Below, piece by piece: positions 1 to 64,000 of a stretch of 64,000 bases of DNA. Position numbers and translations under genes: made by a program. The stretch's first letter is position 1. Each line of letters opens with the position of its first letter. Where the stretch lies: the NCBI GenBank assembly GCA_027627225.1, contig CM051030.1, forward strand, positions 7,882,001 through 7,946,000. The letters are read 5' to 3'. Under the pieces are notes generated by a model, which had not been told where the DNA came from, ran no database searches, and worked only from the letters and a program-made list of their open reading frames with translations. Origin of the DNA: Congeria kusceri. Its lineage: Eukaryota > Mollusca > Bivalvia > Myida > Dreissenidae.

Positions 1-20
1 TAACAAAGACAATACATGTA

Positions 21-189
21 TTACAAGTTCTACACGTTACGCAGTATAGGGTAGAACGATTGTCCTAACGCGTAGGAATACAAAGAGCGGTGTGCTCAAC
101 CGTGTCAGTCACGTGACTGTGTTAAAGCGGGAATAAACGGGTGGATAGAAACCAGTTCTAGGCTTGGCTTCACACAGTGCGGTCATATA
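21..189 (+). repeat. YR retrotransposon repeat A1
   Basis: Starts TTACAAGTTCTACACG and ends GCGGTCATATA. It matches 5281-5449 base for base as read. It contains the palindromic E-box-like core GTCACGTGAC and probably holds the promoter, because the first coding exon starts 10 bp downstream; that role is inference. Confidence 0.92.
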
Positions 190-198
190 CTCACTGAA

Positions 199-457
199 AT
201 GGAGGGAATGGAAAGATTAGTAGAAGGAAAAGTTAAAGAAGCGTTAGGAATCAATAACGAGGAACTATTGAAAAACATTGCGGGAATGATAGGCAGAATC
301 AGCATGCCGACGAGCAGAACAGCCGAAACACAAAAATTCAAACGGAAAAGCAACGAGGAGCAGTTTAAGATAAATAGTAAAGTGCTTGACAAGATAGAGG
401 AAACGGAAGCCAATATCAACTCAGACATCGCACAAGCGAGAGAATCGCTCCTAGATG
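199..457 (+). CDS. YR element, first coding exon (gag N-terminus)
   Basis: This frame opens at an ATG in context GAAATGG ten bases after repeat A1 and encodes about 86 residues rich in Lys and Glu. It has no recognisable domain, but the composition is coiled-coil-like and fits the N-terminus of a gag-like protein. The frame soon ends at a TAA, but ctagatg|gtattt at 457/458 is a usable splice donor. It leaves one base over, which is completed exactly by the two bases before the next open codon after the acceptor at 847-848. This exon was therefore chosen as the true 5' end rather than the ATG at 746, which lies inside the predicted intron. Confidence 0.7.
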
Positions 458-848
458 GTATTTATACATATTTATAAAAGCATATTCAAAAACAAAATAA
501 ATAAGTTTTTCAATGAAAAAGCAGGCATTGTCCCTTTAAGATAGTCAATTGTTAGCACGAGGAAAGTCAATAGAGCGTTTCGCCTTAATAAACACGGGCG
601 ATATAATTCGACTGGAATAGAAATGTGTTTACAAATGTTTACGGATTTGTCTCGAGTTTCAACGCATAAATACATATCTGTATGTTTGGTATACCATGAT
701 GAGGTACATTCAAAATGACGTTGCAGGTCGGGATAACAGTCGTATATGTATATAATACAAATAATTTATATAACAATCGCCTATAAATGTGTATCAAATG
801 CATATAAATACTTGGAAGTTTTCTGCGTTGTGAATGTTCTTGTTTCAG
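458..848 (+). other. Predicted spliceosomal intron 1 of the YR element
   Basis: A 391-bp AT-rich intron with donor GTATTT and acceptor TTCTTGTTTCAG. It is phase 1 and joins two open frames without a shift. YR retrotransposons of the DIRS/Ngaro group are known to carry introns. This one is predicted from sequence only. Confidence 0.65.
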
Positions 849-1481
849 CAAAAAATTTATTAAAGCGAAGGCAGAAGCTGATTCAGTTGGCCGATTCTTC
901 GGAGCTTGGGTGGCGAGTAGTATCCGAGTACGAAACCAATCCCATAGCATCAGACAGCGAGGATGAAAAGCGGATACTCAAGGCTGAAGCCAGGGCATCT
1001 CGCAAAGCGAAGGTCGAAAAGGGGAAGAAGTCGACAAAGGGGCGCGTATGGCCGTATCCTCAGAGGAGGCCGAGGGCACCGCCAACAGCCGGTCAATCAA
1101 TGAGACAGCAACCGGGCATCACTCAGTTACAGCGTCCGGGTCTGTGTTTCATTTGTGGCGGGGCAGGCCACTGGAAAGCTGAATGTTCTCAGGGGAGGTC
1201 ATCAAATAACAAGATAAGTGTCAATACTAGATCGTTAAAAGAACATGTATTATTCACAAATTGTAATAGTGTAGACAATAATAGAAGTAAGGATAATCCC
1301 GAAAGTAGGCCTATTGTAAAACATACCGATAAAAATATCACAGATATAGATGTATCTAGAAAATCAGTAGTTGAGATAAATAGGACGCCGGTAGGGCGTT
1401 TGAAAGAGAATATTGCCAAATGGAGAGAAATTTCAAATGATTCATACATACTTGATGTAATAGAAAATGGTTACAAATTAC

Positions 1482-1521
<40 letters not shown>

Positions 1522-2150
1522 TCCAGCTTCAATTTGCCTGAAAAATAATAGATCGGCAAGGCAGAATGGAGATTTTGTTTATTCAGAGATAAGAAATTTG
1601 TTGAAAAATGGTGTTATTTCTGAGGTTGTAGAAAAGCCAATAGTAGTCAATCCATTGACAGTAGCAATTGGCAAGTCTGGGAAGCCTAGGATGGTTCTAG
1701 ATTGTAGACATATCAACCCGTGTTTGCATTTGTTCAAAATCAAGTTCGAAGATATCAATGTTGCAGAAGCAATGTTTGATTGTTCATCTTACATTTTTAC
1801 GTTTGATTTAAAAAGCGCTTATCATCATATAGATATTAACAATTCACACAAGCAATATTTGGGATTCTCCTGGACAGGATCAGATAACGTTATCCGATAT
1901 TACGTATACAATTCTTTGCCTTTTGGTGTATCCGTGGCCGGTCATATATTTTCCAAGCTATTACGCGTTGTGATTAAATTTTGGCGGTCTAAGGGATACA
2001 GAGTGATTATGTTTCTAGATGATGGTATCGGTGGAGACACTGATTTTCGTAAAGCTTGCGAAGCTATTGATTTCATTAAAACATGCTTGCAGGATTTAGG
2101 ATTTCTCACAGCAGACGAGAAATGCATTTGGTTTCCATCCAAAAAAGGGC
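849..2150 (+). CDS. YR element gag zinc knuckle and reverse transcriptase
   Basis: One open frame carries the end of gag and the reverse transcriptase. A CX2CX4HX4C zinc knuckle lies at about 1145-1186 after a basic Pro/Arg-rich stretch. The RT follows: an N-terminal VLDCRHIN block (about 1694), motif A FDLKSAYHHI at 1802-1831, motif B with LPFG near 1918, and the catalytic FLDD box at 2012-2023, in place of the usual YxDD. A run of 33 A (1486-1518) sits between gag and RT and is read as about 11 lysines. The frame is lost at AAAAAAGGG (2141-2149); just after it the +1 frame continues the family sequence (GSWLGHYFDF). The printed frame would otherwise stop at 2171-2173. RT copies the element RNA into DNA. 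Confidence 0.88.
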
Positions 2151-4039
2151 TCATGGTTAGGACATTATTTTGATTTTGAAGTAAATCGATTGCATATTAC
2201 AGAGCAAAGAATACGGAAAATAGAGTTATCAATCGATTCGCTTTTAGAGCAAATAGAAAAGGATAAATGCAACGTAATTGCAGTGAGATTTCTAGCATCA
2301 GTGGTGGGTCAAATAATCTCTTTGATGAGTGTTTTTGGAAAGAAGGTTTGTCTAAAGACCAGATATCTGCACACAAGCATTTCATCAAGAATAGGTTGGA
2401 ACGGTAGAGTGTTCATTTCGGCTAAAGCAATACAAGAACTCGAATTTTGGAAAGGTCACACTAGAAAACTAAATGAAACAGGCAGATCTTTGACACGAGA
2501 CAATGGTGCGCCGATAAATGTTTTCACGGACGCTAGTGGTGACGGATATGGCGGTTACATAAGCAATGATTTAGGCAAAACCGAGGTTATGTGCGGATCC
2601 GGTCGATCCATTGCGGAGCGGAATATTGATAGATTTGCTAATTATGACGTTTTTGATAAGACATGCGTCTTGTATAAAGGTGAAAGAGCGCACGCAGACA
2701 AAGTTTATAGCACATTGGAGCACTTAAATGGCTCAGAATTCGATAGCTTTGTAGATGGATGGCTCGGGGAAGATATTTATGCTGTTTTAATGTATCCAGA
2801 AATAGATGATAGAAAGTTAGATTATGCGTGGTTAAAAACAACTGAGTTGATTACAGAAACGAGCGCGTCTGATAAATACAGAATAATCAATAATGTTAAT
2901 ATGTTAACCCCGGAAGTGAGTTCGTGTAGATTACCACCAGAAGTGGGTTCAAGTAGTTTAACCCCGGAAGCGGGTTCAGATAGATTACCCCCGGAAGCGG
3001 GTTCAGATAGATTACCCCCGGAAGCGGGTTCAGATAGATTACCCCCGGAAGCGGGTTCAGATAGATTACCCCCGGAAGCGGGTTCAGATAGATTACCCCC
3101 GGAAGCGGGTTCAGGTAGATTACCCCCGGAAGCGGGTTCAGGTAGACTAACCACGGGAGTTGGTTTCAGTAGTATAATTCCTGAAATGAGTTCAATCGGA
3201 CTGACCCCGGTAGAGGGTTCGGTAGGATTTAACTTGGAAGTAGGTTCAAGCGAAATTCCGAAAATAGATTCACGTTCAGGCAAGCAAGAAGTTCCAGTGT
3301 ATGGGAGTAAATATGTTATCTCCGGTTGGAATGAATCCTTATATAGTTCAGAAATGACAGGCAGTTGGACAGACTTAGAAAAATCACGCAGTTCTACGTG
3401 GAGAGAACTTGAGGCACTTCATAGAGTTTTAAAGAGTTTTCCATGTAAATTTATAGGTAAATCTGTACAGTTTTGGACAGACAATAAAAATATTATTTTT
3501 ATCATAGAGTCTGGCAGTAACAATAATACTTTGCATGAGCTCAGTTTAAAAATTCACGACTTTTGTGAAACGAATAATATAACATTCTCTGTTGGTTGGA
3601 TTCCAAGGAGTCAAAATACTAGAGCAGATCATTTGAGCAGGTGTCATGATTGCGATGATTGGTCGGTAAGTGACCATATATTTCGTCGTCTGGACAAGGC
3701 ATGGGGTCCACATTCCGTTGACAGGTTTGCAACTAATTACAATAATAGATGTAAGAGATTCAATTCAAAGTGGTGGGTTCCAGGAACTGAAGGAATTGAT
3801 AGCATGAAACAATCCTGGTCAGGGGAGACTAATTGGATTGTTCCGCCTCCAAGATTAGTGTCCCTTTGTATAAATAAAATGATGAGAGAGATGTACTGGA
3901 ACGCTTATCGTTCCCCGCTGGCAATCAGCCCCTTTTTGGCCAATGCTTATCGACCGTGACGGTCAGTTCAAAAGATTTATTAAGAACCAGTTTAGTTTTA
4001 GAGTTTTAGACGGAATTATAGCCGGCAAAGGAAACAATG
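2151..4039 (+). CDS. YR element RNase H and C-terminal pol region
   Basis: Continues the polyprotein in a new frame after the 2141-2149 break. RNase H residues are visible as VFTDASGDGYGG (about 2520), STWRELEAL (about 3391), FWTDNK (about 3474) and TRADHLSR (about 3621), giving the D-E-D-D set. Between the first Asp and the Glu there are roughly 280 residues, far more than in a normal RNase H; this insert contains the 9-residue repeat at 2902-3257. After RNase H comes the DIRS-group tail (HSVDRFA, RFNSKWW, W...PPPRL). The frame slips again at CCCCTTTTT (3929-3937). The family sequence (PFWPML) then runs in another frame to a splice donor at 4040, so the stop at 3957-3959 is probably an artefact of the slip. 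Confidence 0.82.
2902..3257 (+). repeat. 27-bp in-frame minisatellite inside RNase H
   Basis: Tandem 27-bp units encode the 9-residue repeat LPPEAGSDR. About six central units are nearly identical, with degenerate units on both sides (for example LTPEVGSS, LTPVEGSV). The frame stays open throughout, so the array lengthens the protein rather than breaking it. Confidence 0.9.
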
Positions 4040-4132
4040 GTATGTTCAGTAATAACAAAGCGTCGTTCGATATGTTAGCACTACTGTGCGATTTTAGGGA
4101 CGTGTAACATATTGATGTATTTTATTTCTCAG
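4040..4132 (+). other. Predicted spliceosomal intron 2 of the YR element
   Basis: A 93-bp intron with donor AATG|GTATGTTC and acceptor TTTATTTCTCAG. It is phase 1: the leftover G and the following GT make a Gly codon. The join links the pol tail (ending ...AGKGNN) to the open recombinase frame (LDLRKSLKRKF), which is otherwise without an ATG near its start. Confidence 0.7.
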
Positions 4133-5144
4133 GTCTTGACCTAAGAAAATCTCTAAAGAGAAAATTCAACGAAGCAGGCGTGGGCATTGACAACGAGGAT
4201 GCGATAGTAGGACGCATGGCAACGCACATTCTAGCATCACGAGCTGACAGTACGGTCACGAAGTATTACTATCAGGTTAAATCGTTTAAAGAATATTGTT
4301 CAGACAAACGGTTTCCTACATGTCCTGCTCATTCTATACATGTAGCAATGTATTTGTCACACTTAATTGACTTAAGAAAATCAACACCAGTGATTTTGTC
4401 TGCATATTATGCCGTCAAATGGTTACATGATATAAATGGCTGTTCAGATCCAACGGATAATTCAGTTGCAAAGAACATTTTAGAGTGTGCTAAAAGGTTG
4501 TGCTCAAAGCCTGTTGTTCGGAGAGACATTTTATCAAAAGAAATGATTGTATCTTTGTGCGACATGTATCAAGATTCCACAGACGTGATTGTTTTAAGAG
4601 ATTTATGTATGAATCTTTTGTCTTATGCCGGTTTTCTACGATACAGTGATGTTAGCGAATTGAGGTGTAATGACGTTTCATTTTTTCAAAACCATATAGT
4701 TTTGAATTTGAGAAAAAGCAAAACAGATGTATACAGAAAGGGTAGCGAGGTGTGTATTGCTAAAGGAACAACAAGTGCATGCCCTGTTAGTATGTTGCAA
4801 TGTTACATTAATTGTTCAGGCTCTGATATACATTCAGAAATGTTTTTGTTTAGACCAGCTTGCAGAACAAAATCAAATGTTTCCTCTTATCTAAAGACAA
4901 AAAGATAAGTTATACAAGGGCAAGAGAATGCATTGTTCAAAAGCTCAAAATTGTTGCTCCAGGGTTGCGTTTAGGCACTCATAGTTTGCGTGCAAGTGGT
5001 GCAACGGCAGCCGCAAACGTACAGGGTGTTTCTGATCGCTGTATAAAAAGGCATGGTAGATGGAAGTCAGATAGTTCGAAAGATTCATACATTGAAGATT
5101 CAATTGAAAAAAGGTTGTTTGTGTCACAACAATTATCATTGTAA
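4133..5144 (+). CDS. YR element tyrosine recombinase (broken by one frameshift)
   Basis: The recombinase that integrates the circular DNA form. It has an N-terminal core-binding-like part (SRADSTVTKYYYQVKSF) and then the catalytic domain. The first catalytic Arg is in GFLRYSDV (about 4630-4653), the His-x-x-Arg box is HSLR (about 4979), a second His is in KRHGRW (about 5046-5063), and the nucleophile Tyr is in SYIED (about 5086). The frame changes once at the A-rich stretch about 4883-4905: the first frame stops at 4906-4908, and the second carries HSLR through Tyr and ends at 5142-5144. All catalytic residues are thus present but split over two frames. The exon was started at the acceptor at 4131-4132 because the frame is open from there. 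Confidence 0.88.
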
Positions 5145-5221
5145 AGTAAACGTTTATTTATTAGCGATGCAATATTTATTGTATTTCGAATTTGAATGTA
5201 CCCACTAACCTTTGTAAAGCT

Positions 5222-5280
5222 CTATGTAAGTCTTGCCCATCGCAAGAGGTGTTTGTTTTTGTGTGGTTAGGCGTTAGGAC
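5222..5280 (+). repeat. YR retrotransposon repeat B1
   Basis: Begins CTATGTAAGTCTTGCCC and ends GGCGTTAGGAC. It abuts A2 directly and matches B2 (6085-6143) as read. The B1-A2 junction has the same order as the B2-A1 junction of a circularised element. Confidence 0.9.
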
Positions 5281-5449
5281 TTACAAGTTCTACACGTTAC
5301 GCAGTATAGGGTAGAACGATTGTCCTAACGCGTAGGAATACAAAGAGCGGTGTGCTCAACCGTGTCAGTCACGTGACTGTGTTAAAGCGGGAATAAACGG
5401 GTGGATAGAAACCAGTTCTAGGCTTGGCTTCACACAGTGCGGTCATATA
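5281..5449 (+). repeat. YR retrotransposon repeat A2
   Basis: A second copy of A1, identical over 169 bp as read. The sequences diverge at the base after GGTCATATA. Confidence 0.92.
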
Positions 5450-6084
5450 TTCAAATTCGAAATATACAACATACGAGCATATCTTCCAATTTTGTATATA
5501 CGTATACACAATAATATTTATTGCGACTGTGAGCATGTTAATCTGTCCGTGATTATTATTCGGAGGAATAGCTTGGCATTGTCTTTAAAAAGAGGCATCA
5601 AATGATAAAGACATGCATGGTATTCTGTACCGTGAGGATATCGGACACAGGTTTCCTACCTTTAGCCCATAAAAAGGAGGTTTTTCCTGTCCGGCCACTA
5701 TTCCAGAGATGAATATCGATTATTTCTATTTTAAACACTAATCATTGTTGAAATAATATAAATGGTTGCTGAAAGTAAGAGAATGATAGTCTCGTATGAA
5801 TTTTCAGTAAGAATCTCCAAATTGGTTGGAGTACGTAGTAGAACAATGAACAATGATGTGAGAAATAATCGACATGCTCTTGTTATATAATGATATATAA
5901 TTATATTCTATATATGTGCACGCTTGTATTAAAATGCAGTTATGACTTGTACTTGTTTAAATGTTTATACATCATTTATGCAACAATTATATATTGTAAA
6001 TTGTAAACATGGTGCAATGTTATATTGAACATGTTTGTATGAATATGTAGTTGCCATTCCCTCAAATAGAAGTCTTGCCCATCG
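5450..6084 (+). other. Non-coding spacer between A2 and B2 of the YR element
   Basis: About 635 bp of AT-rich sequence with no supported reading frame. Just before B2 there is an extra partial copy of its start (AGTCTTGCCCATCG at about 6070), a small tandem duplication at the element end. Confidence 0.7.
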
Positions 6085-6143
6085 CTATGTAAGTCTTGCC
6101 CATCGCAAGAGGTGTTTGTTTTTGTGTGGTTAGGCGTTAGGAC
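6085..6143 (+). repeat. YR retrotransposon repeat B2 (right end)
   Basis: Matches B1 and marks the right boundary of the element. Host sequence resumes at GTACTTTTC. Confidence 0.88.
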
Positions 6144-7270
6144 GTACTTTTCTCTGTTGTTTTCCATGCTGATATACTGTAACTATTACTGCAATTGATA
6201 GCACTCCCATGTGACCAGAAGGGCATTACGAATTCTATTGAAGATACGAGTCTAATATTTTTCGATTTAGTCTCTTTGATATGAACAATACATGCTGACA
6301 GACATACCTGTTTTGCATGGCATGTTTAGAATCGTGGACCATATACTGCATTCGTTTTTGTTAAATATTTCATTGGTTTGGTTCTTTGTTAATGGACAAA
6401 TGTTTAGGGATTTTTAAAGGGTTATATCGATGAATCCTAGACAACACACCCTGGCCAAAATTTCTCCTACTAAATCATACAATATTATTAAATTGTAATA
6501 ATTATGCTATCAATACATGTTCGCACTCTTAGTTGTCAATACCCCTATTCCACAAACATCACGAATCCCACGAATCACCAAAAATTGATAAACTTTAGGA
6601 TTAGTAGTTGAATCGCAATCAGTTCGTGTTGTTCATAATTCATTCGTATATGTTCGTAGTCAGTTCTTGCAATTCTTGAGCAGCCGGGAATTCGTGACAT
6701 AAGTTTTGAACTTTTCAAAATGTTGGCCACGAGCTCCCGATTCCAAAAATTCATAGTTAATTCGTAACAAATTCGTAGAGCATTCTTAAGCATCGTAACT
6801 GAATCGTTATCGATTCGTCGGCATTCGTATGTATTCTTTACTCATTTGAGGATTCGATAATTCGCGGACTGACCACGAATCGGCTACGAATCTGTCACGA
6901 ATTCCAAGAATACACATCGAAAATAAAATATTCAATGTTTGATCTCAATTTTCACCATGACCAAGCGACTTCCCAATATATCACCATACATTGTTGGACA
7001 TAACCTTTTGAAAAAACAGCATGTCAAAAATTTCTATACGTTGTAACCCAAAATATTTACCTTAGAATAAACACACCGGTTTTGACAGGCATGGGGGCTG
7101 CCATTTTGTGCATGAATACATGGGCCAAAAGTTATGAAGCTGGGAACCATTTAAGATAAAGTAGTGCCTAAAACTGACTTTTTTCTTATATCTTACATAT
7201 ATACCTTTAAATTGATACCAAATTTAAACTGTATTTTAAAAATCATATGCATTATACACTGAACCCTATG
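6144..7270. other. AT-rich intergenic DNA, no gene seen
   Basis: No reading frame of substance. Between about 6550 and 6915 the words ATTCGTA/TACGAAT recur on both strands, which looks like a degenerate interspersed element, but no clean ends were found. Confidence 0.5.
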
Positions 7271-8420
7271 TGTTTATTATCTAACTGACAGCATGTAACC
7301 CTGAGGATGTGACTTCCGTTTTGGTGTAATTTGACCTAAGTCATTAAGTTCCAGTCCATGGTTAAAAGTTAACAAAGCATTAAAATAATCAAAAACACAC
7401 GTATACAATGTATTGCCAAACAAATTAGTTAAAAAAAGATCCATAAAAATATTTATATTCTATTTTGGCAATTGATACGTTGTTTGCGTAAATACGAAAC
7501 ATGAAAAAGGCTACACAGGTACCCTATTTAAAGTCCAATATTTCCCGAACAATATCGGTGACCCATTCTTTTTATTAATGTTTTGGTGCAAGTATACATT
7601 GGTGCATGTATGTGCGAAAATTTAAGAAAATCTGTCGTTTGGGACAAAATATATTGATGCATAATAAATGACGTTTCAGAAGGTATTATTAGTACCCATT
7701 TGACCTACTTCAATGTCCAGTCAAATTCATTATTTTAACAGTAATTGTAGATAACGCGTTTTTTTATTACCAAAATACACTTGTGTATTGCCAAACAAGA
7801 CATGTTAAACATCAGTTGAAAGAAACATTACATTGTTTGAAAAAAAAGCTCTCCTATATACTTTAAACATTGATAAAAAAAAATCCAAACTGAAAAAAGG
7901 GGCTTCGACAGGTACCGTATTCAAATCCCAAAATTTCCGGAACAATGCCGGTGACCCCTATTTTTTAAGACTGTTTTAGTTTCAGTATACAATGATGCGT
8001 GTGTTTGGGAAGAAATCTGTCGTTTGGAACCAAAGATATTCGCATTTTCACAGGCATATTTAATGCATAATTAACCTCGTTAAGCGTCCATTAAAAGTCA
8101 TTTATTAAATGATAACTGTAGATAAAGCACGTTTTATCATTAAACTGCACTTGTATATTACCAAACGCAACATTTAAAAAAGATCCATTTAAAAATCTCA
8201 ATCTTTGTTTGAATATGAACGCTTTATATTACTCAACATTCTAAGTAACACACACTAAAAAAAGGGTCTTCGACAGGTACCGTATTCAAAATTAAATATT
8301 TCCGGAAAAAGGCCACTGACCCCTATTTTTTAAGACTGTTTTAGTTTTATGATACATTGGTGCATGTTTGTGCCAATTTTGAAGAAAATCTATCGTTGGA
8401 AAAAAAATGAAGGAAAGTGT
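7270..8420 (+). repeat. Degenerate ~365-395 bp tandem repeat, about three copies
   Basis: The landmark GGTACC(C/G)TATT followed by ATTTCCSGAACAA recurs at about 7517, 7911 and 8275. Each unit continues with TGTCGTTTGG and a stretch on cells of the type 'ttgccaaac...aaaaagatcca'. A partial unit precedes the first. The copies differ by indels, so the array is old. Confidence 0.7.
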
Positions 8421-11400
8421 TGCTTCATGTAATACCACTATTGGGTAAATAATTAAAATATATCAGAATAGATATATCTAAACAATGTTCTTATTTTGAA
8501 GCTGAATAAGGCAAAATATTTATTATATTTTCAACCATCATTTTTACATACACAGTATCAACACTGTATGCAAATGTTGTCCGGGTTGTACAATCAACGG
8601 GAGGGATTTTGTCCGAATCCATGCGTCATTGTCGGGAGGGGGGGGGGGTCGGATACTTATGCCGACAAGACGTTGGTACTGAAATGTAGAACAATAAAAA
8701 GTCAGGTAGAGATAATTGATAAGACGCATTGGTTGACCCGATGAATTTTCTGTTATATAATTGATTAAAGACACTTTCTCAGGCACGGGGGAATTTGTAG
8801 CAGTTAGTTAAATCATTATAAATCAAATGTAACTGTGTTGTGGGCCCTGCGTATGAGTAGAATCGACAAAACTACGTACCGGTACGTATTTAGCAGTGGA
8901 AACAGTTTTGAATGTTTGTACAATTTTGAGGTCTTGGTTTTATGTCAGATACGTGCATTTCAGCAAAAATAAACATTTCAATGTAAAAGTGGCTATTTTC
9001 AGTGGGAACATGTACGGAAAGTATTCCGCGAAAAATAAAACACCAAGTCGATGTCCCGCTTTAATCCATCCCCACTCGTAGAACGCAGCTATAATTTGAT
9101 TATTTGTTTTAAAGTCGAATCTGAGAACATGTCCAATTTTGTCATTGGAAGAACAAAACAATGTGATTGTTTAAGAATATAGATACATAGAGGATATTTG
9201 TTTGTTTTCGGTGTGATAACGCGTGATATCGTCACCGGAAAGGAGACAATTAATATTTTCACGAGCGCTTTTACACTGAAAACAAACAAATTTTCTTTTT
9301 ATTTAAATGCTATTTGAATATTCTTTACGTTTGATTTTTATTTTGAGGATTTTCAACACGATATTTACAATATTACGTCCGCACTATTTTCTCTATAATG
9401 CGTAGAAATCGGGATTAGTAATAAACATTCCGGCGCCATCTTGGATTACGATCAAATGTGCCGTGGATTAGATCTAGTTGAGCAACTTAAATAGCAAATT
9501 TTTTCGGCGCAGCTGTCTAAGATCACTTTTGACCCAGATTTTCTTGCGATAATTATGCAGCGGGAAAATTGAATGCCAATAGAATTGGGCAAATTTTCTA
9601 ATTCTAGGGAATGCAAACTTCAAACAATGGTTTAACGTATACCAATAACTGTTACATACTTTTGGGGAATAAAAATTTACATAATTGTTTACATAAGCGG
9701 TTAAAATGAAGTTATAAACATATCCTCGCGTATACTCTAGAACTGAGGCTAATTATGAACGTATTTTCTCATTGTATGCCATAAACAGAATGATATATTC
9801 ATTCACGTAACGAAATAACTATTTTGTTTAGCCTACATTTATATAAGCGTTACGCTCTATAAATAGCAATTGTGCAATGTTCCCATGCATAAATCTCACT
9901 CACAGAGTTGCCGTTCCATGTAGCCCATTGATTCTAACGAGTTCATCGCATTCCACAAAAAGTAGTGGCATTCTAAAAATGTCGCGCGTAACTTGCAACG
10001 GCTGTATAGCTGTGTTAATATACTCGTACATGCATCAATAATAGCGTTCAGAGAATCATAAACCTAAAAATTTCAATAAATGTGGAATTAATATTACAAA
10101 CTTACTGTTAATTTGATTTAAAATTGTGGTTACGATTTATTAACGAGTATTTATAATTGCATCTTTCTGTCAACTTCTCCAGTAGATGTTATTTAATCTG
10201 TAAAAAGATGCTATATTTTCTATAGATAAAATGTTATGAAAGAAGATTCGGAATATGTCGAATTGTTATTCGCGTAGCATGAATACACAATTTGCAATAC
10301 TAATTATACACAGGAACCCTTGATATATCATATTTCTACTGATATAATTTAAAATCGTCATAGTCTAATGAATTTTTATGTTTGCGTTATCAAAAAATAA
10401 AGTCTTAACATTTCAAAAATCGCTGAATGTTCCCTGACTATTGCTTTTTATTGGGATACACAAATCGTTATTATATTAGATAACTATCATGAAAGGTATA
10501 TTACCGGTACTATAAATAACTAGATAGACTCGTCTGATACATAATAATTGTAATTCATTCCCGAAATTATTTTCTTACATTGTTAATTTATTACATTGGC
10601 TTGACAAATTCAGATAACAATTATGTTAACCTAAATTATTTTGGTTATTCATATATCACTGGTGAAAACATGGAGTTGTATGATTGGTTTATTCACGGCA
10701 TAGATATTAATTATAATTCTATTTAATTTTTAAATTTTTAAATTTATCTCAAATTAACTTTTGGGTCGGAGAAGTTTTCTTATAGTATCCGAAACATCTG
10801 GGGTCCAATAAGTCCCCTAATATTGGTGGGGGCCAAAACATCTGGGATCTGAGAAGTCACGTAACCGATCATCTTGGCCGTTTGTTTAGGTAATCTTTAA
10901 ATGACATCTCAATATTAATTTCAACGCCGATTGTCTTTTTTAAAGACATTTGTTGTTTTGACTCAAGGCATTATCATGGCAGCGTGTTTACAGTACGACA
11001 GTCTACTATGCTACACAGTATAATTATAGACAACGCAGAATCCGTGTTTCTAAATTTATTTAAGTTTAAATACAATTGGATGCACGTAGTCGTTGAATAA
11101 TGGTCAGCTTTTAAATCAAGAAGTTAACACACACTGCTAGCTTTAAATATATTTATGATAAAAGTACATATTGAAAGTGAAAGTGCGTTCAGTTCTCCGA
11201 AATTCAGATTTCTAAAAATAGCGTGTGCATATGTGTTATTATGTAAACAATAGTTAACACAGTCACGACATTCAATCGCACATGTGTTTTCGCAAGCAAT
11301 TTTAGCTGATTAAACTCGTAGATGCGCGTTAAAATGTAAAACAACAAAAGATGTACTGTTAGGAGTGTTCTGAAATTGAATTCCTTTACGCATGAAGTGT

Positions 11401-11642
11401 TTTCTATATTAATTATTCGGACTTAACAACACACTTGGATTAAAAGTCGGTCAAAAATTTGGAGAAAACAAGATGGCGGAGAATTAAACGCTGAACACTA
11501 CTTACAAGAACACACATTGGATACTTAAATATTTAAGAGTGGTTACTTGATATAAAAACTTAATACACACAAAACAATATAATTATGTGCTTATTGAACA
11601 CAAGTTATTACTTAAGGGTAAACTGGATTCTTGTTATATTTT
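8421..11642. other. AT-rich intergenic DNA, no gene seen
   Basis: No supported gene. It contains a G-run at about 8637-8648, a perfect 16-bp palindrome TACGTACCGGTACGTA at 8873-8888, and an inverted pair at 9196-9214 and 9273-9291 (18 of 19 bases pair around a 58-base loop). The short open frames here lack domains and splice-site support. Confidence 0.5.
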
Positions 11643-11894
11643 AGAATTGGCATATATTCTACAAATCGTACAATGACAGATATTCTACAATTAATACAAC
11701 TGGTAGACATTCTACAAATCATGTAATTGGCAGATATTCTACAAATCATACAATTGACAGATATTCTCATACAACAGACACGTATTCTACAAATCATAGA
11801 AATGGCATATATTCTACAAATCATATACTTGGCAGATAGTTTACAAATAATACAACTGGCAGACATTCTACAAATTATATAATTGGCAGATATT
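11643..11894 (+). repeat. 27-bp minisatellite, left part
   Basis: About nine degenerate units of the kind GGCAGATATTCTACAAATCA. This is the same family and orientation as 14468-15860. The two blocks are separated by an inserted element and would read continuously without it. Confidence 0.88.
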
Positions 11895-14467
11895 TATGGA
11901 GGCTATCTTGTGCCAAAAATGTAATGATGTACAAACATAGAAATATAAGCGGAATTTTCAGATGTATAAAATCCATTCTCTAAAATAAGAAAGTAAATCA
12001 TCTAAATTCTATTTTCAAACAAGAAAAGTACATTATTGTGAAAACAAATCGAATTCTTGATTATCAACTAGATATCTACATAAAAATTAATAAGACAGCA
12101 GTCCTTTACATTTGGAAACATTAAAATCAGTATACAGTTCTTTATTTTGACCACTCGCATTATTACCCTGCACTTCTATTTCTTCTCAACGTACTTATGA
12201 AAATGTAAAATAACGATTAAGTTTTGGCATCTGACCAACTTACTTTCACACTTCACCGATTGCGATTCGGTAATGACAAATCGCGATTCGGAAATGACAA
12301 ATCGCAAGTTGCAATTTCACTGACTTCCATATAAGGAAATGCTTACGGAGTTTTCCGAAGTATTCTCCCCGCCCCCAATTTTCTCCGGTGTTGTTCGGGA
12401 TTCACCGTTTGCAAATTAATGTAATCGATGAAGTTTGGCCATGAAATGGTTTACCAGTACAATCTAGAGCTCCGTCTACAAATCGCGCAAGTTAATTTTC
12501 AAAGTACTTGCCTGACAGGACAAGTTGGTAGTCAAGCTAATGCACAGCTCTGAAACACTGGCTTAGAGTAATTAATCTAATGAATGAGTCACTAAACACA
12601 TATTTAGAGCTACTGTTAATGTACATTGTATATGTGCTTAACTCAATTTCTGTGTAGGGCCCAACATGTGCTAGAAGCAAATCTGTTACTTGATTTTGGT
12701 AAATATCACAGTGCCAATAACTCCTCTCGTCGCTTTTGATCCAATGCATGAACTTTAACAAAAAAGTTCCACAGAAATAAGTATTTGTCTCAACGACTGT
12801 TTCTATTTTTTTCATGAAATTGGAAATATATTTTAAATTAAGAAAAAAAGTATCCTAAAGTGCCCTATTTTAAAGCCTTTAAGAACATAAATATGATGTT
12901 TCTCTAATGCAATTGTATTTTGAAAAATAATACAAAGGTATCACTCAGTAATTTCTTCTTGTTAAAATAAAAACAATAAATTGGCATTCTCTATCAAACA
13001 AAGATTTCAACTGGTCAAATTATATTGACAAACGATTCAAGACCCTCCACATTTTCTGAGAGGGACTTAAAATAAAGCCTTTGGTTGCATGCCTTATATA
13101 ACCCAAAAGAACAAGGCTGTACAGAAATCAGTTAATATTTACATAGAAATAATGAAATTCAGAACATGTTATTATATTAAGTTCATTATAATAACAATTA
13201 AATGTCATTTTTAAGTACCTTGCATAATTATTGCACATGTACAAGTGTATGTTTTTTTGTTTTTTTTTCAGGACATACTCAGTTGTGAATCAAAACATTA
13301 CCATATACTAGTAACTAGCACAAAGATATGAGTAGGCCTACTGCTTTTTGTGAGTGAACATAATGACAATGGAAATGGTCGCTTTTATAATTTTTACACA
13401 TGTCTTTTCTTAAAGCTTAATATAATTAATACATTTGCCATGAACATACATTACCAATTACTTTTGATATAAAATATACACACAAGAATTTTTTTAACTG
13501 ATAAACTAAAATATGTCACAATTAGGTTATGTGACAGATTAAAGTACTGTAGTTAATGTCTTCTGTATGACAGAAACTCTCAGAACAGCTTTTGCTCACA
13601 CTCACAGCCGACACAGGCATTTGTGGAATCAAATATCAGCTTTTTTAACAATTGTCAATATGTATACGCCGTGGTAGCTGAAATAATTCGCGTTCAGAAT
13701 AAATCTGAACAGCAAAAACCATCAAAAGACTATGGCGGCAATATATATTGACCAACGCCGTGGTTTCTGCTGAAATATATCTTACATTACCGAGACAGAT
13801 AGATGGCTTAATAAATTCCATAGATAATACGAACATATATTTCTATCCGGTGTCCGGATTTACATACTGTCCGGATGTATTTACGTAACTTTGCTAGAAT
13901 GTATATTTGACATAAACGGTCTACAGTACTGTAGACCTTCCACTAAATCCGGTAATTTCCGATGATGCACGAGCGTTCGATAGGCTCCTCCCACATTCTT
14001 ATTGACATTTTCCATATATGGGCATGTGCAAAATTCGATACTTGTTTCTTTCGAGTTTTGTAAACCGAGAAATGTAAACGGCGACTTTCCATTTGCGTTG
14101 TTCCACTGTCGCTTTGTCAGATGAACTTTTTCGCATATTCAAAACATTGAATTAAGTAAAGCTAGATCTTTTTTATGAGAAATTATTCAATAGAATGGAT
14201 ATTATATAGGATTTTGGTTTTCTACCGATTCCTTTTCCATAACATAACATTAGAAATTGCACAAAACCATGTTGCGATTAACTAACAGCGAAAGAGCGGA
14301 ATTATATTTCTTAAAATAAAATCGTATTTCTACAATTGCACGTGTAATCTTGAAAACTGCAAAATGTTAGTTAATTTTTAACCGCTTTACATTTGTAATT
14401 TGTCGATTTGTACAAAAATTTTCTACAAAAAACATTTGTACATTTTTGGCACAAGATAGCCTCCATA
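11895..14467. mobile_element. 2.57-kb non-autonomous DNA element with 29-bp TIRs
   Basis: Begins TATGGAGGCTATCTTGTGCC and ends with the exact reverse complement; the perfect terminal inverted repeats are 29 bp (11895-11923 and 14439-14467). Both flanks are GATATT (11889-11894 and 14468-14473), which fits a 6-bp target duplication. Removing the element and one GATATT restores a normal minisatellite unit. If the TIR is taken to start two bases inside, a TA duplication is also possible. No transposase frame is seen, so it would depend on one supplied elsewhere. A perfect 20-bp palindrome lies at 13918-13937. The superfamily is not certain. Confidence 0.78.
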
Positions 14468-15860
14468 GATATTATACAAATCATACAATTGACAGATATT
14501 CTCATAAAACTGACAGATATTCTACAAATCATACAATTGACAGATATTATCATAGAATTGGCATATATTCTACAAATCGTTCAATTGGCATAGATTCTAC
14601 CAATCATACAATTGACAGCTATTCTCATACAACTGACAGATATTCTACAAATCATATAACTGGCAGATATTCTACAAATCATACAATTAACAGATATTCT
14701 CATACAACAGACACGTATTCTACAAATCATACAATTGACATATATTCTACAAATCGTACAATTGACTGATATTCTCATATAACTGACAGATATTCTACAA
14801 TTCATATAATTGGCAGATATTTTACCAATCATACAATTGGCATAGATTCTATCAATCATACAACTGACAGATATTCTACAAATCATACGATTGGCATAGA
14901 TTCTACCAATCATACAATTGACATATATTCTCATACAACTGACAGATATTCTACAAATCATACAATTGACAGATATTATCATAGAATTAGCATATATTCT
15001 ACAAATCGTTCAATTGGCATAGATTCTACCAATCATACAATTGACAGATATTCTCGTACAACTCACAGATATTCTACAAATCATATAACTGGCAGATATT
15101 CTACTAATCGTACAATTGGCGGATATTCTACAGATCATATAATTTGCAGATATTATATAAATAATACAACTGGCAGACATTCTACAAATCATACAACTGG
15201 CAGATATTCTACTAATCGTACAATTGGCGGATATTCTACAGATCATATAATTTGCAGATATTATATAAATAATACAACTGGCAGACATTCTACTAATCGT
15301 ACAATTGGCGGATATTATCATAGAATTGGCATATATTCTACAAATCGTTCAATTGGCATAGATTCTACCAATCATACAATTGACAGATATTCTCGTACAA
15401 CTCACAGATATTCTACAAATCATACAACTGGCAGATATTCTACAAATCATACAATTGGCAGATATTCTACTAATCGTACAATTGGCGGATATTCTACAGA
15501 TGATACAATTGGCAGATATTCTACAAATCATACAACTGACAGATATTAACAAATCATACCACTGACAGATATACTGCAAATCATACAACTGACAGATGTT
15601 CTATAAATCATACAAATGATAGATATTATACAAATCATACCCTTGGCAGATATTCTACATATCGTACAGTTGGCAGATATTCTACAAATCATACAATTGG
15701 CTAATATTCTACAAATCATACAATTGGCTAATATTCTACAAATCATACAATTGGCGTATAGTCTACAATTCATACAACTGACAGATATTCCACAAATCAT
15801 TCAATTGGGCAAATATTCTGCAAATTATACAATTGACAGATATTCCACAAACCATTCATA
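14468..15860 (+). repeat. 27-bp minisatellite, right part (about 50 units)
   Basis: Tandem units around ACAATTGRCAGATATTCTAC, partly grouped in larger blocks. One block including a CATAGATTCTACCAATC variant recurs near 14590, 15020 and 15355. The period is a multiple of three, so open frames appear on both strands; they are not genes. The array ends about 30 bp before the CYYR1-like exon. Confidence 0.93.
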
Positions 15861-15893
15861 TGCAGTGTACAAAAACGTTTTGTGTTTTCCTAG

Positions 15894-16178
15894 GTACGCT
15901 GTCCTGTAGCGAGATATGTTATACTAGTTCGGGGTTTGAAACCTGTACCTACTACTGCTGTGAGAGCTCTTCCAGCCTGTATGGTTATTGCTGCTATTCG
16001 CGCCCGTCCGGTTCGAGGTATTCGAGCACCGATTACTACTCGGACGACTTTCGAGTTGTCATCGCTGCCGTCGTTGTCGGCATTGTCTTCTGCTACATCG
16101 GCATCCACGCTAGCGGCGGTCTAACACGATACAAGGCGTGGGCCAACAGAAGGGTGTGGGCAACCGCTATAACGATGC
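15894..16178 (+). CDS. CYYR1-like membrane protein, Cys-rich and transmembrane exon
   Basis: The frame encodes a cysteine/tyrosine-rich ectodomain (SCSEICY, ETCTYYCC, YGYCCY: seven Cys), a Ser/Tyr stretch (GSRYSSTDYYSDD), and a hydrophobic membrane segment (VVIAAVVVGIVFCYIGI) followed by basic residues. This layout matches cysteine and tyrosine-rich protein 1 (CYYR1), a small type I membrane protein of unknown function whose relatives are, from memory, numerous in molluscs. The exon starts after the acceptor TGTTTTCCTAG (phase 1) and ends at a strong donor ATGC|GTAAGT (phase 1). The signal-peptide exon was not found upstream; it may lie beyond the minisatellite. The in-frame ATG at about 15860 gives only a weak leader. 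Confidence 0.7.
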
Positions 16179-16202
16179 GTAAGTATCAGTAGCAAGTTAT
16201 AG

Positions 16203-16680
16203 CAATGGCTTGATGATGGTAATATGGTGATGATGGTTTTGGTATTAATAGTGATGGTGTTTGTTGTTGCTGTTGCTGCTGATGCTGCTGCTGATGATGA
16301 TGTTGATGATCATCATCATCATCTGATGATGATGATGACGTACAGATGATGGTTATGATGATGGCAGTGGTGATGGTAGAAATGATAATGGTTATGATGG
16401 TAGTGATGATGGTAGAAACGATGATGGTAGAAATGATGATGGTTATGATGGTAGTGGTGATGGTAGAAATGATGATGGTATAATGATAATGGTTTCAGGT
16501 TATGACGGTAATGATGATAGTAGAACTGATGGTGGTTATGATGGTAGTGATGATGGTAGAAATGATGACGGGTATGATGATGATGGTAATGATGATAGAA
16601 GAAATGATGATGGTTATGATGGTAGTGATGATGGTAGCAATGATTATGCTGGTAGTGATGATCGCAGTGATGATGGTGGC
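16203..16680 (+). repeat. GAT-rich microsatellite in the CYYR1-like intron
   Basis: Imperfect GATGAT/GGTTATGATGGTAG repeats fill most of the 760-bp intron between the two CYYR1-like exons. Frames through it give Met/Val-, Asp- or Asn-rich nonsense. Confidence 0.9.
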
Positions 16681-16938
16681 AGTCTTTTAATATTGCGCCA
16701 TTACATAAAGTCGGGAAAGATAATAAACAGTGCTAAGTTACTGTTATGTACATGTCTCTATAAGTTACTGAAATAAAGAATGGAGTTTGGCATTCAGAGA
16801 ACACGGCTCAAATTTACAGAACTGTTGGTGCTTTATACAGTTTAAGGCGAATTTCGTTTACATAGCCACTGTAATACTATTGTTTCCATTTAAATTTGAT
16901 ATAATACACATATTCTTTACTGCATCCTCAGTAAGCAG

Positions 16939-17246
16939 ACCAGACCCCGTACCAACAGCCCTACCCCTCGGGCCCGCAGCTCAACGGACCCCAACCCTCA
17001 GAGCAACAGCCCTACTACTCGGGCCCGCAGCTCAACGGACCTCAACCCTCAGAGCAACAGCCCTACCACTCGGGCCCGCAGCTCAACGGACCCCAACCCT
17101 CAGAGCAACAGCCCCAACCCCTCGGGCCCGCAGCTCAACGGACCCCAACCCACAGAGCTGCAGGGGGCTTCTCAACAACCCGTCCCGTCGCCGTACTCAG
17201 CTACGGACTAGACACCCAGAATCCAAGCTACCCTTCCCAATTCTAA
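16939..17246 (+). CDS. CYYR1-like membrane protein, repeated proline-rich tail exon
   Basis: After the acceptor at 16937-16938 (GTAAGCAG|AC) the phase-1 join to 16178 makes a His codon and opens the tail QTPYQQPYPSGPQ. About three and a half 54-bp units follow, encoding an 18-residue repeat around SGPQLNGPQPSEQQPYY. A Pro/Tyr/Gln-rich cytoplasmic tail is typical of CYYR1 relatives. In the last unit an extra C in CAGCCCCAACCCC shifts the frame. The shifted continuation ends in SYPSQF and a TAA at 17244-17246. The unshifted reading would end in PYSATD and a TAG at 17209-17211. Both endings look plausible. A possible AATAAA lies at 17847, rather far away. Confidence 0.65.
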
Positions 17247-17963
17247 CAAGATGACGCTCTAAACAATTCGTAAATAGAAAACCTTCTTTTGTATGAAATT
17301 TAGAGCAATTAATCCATGGGTATGTCGGTTGTTTATATAGTTCTAAACAGTAAAAATATGTTGCACGTGTATATTGATCTGTATGAAGTTATTTACACTA
17401 TTATGTCTTAAATATTGTCGAAGAATGAAACTAAACTATGATGTCACACTGTAGTTGGGTAATATAATTGACATACTTATGTGGGATGTGAACTTATCGA
17501 CGGATAAGTGTGACGTCAACCAAAAATCGTCACATTGAAACTTTACCTAAACATTGGATCTGATCGTTTTCTAAAAAGTGAACTAAGGGCGTTATATTGG
17601 AATTTGTCATTTATTCTAACATGAATTGTTTATTAACTAAAATATTGGAACGTATCGTTTACTTAACCCATTGTTTACTGAAAAGTTAACTGAGGACATA
17701 CATTGGAATGTATCGTTAACCAACACGTAATTAGAACTGTCAGATCGTTTACTAAAAGTAATATAAGGGCGTCACATTGGAGCGTATCGTTTAAAACATA
17801 TGATCTAATCATTTAATATAAACAGCTTAGTACTTAGAAGTACTAAAATAAACTATGGACGTCGTATTGGAATTATCTTTTATTAAAATTACTTTATTAC
17901 TTAAAATAACAACACGTGTGTTGTTTGCTAAACGCACTTCAATTTATTAACTCCCGAACACAG
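17247..17963. other. 3' flank with degenerate longer-period repeats
   Basis: No gene. The phrase 'gggcgt...attggaa.gtatcgttta' recurs loosely about every 80-100 bp from roughly 17520 to 17890. These units look like the ancestor of the 26-bp array that follows. Confidence 0.55.
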
Positions 17964-18762
17964 TGGAATATATAAATTCCAAAACATATTGGAACGTATC
18001 AATTCCAAAACACATTGGAACATATCAATTCCAAAACACATTGGAACATATCAATTCCAAAACACATTACAACATATCCATTCCAAAACACATTGCAACA
18101 TATCAATTCCAAAACACAATGGAACATATCAATTCCAAAACACATTGGAACTTATCAATTCCAAAACACATTGGAACTTATCAATTCCAAAACACATTAA
18201 TTGGAACTTATCAATTCCAAAACCCAATGGAACTTATCAATTGCAAAACACATTGGAGCTTATCAATTCTAAAACTCATTGGAACATATCAATTCCAAAA
18301 CTCATTGGAACATATCAATTCCAAAACACGTTGGAACTTATCAATTCCAAAACACATTGGAACGTATCAATTCCAAAACACATTGGAACGTATCAATTCC
18401 AAAACACATTGGAACGTATAAATTCCAAAACACATTGGAACTTATCAATTCCAAAACACATTGGAACGTATAAATTCCAAAACACATTGGAACGTATCAA
18501 TTCCAACACACATTGGAACATATCAATTCCAAAACACATTGGAACATATCAATTTCAAAACACATTACAACATATCCATTCCAAAACACATTACAACATA
18601 TCAATTCCAAAACACAATGGAACATATTGGAGCGTATAAATTCCAAAACACATTGGAACGTATCAATTCCAACACACATTGGAACGTATCAATTACAAAA
18701 CACATTGGAACTTATCAAATCCAAAACACATTGGAACTTATCAATTCCAAAAGACATTGGAA
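17964..18762 (+). repeat. 26-bp minisatellite (about 30 units)
   Basis: Head-to-tail units AATTCCAAAACACATTGGAA + CRTATC with few changes. The sharp block is flanked on both sides by the degenerate longer repeat that contains the same phrase. Confidence 0.95.
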
Positions 18763-19596
18763 CACCGTCTTTCACCAAAAGTATACTTAAGACGTCCCAT
18801 TGAAACATATCGTCGATTTAAAGCAGCACTCCAGAAATATATTAATCAAATATAACTTTGCATAAATCGTTTCTTATGGAAATCTTACCGATTTTTACAA
18901 AAACGCATTGAAATCGGTAAAATAATAACGTGTTTGGTAACTTTATAAATTATCTGTATGCGATACCTGGTGATGTCCCTGGAGTAAATCAGCGTGTACA
19001 TTAGTGTATATTCCGTTCGTACCAAGCGTTTTCGAACATAGGCATTATAAAATGCCTTTCGTAAATAAGAAACTGTTTTCAGTTGAATATACGTCATCAA
19101 CGTTCATTAGACATAATGCCAATTTAAGATGTATCTAATTACATTCTATGGACTGCGGCTTTAAACTAAATGTTCACTAAGATATCACCTCAAACACGAA
19201 AACACTGTTTTGTTTGTTTAAATAACTTAACATTAAAATTATGCGAAAATATTGAAAAACATTGATTTCAATCTTTGTACAATTGAATCCTGTTTGCTAA
19301 TGTTATATACAAATACGAATCGTTTAGGTTTACACAAAAATCATAATAGTTTAAACGTGTGTGTGATTGACTGGTAGTGACACTATGTGTATACATGTAT
19401 ATTTATGTCATTCATATGTATATGCGGTCTTGTTGTTTATTGTAAAATTATACTTGAAGAAAAGTTACCTTTCTTGGCGGAGGCCGGTCTGCGCTCTAAT
19501 GTGGTTTTCCGTTTAGGGGGAAAGAACTGTTCGGGAAAGTTGCACACGTCTCGGATAATGTGATCAACCAGCAAGCACACGTGTCGGATGGTATAA
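18763..19596. other. AT-rich intergenic DNA, no gene seen
   Basis: No supported gene. A 58-bp stretch at 19469-19526 has splice-like borders on the minus strand but no partner exon; see the rejected list. Confidence 0.45.
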
Positions 19597-19830
19597 TGCA
19601 CCTATCAAATTTTTCCCCCAGGAGGGGAGCGGCGGGCTGACTCAGGGCAATTTGACAAATTGTATGTTTTGGGGTCTAATTCCCCACCCTAGAGTCAAGC
19701 ATATTCGTCTAAATCCGCTCAGTGTGAGGTGCTATATGTCTATCAAATGGCCCGGGTGCCTGTATTATCGGGATCTACAATCCGACCAAAAGTCTATTAC
19801 CCCGGGACCCGGAATCATTCGGAATGTCAA
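19597..19830 (+). mobile_element. 5' part of a MITE related to 56129-56423
   Basis: Starts TGCACCTATCAA and continues with TTTGACAAATTGTATG, GGGTCTAATTCCCCACCCTA and GTCTAAATCC in the same order as the reverse complement of the element at 56129-56423. The similarity fades near 19830, so the right end is missing or degraded. Confidence 0.75.
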
Positions 19831-21796
19831 ACTCGTTTTGTGTTGTTGTTGTTTTTTAATTGACAGCTTACAGAGTGCATGGAATGTTATCAGTCGTCTT
19901 CTAGGATCCGTCCCGGGCGGGCGAGTCGCATCCACGTCACCCCCCAAGCATACTGCACTTCCGAAAGGACTTCAGTTTGCTTATTGCAGATACCCTTGTC
20001 ATGTTGATTCATGTTGTTTTTGTCACACGTATTTAGTGTTACCAAAACAATGGAATAAATAATCGGACTTGAAAATTAACTATTTCTCGAAATTTAAAAT
20101 TTTAAGTACAATAAGGTCTTTATTTACGAGGTTAATTATGAAAGATACGAAAGTACTAAATGTGTTTGATTGTTGCACTTTATTGTTTAATAGGCGAAGC
20201 AGCATTTCAAGAACTTTGAAATTTATGATATTATAGACTATTTATAGTATATAATATTATCAGATTAAACCAATAAATCAATCAAGTTATTTTAATAAAT
20301 TAAGTTATTGCTTAATCATTCTATTTAAGCACTTTTTTGGCTTCCTTAACAATTTAAGAAAATTTAAATAAATTTAATAGATGCGATGCCGATGTAACCA
20401 GGTTTTAGCCAAGACACATAAGAAGTGACGTAATATTCAACGCTCCGTGGTTAAGGCTGCTTAAGTTCACAACAAAGTTGTTTTAAGTCACTTTATCCGC
20501 AAATCCGTAATTTAGAAAATTTAGCTCAACAGATAACGAGCTGTTAACTTTAAACATATTTTATTAATAAATGACATAATAAACAGTGACCTAATAAAGC
20601 GGTGACCGTATAAACTTGTTGATATCCGGCAGTAGATCACGTGACTGTGATATACCGTCAATAGGTATTCCTACGCGCCGGACAACAACATTGTCGAGAA
20701 TGACACAGCATAAAGTCTACTTACCAGAGTTTTTCATCGATACAAACTTTGTGTTGTCTAGTTTAACAGAGTTAAACAACAAATGAGTTGTTTGTCCTCA
20801 CATTCCATTTAACTGATTAACAACAACTTTCTTCCACTTCCACTTGAAATCAACACACTAGAATCTGATGCAAGCGGTTTATTCTTTGTGGATAGACTTT
20901 GTTTGGTCAACCAACAGAGCATATTCATCAAAGAAATAACCTTTTATATAAATTTCCGATGAAAAGAAATGAAAAAAAGTTATCAAAATTTTAACGTACA
21001 ACTAAACATTTTATGATTTATTTCACTTTCAGTTACACTCCACCCACAACTATCTGAGTAAATCGTAGAAAATTGAAAAGGGATCAATCTCACCGTTGCC
21101 ATTCGAGGCAAATATTCCATACACTTTTGATCTGAATGCTATTGCATAATATAATCCATCCAAACACAGAAACACTAAATATTTATTCCGATTTCATGTA
21201 TTTTAAATTGCAAAACACTCGCGTTCTAGTTTGACTACATTGTGTAAACTTACAACTCAAAATGAATGACGTAGTTGGTGTGACGTAATTTAACTCTTTA
21301 AAAACCAATATAATCTGGTTTTTAAAAAAGCATTGACTACGTCATTTTCGTGTCGTACTGACATCAGCAAATAAGATTTATTAATATTTTGCTTTTGCTT
21401 TTTGAAAAAGGTGATTAAGAAATAGAGAACTATTTTTCCCCGGTAGTACGCATTCATGCAAGCGAGTTATTAGGTCGAGGCCCGTAGATTTTTTTTAAAT
21501 TTAAAACTTAAATTAGTGTTTGGTGTTTTTAAATTTAATTGAATAGAAATCAGGATAAATAGAATACACGGTAGGTGCCGGAAAGGAGAAAGTTTATCCG
21601 GTTTGGCCCGAAAAACAAAAATAGGGCTCGCTAAAGCTCGCCCAATTTTCATTTTCTAAGCCTTACCAGATAAACTTTCTCCATCCCGGCACCAACCATG
21701 TATTCTCTATATATGTTTTTACTGTTATGTTAGTGACAAGCGTGAATTGAACAAACATTTTCATTTAGCAAGTTAACAGTGACTAATAATAATAAT
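19831..21796. other. AT-rich intergenic DNA, no gene seen
   Basis: No reading frame worth naming. At about 20630-20690 the minus strand carries GCGTAGGAATAC...CAGTCACGTGA, which resembles part of repeat A of the YR retrotransposon at the left of the window. At about 21555-21700 there is a short inverted pair around GGAGAAAGTTTATC. Confidence 0.45.
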
Positions 21797-22204
21797 AAGA
21801 AGAAGAAGGAGGATCAGGACGAGCAGGAGGAGGAGGACGACCAGTACGAGGAGGAGGAGAAGGAGGAAGAGCAGGAGGAGGACGAGCAGGAGGGGGGAGG
21901 ACGAGCAGGAGGAGGTGGAGGAGGACGAGCAGGAGGAGCAGTATGACGGGCTGAAGGAGGAGAAGGACGAGCAGGAGGGGGGAGGAGGACGAGCAGGAGG
22001 AGGAGGACGACGAGCAGGAGGAGGGGGAGGACGACGAGCAGAGGAGGTGGAGGAGGACGAGCAGGAGGAGGTGGGGGAGGAGGAGGAGGAAGACGACGAG
22101 CAGGTGGGGGAGGAGGACGAGAAGAAGAAGGTGGAACAGGAGGACGAGGATGAGAAGAAGGAGGAGAAGTGTGAGAAGAAGGAAGAGAAGAAGAAGAAAA
22201 GAAA
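21797..22204 (+). repeat. Purine-rich GAGGA/GACGAGCAGG low-complexity tract
   Basis: About 400 bp, almost all A and G on the plus strand with regular C interruptions (GACGAGCAGGAGG). Frames on both strands stay open (Glu/Arg-rich or Ser/Pro/Leu-rich), but nothing suggests translation. Confidence 0.93.
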
Positions 22205-22439
22205 TACAGAAGATGATGGTTAGTTGCAACACTAGGAATCAATACGAGAGTTAACGATGAATAAAAAAATAATGCAAAATAAAACAAACCCCTATTAATA
22301 GCTGATCTGTTTCATGTTAACAGTTTAACAGGTTACAAATTATAACAAACAAGAACACTCTCATACATAGTCTAAAAATAGTTTCTTGTTTTTTGTATGA
22401 CAGAGAATCGATTTTGTCAAAATATAATTCTAACACGGT

Positions 22440-22710
22440 ACTCGCTAATTGTTCTATTGACAAAGAACAAAATTATCGTAGTTAAACTACCCAATAAACA
22501 ACGCAAAAAATAAGTCCCGATTCTGAGCGGAGCATAGTAAAAAGTAGTTCCAATTACAATTGCAAAAATATGTCAGATCAAAATAATTGTCGCATTATCG
22601 TTGTTTATCCGCCAATAAACAACTCTTTGTCGTTCTGATGCGTGGCTATTAAATAACTCGGGCTAACGCCCTATAGTTTAAGTACTACGCATCTGAACTT
22701 CAAATCGTTG
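22440..22710. repeat. Interspersed repeat, copy 1
   Basis: Shares a series of blocks with 23660-23965: AAAGAACAAAATT, TTAAACTACC, AATAAACAAC, CGTTCTGATGC, CTCGGGCTAACGCCCT and CTTCAAATCGTTGTT. A short TTGTTCTATT at its left has an inverted counterpart AATAGAACAA at the right of copy 2, suggesting a MITE. Ends are approximate. Confidence 0.7.
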
Positions 22711-23255
22711 TTAAATGAACAATGAAAATATAATGCAAAAATACAATAAGTTTCTAATTTCAGAGCATGTAAATATGTAACACAACCACTGGTTATTAAT
22801 ATCAGCAGCACTATATATTGTCCAGTCAGTCTGATGGCTACAACTTCATAGACACTCATATTCATACCAATTAACAGAAGTTAGTTTGACGTTAAGATTC
22901 CATACTCAATTAATATATAATAGAACACATTTATTGTCCATCGAACGCCTTTCCGCACTGATGTAACATTTAACCACAACAGAACGACTATATAAAGTTT
23001 TTGCGAAATGAATTCGGCCTATAAAGAATACAGACGAAATACATGTATACAATAGTCTGGTTTTAAAAATTAATATTAAACATACAAAGTTTTATTAAAA
23101 ACGTAACAAAATCTTCCTAAACGATTTAGTTTCGTTAAAGAAAGTTTTGAGTTAAAGAATACAGACGAAATATACAACAGTGTGGTTTTCAGCATAAAAA
23201 CGTAACTCAATCTTCCTAAACGTTTTAGATCCCTTATTTCATTCTCACTCGTTCT

Positions 23256-23505
23256 TCAAAACCAGCCCTTGTTCTTTCTCGCCTGTTGTGCTGCCAGGCG
23301 CTTCTGGTTCACCGCGTGCAATCCGCGGCCATCTTTTTGTGTTAAGAATGCGAGGTATTTCGTCAGCTTCCGTTTCTGCTCCTCGTGGCGGGCTATTTCT
23401 TCCTCCATTTCGTCGTAGATGTCGCCAGTGGGCGCCACCTTGTTGTTAGCGCGCGCTCTCTCCTCCTCATCCTTCTCCCGTACCTGATCTTCTAACTCTT
23501 TCTTC
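23256..23505 (-). CDS. Unrecognised membrane protein, terminal coiled-coil exon
   Basis: The last coding exon of a minus-strand gene. The acceptor TTGATATTCACAG sits just above 23505. The exon encodes about 83 residues, highly charged and coiled-coil-like (KKELEDQVREKDEEE, DEMEEEIARHEEQKRKL), then a basic C-terminus ending ARKNKGWF and a TGA at 23258-23256. Its first base completes a codon begun by the two bases at the end of the exon at 24460-24352, giving Arg, so the charged stretch directly follows a transmembrane segment and is cytoplasmic. AATAAA signals on the minus strand lie about 160 and 320 nt downstream. I do not recognise the family. A start at the internal Met (23438) is unlikely because the frame is open back to the acceptor. 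Confidence 0.7.
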
Positions 23506-23659
23506 CTGTGAATATCAAAGGGAGATAAGAGAAAGGGAGGTAACTTGTGACATGCAGTAATACCGGTAGTTACTGTTACATGTCATTGTTAATATACACA
23601 AATTGTGACATTTTTATTGTTACCTATAGAAACACATCCACGAATAAGTCTAAATGACA

Positions 23660-23965
23660 GAGTTTTCTATAGACGAAGAACAAAATTCACCGTTGTTAAA
23701 CTACCATTAAACAACCCGAAAAAAAGTTCCGAAACGGTAAAATATAGTTCGCATTGTAATTGAAGAAAATGTTGTCAGGTCATGTTTGAATCGAAATAAT
23801 TTTCGCATGATCGTTGTTTATCGACTAATAAACACTGACTTATCGTTCTGATGCTTTATATTAAACCACTCGGGCTAACGCCCTCGATCGTTGTTTAATT
23901 CATACGCATCAGAACTTCAAATCGTTGTTAATTAGCCGATAAACAACGATAAATAGAACAATATT
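23660..23965. repeat. Interspersed repeat, copy 2 (in intron)
   Basis: A diverged copy of 22440-22710 in the same orientation. It lies in the 846-bp intron between the two membrane-protein exons. Confidence 0.7.
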
Positions 23966-24351
23966 TCTTAAGTAAATCTTAAATACGTAAACAATACCGG
24001 TATTTTAAAATTAATGGCAAAATGTCACAGATCGATAATATTTATAACAGAACGCAGTTCACATTGTCGACAACAATATGGAAATAAATCTGAGTATGGA
24101 ATAAATGTTGTATGTGTATACATGTTTTAATATAATTATATAGGTATTTTTAATGTAGTTATAAATCGTTAATAAGGCGAATTGTATGTAAATCTGATGG
24201 CCTACGTAGATCCTAAAAAAACAAATGTGAATTTCATTTTTTTTCTCGTTTTTATCGTCTGGATGCCTCATGGCTACTTGATTGGGGTTTTTTTCTTACA
24301 AAATATGTAAAAACGGGTTATGTTGGTGTGTGCTGTGTGCGGAGCAAGTAC

Positions 24352-24460
24352 CGTTTGCAGTGGTAGATGAGGCCCCCAATAGCGACGACCACCAAGAGAC
24401 CGCCGACGATTCCGCCGAAGAAGACCGCGTTCGAAACACCGCTGACCACGCCGAGATCAG
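24352..24460 (-). CDS. Unrecognised membrane protein, transmembrane exon
   Basis: A 109-bp exon with acceptor CATATTTCAG at its upper end (phase 1) and donor AAACG|GTACTT at its lower end (phase 2). It encodes ADLGVVSGVSNAV followed by one hydrophobic, glycine-rich helix (FFGGIVGGLLVVVAIGGLIY) and HCKR, a classic stop-transfer. Spliced to 23505 the tail continues KKELEDQ. If the donor is not used, the frame ends 13 codons later at a TAA (24318), giving a short-tail form. The donor is not a strong consensus. Upstream exons encoding the ectodomain were not identified; they should lie above 25 kb. Confidence 0.65.
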
Positions 24461-24484
24461 CTGAAATATGCAATTGTATATCCG

Positions 24485-25090
24485 TATAGTGGCATACTTC
24501 TGCATAAAGATAACCAGATACTTTCGTGAAAATTTGACATATTTTCAAGAAATGTTGGCAAATTTTCATGAAAATGTACGCATTTTTCTAGTCCAAATAA
24601 TTAGACGTACTCGGTGGATTCTGAGCTATTTTTGTATGGGCAGAATCCACACTACATGAAAACCTTTTGGTTCACTTCACTTACGGTCACCGGATTAAAT
24701 GGAAAATTTCACGTAAGTTACTTGAACTGCATACGATACAGAAACTATTTAAAGATCGTAATATATTTCGCGAAATGCTCAATATTTGTTGAAATTTGGA
24801 AATTTTTATGATAAATAACTATCTTGCCTAAATAGTTTAACTTTTCATGAAAATCTTTTCTTTAAAAAAAAAAAAAAATCAATATTTCGCGAAAAGAAAT
24901 TATCTTATGAAGTATTAGGCACTGCTTTGACATTTTTCTTGATAACCAATTGATATTTTTCGGGAAAAAGTCCAATTGTTTAGAGAAAGTTATTCGTGAT
25001 TTCGCGAAAGTTTTTAAAGTTTTCGTAAAAATTTGTTAAACGTTCATGAAAGTTATCTGACTATCTTGTGCAGAAGTATGCTACCATATA
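24485..25090. mobile_element. MITE-like element with ~50-bp imperfect TIRs
   Basis: The left end reads TATAGTGGCATACTTCTGCA...AGATAACCAGATA, and the right end is its imperfect reverse complement. The interior is full of TTTTCATGAAAA/TTTCGCGAAA palindromic words. It lies in an intron just 5' of the transmembrane exon. A related layout occurs at 46590-47042. Confidence 0.72.
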
Positions 25091-27290
25091 GCCGACCTGG
25101 TGAAATAATAATCATCCAGTATCGATGTAGAACTTTTCACGGATCAATTATACACTTTATTTTACACTGTTAACATAACATTGTAGTTTCACATGAATTC
25201 CAGCATATCTATTTTGGTATTTCCACACATTTTACTGAAGAACGATATTTACTGAAGAAATACGCCAAAGGTACGTGTAATTTAGCGAACTGGTATTTAA
25301 CTAAAAATCACATAGCATAAAAACGCAAATTTACGGTTTGTCAGATCCATGTACCACGGGTCGTCGCTGGTATTTGACGTTATATTTGACGTTATATTGG
25401 TCATGACGTCGACGTTACGTTAATCACTACGAGAATTTAACGTCTCTGGACTATACATTAGCACAAAATCACGTTTGTTGTAAAATGCTTTTTAACGTTT
25501 GTCAGACATTTGTTTGATGTTATTGTACACAAGCACTGATATTTTCCATATTGTACCACATGTTACGGTTAATAATATTATTTTTATTATTTACATATTA
25601 TTTCTGTCACATCGAACATACACAAGTAAATGTTATCCAACAATTATTTCGCCGTATTGGTAAATGAATTGGTTCACTCGATTAAATAGAATCAAATTGC
25701 TGTTTAAAAACGCGTTAAGACGATTATCGCGGATTGACCGTGAATTTCGACATGTAGCTGCGCTAATCCCGGTCGGAAAACAGAAACGGCAAACACAGAG
25801 AAACTCATGCGAGACCGTCGGTTCTTTTCGGCTATCTCCGGAATGTTCCGTAACATCGGCGAAGACGCCAGTGAGATAGTTGATGTACTTTTAAGAGTTA
25901 TTGACCATATTGTACATATCGTTTTTGAATTTAATATTTTATTTTATTAAACACGTTGTTTATTTAATTATTTTTCTTACCAATCTGGGTTTAAATGTTT
26001 TAGTAATTATGTCACTTTTATACTCGCATATTAATAATGAATCAGTCCGTCTTTGCGTACACAATTTAGCGGTAATTAAACTATTATATCTGTCTGTCTG
26101 CACTGTTATCGACCTTCAACCATGCTGACTGTAGTGCAATCACCCAACAGATCCCATGATAATTGTCCTGGGCTAGATCGGCTAAGCTTGTCCGGGAATA
26201 GTGTGAGTGGATTATATAGTGTGAGCCGTTATACGACTGAAATACTGTTATTAAGCCTATTTATTGTGTCTTGATTGTTTCGAACGCCTTGTGCACGGTG
26301 AGACACTTCTGCGCCCGTTATTTCCTGTGTAGACATATACAGGTAAACGTAACTACAAGTTTTAGTACATCGAGACTGTGCTCCACTGTTGACTAAATGT
26401 GTGCAAAATCATTTTTGAAGTGACATTGTTAGACCAACAGGCGCATTAACTTCAATATGTTCCGAGCATGTGATTTTTTATTGTAAAATAATCAATGTCA
26501 ATAAGGATTATCTGTAAAATAGATCGGTGTTGGCCGTAGATGGGAGTTATGGTAAACCCGTAAACGTATGACGGCACAACACATCGAAAGCCGGGTGGGC
26601 AACGTCGGGACACAAGCGAAATAATTTCGGAAATCGACCAGTCGACCCCCGCTAGTGTGTGACACTAAAACTAGCACATAACAGGACCAGCTCTCTCACG
26701 TGGGATTGGTTCATACTAATATACAGATTTCACTAAATATGGATGCTGTATTATCTGGAACTGCTTAATTATGTTGTCAAAGTCGGCATCATACAATCTT
26801 CCTTTCGTGTTTTTGAAAATATAATACACTTAGTGGACTCTTGGTTGGAATATAAAACAGCAGAACAAGCGATTGAGGTGACATGTCATCTTTATCTTAA
26901 CATTTCAGGGTCAGTAACACTCAAATAATGTCATCTAACAACTGGTGTAATCTGTAAACAATGGCGGACATGTATTCTCCAAATCAACCTATACCAACCA
27001 AAATCCATTCCAACTTCTTAACTTCAAATAAATTTATATTATAATGATCACAAGACGTCTTTGATCTCAGATATATGTTCATATTCTGTTCATATCAGAA
27101 TTTATCAGTCGATACTTTTATAGTCACTAAATATTTTTTCTAAGCAAGAAGAATTCAGATTATAAGATATAAACTATGATTGCGGTTTACTAGAATTGGG
27201 TCGAAATCTTGTGGATAGTCAATTTGGACAATTCGTGCATCAGATATTAAACAGAGTCGACTGTTTAAAAACATGGTAAAGAAAGATCGT
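25091..27290. other. Intergenic or intronic DNA, no gene confirmed
   Basis: No family recognised. A slightly more GC-rich patch at about 25730-25880 and another at about 26140-26700 could hold exons or a 5' region, but no paired splice sites or motifs support it. Confidence 0.4.
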
Positions 27291-28317
27291 GAAATGCGAT
27301 CTACCCCTAGTCATTACACACCTACCTTTGAACGATCGTGAAATGCGATCTACCCCTAGTCATTACACACCTACCTATGAAATGCGATCAACCCCTAGTC
27401 ATTACACACCTACCTATGAAATGCGATCTACCCCTAGTCATTACACACCTACCTATGAAATGCGATCTACCTCTAGTCATTACACACCTACCTATGAAAT
27501 GCGATCTACCCCTAGTCATTACACACCTACCTATGAAATGCGATCTACCCCTAGTCATTACACACCTACCTATGAAATGCGATCAACCCCTAGTCATTAC
27601 ACACCTACCTATGAAATGCGATCTACCTCTAGTCATTACACACCTACCTATGAAATGCGATCTACCCCTAGTCATTACACACCTACCTATGAAATGCGAT
27701 CTACCCCTAGTCATTACACACCTACCTATGAAATGCGATCTACCCCTAGTCATTACACACCTACCTATGAAATGCGATCTACCCCTAGTCATTACACACC
27801 TACCTATGAAATGCGATCTACCCCTAGTTATTACACACCTACCTATGAAATGCGATCTACCCCTAGTCATTACACACCTACCTATGAAATGCGATCTACC
27901 CCTAGTCATTACACACCTACTTATGAAATGCGATCTACCCCTAGTCATTACACACCTACCTATGAAATGCGATCTACCCCTAGTCATTACACGCCAACCT
28001 ATGAAATGCGATCTACACCTAGTCATTACACACCTACCTATGAAATGCGATCTACCCCTAGTCATTACACGCCAACCTATGAAATGCGATCTACACCTAG
28101 TCATTACACACCTACCTATGAAATGCGATCTACCCCTAGTCATTACACACCTACCTATGAAATGCGATCTACCCCTAGTCATTACACACCTACCTATGAA
28201 ATGCGATCTACCCCTAGTCATTACACACCTACCTATGAAATGCGATCTACCCCTAGTCATTACACGCCAACCTATGAAATGCGATCTACACCTAGTCATT
28301 ACACACCTACCTATGAC
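27291..28317 (+). repeat. 39-bp minisatellite (about 26 units)
   Basis: Very homogeneous units GAAATGCGATCTACCCCTAG + TCATTACACACCTACCTAT. The period is 13 codons, so two plus frames and one minus frame stay open for 250-350 codons. The unit resembles a piece of the interspersed repeat that begins right after it (GATC...TAGTCAT...CCTACCTACCAAGTTT). Confidence 0.96.
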
Positions 28318-28960
28318 ATTTAAAAAGCATATGCCCAAGGGTTCCATAGTTATTGTTTGGAAAAGGTTTTACAACTACTGGTTAGTTTGACCTTGACCTT
28401 TGACCCAAGAACTCAATTATTGATAGGGATCATCTAATAGTCATGACCAGCCTACCTACCAAGTTTGAAGAACATATATCTTAGGATTCTGTAGTTATTG
28501 CCATGCTAAGGTTTACAACTTATGGTCAGTTTTTACATCTTTTTGGTCAGTTTGACCATGACCTTTGACCCGAGGACCGAATAATCAATAGAGATCATCT
28601 ACTGATCATGACGAACCTACCTACCAAGTTTGAAGAACGTACCTGGTAGACCTAAGGAATCTGTAGTCATTGCCTGGAAAATGTTGTAGAACTATTGGTC
28701 AGTTGGACATTGGCCTTTGACTCAATAATCATTAGGAATCCTCTTCTAGTCATTAAATACTACATACCTATGGGTTCTGTAGTTATTGCCCAAACAAGGT
28801 TTTCCAATTTGTTTTTAATAATTATTTGGTAGGTTTGACCTTGACCAAGGATCTACCAAGTTTGAAGAGTTGAGGCCCTGTAGTTGTTGCCCTCCCCCCC
28901 CCCCCCCCCCACAAGGTTTGGTCTACCGACAGACCGACATTTACAAAGCATGGGGGTATA
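28318..28960 (+). repeat. Interspersed repeat units of the GACCTTTGACCC type
   Basis: About three to four diverged 150-160-bp units, each with GGTCAGTTTGACC, TTTGACCC, CCTACCTACCAAGTTTGAAG and TTCTGTAGTTATTGCC. A C-run and CGACAGACCGACATTT come at the end. The same units occur at 29935-30560. Confidence 0.85.
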
Positions 28961-29934
28961 ATAAATTGACTGCAGTCACAAAAATACATATATTGCAATC
29001 ACTAACAATTAAATGTCGCAAAAAATAGCAAACCGATGAGACAGAAATAGAATGCTCTAAATGCAAGTCAACATTTTAACATCAAAAAAGTTTGGCAGTT
29101 GTGCTAGAACATCGTCGAATACCCACGTGTTATATGCCGTTACACTCTATAATCACAGATAAATGTATTATACGTAATGAATCAACCCTGGGTTACCGAG
29201 GATTGTGCTAGAACGGCTTAGCAACAAAATGATTAGCAGCAAATGTAAAGAAAATGTAAATGATGAAAACAATATCACTGTCAGATTTATATGGAAATAA
29301 CAAAGGTGCTTGTATACTTGTACTCGTATATATCAATATAATTATTAAAACAAATGAAAACAGATGCAACTAATGTTTAATTTTAAATGACACAAAATTT
29401 GTGATACACAAAACTACAAAATACTACAAGAAAAGTACTAAAATAATCGATTTTAATACATTTTAGCAATAGAAAAAATAGACAATGTACAATGTAAAAG
29501 GAACATGTAAGTTTGAAGAAAACGACGTTAAAAAGACAGATAAACTGAAAGAGATTCTTATATAATGTTGTGAATGTACATCTACAATCTCTTAGGAATA
29601 GTGCAGGAGATTTAAGCAATAACAAGCGAAGTAACGCACACAAAACTAACACAAAACCCAACAAAGTCGCAAAGTTACAAATGCTTCATTTAAAAATCAT
29701 GACATGTCGACTCTTCAGAATGGTTGCTTTAATGTCATGGACGTCACGAGTAGACATGCATGGCTTGATATGTTAATGTTAGAAAATAGTGTTACAAATA
29801 ACCTTATTTCGTGGACAACAATCATAACAGAATAATTTAATGAACTCTCTTAAGAAACAAGAACTGTTTGTAAAACACGCATGTCCCGCTTTGAGTAATG
29901 AGCAATCTCTGTACGAAATTGCAAGGATGACATG
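28961..29934. other. AT-rich intergenic DNA, no gene seen
   Basis: No supported gene. It lies between two blocks of the same interspersed repeat. Confidence 0.5.
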
Positions 29935-30560
29935 TAAAAAAAAATATTTTACTATTGGTCAGTTTGACCTTGACCTTATGACCCAATTGATTTTTATCAA
30001 TGTGGATCTACTTGCAGTCATAACCAACATACCTACCAAATTTTACGAACCTACGAGTAGGGTTCCTTAGTTATTGCATTGAGATAGTTTTACAACTACT
30101 GGTCAGTTGTCCTTGAACTTAACCCCAAGACCTCAATAATCAATAAGAATCCTAAACTAACCATGACCAACTTACCTACTAAGTTCAAAAACCTAAGTCT
30201 CAGCGTTCTGTAGTTATTGCTCGGACAAAGTTTGAAATACTTTATCAGTTTTGACATCTTTTGGTCAGTTTGAACTTTGACCCAAAGGCCCAATAATCAA
30301 TAGGGATCCTGTACTGGTCAGGACCAACGTACCTACCAATTTTGAAGAACATAGACCAAAAGGTTCTGTAAAGTATTGGTCAGTTTGACCTTTGACCCAA
30401 GGACCCAAAAATCAATAGGGATCCTCGTATAGTCACGACCAATCTACCTACCAAGTTTTAGGAAACTAGGACTGCGGGTTCTGTAGTTATTGCCTGGGCA
30501 AGGTTTGGTCTACCCACTGACATATGGAGCGACATTTGCGAAGCGATGTACTTCTGCTTC
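29935..30560 (+). repeat. Interspersed repeat units of the GACCTTTGACCC type, second block
   Basis: About four more diverged units of the 28318-28960 family, ending in a similar AAGGTTTGGTCTACC...GACATTTGCGAAG tail. Confidence 0.85.
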
Positions 30561-32472
30561 TTTGAAGGTTGGGGGGGGGGGATAATGATGTTGAAGACTG
30601 CTGATATTTCGTGTCTAAAACTGTAAAAGGCTACTTGGATATATATGATTTAAGTAAATCTTAAAAATCAGCTTTACTTTGCTGGAATACACAAGATCTC
30701 AATAAATTATTTTTTCTAATATGAACAATTTACAACAAAAAATTAGGACAAAATAATCTAGAGTTACTTAGTGTTAAATTTATCATCATATACGATGTAA
30801 TTATTTCAATACATGTCTTATGTAAAACAATTAAATCAACAACTGACCTTAATCACATGTAATATGGGGAATAAGGTTTGGAAAATATATTATGCACAAC
30901 AACATAGACTGTCTTACCAACAACACACAACAATAGCATGATACTGAATTAAAATACAACATAAATTATAGATATGTAATGTTAAATTAGGAACTTAAAA
31001 GAATGCAAATATGTTTCTGCCATTGGAACACGAAACAGTCTGGCCATTTGATAAGTATTTCTAAACTTAAATGCATTTTACGTGATCGCCCAAATTCCAT
31101 GAATGGCAACATATATTTGTTTTGCATGGCCCTTTACTGTATGATGTCAAATATCTAGTTCAACTGTGTCTTATGAAAGCTATACACACATACAACATAC
31201 GAATGATATGTGCTCCAAACTAAGTGTAGGTAAATATTAATGTTCATTTAGTACATGTATACCAATGTCATGACAAAAGCTCAATCAATGATGGAGTATT
31301 TCTGCTTAAAAGAAACATTGTTACACCTGATGTTTCTAAGTAGCGAAGTGATTGTCAGATCATAGACATCAGCATATCTTATCAAAACATGGCATGTGTG
31401 CCATGCGTACTGAAATGCTCAGCAAATCTGCACCAAATACGGCCCTAGCAACAAAAATACATGTACTAACAATGGCAAAATATACATTTGACAGATGGTT
31501 GGTTAGAAAACATAACCAACATATCGTTTTATTTGTTTTGACAATTGAAACACATTCCTGAATCAAAAGTTAGTAAAATAAATATGAAATTAAATTGTAA
31601 TATAGCACAATTGTAACACGATTTTGAACATACATTTCTCAATACAAATTGAATTATCAAATAAAAAATACAAACATGACTGTGGGTATAATTAAATGCA
31701 AACAAAATATTCCTGAAACTTGAAATTTAAAGAAAATCGAAAACAAATTGTAATCTCCATTCCAGCCATAGAAAACATATAAAATACACAAGAAGTTAAA
31801 GAACATGTATAATTCATGCATCCTGAAAACAAGCAAAAATACCGATACAATAATACATAACAATACAAAATATACAAGAATACTCATAACAATAACACAA
31901 TTATTTCAATAAATGTCCATTGAAAGGAGTCATTCAGTGTAATTGTTCAGTGGTGTATGACTAGCAAACAGTTCCCACCTTCATATCAGAACATAGTAGA
32001 ACAAATCTTCAGGAAAACGTAAATGGCAGTTAATTAAATGCGAGACAAACATACAAATACAAAATGCAAACTCAACAGTGACCACCATACATAGTGACAA
32101 AATGTCGATTCAAATATTCCTTGCACAACTGCAACCACATCATTATAATATACTAGATGTAGTATCAACCCTTCACAACTGCTACAAAACAATGCCTGCC
32201 ACTAGACGAGGTCAGTAGATAAAGAAACAATTCAATGATTAAACAATTAAGTAAAAGCAATATAAAACATTTTTCTAAGTGAAGTTGAACAACAGTAAAG
32301 TTTTATGAAACAATGGTCAACATAAGAAATGAAATGCCCTTGTGTCATACTATAAGTCTGTCAACATTACGGAATGTACAGCAAACATGGATACTTATAA
32401 CAACAACGGTTCAATTAATGTAGATCATTTTTAACACAACGTATAGTTTTCCGATTTTGAGGATTTTTTTGG
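30561..32472 (-). other. Probable 3' UTR and downstream flank of the choline transporter
   Basis: Nearly 2 kb of AT-rich single-copy-looking sequence directly downstream of the transporter stop codon on the minus strand. No other gene is seen. A minus-strand AATAAA (plus TTTATT) near 31530 could end a UTR of about 950 nt. This is inferred from position. Confidence 0.45.
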
Positions 32473-33174
32473 CTATAATTTTGTGCCCTGGTTTCCAGTT
32501 TCTGTTGGCACACAATCTGCAGATGGCCAGTGCTGGGTACCAATCTTCTCACAACCATGGTCACATGATGTATCATGTGACACACTGGAGAGATCAAAGG
32601 ATTTTGAGGAGAGGTCATATGACCATTTGGCGTGGTTACATGGCACTTTCCTGTCGGGACATCTACACAGCTGAGTGGCCGAGGAGGACGGTGGGACATC
32701 TGTCATCTCACTGGTCGACGTCCGGTTGTAAGAATATTTCATCCTTTCTAATATTCCAAATATATCACAATACTTTGGGAAGACTTCTTTCTTAAACAGA
32801 TAATTAGTGACTAAAGATACAACAATAATGATTAAAAACGAAACTATCATAGAAAATGTTCTAAATGGAAAGACTTGCCCTACACTGTTATCAAACCAGG
32901 GGTATTTAATGATCGGGTCAAAACTCAAATACGGCTCACCAGCACCGAGCCTCAAAATAGCACCAGCTATGAACCCAAGAAATGCACCGTAAGTGTTTGT
33001 GAATTTCAGAAACAGCGCGCAGGTAAGCTGAGGGAGAACAATAACGAAGACGATGTCAGCTGCCAGTATAAAGAGGCCATAGATGATGGGGACATAGATG
33101 GAGATCGCTGTTGCCATGGCACCGACGATGAGAATCACGAGGCGTTGGACCCACAGCAGCTCAGTGTCTGAGGC
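32473..33174 (-). CDS. SLC5A7: Choline transporter exon 9 (terminal)
   Basis: Begins after ACGTTTCAG with ASDTELLWVQR, phase 0. It encodes the last helices (AISIYVPIIYGLFILAADIV, VIVLPQLTCALFLKF, GAFLGFIAGAIL, FSMIVSFLIIIVVSLV), the GEPYLSFDP motif, then a cytoplasmic tail of about 110 residues with several Cys and His (SATQLCRCPDRKVPC). Stop TAG at 32475-32473. Confidence 0.95.
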   Translation of the reverse strand, partial: ASDTELLWVQRLVILIVGAMATAISIYVPIIYGLFILAADIVFVIVLPQLTCALFLKFTNTYGAFLGFIAGAILRLGAGEPYLSFDPIIKYPWFDNSVGQVFPFRTFSMIVSFLIIIVVSLVTNYLFKKEVFPKYCDIFGILERMKYSYNRTSTSEMTDVPPSSSATQLCRCPDRKVPCNHAKWSYDLSSKSFDLSSVSHDTSCDHGCEKIGTQHWPSADCVPTETGNQGTKL

Positions 33175-36100
33175 CTGAAACGTATAGAGAATACTGGTTA
33201 GTGCTGAACAAAGATTGATTTATCTATTGAGGTATAGAATACCTGAACTATGAGCAATGCCTTATTAAACGTGGACTACAAGCATTGGCTTATTAAACGT
33301 GGACTACAAGCATTGGCTTATTAAACATGGACTACAAGCATTGGCTTATTAAACGTGGACTACAAGCAATGCCTTATTAAACGTGGACTATGAGCATTGG
33401 CTTATTAAACGTGGACAACAAGCATTGGCTTATTAAACGTGGACTATGAGCATTGGCTTGTTAGATATGGACTATGAGCATTGGCTGATTAAATATGGAC
33501 TATGAGCATTGGCTTTTTAAATATGGACTATGAGCATTGGCTTATTAAATATGGACTACAAGCATTGGCTTATTAAATATGGACTATGAGCATTGGCTTA
33601 TTAAACGTGGACTATGAGCATTGGCTTATTAAACATGGACTACAAGCATTGGCTTATTAAACGTGGACTACAAGCAATGGCTTATTAAACGTGGACTACA
33701 AGCATTGGCTTATTAAACGTGGACTACAAGCATTGGCTTATTAAATGTGGGCTATGAGCATTGGCTTATTAAATATGGACTATGAGCATTGGCTTATTAA
33801 ATATGGACTATGAGCATTGGCTTATTAAATATGGACTACAAGCATTGGCTTATTAAATATGGACTATGAGCATTGGCTTATTAAATATGGACTACAAGCA
33901 TTGGCTTATTAAATATGGACTATGAGCATTGGCTTATTAAATATGGACTATGAGCATTGGCTTATTAAATATGGACTACAAGCATTGGCTTATTAAATAT
34001 GGACTATGAGCATTGGCTTATTAAATATGGACTATGAGCATTGGATTATTAAACATGGACTACAAGCATTGGCTTATTAAACGTGGACTACAAGCAATGG
34101 CTTATTAAACGTGGACTACAAGCATTGGCTTATTAAACGTGGACAACAAGCATTGGCTTATTAAATGTGGGCTATGAGCATTGGCTTATTAAATATGGAC
34201 TATGAGCATTGGCTTATTAAATATGGACTATGAGCATTGGCTTATTAAATATGGACTACAAGCATTGGCTTATTAAATATGGACTATGAGCATTGGCTTA
34301 TTAAATATGGACTATGAGCATTGGCTTATTAAATATGGACTTGTTCTTGTACTCATACCTTGTTATGGAGGATGTTCTAGTACACATATCTTGTTATGGA
34401 AGATGTTCTTGTATACATACCTTGTTATGGAGGATGTTCTTGTACTCATAGATTATTATGGAGGATGTTCTAGTACTCATAGATTGTTATGGAGGATGTT
34501 CTAGTACTCATAGATTATTATGGAGGATGTTCTTATACACATATCTTGTTATGGAGGATGTTCTAGTACTCATAGATTGTTATGGAGGATGTTCTTGTAC
34601 TCATAGATTGTTATGGAGCATGTTCTTGTACACGTACCTTGTTATAGAAGATGTTCATGTACACATATCTTGTTATGGAGGATGTTCTTGTTTACATACC
34701 TTGTTATGGAGGATGTTCTTGTACTCATAGATTGTTATGGAGGATGTTCTAGTACTCATAGATTGTTATGGAGGATGTTCTAGTACTCATAGATTGTTAT
34801 GGAGGATGTTCTTATACACATATCTTGTTATGGAGGATGTTCATGTACTCATAGATTGTTATGGAGGATGTTCTAGTACTCATAGATTGTTATGGAGGAT
34901 GTTCTTGTACTCATAGATTGTTATGGAGGATGTTCTTGTACACATACCTTGTTATGGAGGATGTTCTTGTACACATACCTTGTTATGGAGGATGTTCTAG
35001 CACTCATAGCTTGTTATGGAGGATGTTCTTGTACACATACCTTGTTCTTGTACACATACCTTGTTATGGAGGATGTTCTTGTACTCATATATTGTTATGG
35101 AGAATGTTCTAGTACTCATAGATTGTTATGGAGAATGTTCTAGTACTCATAGATTGTTATGGAGGATGTTCTAGTACTCATAGATTGTTATGGAGGATGT
35201 TCTAGTACTCATAGATTGTTATGGAGGATGTTCTAGTACTCATAGATTGTTATGGAGGATGTTCAAGTACTCATAGATTCTTATGGAGGATGTTCTTGAA
35301 TATGTATCTTGTTATGGAGGATGTTCTTGTACACATATCTTGTTATGGAGGATGTTCTTGTATATATACCTTGTTATGTAGGATGTACTTGTACACAAAC
35401 CTTGTTATGTAGGGTGTTCTTGTACACATACCTTGTTATGTAGGGTGTTCTTGTAGACGTACCTTGTCATGCAGGATGTTCTTGTAGACGTACCTTGTCA
35501 TGCAGGATGTTCTTGTACACGTAACTTGTTATGTAGGGTGTTCTTGTACACATACCTTGTTATGTAGGGTGTTCTTGTAGACGTACCTTGTTATGGAGGG
35601 TGTTCTTGTAGACGTACCTTGTTATGGAGGGTGTTCTTGTAGACGTACCTTGTTATGGAGGATGTTCTTGTACACGTAACTTGTTATGTAGGGTGTTCTT
35701 GTACACATACCTTGTTATGTAGGGTGTTCTTGTACACCTACTTTGTTATGTAGGGTGTTCTTGTAGACGTACCTTGTTATGTAGGGTGTTCTTGTAGACG
35801 TACCTTGTTATGTAGGGTGTTCTTGTACACATACCTTGTTATGTAGGGTGTTCTTGTACACGTACCTTGTTATGTAGGGTGTTCTTGTACACATACCTTG
35901 TTATGTAGGGTGTTCTTGTACACATACCTTGTTATGGAGGGTGTTCTTGTACACATACCTTGTTATGCAGGATGTTCTTGTACACGTACTTTGTTATGTA
36001 GGGTGTTCTTGTACACATACCTTGTTATGTAGGGTGTTCTTGTACACATACCTTGTTATGTAGGGTGTTCTTGTAGACGTACCTTGTTATGTAGGGTGTT

Positions 36101-39100
36101 CTTGTACACATACCTTGTTATGGAGGGTGTTCTTGTACACATACCTTGTTATGCAGGATGTTCTTGTACACGTACTTTGTTATGTAGGGTGTTCTTGTAC
36201 ACATACCTTGTTATGTAGGGTGTTCTTGTACACATACCTTGTTATGTAGGGTGTTCTTGTAGACGTACCTTGTTATGTAGGGTGTTCTTGTACACGTACC
36301 TTGTTATGTAGGGTGTTCTTGTACACATACCTTGTTATGGAGGGTGTTCTTGTACACATACCTTGTTATGTAGGGTGTTCTTGTACACATACCTTGTTAT
36401 GGAGGGTGTTCTTGTACACATACCCTGTCATGCAGGATGTTCTTGTAGACGTACCTTGTCATGCAGGATGTTCTTGTAGACGTACCTTGTTATGTAGGGT
36501 GTTCTTGTACACATACCTTGTTATGTAGGGTGTTCTTGTACACATACCTTGTCATGCAGGATGTTCTTGTAGACGTACCTTGTCATGCAGGATGTTCTTG
36601 TACACGTACCTTGTTATGCAGGATGTTCTTGTACACGTACCTTGTCATGCAGGATGTTCTTGTACACATACCTTGTTATGTAGGGTGTTCTTGTACACGT
36701 ACCTTGTTATGGAGGGTGTTCTTGTAGACGTACCTTGTTATGGAGGATGTTCTTGTACACATACCTTGTTATGGAGGGTGTTCTTGTACACATACCTTGT
36801 CATGCAGGATGTTCTTGCAGACGTACCTTGTCATGCAGGATGTTCTTGTAGACGTACCTTGTTATGTAGGGTGTTCTTGTACACATACCTTGTTATGTAG
36901 GGTGTTCTTGTACACATACCTTGTCATGCAGGATGTTCTTGTAGACGTACCTTGTCATGCAGGATGTTCTTGTACACGTACCTTGTTATGCAGGATGTTC
37001 TTGTACACGTACCTTGTCATGCAGGATGTTCTTGTACACATACCTTGTTATGTAGGGTGTTCTTGTACACGTACCTTGTTATGGAGGGTGTTCTTGTAGA
37101 CGTACCTTGTTATGGAGGATGTTCTTGTAGACGTACCTTGTCATGCAGGATGTTCTTGTACACGTAACTTGTTATGCAGGATGTTCTTGTACACATACCT
37201 TGTTATGTAGGGTGTTCTTGTACACATACTTTGTTATGTAGGGTGTTCTTGTACACATACCTTGTTATGGAGGGTGTTCTTGTACACGTACCTTGTTATG
37301 TAGGGTGTTCTTGTACACATACCTTGTTATGGAGGGTGTTCTTGTACACGTAACTTGTTATGCAGGATGTTCTTGTACACCTACCTTGTTATGTAGGGTT
37401 TTCTTGTACACATACTTTGTTATGTAGGGTGTTCTTGTACACATACCTTGTTATGGAGGATGTTCTTGTACACCTACCTTGTTATGTAGGGTGTTCTTGT
37501 ACACATACCTTGTTATGGAGGATGTTCTTGTACACATACCTTGTTATGTAGGGTGTTCTTGTACACATACTTTGTTATGTAGGGTGTTCTTGTACACCTA
37601 CCTTGTTATGCAGGATGTTCTTGTACACCTACCTTGTTATGGAGGGTGTTCTTGTACACATACTTTGTTATGTAGGGTGTTCTTGTACACATACCTTGTT
37701 ATGGAGGGTGTTCTTGTACACCTACTTTGTTATGGAGGGTGTTCTTGTACACATACCTTGTTATGGAGGATGTTCTTGTACACTTACCTTGTTATGTAGG
37801 GTGTTCTTGTACACCTACTTTGTTATGTAGGATGTTCTTGTACACCTACCTTGTTATGGAGGGTGTTCTTGTACACCTACTTTGTTATGGAGGGTGTTCT
37901 TGTACACATACCTTGTTATGGAGGATGTTCTTGTACACGTACCTTGTTATGTAGGGTGTTCTTGTACACATACCTTGTTATGTAGGATGTTCTTGTACAC
38001 CTACCTTGTTATGGAGGGTGTTCTTGTACACCTACTTTGTTATGGAGGGTGTTCTTGTACACATACCTTGTTATGGAGGATGTTCTTGTACACGTACCTT
38101 GTTATGTAGGGTGTTCTTGTGCACCTACCTTGTTATGGAGGATGTTCTTGTACACCTGCCTTGTTATGGAGGGTGTTCTTGTACACATACTTTGTTATGT
38201 AGGGTGTTCTTGTACACATACCTTGTTATGTAGGGTGTTCTTGTACACCTACTTTGTTATGGAGGGTGTTCTTGTACACATACCTTGTTATGGAGGATGT
38301 TCTTGTACACGTACCTTGTTATGGAGGATGCTCTTGTACACGTACCTTGTTATGTAGGGTGTTCTTGTACACGTACCTTGTTATGGAGGGTGTTCTTGTA
38401 CACATACCTTGTTATGTAGGGTGTTCTTGTACACGTACTTTGTTATGTAGGGTGTTCTTGTACACGTACCTTGTTATGTAGGGTGTTCTTGTACACGTAC
38501 CTTGTTATGGAGGATGTTCTTGTACACGTACCTTGTTATGGAGGGTGTTCTTGTACACATACCTTGTTATGGAGGGTGTTCTTGTACACGTACCTTGTTA
38601 TGGAGGGTGTTCTTGTACACATACCTTGTTATGTAGGGTGTTCTTGTACACGTACCTTGTTATGTAGGGTGTTCTTGTACACGTACCTTGTTATGCAGGA
38701 TGTTCTTGTACACATACCTTGTTATGCAGGGTGTTCTTGTACACATACCTTGTTATGCAGGATGTTCTTGTACACATACCTTGTTATGCAGGGTGTTCTT
38801 GTACACATACCTTGTTATGCAGGGTGTTCTTGTACACATACCTTGTTATGCAGGGTGTTCTTGTACACATACCTTGTCACGCAGGATGTTCTTGTATACA
38901 TTGAAGGTGAACATGGAGCTGGATCCCAGCACGGAGCTATCCATGGATGACATCACTGCCGCAGAGATAGAACCCAGACCTGCAGGGGTAATGAGGGCAT
39001 TTCAAAAATGGCTACCTATACATTCGAACACCGTTATTTCGAAGTCGTCGGGACTGGCAAGAACACTTCGAAATAACAATTGTTCGGATTAAACATTTTG

Positions 39101-42100
39101 TCAATTTTGTAGATCCCGTCACATTTTGTAGATCCCGTCACATTTTGCTTTTTCTTTACATACACAATTTTATTGGGGGAAAATATAATTCTAAATATCA
39201 TAATTAAAATACTGTTAAAATCAAAGTATTTCAAACGCATGTGACCTTGTATAAAGGTAAAAGTGCAGTGGTCAGCTAGCCGATTTGAAAGTCTTATATT
39301 GGCAGGGAACCAATATTAAAGTAGTTTTATTACCCAGAATGCCTTGCGTGAACTTACAAAGGTCACACGGCCTAATGAGCGATAATTGCACCAATTAGCA
39401 ATAACAGCCACTATTGTTGACATGCACATAACCAGAATCATTTAAACGGATGTCTGAAAACATTGTGACCTTATCATGAGCGCAAGTTTAAATTAACAAT
39501 TGGCAAAATATTGTGAAATTGCGTTTTGGGACCAAATTTTAGACTTCAAAAGAATGATACTTTGAAATAAAAGAGTTTGAAATAATATTTTAGTTAAATA
39601 AAAAACAAATACATTCAGGACCAGTAAAATACTTCAAAATAGCGCTGAATTCGAAATAACAGAGTTTGGAATGTTCTAATGTAACTTATTTTGATTTTAA
39701 ATAGTTGTGCTTAGAAACAAACAAACTGCTCATTCTTAAATGCCCTTCACATGAATTCTTATATCCGTCGAATAAATCAAACAAACTGCTCATTCTTAAA
39801 TGCCCTTCATATGAATTCTTATATCCGTTGAATAAATCAAACAAACATTATTCTAAAACGTCTTCTAGCAAATTTACTTCAAACTTAATCTATATGATCT
39901 TAAACTTGTTTTGACAAGAGTCTTGTTTAAATTAACAACAATAAATCATTGCTTATTCTAAAATATTATTTGTATTCAATTCTTCTAACCACAACATAAA
40001 TCAAACACAAATTATTCTAAAACATGACTAGTTATCTAAATAAAATTCTATCAGCAAAATCAAGCAACCAAAATTTTCCATGGGTTATTTATATACATTT
40101 AATATTCCAGCCTTATAAAAATCAGCATGAAGAATGTAAGCCAACCTAGTATGGAGACGGCAGGCGGTGTGAACTCGTGCAGCACATAGGGCAGGATGGT
40201 GCTGCCCTGACCGATGTCCAGCGGGGACACGCCCAGTCTCGTGGAGTTCCAGTCTGAAGTGACAGCCTTCATATGTAAGGAACTGAGTTGTCATACTGTC
40301 ACTAACCGCTATGCAACAAGTGTATTTACAGGGTATGGAAAGTCTAAACAACAACAACCTTAGCTAACATTTTTGTGTCCCAATATTTAAGTTAATTTTT
40401 TTTAATTCAGAGCGTCCCAATATTTTGAGTAATTATGGCATACAACTGCTGACAATGCGTGTCTGTAAGCATGAATCTGTTAAGAACTGTATCAAATATA
40501 AAATCACATAAAAATTATTGCTGATTTCAGCAAATGAGTTCACTAGTGTAAGAAATATTCAGAGATAGACTGATTGTTGATCATAAACAGACTAATCTAA
40601 CTGTTCAAAACAAAATGATTCACCCAGAATCATAATTTCGCATGAAATCTTGTAGTGATTTCCGCTCGTCTAACTTGAACAGTACATGCATGTGTTTAAC
40701 ATATAGAAACAAAGCCTGGCTAATCTGAGGTTTACACTACTGAAAAGTAATTTAATTATAAACATTCTTGATATACTGCTTATTCATGCATTTTTCTTCT
40801 TTATATAGTTTTTGAATAATCTTGGATGATGACCCTAATATTTATCGTTTTGTTTTTTTTCATAACTAGTGTTCTGTCATAAATAACTCGCAACTCGCTG
40901 ATAAATAAACTGCTTAAAAATGATAAACTAATCAAAGTATCGAGACAAGAAACTAAAAATAATTGCACAAATCTTAGGTTAATAGCTTCATGCATACCCA
41001 TAAATGTATAAATAAGGGGTATCGTGGGAAACCCGGGCTTAATGCATGTGCGTAAAGTGTTGTCCTGGATCAGCCTGTGCAGTTCACACAGGCTAATCCT
41101 GGAAGACACTTTCCACTTTTATGGTATTTTCTGTTTCAATTAAGTCTCTTCTAAACATAAATCCACTGCTAGCTGAAAGTGTCATCCTGGATTAGCCTGT
41201 GCAGTAGGCTGGACAACACTTTACATACATGCATTCAGCCAAATTTTCCCATGACACGCCTAAAATATATGAGATGTTGTTTTATTTTCTGTACAATATG
41301 GGAAAGTAAGACAACTTTGCGTTAAGCCATTCAGCAGTATTCTTTCTACAATGGAACAAAACAATGGCTAAATGTCTTCTTTATCTACCATAATTAAACA
41401 TTTAGTTTTTGCAGCTTCAAAATTACACCAACTTAACTTGCAGAACTTGCAAATGAAAATTGCATTTTACCATTAAAATATCTAAACCTATTCTCCTAAT
41501 GCCACCTGCAGATTTCCCAGCTGCCCCTATCAAGACGGAGGGCACCACAAGGACGAGGGCAGAACAGGCCCCTGCCACAGACAGGATCTGGGCCTGGCGA
41601 CCACTGCGCACAGACAACACACGCTGGAAATATGCCTGCCATGGTATCGTCCCAAATGTCTGAAAAACAAGAGCCGTCTCAAGACAGCACGCTAGACTAT
41701 TCATACCACTATGTCAGAGGTATGGGCCTTGGTCAGTGACCTCACATACTGACCCCAAAGACATGTGTGCAGTTTCAATTCAATATCTGTAGTATTTACA
41801 GAGACATTAACTTGTTGCACGCAAACATTAACCAGAGCATTACCACGACGAAGACAATCAGGTGAGTAGAATAGCTTGGACTACTTGGTGAATAGTCGAG
41901 CTAAACAAGAGCACCACCTATAGGTGCTGGACGCTCGACTTTCTCGTATTTGATAGTATTATGGCCTTTTGTGATGAAGTGTGTTGAATTTCCAGTCAAT
42001 ACCTGTAATAGATATTGTGAAATTTGACCTAAAGCGAAAAGTTTTTAAAAAGGCAATTACTCAAACAAAATCCTTGATAGAGTTACCAACTCTTGTCTAC

Positions 42101-45100
42101 AGAATAAATTCATCACTGTGATCAAGTACTTCGAGATTCAAGTCAATACCTCAAACAGGTATTGAGACATTTGACGCAAAAGCCAAAATTTAAGCTAAAA
42201 GGGTAATAACTCCAACAAAATTCTTAAAGAGTTACCTCCTAATGTCTGCAGAATGGGGTCAGCTTCAAGTATCTTGAGTTTCAATTTAATGTCTTTAATA
42301 GTTATTGAGAAATTGTATATTTAACCAAAGAAAATGTCAAAATATTTTAAGTTAAAACAAGGGCAGATAACTCTGGAAAAACAAATTACAGGGTTACGTG
42401 CCTTGTTGAAATGAACTACCCTTTTGATAGTGAACAAGTATTGAAAGTTTCAAATGGACACCTTTTATAGTTTTTGAGAAATGGACTCGGACAAAAAAAA
42501 CTAACCCAAAAACTTAACTAAAAAAACTAATGCAGACGACAGAGCGACGACAATAACTCAACTTTTTTTTCTTCGAAAAGACGAGCTCGAAAATAAACAG
42601 ATTGTAATATGCAACATCTGAAAACCGCAAATATTTAACTAGTGCAAGACATGCATAACCTTGTACATCTGAAATAATCTTACAAATAAAAAGTTGTTTG
42701 CAAATGTTTTTCCTCATGTTCTGTTTCATAATAATTAAGCCTACATTTCACTTCAGTTATTTGTCTAACCTTGTCTAAATATAAGTTCATGTATATCTTT
42801 TCATCACACTATCATGTAAGCTAAACAAGAATATTATTTACACCAAAAGTGGACAATTAAACAAGAGCTGTCGGAGGACAGCGCGCTCGATTTTTCTTGT
42901 GCTCGTCAGAGTTTCTGGCATTTGTTCTAAAACAAACTGTTTAGTATGGGCAAATTAAACAAACCTGAGTTTTGTCAGAGGAGTGGCAGCAGGCCCCGAA
43001 TTATAGCATGTTTGAGGGTGAGGAACTGTTTTTCTATTTTTGGTAACGGTGACCTTGACCTTAATCCCACCCACCCCCTATGCAATCCCAAGCGATGTCT
43101 TGATAAAAGGTATCTATGTATGAAATTGAATTACAATATCTCATTTCATTTTCCAGTAATTGAGCGGAAACCGTTTTTCTATTTTTTGTAACAGTGACCT
43201 TGACAGTGACCCCATCCACCCCCTATGTAATCCCAAGCCTGGTCTCGATATAAGATATCTATGGATGAAGTTTCATTAAAATATTTCAATTCGTTCTCAA
43301 GTTAGAGAGCTGAAACCAAAAGTTTACTCCGCCTGAAAATGAAAAATTAACAAAGGGCAATAACTCCAGAATTATGAAGTGCAGAGTAACAGTTCTTGTG
43401 CAATGCACTTCTCCTCAATGAGATCTACCCACCTATGAAGTTTCAAGTTAATATCTCTTACAGTCTAAGAGTTATGCTCCAGGCATCAACGAAGTATTTA
43501 AAATTAACAACGGGCAATAACTCCAGAACCATAAAGTGCAGAGTAATGGTTCTTGTGCACTGTACTTTGCCTTAATGAGATCTATCCCCCGATGAAATTT
43601 CAACTTAATAGCTGAAACGGTTTTGACGTTATGAAAGAAAAACATGAAAATTGTGGATGGACGGACAGACCGACAGGGTGATTACTATAGGGCACCCACA
43701 CAAAAATTGCGGGGCCCTAATTAATTTCTTTATCGAGTTATTTTTCTAAATTTCAAAACAGTGACCTTGACCTTGACACAACTAACCCCATATGCAATCT
43801 CATGCAATGTCTCGTTATACAGTATCTATTTTCTATTTTTAGTGACCTTGACCTTGACCCAACCCACCACAAATGCAATCCCGAATTAAGAGTTGCCTTA
43901 TGGTTTTTATGCATGAAGATTGATTCTCAAGTTAGAGAGTGGAAATTAAAAGTTGACCCCGCCATTCCACCCACTTAAAAAAAATTTCAGTGTAAAAAGG
44001 CCCACAATTTTGACAAATTTCAAACTAGAGTTATCAAAATTGGCATATAAGTTCATTTTAATATAGGGAATAAGTGTTCTAAGTTTGAATCAAATCCATC
44101 AAGCCATTCCTGAGAAACCAGCTAACCAAAAAACTTTAACCTGTTGGTTCATACAGCTTATATGTAAAATTTCTAAGAGTACAAAGGCCCATAATTTTGA
44201 TAAATTTCAAACTAGAGATATCAAAATTAGCATATGAGTTCATTTTAATATAGGAAATGAGCGTTCTAAGTTTGAATGAAATCCCTCAAGCCATTCCTGA
44301 GAAACCAGCTTACTGAGAAACTTTAACCTATCCATATAGCTTATATGTAAAATTCCTAAGTGTAAAAAAATCCCATAATTTTGACAAATTTCGAACTAGA
44401 GTTATCACAATTGGCCTATGAGTTCATTTCAATATAGGGAATAAGTTTTAATGAAATCCCTCAAGCCATTCCTGAGAAACCAGCTTACCGAAAAACTTTA
44501 ACCTGTTCATACAGCTTATATGTACAATTTCTAAGTATAAAAAGGCCCATAATTTTGACAAATTTCAAACTAGAGTTACCAAACTTGGCTTATAGGTTCA
44601 TTGTAATGTGGGGAATAAATGTTTTAAGTTTGAATGAAATCCCTTCAGCCATTCCTGAGAAACAAGCTTACCGAAAAATTTCAAGACATTGCTGGCACAC
44701 TTTAGACAACAGACAAAATTACTGGTAATGTTTAAATTAAAGCAAGCTTATTATTTCAAACAATAAAATTAACTGTAAAACGAACCAAGTGTGGGTTACC
44801 ATGGCAATGAGCAGGTCTATCCACTGGGGTAGGGAGGGTGTGTCCAGTTTTCCCAGCCAATCAGTAGTGACCGTGTCGATGCTGCCCACTTTCTCATTGG
44901 ACAGCACAAATGGTACGCTCAGACACTGAAACAAAGTCAAAACTGAATTTCATTACACCCAGATCAACAGAAAGATCTGGTTTTCAAACCAGCAACTCAA
45001 AACATGCTACAAGGTCCATTGGGCCAATGTGCATGATTTTCTTTCCTATAATAGTAGCATTTCAAGCTTTGTCTTGTTTATGCACAGCCGATGCCAAGAT

Positions 45101-48100
45101 GAGACATGAGGATACCAACTAGTTTGTCATTCAATACTTGGAAGTGAGGACTTCCACAGGGCAAAGAGGCTTGTTCATGCAGTAATGACAGATAAAAGCT
45201 TCAACTTAGAAAACAACCACACCATTGGAACAACAGTTAAAGATTCTGAAAGAAATGAGTATTACCGTATAATGCCATAGTGTAGCACATTTTCTAACTG
45301 TTAGCAGTGTAGACAATGAATTATGATTTAAGTCAAACCGATGATGTTACTATGGGTTTTGCTTATGCCTTACATTTACCTACTATTTAATGGCGTCAAG
45401 CTGATACACTATGTAGTTTTTAACAGCAGATTTAACAAACTTTACTAGACATTTGTTCACTACAAGTGTTACACAAATACATTCCTGATCTATTGCCACT
45501 ATCGAACCTACCAGCCCAAACACGATGAAGATGAGCTGCACGATGTCTGTGTATGCCACGCTGATCATCTGACCAATCATTGTGTAGAACACTGTGACCC
45601 CTGCAGAGGTCACTATGGCAACCGTGAGGTCAAGGTTAACTATCACACTGAGACTGGTCCCTGAAACAGAACAACATGATTGCTTTGTTTAAATAAATCA
45701 ATAAAGTAGCATTTAGAAAACTAGACATGTGTCCATAAGACACGGATGCACCTTATTCCCCTGGTTGTCACAAAACTCTGCTGATGTCTGAAAAAACTGC
45801 ACAGGTGCACAAGTTCACATGTTGATGAGTATGTTTATGAAGTTTCATCACTCTAGGAGTTATAGTTTTCGAGTAACACAGTCCAAAAATTTCATTTTTG
45901 CTAAAAAAATGGGCCATAACTCTCCTGATGTCGGAACAAACTGCACCAACTACCTAGGTGCACAAGCCCCTAAGCTGATGAATATGTTTATAATGTTTCA
46001 TCATTCTAGCAGTTATAGTTTCAAGTTACACACGACACAAGTCCCAACGAGAGCGCCAAAAGGCCTAGGGGTGCAACGATATACCGGTATATCGGTATAG
46101 CGCGAAACATGCAATCGCAATATCGTATCGCAATACAGTTTTGCTGTACCGCAATATTTATAGAAACTTTACGTACAAAACACCATTTAACAAAAGAATC
46201 AGTAATTACGATGCCTTATACACAAAACACATTAATCCAACTTGAAAGTAAATATTCATGTTAATATTCAATAAGTTTTCTTTCCTTCAAACCACAGTTA
46301 ACATTTTAATTCCAATACATCTTTATTTCATCACCCGATTTAAATCTCCAATTTATCCACTGCAGCAAAACAACATTCTGATTTTTTTGACACCCTTGAC
46401 ATTTCCCCTAGAACACTTAATTCATGAATGCTCTATCGACAGTGCTTGTGTTGTTCAGGTACAGTAGAATTGATTGATACTTTGGACACACACTACAAAC
46501 TGCTAGACAAGAGTCAAGTTTGGCAGTCACATCAAAGACACACCGTTGCTGCCAACGGCTTGCAGATTTGGAAGCCCAGCTAACTGATATGGTGGTATAT
46601 TGCTGCCACCACTTAACTATCAGATTTCATGAAAACTTCCACGAAAATAATGGGGGATTTCATAAAAACAGATAAGAATCATGAAAAGAAGTAAATCATC
46701 TTAACATGAAATTATGCTTGTTAGTGCTCTGAACTGACACCACATACAGGTTATGCTTTCACGAAAATAATGGGGGTTTTCATAAAACCAGATAAGTTTT
46801 TCATGAAACCAGATAAATGTTTCACGAAACGAACACTTACCCTAACCCTAACCTATCTACTTTCTTGAACAAATTCTACTTTCGTGAAAAGTTAGTTAGT
46901 ATCATAAAAAATTTAACAGGCATGTTGTGGCAGTTACAAGCAGTAACTAGCATAATTTTCACGTTAAGATATTTATCTTGCATTCATGATATTTTTCTGT
47001 TTTCATGAAATCCCCCATTTTTTATGCCACCATAATATGATGACTTCACACTGTCAATATTCTTAGTTGTAACAGGTGTTACCTGTGTTTGTAACGGATT
47101 TTATTATTTTTTCAAATTGGGAAAAAATAAATGCAAAGTAATTAAATGCACATGTTTTATTGATAAAAAAAACTTTATGAATTAATTACAAACAAAATAT
47201 AAGGAATATACAATTAAAAATGCTTATTTTCCTGAACGAGCATCATTTAAATACAATGTTACATAGTTAACTGTTTACAGTACCAGATCATGCACTTTAG
47301 TTCAATTGCTGAAGTTCCCTTCGTATCATGTGATTAAAATAAGAAATTAAGAATGTTGGTGATTATAACATACTATTCACTTATTCAAGATGTTTGAAGT
47401 TTGGTTACTGGACATTCAAATAATCTTTTTTGACAGCTTGGTGTTGATGTAGTTACCTGTTTTACCGTATTTAAGATACCAAACAGTAAAATTGAGTTAA
47501 TACATGTACTAGATATTAATTACAGGTGTCCTTGTATTGTCTATTAATTTCGTAATTATGTATTCAATACGTATTGCAATACAGGTTTAATGTATCGCAG
47601 TATATTGCAATACGGGTTTTGCCGTATTGTCGCACCCCTAATAAGGCCCTAGGTTGCTCACCTGAGGGGCTAAGGAACTACTGTTCTGAGCAAGTTTCAT
47701 GAAGATTCGGCTAAAAATGTGGCCTCTAAAGTGTTCACAAGCTTTTTTTTCAATTTGGCCTGGTGACCTAGTTTTTGACCCCATGTGACCTGGTTTCTGG
47801 TGTCCCAGATATCATTTGGGCATGTTTCATGATGATTGGGCTATAAATGTGGCGTCTAGAGTATTCACAAGCTTTTCTTTCAAATTGTCGTGGTGACCTA
47901 GTTTTTGACCTGACATGAGCTGGTTTCGACTCGTCCGAGATATCATTGAAACAAATGTTCTGAGCAAAAAATGTGACTTCTAGAGTGTTCACAAGCTTTT
48001 ACTTCAAACTGCCCTAGTGACCTAGTTTTTGACCCCCATGACCCAGTTTTGAACTCGTCCAAGATATTGTTGAAACAAATGTTCTGAGCGAGTTTCAAGA

Positions 48101-51100
48101 AGATTGGGTTAAAAATATGACTTCAAGAGTGTTCACAAGCTTTTTATTCAATTTGACCTAGAGACCTAGTTTTTGACTCCACATCACCCAGTTTCGAACT
48201 TGTCTGAGATATCATTACAAAAAATGTTCTGGGCAAGTTTCATAAAGAGTGGGCAATAAATGTGGCCTCTCGAGTGTTCACAAGTTTTCAATATAGCCAT
48301 ATAAGAAAAACTGCCCCGCCCCCATGTTGGTGGCCATGTTTTTCAATGGAGTGGAGCCATTTTCGAACTCGGTTGAAATATCATAAGAACAAATGTTCTG
48401 AGCAAGTTTCATGTTGATTGGGCAAAAAATGTGACTCCTAGAGTGTTCACAAGCTTTTTCTTTAGCCATATAAGGAAAACTGTCCCGCCCCCTGGCGGCC
48501 ATGTTTTTCAACGGAGCGGAACCATTTTCGAACTTGGCCAAGCTATCATAAAAAACAATGTTCAGAGCAAGTTTCATGTTGATTGGGCAAAACATGTGAC
48601 TTCTAGAGTGTTCACATGCTTTTTCTAAAGCCATATAAGGAAAACTGCCCCTGTCCCCTGGCGGCCATGTTTTTCAATGGAGCGGAACCATTTTCCAGCT
48701 CAGCCAAGATATCACTGAAAAAATGTTCTGAGCAAGTTTCATGTTGATTGGGCAAAAAAATGTGACTTCTAAAGTGTTCACAAGCTTTTTACTTCAATTC
48801 TACCTAGTGACCTAGTTTTTGACCCCGCATGACCCAGTTTAAAACTCGTCCAAGATATCATAGGGACAAATGTTCTGAGCACGTTTCATGAAGATTGGGC
48901 AACAAATGTAGCATCTAGAGTGTTCACAAGGTAAATGTTGACGACGAAAGATTCACGACACATTACGGACAACAGACAAAAGGCGATCACAAAAGCTCTG
49001 CATGAGCACGTTGTGCTCAGGTGAGCGAAAAAGTCATTTTTTGCTAAAAATGGGCCATAACTCCGCTGATGTCAGAAAAAACTGCACCAAAATACCGAGG
49101 TGCATAAGCCCCGATGCTGATGAATATGTTTCATCACTCTAGCAGTTGTACTATATGAGTTATGCGTGACACCAAAATCCGTCAGACAGATGCGAGGGAC
49201 GGACAAGGGCAAATCTATATGCCCCCCCCCCCTCTGAAACTGGGGGCATAAACAAATGTTGTAAAATGAGGAAGTTATTATTATATATAATAAAATTTGT
49301 TCGTCAACTAAGATGATACAATGATACAAATAAATAAAAATTAAAATATAATGATAATTTTCCAACAATTTATTATTAACAAATAATCTGAATGTCATAA
49401 AGCGAGCAAAGTGATTGGTTGAGATTCAAATATGTGATAAGAAATCTCACATTCAAGAACAAAACATTGTATTACAACAGACTCCGTGTTCACAAAGGAA
49501 TAACTTGAAGATTCAAATCAACCATAGATGATCTTGATCTTCTAGCTCAACTGAGTGGAATCTCACAAATATTTTATTTTCGAAATAACTTTCTTTCAGA
49601 TAAAAAACATGAGTACCTGTTCAGCTGTTAGGTTTTTATTTCAATATTTGTATCAGACTGCCAATTGATAATTACATATAATATTTTATCTCACCAAAAA
49701 GTTTTTATTGATCCACATTTTTTGTGAACACCATTTTTGAGCATAATCCTGAAATATCCGTCACAAGTTTATAATGAACCAGAAAATCAGGCTGAACTTT
49801 TTTTGTGATCATGGGACCTGATCCATGTAAACTAAAAGTGTTTCTCAAAGACGGCACGTGTATGTTCCTCAATGAAGGCATGTTAACATTCCTTCAAGTT
49901 GACTACGTGTTGGGTACAATTTTATGTATTTCCTGGACTTTTGTAATCGTCATGGAGATCATATAACGGTTACAAGATGGCAAACGTTATTGTTTTATAA
50001 AACAAACACCTCTTGTTGTTATGATGTATGTTTTAGTGCAGTTAATGTCTTGCATTTTGTGTTTTCTTGCATAATTTCACCTACAGACTTAATGTACAAA
50101 GACAATAATGGTTAATAATAGTGTTTTCTTGAATAAATAGCATGATTTGGAAATAATACAAATTTTTTCTCTGTTTCTGATGATAAAAACACACATATTA
50201 AGGATTTTCTAGCAGTTTACTGTGCATGGGTGTCGCACTGAGCGTGCGAAGTAAATCTTTATGTGTGTGTTTATCAACAAAATCATGTTAAAATTCAGGA
50301 AATGAACAAGCCTGTATGTCTTAATTTTCGTTAAGAAACATACACAAGCGGTCTTCGATAAAAACTGTTTGTTACACGCGTCAGCCTCCAGTGCTTACAT
50401 TAGAAAGACCATCCACTTAACTCAGATTCTTTTTCACAGCTTTGGGGATGGGTCTGGTACCGTTTTAAATTGAGCATTTCATGTCATAAAACTTACTAAT
50501 TTGGGACAAAATGATGAAGGAAATCTAATTTGTTTATTATTTGAACAATTAGTATATAGATACTCAATATTTCAATGTTTTTATCAATAAACATGCCATT
50601 CCTGTCACATTTTTTAACAACTCAAAGTCAGAGTTACTATGTATTTGGACTTTGGTCACTACAGATTTGGACAAATGTTCACTGCAGTTGGGAACAATAA
50701 ACGTTTTTTCGATCGGTAATGGGTTCTTGGACAGGGCCCTGTTGGATTGGTAATGGGTTCTTTGACAGGGCCATGTTGAACAAGGAAAACAAATCACTGA
50801 TTGTGCTGTCCCATACCGAGAGCTGATAGTATGGATGCTGTCCAGAACAGATCTCCACACAGCGAGGCCACGTAAACGAGGAGCACAATGACCCCGCCAA
50901 ACCTCTCATAGAACGGGTCGAGCATCGTCATGTAACGGTGTTCCCTCATCGGGCCCGCATACACCAGACCACCTACAACAAACATAATCATTTTGTAATA
51001 CTTACCATCACAGTTAATTTCAAAATGTTCCAACCGCAATTGTATAAACAGTTTAACCAGCAGTTGTTCACATACCGACAGTCTAATCTTGGTAACCTGA

Positions 51101-54034
51101 TGGTAAGTAAGCACTTGTAAATTTTACCAATCGGTGAAAACCTGGTAAGCTGTGGTTACCACGATGTAAAAGTCACAAAATGACCTTAAGTGATGATCTT
51201 AACAGTTTTGATCCGAAAATATACATGTGACAGACGAACAACATATATAGTTCATTATTTTTAAGTATGATACAACCTTGATTAAAATTTTCCTATTAAG
51301 TCATGAAACAGCACAACATAAACTTTCATGCTTAAATGTGTTTATTTATGGTCTTACCTTTATATCCCCATAACAATATCCAATGTAATAATTTTAGTGT
51401 CAATCTGACTCAATCATATCAATATTTACGTCGTTTTTTTAACAGGGTAATAGACATTATAGTATAAAACGCTAATGTCTACCATGTTGTAGCCATTCTT
51501 ATTATCCATGAAAATGGAAATAATGGCACAAATAAAGCAATATAAATATGTGAATACATCAAACGGTTGTATCAATTATATATTTTGTCATTGTTATCAA
51601 TGATATTTTCAAGTGTTTAAATTAGTCTCACTGGTCAGTATCGATTTAAAGCAACTTGGTTTGGTAACTTTAACCAGTGGTTATAAGCACTTTTTTCTTG
51701 GCTTGGTTACAATGTGGTATAAATTACAATTGCAATAATCGACTGGTTACTTAAACGAGAATCATGAAGATATACCAGCGTTTAAACATTTTGTCAAGGT
51801 AAAATATGCCAGTGTTAAAACAATTCGGTGCTGATGTAAATTGAGATACCAAAGACTTTAAAACCTTGCTTCTACCACCTTGAAATTCTGCTTATAAAAT
51901 AAAGTATGTTTATGTGCCTAGATCTTTATTTCAAAGTTTTTCACTATATGAACTACTTAATAAGTGTAGTTCTGTAAATCAAAACTTCCTGAAATCAATC
52001 AGGGTGATATCAGTTTGCCTTTATGAAAGTAAAATTATCATAATATCTTTATGCAAAATTTTTGATTTAAAAATCTTATCAATTTCAAAGACAGTCATAC
52101 AACTTAACAAGAACTTTTAAATACTGCGGTGTATGCACTTACATAAATCTTTCAAAGAAAATACATCAAGATATTAATAACTGTCACAGTTTCATAATAG
52201 TCTACGCATGGAAACAATTTCATAACACTGTACATTTATGACCACATTTCACTAACAGTCTTCATATCAATTAAGGTAAATAGCATTAAGCATTAAGTTC
52301 ATGGATTGAAAAATGTGAAACCAAATTGGTTTGGTGAATTGACCTATACTAACTTCTACAATGTCTTATTCTAACTTCACATAATACACTGTTTCAAAAC
52401 GGTATGTTTCAAAACTAACCAATTATTAGACCGATGAAAATTCCCAGTGGAGCCAGTGTCCAGACCAGCCCTGCTGTTGCTATGGATTCAGCTGTTCCGT
52501 TTATATATCCACCTCCCACGGTGGTTGCTGCAAAAAGCAACATGCTAATGAAAAACATATGAAGAACAAAACATTGGAAATTCCATACAAACCAAAATTT
52601 TTGAACGAAATGCATTAAAGTCAGCACAAAAATAAAAATTTTAGTAATGGGGACCTTCACCCCACCAACCCCATAAGCAATTTTAAGTGAGGTCTAAATA
52701 TAAGGTATCTATATATGAAGTTTCATTAAAATATTTCAATGTCTTCTCAAGCTAATTAGCGGAAACTGTTTGTCCATTTTCAGTAATGGTGACCTTGACC
52801 TTGACCCTACTCACCCCATATGCGATCCCAAGCGAAGTCTAGGTGTAAGATATCTATGTATGAAGTTTCATTAAAATATCTCAATGTGTTCTCAAGCTTT
52901 TGAGCAGAAACTTTTTTTTTTTTTTTTTAGTTATGGTGACCTACCCGGCAGACCTTGACCCTTCCCACCCTACACAATCCCAAGCAAAATCTTGATATAA
53001 GGTATCTATGTATAAAGTTTCATTGAAATATCTCAATGCGTTCTTAAGTAATTGTGAGGAAAACGTTTTTCTATTTTGAGTAAAAGTGACCTTGACCTTG
53101 ACCCCACCCACCCCATATGCGCTCCCAAGTAAGGTCTCGATATAAGGTATTTATTCATTAAATTTCATTAAAATATCTCAATGCGTTCACAAATTATTGA
53201 GCGGAAACCGTTTTTCTATTTTTAGTAACAATGACCTTGACCCCACCCACCCCATATGCGCTCCCAAGTGAGGTCTCGATATAAGGTATTTATTCATTAA
53301 GTTTCATTAAAATATCTCAATGTGTTCTCAAATTATTGAGCGGAAACCGTTTTTCTATTTTTAGTAACAGTGACCTTGACCCCACCCACTCCATATGCAA
53401 TTCCAAGCGAGGTCTCACTATAAGGTATCTATGTATGAAGTTTCATTAAAATATCTCAATCAGTTCTCAAGTTAGAGAGCGGAAACAAAAAGTGCTAAGA
53501 CCCCCAGCACGCCCGCCCACCCAACGACATACGCCAATCTTATAACCGAAATTTGTCTTTAAAAAATTTTGTTAATACAAGTTTTTAAGTAAATAATCCT
53601 AAATTAATAAATGAAGTGGTACATGTGTATGTAATGAATAAATAATTATGTTTGTGTTTAAATTATTCATTCTGAGGCCTGTACACATTTGATAGATTGT
53701 TTACAAAAAAAATAAATGTTATATATTAAAATGCACATCTTAAAAATACCATCTTTCACCAAAAACCATGAGCAAAAGTCAAACCGGCAGACCGACATTT
53801 GCAAACCAATATAACCTGCAATCTTCTATGAGGAGGGGAGGGGCATAATAACAATGTCCAACCTGTCATGGTAAAAATGCCCACAAGCGTGCTGATGTTC
53901 CTGTCTGCGACGATGGAGGACTCCAGAGAGGGTCGACCTGTCTGACCCTTCCTCCTGGCAGCAAACACACCCACAACGAGGATCACGAGGTAAAAAACAA
54001 CCAGCACAATCAGCCCAGGGATATTGACAGCCAT
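32473..54034 (-). CDS. SLC5A7: High-affinity choline transporter (CHT1-like), nine coding exons
   Basis: A complete 593-codon reading frame in nine exons (54034-53863, 52527-52420, 50972-50817, 45660-45512, 44925-44800, 41659-41506, 40253-40146, 38979-38873, 33174-32473), all with GT-AG borders and matching phases. The product is a sodium- and chloride-coupled choline importer of the SLC5 family that feeds acetylcholine synthesis in cholinergic nerve endings. Family signatures run in order: VVGVFAARR, VGGGYINGTAE, MLDPFYERFGG, SVAYTDIVQL, IPWQAYFQRVLS, SAAVMSSMDSS, TNTYGAFLGF and GEPYLSFDP. Vertebrate CHT1 is about 580 aa with 13 membrane helices. The last ~110 residues are a divergent Ser/Cys/His-containing cytoplasmic tail. 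Vertebrate CHT1, as I recall it, has Glu where this protein has Asp in GDLFW. A 5' UTR exon is implied by an acceptor at 54046-54044 but was not located. Confidence 0.93.
33197..33203 (-). promoter_or_regulatory. Candidate branch point of choline transporter intron 8
   Basis: The minus strand reads CACTAAC, close to the ideal branch sequence, about 20-28 nt before the exon 9 acceptor. It lies in the only ~70 bp of intron 8 that is not minisatellite. Confidence 0.55.
33246..34342 (+). repeat. 28-bp minisatellite in choline transporter intron 8
   Basis: About 39 units CATTGGCTTATTAAAYRTGG + ACTAYRAG. Variants with ACATGG, ACGTGG and ATATGG are clustered. A block with ATGTGGGCTATGAGC recurs 420 bp apart (about 33744 and 34164), exactly 15 units, indicating segmental duplication inside the array. 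It carries no splice motifs. Confidence 0.96.
34343..38872 (-). repeat. 31-bp splice-donor minisatellite in choline transporter intron 8
   Basis: About 146 tandem units run without a break from the exon 8 donor. On the minus strand each unit reads as a copy of the exon 8 end (TACAAGAACAYCCTGCATAA) followed by CAAG|GTATGTG, the donor itself. From about 35390 to 38872 nearly all units keep GTATGT, GTACGT or GTAGGT after CAAG or CAAA. In the distal part (34343-35390) many units carry CAATCTATG or CAAGATATG, and the GT is lost. Higher-order periods of 186 bp (6 units) and 372 bp (12 units) are visible. The units differ from exon 8 by CATAAC in place of CGTGAC, which creates an in-frame TAA. Confidence 0.96.
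38873..38979 (-). CDS. SLC5A7: Choline transporter exon 8
   Basis: Acceptor TTACCCCTGCAG, donor GTGACAAG|GTATGTG. It encodes GLGSISAAVMSSMDSSVLGS, the conserved cation-site helix region, and ends FNVYKNILRDK. Its last ~22 bases and the start of the intron are the source of the 31-bp array immediately downstream. Ends in phase 0. Confidence 0.95.
39721..39840 (+). repeat. 60-bp tandem duplication in intron 7
   Basis: Two adjacent 60-bp copies starting ACAAACTGCTCATTC that differ at two positions (CAC/CAT and TCG/TTG). Confidence 0.95.
40146..40253 (-). CDS. SLC5A7: Choline transporter exon 7
   Basis: Acceptor GCTGTCACTTCAG, donor CTAG|GTTGGC. It encodes DWNSTRLGVSPLDIGQGST and ILPYVLHEFTPPAVSIL. 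Phase 1 on both sides. Confidence 0.92.
   Translation of the reverse strand, partial: TGTPRDWACPRWTSVRAAPSCPMCCTSSHRLPSPY
41036..41240. mobile_element. Fold-back MITE in intron 6
   Basis: The outer ends GGCTTAATGCATGTGCG and its approximate complement at 41211-41240 are inverted. Inside each half there is a further hairpin built from GTGTTGTCCTGGATCAGCCT and AGGCTAATCCTGGAAGACAC, with AGCCTGTGCAG near the tips. I recall many copies of this fold-back family from dreissenid mussel sequence, but no search was run. Confidence 0.75.
41506..41659 (-). CDS. SLC5A7: Choline transporter exon 6
   Basis: Acceptor CTCTTGTTTTTCAG, donor CTGCAG|GTGGCA. It encodes TFGTIPWQAYFQRVLSVRSG, a family hallmark, and a full helix. 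The pyrimidine tract of its acceptor lies in the edge of an AACAAGAGC-type interspersed repeat. Confidence 0.94.
41660..42545. repeat. Interspersed repeat block in intron 5 (AACAAGAGC type)
   Basis: Starts AACAAGAGCCGTCTCAAGAC right at the exon 6 acceptor. It continues with about three units of ~150 bp with GTCAATACCT...GAAATTTGAC...AAAGCGAAAA and ACTC.AACAAAAT.CTT..AGAGTTA.C. Confidence 0.75.
42860..43710. repeat. Interspersed repeat block in intron 5 (GTGACCTTGACC type)
   Basis: Begins ACAAGAGCTGTCGGAGGACA, then monomers with AACSGTGACCTTGACC, CCCACCCCCTATGCAATCCCA, GATATAAG.TATCTATG, TGAAGTTTCATT and CTCAAGTTAGAGAG. It ends with ATGGACGGACAGACCGACAG. The same monomers recur at 52640-53520 and 57380-58250. 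Confidence 0.85.
43975..44690. repeat. ~180-bp tandem interspersed repeat, four copies (intron 5)
   Basis: AAAGGCCCATAATTTTGA recurs at about 43996, 44181, 44365 and 44539, each followed by TTTCAAACTAGAG, CATTTTAATATAGGGAATAA and CAAGCCATTCCTGAGAAACC. Confidence 0.85.
44800..44925 (-). CDS. SLC5A7: Choline transporter exon 5
   Basis: Acceptor TTTGTTTCAG, donor GCCATG|GTAACC, 42 codons, phase 0 on both sides. It encodes the variable extracellular loop (SVPFVLSNEKVGSID) and WLGKLDTPSLPQWIDLL, which leads into the next helix. Confidence 0.92.
45512..45660 (-). CDS. SLC5A7: Choline transporter exon 4
   Basis: Acceptor TTCTGTTTCAG, donor GGGCTG|GTAGGT. It encodes TSLSVIVNLDL through MISVAYTDIVQLIFIVFGL. 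Ends in phase 0. Confidence 0.94.
45715..46057. repeat. Interspersed repeat left of the hAT insertion (intron 3)
   Basis: Two units with GCCATAACTCTSCTGATGTC, AAACTGCAC.A..TACCTAGGTGC and GTTTCATCA.TCTAG.AGTTATAG. The block is cut by the element at 46066 and related sequence resumes at 47649. Confidence 0.75.
46066..47640. mobile_element. Non-autonomous hAT-like element in intron 3
   Basis: Terminal inverted repeats TAGGGGTGCAACGATA and its near complement (TATTGTCGCACCCCTA), with flanking 8-mers AAAAGGCC and ATAAGGCC that match at 7 of 8 positions. TIRs of this form and an 8-bp target duplication are typical of the hAT superfamily. The subterminal regions are rich in ATACCGGTAT and TATTGCAATAC words. 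No transposase frame is present. Confidence 0.82.
46590..47042. mobile_element. MITE nested in the hAT-like element
   Basis: The left end ATATGGTGGTATA and the right end ATGCCACCATAATAT are inverted. The interior repeats TTCATGAAA, TTCATAAAA and CACGAAAATAATGGGGG. The style matches the element at 24485-25090 and suggests a shared family. Borders are approximate. Confidence 0.6.
47649..49250. repeat. ~150-bp interspersed repeat array in intron 3
   Basis: At least seven units, each with TGTTCTGAGCAAGTTTCATG, GATTGGGC.AAAAATGTGAC, TAGAGTGTTCACAAGCTTTT and either TGACCTAGTTTTTGACCC or GGCGGCCATGTTTTTCAA. The block closes with a C-run and CAGACAGATGCGAGGGACGG. Confidence 0.85.
50817..50972 (-). 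CDS. SLC5A7: Choline transporter exon 3
   Basis: Acceptor TGTTTGTTGTAG, donor CTCG|GTATGG. It encodes GLVYAGPMREHRYMTMLDPF and the helix reaching CGDLFWTASILSALG. Phase 1 on both sides. The acidic residue in GDLFW is Asp here. Confidence 0.93.
52420..52527 (-). CDS. SLC5A7: Choline transporter exon 2
   Basis: Acceptor GCTTTTTGCAG, donor AATTG|GTTAG. It encodes ATTVGGGYINGTAE, the most conserved early motif of the family, and the next helix (TLAPLGIFIGLII). Phase 1 on both sides. Confidence 0.93.
52640..53520. repeat. ~135-145 bp interspersed repeat array in intron 1
   Basis: About six units of the GTGACCTTGACC...CATATGC...CCAAGYGAGGTCT...TGAAGTTTCATTAAAATATCTC...GAGCGGAAAC family. Confidence 0.87.
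53863..54034 (-). CDS. SLC5A7: Choline transporter exon 1 (coding)
   Basis: ATG at 54034, nine bases after an acceptor TTTTTTTCAG|CATCAAATC. It encodes 57 residues: the extracellular start, the first membrane helix (LIVLVVFYLVILVVGVFAA) and the loop to TLVGIFTMT. The donor is ACAG|GTTGGA, phase 1. The ATG was preferred over the upstream one because the latter lies 5' of the acceptor. Confidence 0.92.
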
Positions 54035-54164
54035 GATTTGATGCTGAAAAAAATATATATATATATCACTTGTAACCATGATCACTTGATTTTTGTTATG
54101 CATTGAGCAATCATATAAATTTGTCATTTCCTAAAAATATTGTCATGAGTTTTAAATAAATGCT

Positions 54165-55320
54165 TATCAACTAAACGAGGGCTGTCAGGGGACAGCGCGC
54201 TCAACATTTCTTGTACTTGCCACAGTAGATCTGAGTTGGAACCAAATACATTTAGTTGTAAGTATCCATATTGATAACATTTTTGACAACAATCACCTAT
54301 TGGTACCAGATGTTTTACAGAAAAAAAAAGGACTACAAGAATAGTCCACCAAAAGGTTTGGCACATAACATGTTACCAATCATAACCAATTTCCCAATAG
54401 TATGATATGTACTGAATTTAATCTATGGTTTTGGACACTATGTTTTAGAAAACGCTCAAAATTGGCCATAATATTTATTTTTGTGTCACTTTAAATTATG
54501 ACTAGAACTCCGTGAGTCGGATGTGTCGCCTGACTTAAGTACAGTAAGAGCAATAACGCCAAAAATCGAACTTAACCTTCCTTTTATGCCTACTAACACC
54601 TAAAATTTTATAATGATTGGCCAAAAACTTCTGAAGTTATGTCTGCACAAGCGTTATTTGCACTATTTTTATAAAACAGGGGAATACCTCAAGTATGATA
54701 AGAGCAATTATGCTGAAATCAAACTTAACTTTCCTTTCATGGCTACTGACACTTTGCTAAAGTTTCATAATGATTGCACAAAAACTTCTCAAGTTGCTAG
54801 TATTGTCTGCACAAGTCTTATTTTTAAATATGGCTTTTTTAAAAAAGGGGCATAACTCAAGCACGATAAAAACAATTATGCCAAAAAATGGAACATAACC
54901 TTGCTATTATGGTTACTATGGTTATTATGGTTACTATGGCTATTATGGTTACTAACACTTCCCTTAAGTTTCATCATGATTGCACAAAAACTTCTCAAGT
55001 TATTGTCTCTGCTTTATTTGAACTTTTTTTTTAATGGGCATAAATAAAGTATGATAAAAGTAATTATGCTGAAATTTGAACTTAACCTTCCTTTTCTCGC
55101 TACTAACACTTCCCTAAAGTTTCATGATTGCACCGAAACTTTTCAAGCTATTGTCTACACAAGCTGAGGGGGGGGGGGGGGGGGTTTGGGGGGACACCGC
55201 CGCTGCCAACAATGCCGCTGCCGCCACCGCCAAAAGTAATCCCTATGCCGCCCCCAAAAGTAATCCCTATGCCGCCGCCAAAAGTAATCCCTATATGTCG
55301 CCTTTTCAGGTGAAAAAAAA
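54165..55320. repeat. Interspersed repeat blocks upstream of exon 1
   Basis: Starts with AAACGAGGGCTGTCAGGGGA (a relative of 42860). From about 54490 there are about four ~160-bp units with AAGTATGATAAGAGCAATTATGC, AACTTAACCTTCCTTT and TTTCATAATGATTGCAC. It ends in a G-run and three ~24-bp units with CCAAAAGTAATCCCTATGCC. Confidence 0.8.
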
Positions 55321-56128
55321 GTAATTAATCAGCAATTCATATTTTTTGACAGATAATAATCAGCGATGAACACCCATTCTAATTAAACCTTTCATATGGA
55401 GCGACAGTTGTTTTCACAGGTTTCTTGCCTATTGTTTGTCAATGTTTCATGCAATAAATCAATCATGAACTGTATAATGGCTTTCATGTATGGTCTACTG
55501 TCATTGATAAATGTAGCAATGCAAAACCATGTAACAGTTACCTCCCTTGGCAAATCTGCTCCTGACCAGAAATGACCAATATGTTGACACAAGAATAGCG
55601 AGATTTTTTCACTTTAATTTGTAATTCATTTACAATGGAATTTTTACCCAATCTGCATAAATTATGATAATTAGATAATCAAATTGCCTGGAACTTAACT
55701 ATGCAGAAACTAGTCATGTTTATTAAAAAAAGTAAGTTTAAATTATTAAAAAATATATTTTTTTATAAAACTAAGGCTTTTACACTAAAGTTTTGGCCTG
55801 ATTTAGCAATCTTATGTATGCTGTTTATGATTGTGTACAGGGTTTTCACAAACAAATCTGGAATGATAATGCAATCAGACCCTTTTCTCTCTTGGTGGAA
55901 ATTTTGCAAAAATTCAAGATGGCTTCAAACACAAGCAAGCATGAAAAGATTAGACCCATATTTGTGAAAAATAAGGCTTACATTTTGTAGTGAATAGTAT
56001 AATTTGTGACAGTATTGTTTAAAATGTTTATTTAGTGTTTAGAATATAATGATTAATTTGTTTTAAACTTTGTTCTTCAGTCTCAAGTTCAAGTAATTCC
56101 AAACCGAAAATGAAAGTAACTAAACCTA
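55321..56128. other. AT-rich DNA, no gene seen
   Basis: Upstream of the choline transporter coding exons. No exon, promoter element or repeat of known kind could be supported here. Confidence 0.45.
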
Positions 56129-56423
56129 TGCACCTATCAATGTTTTACCCTGGGGGGGGGGGGGGGGGGGAGTGGCGGGCATATAGGGGACTGTAGACTG
56201 CAAGCGATTCCCGACAGGCAGGAATTTGACATACCGCTGATTCTGGATCCTGGGGAACAGACTTTGGTTGGAATTTAGATCCCGGTAATATATGTCCATA
56301 TAGATATATAGCATCTTCCACTGAGGGATTTAGACAAATATGCTTGGCTCTAGAGTGGGGAATTAGACCCCCCCAAAAAACATTTGTCAAATTCCCCCCC
56401 GGGGGAAAATATTGATAGGTGCA
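56129..56423 (-). mobile_element. 295-bp MITE with TGCACCTATCAAT ends
   Basis: Both ends are TGCACCTATCAAT in inverted orientation, and both are followed inside by a G/C-run. The flanking trinucleotide CTA occurs on both sides, a candidate 3-bp target duplication as in PIF/Harbinger MITEs. A partial relative lies at 19597-19830 in the opposite orientation. Confidence 0.82.
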
Positions 56424-57379
56424 CTATTCATATTCCAAACCAGTTCTAGACAGAAGGTTCCTTTTAAGTATATATAAAATTTCTTTATTATTACAATAAC
56501 CTGTTTATCATCAACAACCTACTCATTACAACTTTGATTTTGACATCATATGCTCTGGGATCATTTAAGATGCAAGACCATTTTCTTTGATACTGATTAA
56601 AATGCATTTATTTTGTTATCAAAAGCACACATTGTCAAACTAATAAATTGATGAATTTCCTTGAAGAAACATTAAACATTGATTTATAAATTCATCTTTG
56701 GGTCTATATGATATAGATTTATGTAAAGTGTGTCAATCTTGGCATTTGAATCCTAGGGAAAGCCCTGCGACTACCCTTTCATGCTCTTAATGTTTCTGTA
56801 AATGAGAAAAATAATTTACATACACATTTTTTAACACTGGATAATTATTGTCTCTTCAAGGTATCTGTTTACTTCAAAATATTAAGCAGCATTCTTTGAC
56901 ATCCTGCATTCTTTCTGTTGTATTATCTTATCAATATCAAATAATGAGCCTAATTAATGTATTACCATTCTATAGTAAGGCTATAACTGTTTAAGGTGTC
57001 TACAGCTCCTAGTTACCTGATAGCTTGATCCGGGTTTTGCCACGAATAGTTGAAACTCCACCCCAGCTATTGTTAAAGGATTATTTTCTACATGTATTCA
57101 TCGAAAATCACAAACATTACCATGTGCTCATTTTAATATCACAAACATTATGCACGTGCTCTTTTGTATGAAATAATTTATCTGCTAAACACGTGGTATC
57201 CAAGTGCGATGATTGGATAATATTACGGATTAATATGAGTATGATTGACATTTGTGGAAACGTCTATTCCAATGCTTTGACGTTAATTACTATGGACTAT
57301 GGCAAAATATGACAAACAATAAAAGTGGAAATTCCTCGCATACCAATTTTTTCTAACCAAATGCAATAAAGACAGCACA
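56424..57379. other. AT-rich DNA, no gene seen
   Basis: No supported feature. Confidence 0.45.
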
Positions 57380-58250
57380 GAAATAACATTTTTAGCAATG
57401 TTGACCTTGACCCCACCCACCCTATATGCAATCCCAAGTGAGGTCTCGATATAAGATATAAAGATATGAAATTTCATTGAAATATCTCAATGTGTTCTCA
57501 AGTTATTGAGCGGAAACCATTTTTTATTTTTAGTAACAGTGACAGTTTAACCGTTTTTTTTATTTTTAGTAATGGTGACCTCGACCTTGACCCCATCCAC
57601 CTTACACGCAATCCCAAGCGAGGTCTAAATATAAGGTATCTACAAATGAAGTTTCATTAAATTAACTCAATGCCTTCTCAAGGTATTGAGCTGAAATTAT
57701 TTTTTATTTTTAGTAACGGTGACCTCAGCCTTGACCCCACCCACCCTATATGCAATCCCAAGTGAGGTCTCGATATAAGATATATAGATATGAAATTTCA
57801 TTGAAATATCTCAATGTGTTCTCAAGTTATTGAGCGGAAACCATTTTTTATTTTTAGTACCAGTGACAGTTTAACCGTTTTTGTTTTTTTTTAGTAATGG
57901 TGACCTCGACCTTGACCCCATCCACCCTATACGCAATCCCAAGCGAGGTCTTGATATAAGGTATCTAGATATGAAGTTTCATTGAAATATCTCAATGTGT
58001 TCTCAAGTTATTGGGCAGAAATGTTTTTCTATTTTTAGTTACAGTGACCTTGACCCCACCCACCCCATGTGTAATCACAAGCGAGGTCTTGCTATAAGTT
58101 TTCTACGTATGAAGTGTCATGACAATAGTTCAACCCATTCTCAAGTTAGAGATCTGAAACGAAAAGTTGATGCCGCCACTACAAAAAAAGACATACCCAA
58201 ATCTAATAACCGAAAGTTTTCATCAAAAAATTGGTTAAAAACTTGTTGAT
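57380..58250. repeat. Interspersed repeat array (GTGACCTTGACC type), third block
   Basis: Five or so units of the same family as 52640-53520. Two ~330-bp stretches (about 57400-57560 onward and 57720-57900 onward) are very alike, pointing to a local duplication. Confidence 0.85.
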
Positions 58251-60186
58251 ATGATGTTATATAATGGATTTTTCTGTTAAATGTTGGTTGTTTATTAGCT
58301 TTTTAAATTAAAACGACTTAAGTTCAACCAGTTTTTTTTTTTTTTCATGAAATCGTGGGTTGGGTCATGTTTTTGTCATTTTTTCGTTTTGTGCATTTAA
58401 ATGGTTGTTGAGGGTACCATTCTAAAAAATCATGTAATTTTGTAACCGGATGAGATATCTGAAAAATTCTTTTTGTTTTCTGTGTGGGAAAGATTCCATT
58501 ACCTGATGGAATAATTATTGTTGAAGTAGCTAAGATTATAAAACTTGGTGTTGCATTGCTAATAAATGCCTCAGGCAACAAACATAGACCAGGCATAATC
58601 GCAGATATCTATTTACTATTACTAACAAACTTGTTCTTTATTTGTGACATAGAGATTAAAAATTTTCAGATTCTATGTTTTCGGACATATTTTGAACACA
58701 TACGTGAAAAATACTTAATCAGGTGTATTTTCCATAGGTTAGATACCAGTAAATCATTGTGTATCCCTCCGTGGTCCATACTGAAGTAGTGCCTATTGCT
58801 AAAGAGTTCCTCTTCTCTTCGGGCATAAAAGCCATTTAGGTATCTCAGACATGCCTTTTGTGGTTATTTCTATCATCCTATGGGTGTCTGCAACATTTTG
58901 GTGCATTTCATTGGAGGCTAACTTGAAAGGTGAACTTTTGGGGTGTGGTTACTGTGGTATGGGGCTTTTGTCGAAATATGACTGCCGAAACCCTGTTTTC
59001 TACCTGCATTCAAGTGAGATGCATTTTCTTACAAGTAATATGACATATCTTTTTTATTGAAATTTTGGAAGAGGACAGATTGATCTTTAAATTGATACCA
59101 GACTTGCACAATCTGAAATAAAAGGGAATGCTAGAAAAATTCTTGGAAAGTTTGCCGTTTTATAATGGGACGCTATGGGAATTGGATTTACTGGTTTCTA
59201 ACCTCCATAGGTTTTAATTGCATCACACGTGTCTCATTTAGGGTCGCGAAAACACGTTACTTACCTATTTTTAACAGTTAATATTCAAATTACATACACA
59301 GTTCTACAAATGATAACACATGTAATACTAATTAACTACATAACATGTATTTAATACGTGTCAATCACAAATAAATACAAAAATTACATTTGAAGAAAAA
59401 GCAATGTGCTTATTTACAAAATGTATCCAAAGAGCCTGTACTACCCACAAGAAAAACTACCGCAAAGCACAGGCGTGCATACACTGTTTACATCTGTACT
59501 GATTTGCATCATTTACTGTTTCAAAAGCATGACCGTGGATCAATGGATTTCTTTGTATCTGTATCGGTAGCGTTACCTAGAAAGGGCCGCAGCTGGAAAA
59601 TATTCAACGGGAGAATTGCTTAAGCAAGCCCTAATGGAGCGCAGCTTTAAACTTAAAACTCTTGAGTGTCTATTTATCATGCTTTACTATCTTCCAGTGT
59701 TTAGAACTATGCTTCCAGTGCACATACAAAAAACCTCATGATTAGTGTACGAAAATGGAATTTGTCTCACTGCCTTACTTCTTGATATGAATGAAGTATT
59801 TCTGTACAATGTACCGTAATTCAATCGGTTAGTAGATTCTAGTATTTCTAACCATTCGTGTATTTGGCAGTGGCTTAGCTTGACCATAAAAATGTATAGG
59901 CACAGTAATCAAAAATGACATAATGACGCCGTAAACTTGTGATAATTGGATTATTATGGGGGAAATAGTAAACTTGCAATACATACTGTACTTTCAGAAC
60001 TGCGTCATGTTCAACTTTTTACACAATAACAGACATTACAAAAGCACAAGCTTTCCGTACAATTTCTTGGATGCAAATGTCAAACCTTTCCTCCACTTCT
60101 TCATGTTTTATGATTTGGGGCGTTTTTATATTGTTTCATCTCTGGAAAAATGTATAGGCACGTGCATGTCTATAGTGCCTTATGCC
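58251..60186. other. AT-rich DNA, no gene confirmed
   Basis: Frames up to about 100 codons exist but have no motif, splice partner or family resemblance. Nothing else could be supported. Confidence 0.4.
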
Positions 60187-60489
60187 TGCCGTCCACTACT
60201 GCCCCGATGCTTTGCGTAAGGGTTGCCGCATTTGCTAGTTTCGGGAACCTTTCGGGATAAAATGGGCTGAGCTTGGCGATCGTGCTTGTTCGGCATGTTT
60301 TCGCTGAGTGGCATACAACAGATTGCGGTATAAACTCGAAACCTATCCGAAGTAGCTGAATGCGACGCGGAAGAATGCCGACAGTTCAGGAATTTGCTCC
60401 GGAATGTTTCCCGATCGTGCGAAAGGTTGCTGTACATTGCCAAACATACTAACCGGTAATTAAAGAGTTGCCGTTTTGTTGTCGATTGA

Positions 60490-60985
60490 ATGATGAAAGT
60501 TTTCCGATTTGACAGTTGGTGTAATAAAAGAGACCGAACTACTATGGATGCTAGATGCATTCACCTCGCACTTAGTTTTAAATCCAAGCTGAAATTGTTG
60601 TCATTCTTGCATTGGCATTGCACTTGCCATAGAGAAGAAGACATCATCGATGGTAGGTCAGAAAAGTATTTGAGGATTACTCCAACAATGTTTGATGACG
60701 TACTCCAGCGTCCAATGCCTCGCATTCAGAAAAAACACCGGGTTCTGTAACGCCCTTACTGCTGGCCAAAAACTGGCGATGACGCTGAGGTACATGGAAT
60801 CTGACGACATGTACGCCTCGATATAGGTGTATGACTTCTGTGTTGCTGCGGAAAGTGAATGCCATTTTGTCCCATAAGTGTCTACTGTCCAACTTCAGGA
60901 GTATAAAGATAAAGGTCTGGCCATTCCCAATACTCCAGAGGCCTCGCGTGAAGTGGCCACCCAATTTGAGAATGCATGGGTATCC
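60490..60985 (+). pseudogene. HARBI1/PIF-like transposase, truncated and frameshifted
   Basis: The plus strand reads DIIDGRSEKYLRI, TMFDDVLQRPMPRI and then, after a frame change near 60749, NALTAGQKLAMTLRYMESDD. After a further disrupted stretch with an in-frame stop it reads TPEASREVATQFENAW. These correspond in order to the N-terminal half of Harbinger transposases (F..LL..V.P.I.K, R.A..P...LA.TLR.LA.G, PT.EEW..IA..FE..W). The catalytic DDE part that should follow is absent and is replaced by a hairpin-rich stretch. The copy cannot encode an active enzyme. Confidence 0.75.
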
Positions 60986-61005
60986 CTTAGATACTTTTTT
61001 CCCTT

Positions 61006-61069
61006 TTTTTCTTAGCAGCTAGGGCTTTCAGATAAACCCCTATCTGAAAGCCCTAGCTGCTAAGAAAAA
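61006..61069. repeat. Perfect 29-bp hairpin with a 6-base loop
   Basis: Arms 61006-61034 and 61041-61069 are exact reverse complements (core CTTAGCAGCTAGGGCTTTCA), with loop AACCCC. A further copy of the right arm (CCCTAGCTGCTAAGAAAA) follows at about 61089 and pairs with an even longer stretch to the left of the first arm. Confidence 0.95.
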
Positions 61070-61224
61070 CAGGTGCAAAAAACCCTAGCCCTAGCTGCTA
61101 AGAAAAAAAGGGAAAAACATTTTGGCCTTCATTTGAGTCTTCAGGGGCCGACTGACTGGTATATTTCACGCCATATCTATTCTTTGGTAGCTTGCTCTTG
61201 ACTTGCACAATGATAAGTTTAAAT

Positions 61225-61692
61225 TCACAACAAAATGTCGATTTTATCACCTTGACAATTATCGGCAAACTGACGGAATCGCTTCTGCTGTGACAGTCGC
61301 TCTTTTATAGTTCGGGATATACTGCTCCTGCTTGGCGTCCGTTCTGCAGTCAATTCGGCATCTTTCCTTACATTATCGGCATAGATTCTGCTTGTATACG
61401 TGAAACAGAACTCTTTTTTCATTCGTCGTTTTCGTTGAACTTTCGACATCGATTCAGCTTCCTTCAGAGACCGCTCAGAAGGCTTTTGAAGATGCCGATG
61501 GTTTCCCGAAGATCCCGCAGCTGTCTGTCCCAAGTAAAACATTCGGCGTCTAAATTTTAAAACTTTTAAAATGTGGATGCCGAAGTTTATTTCAATCCCG
61601 ATTAGGCCCCGAAGTGCCAAGAAAGTTCCAGAATTGTTAAGGAAGGAGAAGGAAGGTTTCAAGAACATCGCGAAACATCCCGATTTCGCCAA
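61225..61692 (-). CDS. Possible second gene of the Harbinger-like element
   Basis: An open frame of 155 codons on the minus strand inside the presumed element, facing the transposase remnant. The C-terminal half is basic and Ser/Arg-rich (SKVQRKRRMKKEF, RTPSRSSISRTIKERLSQQ). Harbinger elements usually carry a Myb/SANT-like DNA-binding protein in this position, but I cannot see the Trp pattern of that fold, so the function is not assigned. Confidence 0.3.
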   Translation of the reverse strand: MAKSGCFAMFLKPSFSFLNNSGTFLALRGLIGIEINFGIHILKVLKFRRRMFYLGQTAAGSSGNHRHLQKPSERSLKEAESMSKVQRKRRMKKEFCFTYTSRIYADNVRKDAELTAERTPSRSSISRTIKERLSQQKRFRQFADNCQGDKIDILL

Positions 61693-61720
61693 ATTCGCTC
61701 TCGGGAACTGTTCGGGTTCT

Positions 61721-63300
61721 TAGTGGACGGTCTTAAAGGAAGATACGCTATTGGAACTTTGTTCTTGCTGAGATAGTGTGATTACACCCAAAAGATTTAT
61801 TATAAACATAAACTTTTTATACGCGTATTATATCTTCTTTATTTTTGACACGAACAGCTAGTATTTTGTATCTTGAATTCAGGGATTGACACCCATGTTA
61901 TTACATCATTCTTGTTTATATCCGCGCACACATGAGCAGCGAGGGTGCTTGGTCCAAACTCGCACAGATGCACTTACTGAATAATAGTCTTATCAAAACG
62001 CCGATAGCGAAGAAAGACTGTTGGCGAGAAAACGAAAGAAACCAAATTCAAGCGAAATAGAGTGCTTTTTTCTGACAGAAAGGAAACAGTTGTTTGAATG
62101 AAGTTGAATTGATGCAATGCCATTTTTACATAAGACAATACGAATACTCGACTAATACTGAACGGACCGAAATAGCAGATTGAGCGTATACATTTAGGGC
62201 TATCAATTGTTAGTACTTCATAGCCTGCAAAGTAAAAAATAGGTCACGCGATTCAATCTCTCGAAATCGCCCTACTAAAGACCGTTGGCTTCCGCCAACA
62301 GTCTAAAAACCACAAAATTTTCTTTTTCTGTGTCTTTGTTGTTGTTTTTTCGACCATAGTTAAAGTTACACGGCGAAACTTTTTTTCCAGTGAGGACTGA
62401 CCAATTACATCGTTTAGTGCCATTTTGTTAACACAAACATTGTAATTCTGAGATAACTTGATACGATAATTTCAAGTGCAAAGTTCGAGAGTTTCATTTT
62501 CGTTTATAGTTAAGGAAAGAATGTCCATATGTGGTTTATAAATACTTACCAAACGTGTGTCATCTTTCTATATTGCTCTGGATGTGTCCATATTTAAGGT
62601 TGTACAAGCTATGTACATGATCGAAACGGGGTTTATGGAGCACAACCCACATAGCGCTTTTTATGCATCTTGATTCAGCGCAAAATTTACATACAAAATC
62701 GAGGACAAAGTCGAGTACATCAGAGAGTTTTATGTACTGTTACCCCCGCTTGTCAATTTATTCGACTCTTTCCGCTGCTGTACAGGGTTTCAGACACCGA
62801 GTTGATATATCAAACCTGGTGGTTTTGTCTGCAATGTAAATCAAAGCATTGCGCTGTTTTGAAATGCTTACATCCTGTCAAACAGTAGCTAGGTCACTGG
62901 GTCGAGCTCTTCCTGAAAGTCATAAGGTACAGACTGATCCACCTTTGAACCGTTCTGTAAACAAACACAGACCTATATACTAGGACGGTTCACTAGCAAA
63001 TGTTGGCATTTTCTTTACAGACGCGGTGGTAAAACGAATGAATTATAGTTCCGAAACTAGTAAATTGTAAATTAATGTACTTTGAAGCCAAAATAACTTC
63101 ATCAAAAACGTGTACTGGTATAAAGGCATACATGCGAAGCAGTTAATTTACTATTTAATACAGGTTTTCGATGTTATAATATTTATCGTTATTCCCTTTT
63201 TGGCATGGAACCAATTTCATGCACGTACAAAGCGCACACAAACACATACGCACGCTCATAAAAAGCGAACGCAATCATTAAAGAAATCACATACGAATAT
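61721..63300. other. Intergenic DNA, no gene seen
   Basis: No supported feature. Frames of about 70 codons occur without motifs. Confidence 0.4.
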
Positions 63301-63950
63301 AACGTAGACATATGCGGACGCACATACAAAGCGCGCATACATATATACGGACGCACATACATGCAAAGAGCACATAAATATATACGGACGCACATACAAA
63401 GCGCAAATAAATATATACGGACGCATATACAAAGCGCACATAAATATATACGGACGTACACACAAAGCGCAAATAAATATATACGTACGCATATACAAAG
63501 CGCACATAAATATATACGGATACATATACAAAGCGCACATAAATATATTCGAACGCACATACAAAGTGCGCATAAACATATACGGACGCACATACAAAAC
63601 GCGCTAAAATATATACGGACGCACATACAAAGCGCACATAATTATATATTGACGCACATACAAAATGCGCATAAACATATAGGGACCCACATACTAATCG
63701 CGCATAAATAAATACGGACGCACATACAAAATGCACATAAACATATACAGACATAATAATTTGTAGCGTTGACATAGTAATAACAAATTACAAATGTGTT
63801 CAATTTCGGACGCACATACAAAGCGCGCATAAATATATAAGGACGCACATACAAAATGCGCATAAACATATACGGACACACATACAAAGCGCGCATAAAT
63901 ATATACAGACGCACATACAAAGTGCGCATTAAATATATACAGACACATAT
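63301..63950 (+). repeat. 33-bp minisatellite with an interrupting spacer
   Basis: About 18 units of ACATACAAAGCGCACATAAA + TATATACGGACGC. A spacer at about 63745-63805 (TAGCGTTGACATAGTAATAA...CAAATGTGTTCAATTTC) recurs at the right end of the window (63952-64000), so the array probably continues as a higher-order repeat. The period is a multiple of three, and open frames on both strands are by-products. Confidence 0.93.
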
Positions 63951-64000
63951 AGCGTTGTCATAGTAATAATAAATTACAAATGTCTTCAATTTCAAACCCG

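Follow-up and report, generated by a model that had tools for sequence, protein, structure and literature searches.

A minisatellite that copies an exon-intron junction (exon 8/intron 8) in a choline transporter gene of the bivalve Congeria kusceri

How splicing settles on a single 5' splice site when several look equally good is an old question, and the locus described here poses it as a natural extreme in an intact gene. The last bases of an exon and the splice donor that follows them are repeated in tandem for 4.5 kb into the intron. How did this array arise, is the first donor the one that is used, and does the array do anything for its host gene? These questions were addressed in a 64-kb window, the whole stretch of contig CM051030.1 that was analyzed (positions 7,882,001 to 7,946,000). 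Coordinates below count from its first base.

The minus strand of the window holds a complete gene with nine coding exons, running from 54034 to 32473. The spliced exons encode a 593-residue protein without an internal stop. Its closest relative is the CHT-like choline transporter of Dreissena polymorpha, with 88% identity over the full length, and the next named relatives come from Ruditapes, Mercenaria, and Mya at ~70% identity. The 186 residues encoded by exon 8 together with the start of exon 9 match human CHT1 structures with E = 4.7e-50, and a Pfam search with the exon 9 product by itself found nothing at E 0.001. Judged by homology, the gene is a high-affinity choline transporter (SLC5A7/CHT) with an intact reading frame, in agreement with an earlier note on this DNA that had named a choline transporter. 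The same note placed the splice at 38873, and this position is borne out by the exon 8/exon 9 join, which is in phase 0 and yields the conserved protein context NVYKNILRDK/ASDTELLW (slash, join). The D. polymorpha protein has no insertion at the residues that match this join. The features around the junction are as follows.

38873..38979, minus strand: exon 8, 107 nt (exon model, homology, unit alignment)
38867..38875, minus strand: authentic intron 8 donor, AAG/GTATGT (exon model, donor scoring)
32473..33174, minus strand: exon 9, the last coding exon, 702 nt including the stop (exon model, homology)

The splice site of exon 8 lies between 38873 and 38872, and intron 8 is 5,698 nt long (38872-33175). 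The upper coordinate that the earlier note gave for the array, 38979, marks where exon 8 begins.

Tandem Repeats Finder (TRF) reported rows with periods of 31, 62, and 93 that jointly span 34342-38901. Wraparound alignment divided the array into 148 rows. The exon unit and 146 further units account for all but the last, a partial row at 34351, which was left out of all counts. The exon unit (unit 1, 38896-38866) holds the authentic donor, and its exonic part is the last 24 nt of exon 8 (38896-38873). The further units comprise 145 full copies and one that is cut to 19 nt (35052-35034). The array is a minisatellite with a head-to-tail 31-bp period and 147 rows including the exon unit, a copy number taken from a single assembly. 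Two blocks differ in donor content.

34342..38872, minus strand: donor-bearing 31-bp array within the intron, 146 units after the exon unit plus a remnant of ~10 nt at the far end (TRF, wraparound alignment, pattern search)
35394..38865, minus strand: proximal block, 112 units with GT at the donor position in 107 (wraparound alignment, donor count)
34352..35393, minus strand: distal block, 34 units, one of them truncated, with GT in 9 (wraparound alignment, donor count)

Adding the exon unit brings the proximal block to 113 units and 108 GT. The distal block, below 35394, was overlooked by the earlier note; GT is missing there from 25 of 34 units. Across the whole array, 17 units have AATCTATGA where the donor would be, and it is seen in the distal block.

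A 23-nt junction pattern, searched with up to 3 mismatches, matched 130 times, always on the minus strand and always within 34342-38878, and 100 shuffles gave 0 matches. At the same stringency the 64-kb window contains no copy of the junction 23-mer outside the array, and the exact 23-mer is absent from viral_contigs. The exon unit differs from the commonest unit type at 4 of 31 bases and from the two closest units at 1. The likeness between exon and array extends ~29 nt upstream of the splice site. These results uphold the earlier description of a junction amplified about 146-fold in an array that starts in the last codons of exon 8 and runs into the intron.

The rest of intron 8 is filled by a second array that directly adjoins the first and was likewise overlooked by the earlier note.

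33244..34341, minus strand: second array, 28-bp units (TRF, pattern search)
33175..33243, minus strand: the sole unique stretch of intron 8, ~70 nt, with acceptor TTTCAG (sequence inspection)

The 28-bp pattern matched 38 times at up to 3 mismatches (33244-34333). Kinship between the 28-bp and 31-bp units was rejected, their similarity being no greater than that of 500 shuffles (P 0.43). Between them, the two arrays account for 98.7% of intron 8 (5,698 nt). The locus also illustrates how most of an intron can arise through amplification at a splice junction. Within the unique stretch, we take CACTAACC to be a branch-like site. Neither AATAAA nor ATTAAA occurs in intron 8, and a search of 32000-40000 against Rfam at gathering scores gave no match.

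GT is present at the donor position in 116 of the 146 further units. Donor strength was scored with a human weight matrix and with U1 duplex energy. By the matrix, 59 of the 146 units do as well as the authentic donor or better, 111 have 6 bits or more, and 99 surpass every one of the gene's seven other donors. The modelled U1 energy also gives 59 units that equal or beat the authentic donor, and 8 of the 146 beat all seven others. The earlier claim of more than 100 good donors holds or is slightly high according to the threshold chosen. Sites that outscore those seven donors by the matrix number 99 in the 4,531 nt of the array, compared with 8 in the 14,082 nt of introns 1-7. The authentic exon 8 donor ranks top of the gene by weight matrix and 4th of 8 by U1 energy (-6.3, compared with -8.3, -7.3, and -6.9 for donors 4, 6, and 1). 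A description of it as the strongest donor of the gene was rejected, since this holds only by weight matrix and three donors are stronger by U1 energy.

The five array units nearest to the exon carry a 9-mer identical to that of the authentic donor. Along the array as a whole, donor score declines with distance (Spearman -0.43), and no fall was found within the proximal block (Spearman -0.10, P 0.29). A single fold of the exon with the first kilobase of the array predicts 24 of 29 array donors to be more accessible than the authentic one. In these models, the first donor is set apart by position only, neither by strength nor by predicted accessibility. Over its first 310 nt, the array RNA is predicted to be less stable and less structured than 60 shuffles (z +1.9), and on this ground, together with the lack of an Rfam match, the array was rejected as a structured RNA.

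Translation across the junction gives the consequences of each splicing choice. Read-through past exon 8 would append VCVQEHPA and then terminate, the stop codon ending at nt 27 of the intron. Every one of the 116 downstream GT donors leads to a stop at this same codon, so full-length transporter is predicted only from the first donor, and occasional use of any downstream donor would produce a single common truncated frame. The shared stop lies at least 50 nt before the new exon junction for 114 of the 116 donors and less than 50 nt before it for 2. A stop at least 50 nt upstream of an exon junction is the usual rule for transcript decay in mammals. Because the first donor is the sole predicted route to the full protein and the D. 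polymorpha protein lacks an insertion, correct splicing would have to be common. Within the series, the donor of the exon itself comes first, and it closes a small exon of 107 nt; for these reasons splicing would probably stay correct, with the downstream donors mostly ignored, as in human F7 intron 7. First-donor use is therefore probable, judged from protein conservation and this mammalian precedent. Two observations stand against it, namely the 9-mer shared by the five following units and the greater predicted accessibility of most of the folded array donors.

The sequence of the junction points to how the array arose. ATGT occurs in the exon at -29 and in the intron at +3, a spacing of exactly 31 bp. 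The repeat period equals the spacing of this microhomology across the junction, which suggests slippage between the two ATGT copies as the origin of the array. Replication slippage or unequal exchange between them would have duplicated the junction, and later slippage and block duplication would have carried it to about 146 units. Because the splice motif was copied along, the intron would have come to begin with one near-identical 5' splice site after another. Residues Y353 and R358, which lie within the repeated stretch, are invariant in 15 aligned transporters, and this argues that the array was copied from the exon; P0002, a further relative outside the alignment, has Lys in place of Arg at R358. 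The R358 codon is CGT in the exon unit, CAT in 144 of the 145 other full units, and TAT in 1.

The 146 units fall into 58 distinct types with a mean pairwise identity of 88%, and neighboring units are closer to each other than random pairs (2.6 compared with 3.6 mismatches). Exact duplications include a 6-unit block repeated adjacent to itself and a 10-unit block at a distance of 12 units.

36820..37129, minus strand: ten consecutive units, the same as those at 36757-36448, a recent duplication (unit comparison)

By these patterns of similarity, the array is turning over by local and block duplication. A simple gradient of unit likeness to the exon was considered and rejected; the closest units, with 1 mismatch, are nos. 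63 and 75 in mid-array.

The unit alignment was examined for signs of selection on the donors. Polymorphism among the 112 proximal units affects 6 of the 9 donor positions and 8 of the 22 others (Fisher P 0.23), and no excess conservation at donor positions was found among them. Positions +5G and +6T are invariant throughout these units, a point against neutrality, though a weak one given the shared ancestry of the units. Because the donor positions are as variable as the rest and the distal donors are mostly lost, there is no clear sign of selection, although the case for neutrality is weak since the units share ancestry and are not independent. Most likely the array is neutral or carries a mild cost. 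Taken together, we consider it likely that a minisatellite born by slippage at the exon 8/intron 8 junction has been tolerated through first-donor use and is near-neutral.

Several other readings were weighed against this one. The effects that the earlier note had suggested, namely titration of U1 snRNP, slower splicing, many 3'-extended forms of exon 8, and a tuner that depends on array length, are all less favored. U1 telescripting is the protection of long introns from premature polyadenylation by U1. The array could help its gene in this manner, its downstream U1 snRNP sites raising the local density of U1, strengthening the definition of exon 8, and blocking premature polyadenylation. Such a role would fit the concentration of strong donor-like sites relative to introns 1-7, the low predicted structure of the first 310 nt, and the lack of AATAAA and ATTAAA in intron 8, and it has a parallel in human PAH, where exon definition can reportedly be strengthened by U1 bound downstream of a natural 5' splice site (PMC5933811). 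It is nevertheless unlikely. The donor positions show no extra constraint, the distal block is largely without donors, the missing AATAAA is trivial given the repeat composition, and the exon 8 donor is already the best of the gene by weight matrix (4th of 8 by U1 energy). The array donors might instead compete with the first donor, so that a share of transcripts that depends on array length carries the premature stop and less transporter is made. The identical 9-mers of the nearest five units, the 59 units whose score equals or tops that of the authentic donor, the common stop with its 114 of 116 donors that fit the 50-nt mammalian rule, and the recent block duplications are all consistent with competition. 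Mis-splicing would be costly for an intact, conserved gene, and F7 normally uses only its most upstream repeat donor, as far as the available text of that report goes; we give competition a small chance. A related proposal, that U1 snRNP spread over about a hundred donors makes the array a length-variable splicing rheostat with a copy-number-dependent premature stop or delay, is similarly improbable. If it were true, transporter output in cholinergic neurons would differ between individuals by array length. A bolder extension is that array exchange could rewrite the coding sequence of exon 8, because the last eight codons of the exon are unit 1; at one residue the exon encodes Asp and D. polymorpha has Asn, and most array units read AAC there.

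Two further alternatives concern the units themselves. Recursive splicing at AAG/GT units, with a zero-nucleotide exon, was scored from the acceptor side. The 112 full units with AAG at the boundary have A at base -3 in 112/112, whereas the gene's true acceptors have C or T in 8/8, and the unit acceptors therefore look weak. The pyrimidine content of the units overlaps that of the true acceptors, both at -12..-4 (0.56-0.67 compared with 0.67-0.89) and at -18..-4 (0.47-0.60 compared with 0.53-0.80), and on balance recursive splicing appears less likely. Tandem arrays are error-prone in assembly, and the array length could be wrong or the expansion could have come about through misassembly; the exact 310-bp block repeat in particular could be an assembly duplication. 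The 58 unit types among 146, the diverged distal block, and the clean boundaries at exon 8, the second array, and the acceptor make an artifact highly improbable, and a wrong copy number would leave the array itself standing. An array conserved for long among relatives would, if found, argue for function.

The genome of D. polymorpha is 47.4% repetitive (PMC9210306), and the available parts of this report, PMC3778950, and PMC3152781 contain nothing on repeats at splice junctions. Earthworm metallothionein intron 1 holds long minisatellite clusters of unknown function (PMC12783039) and resembles the mussel locus as an invertebrate intron filled with minisatellite; its units are longer (25-216 nt), and splice donors in them are not described in the portion of the report available. 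In dog LHX3 intron 5, tandem repeat copy number affects splicing (PMC3223203). This repeat differs, going by the same partial text, in being a 7-bp GC-rich sequence in a 75-bp intron that acts via the donor-to-branch distance and has units that do not serve as donors. Tandem or pseudo 5' splice sites beside constitutive donors are often frame-shifting with predicted decay (PMC2423196, available in part), and they share with the mussel array the placement of rival donors next to the real one. The sites in that work are four nucleotides off, whereas about a hundred sites follow at 31-nt spacing here. In intron gain by tandem genomic duplication, the duplicated gene sequence holds a splice motif. 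Such gain has been reported, as far as the accessible text extends (PMC4974935), and the mussel locus differs in that the duplicated segment spans an existing donor inside an existing intron and makes no new intron.

The closest precedent is human F7 intron 7. There a 37-bp repeat occurs in several copies, the first of which contains the donor, and splicing normally uses just this most upstream one, according to the part of the report available (PMC6627357); the earlier note's belief that no minisatellite of this kind had been described is therefore not upheld. No other donor-bearing repeat was recognized among the open-licence papers searched. The mussel array resembles this system in anatomy, with the authentic donor in the first repeat and donor-like repeats downstream, 116/146 of them with GT and 59/146 at least as strong as the authentic donor by score. 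The two differ in scale, as F7 intron 7 has a handful of 37-bp copies, whereas 146 further 31-bp copies occur here in an unrelated bivalve gene and, unlike those few copies, fill most of a 5.7-kb intron. The locus would probe upstream-first selection in an invertebrate across 4.5 kb, well past the few copies of F7. On this likeness of anatomy, the mussel array is probably an extreme, and probably neutral, member of the F7-type donor-bearing repeats.

The codon at 38876-38878, near the end of exon 8 of the choline transporter gene, encodes Asp (RDK), and its counterpart in the Dreissena polymorpha transporter encodes Asn (RNK). Across the 31-bp array, which carries 146 further copies of the exon 8/intron 8 junction unit, the first base of the counterpart of this codon is A in 133 units and G in the other 13 (n = 146). 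The array may preserve the older state of the exon 8 codon. Alternatively, exchange between exon 8 and the array may have moved the Asp/Asn variant. A minisatellite of 28-bp units (33244-34341) directly adjoins the 31-bp array, and intron 8 is therefore almost wholly tandem repeat. Comparison of the 28-bp and 31-bp units detected no sequence kinship.

Minisatellites are abundant in the window, as indicated by two further large arrays:

14467-15855, large minisatellite, 27-bp units
17957-18764, large minisatellite, 26-bp units

Other repeats lie in open frames. Downstream of the transporter gene, a 39-bp array at 27339-28316 (25 copies, 96%) sits within long stop-free frames of 347, 352, and 261 aa on both strands. 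A 51-bp (17-codon) repeat at 16953-17158 (4 copies, 94%) lies in open + strand frames, and the one frame searched gave no Pfam match.

Successive + strand ORFs at 737-4908 match reverse transcriptase (E = 2.1e-10) and a zinc knuckle, with sub-threshold matches to RNase H, Dam, and phage integrase. The region also contains in-frame 27-bp repeats (EAGSDRLPP) at 2904-3146. We take this element to be a probable DIRS-type retroelement.
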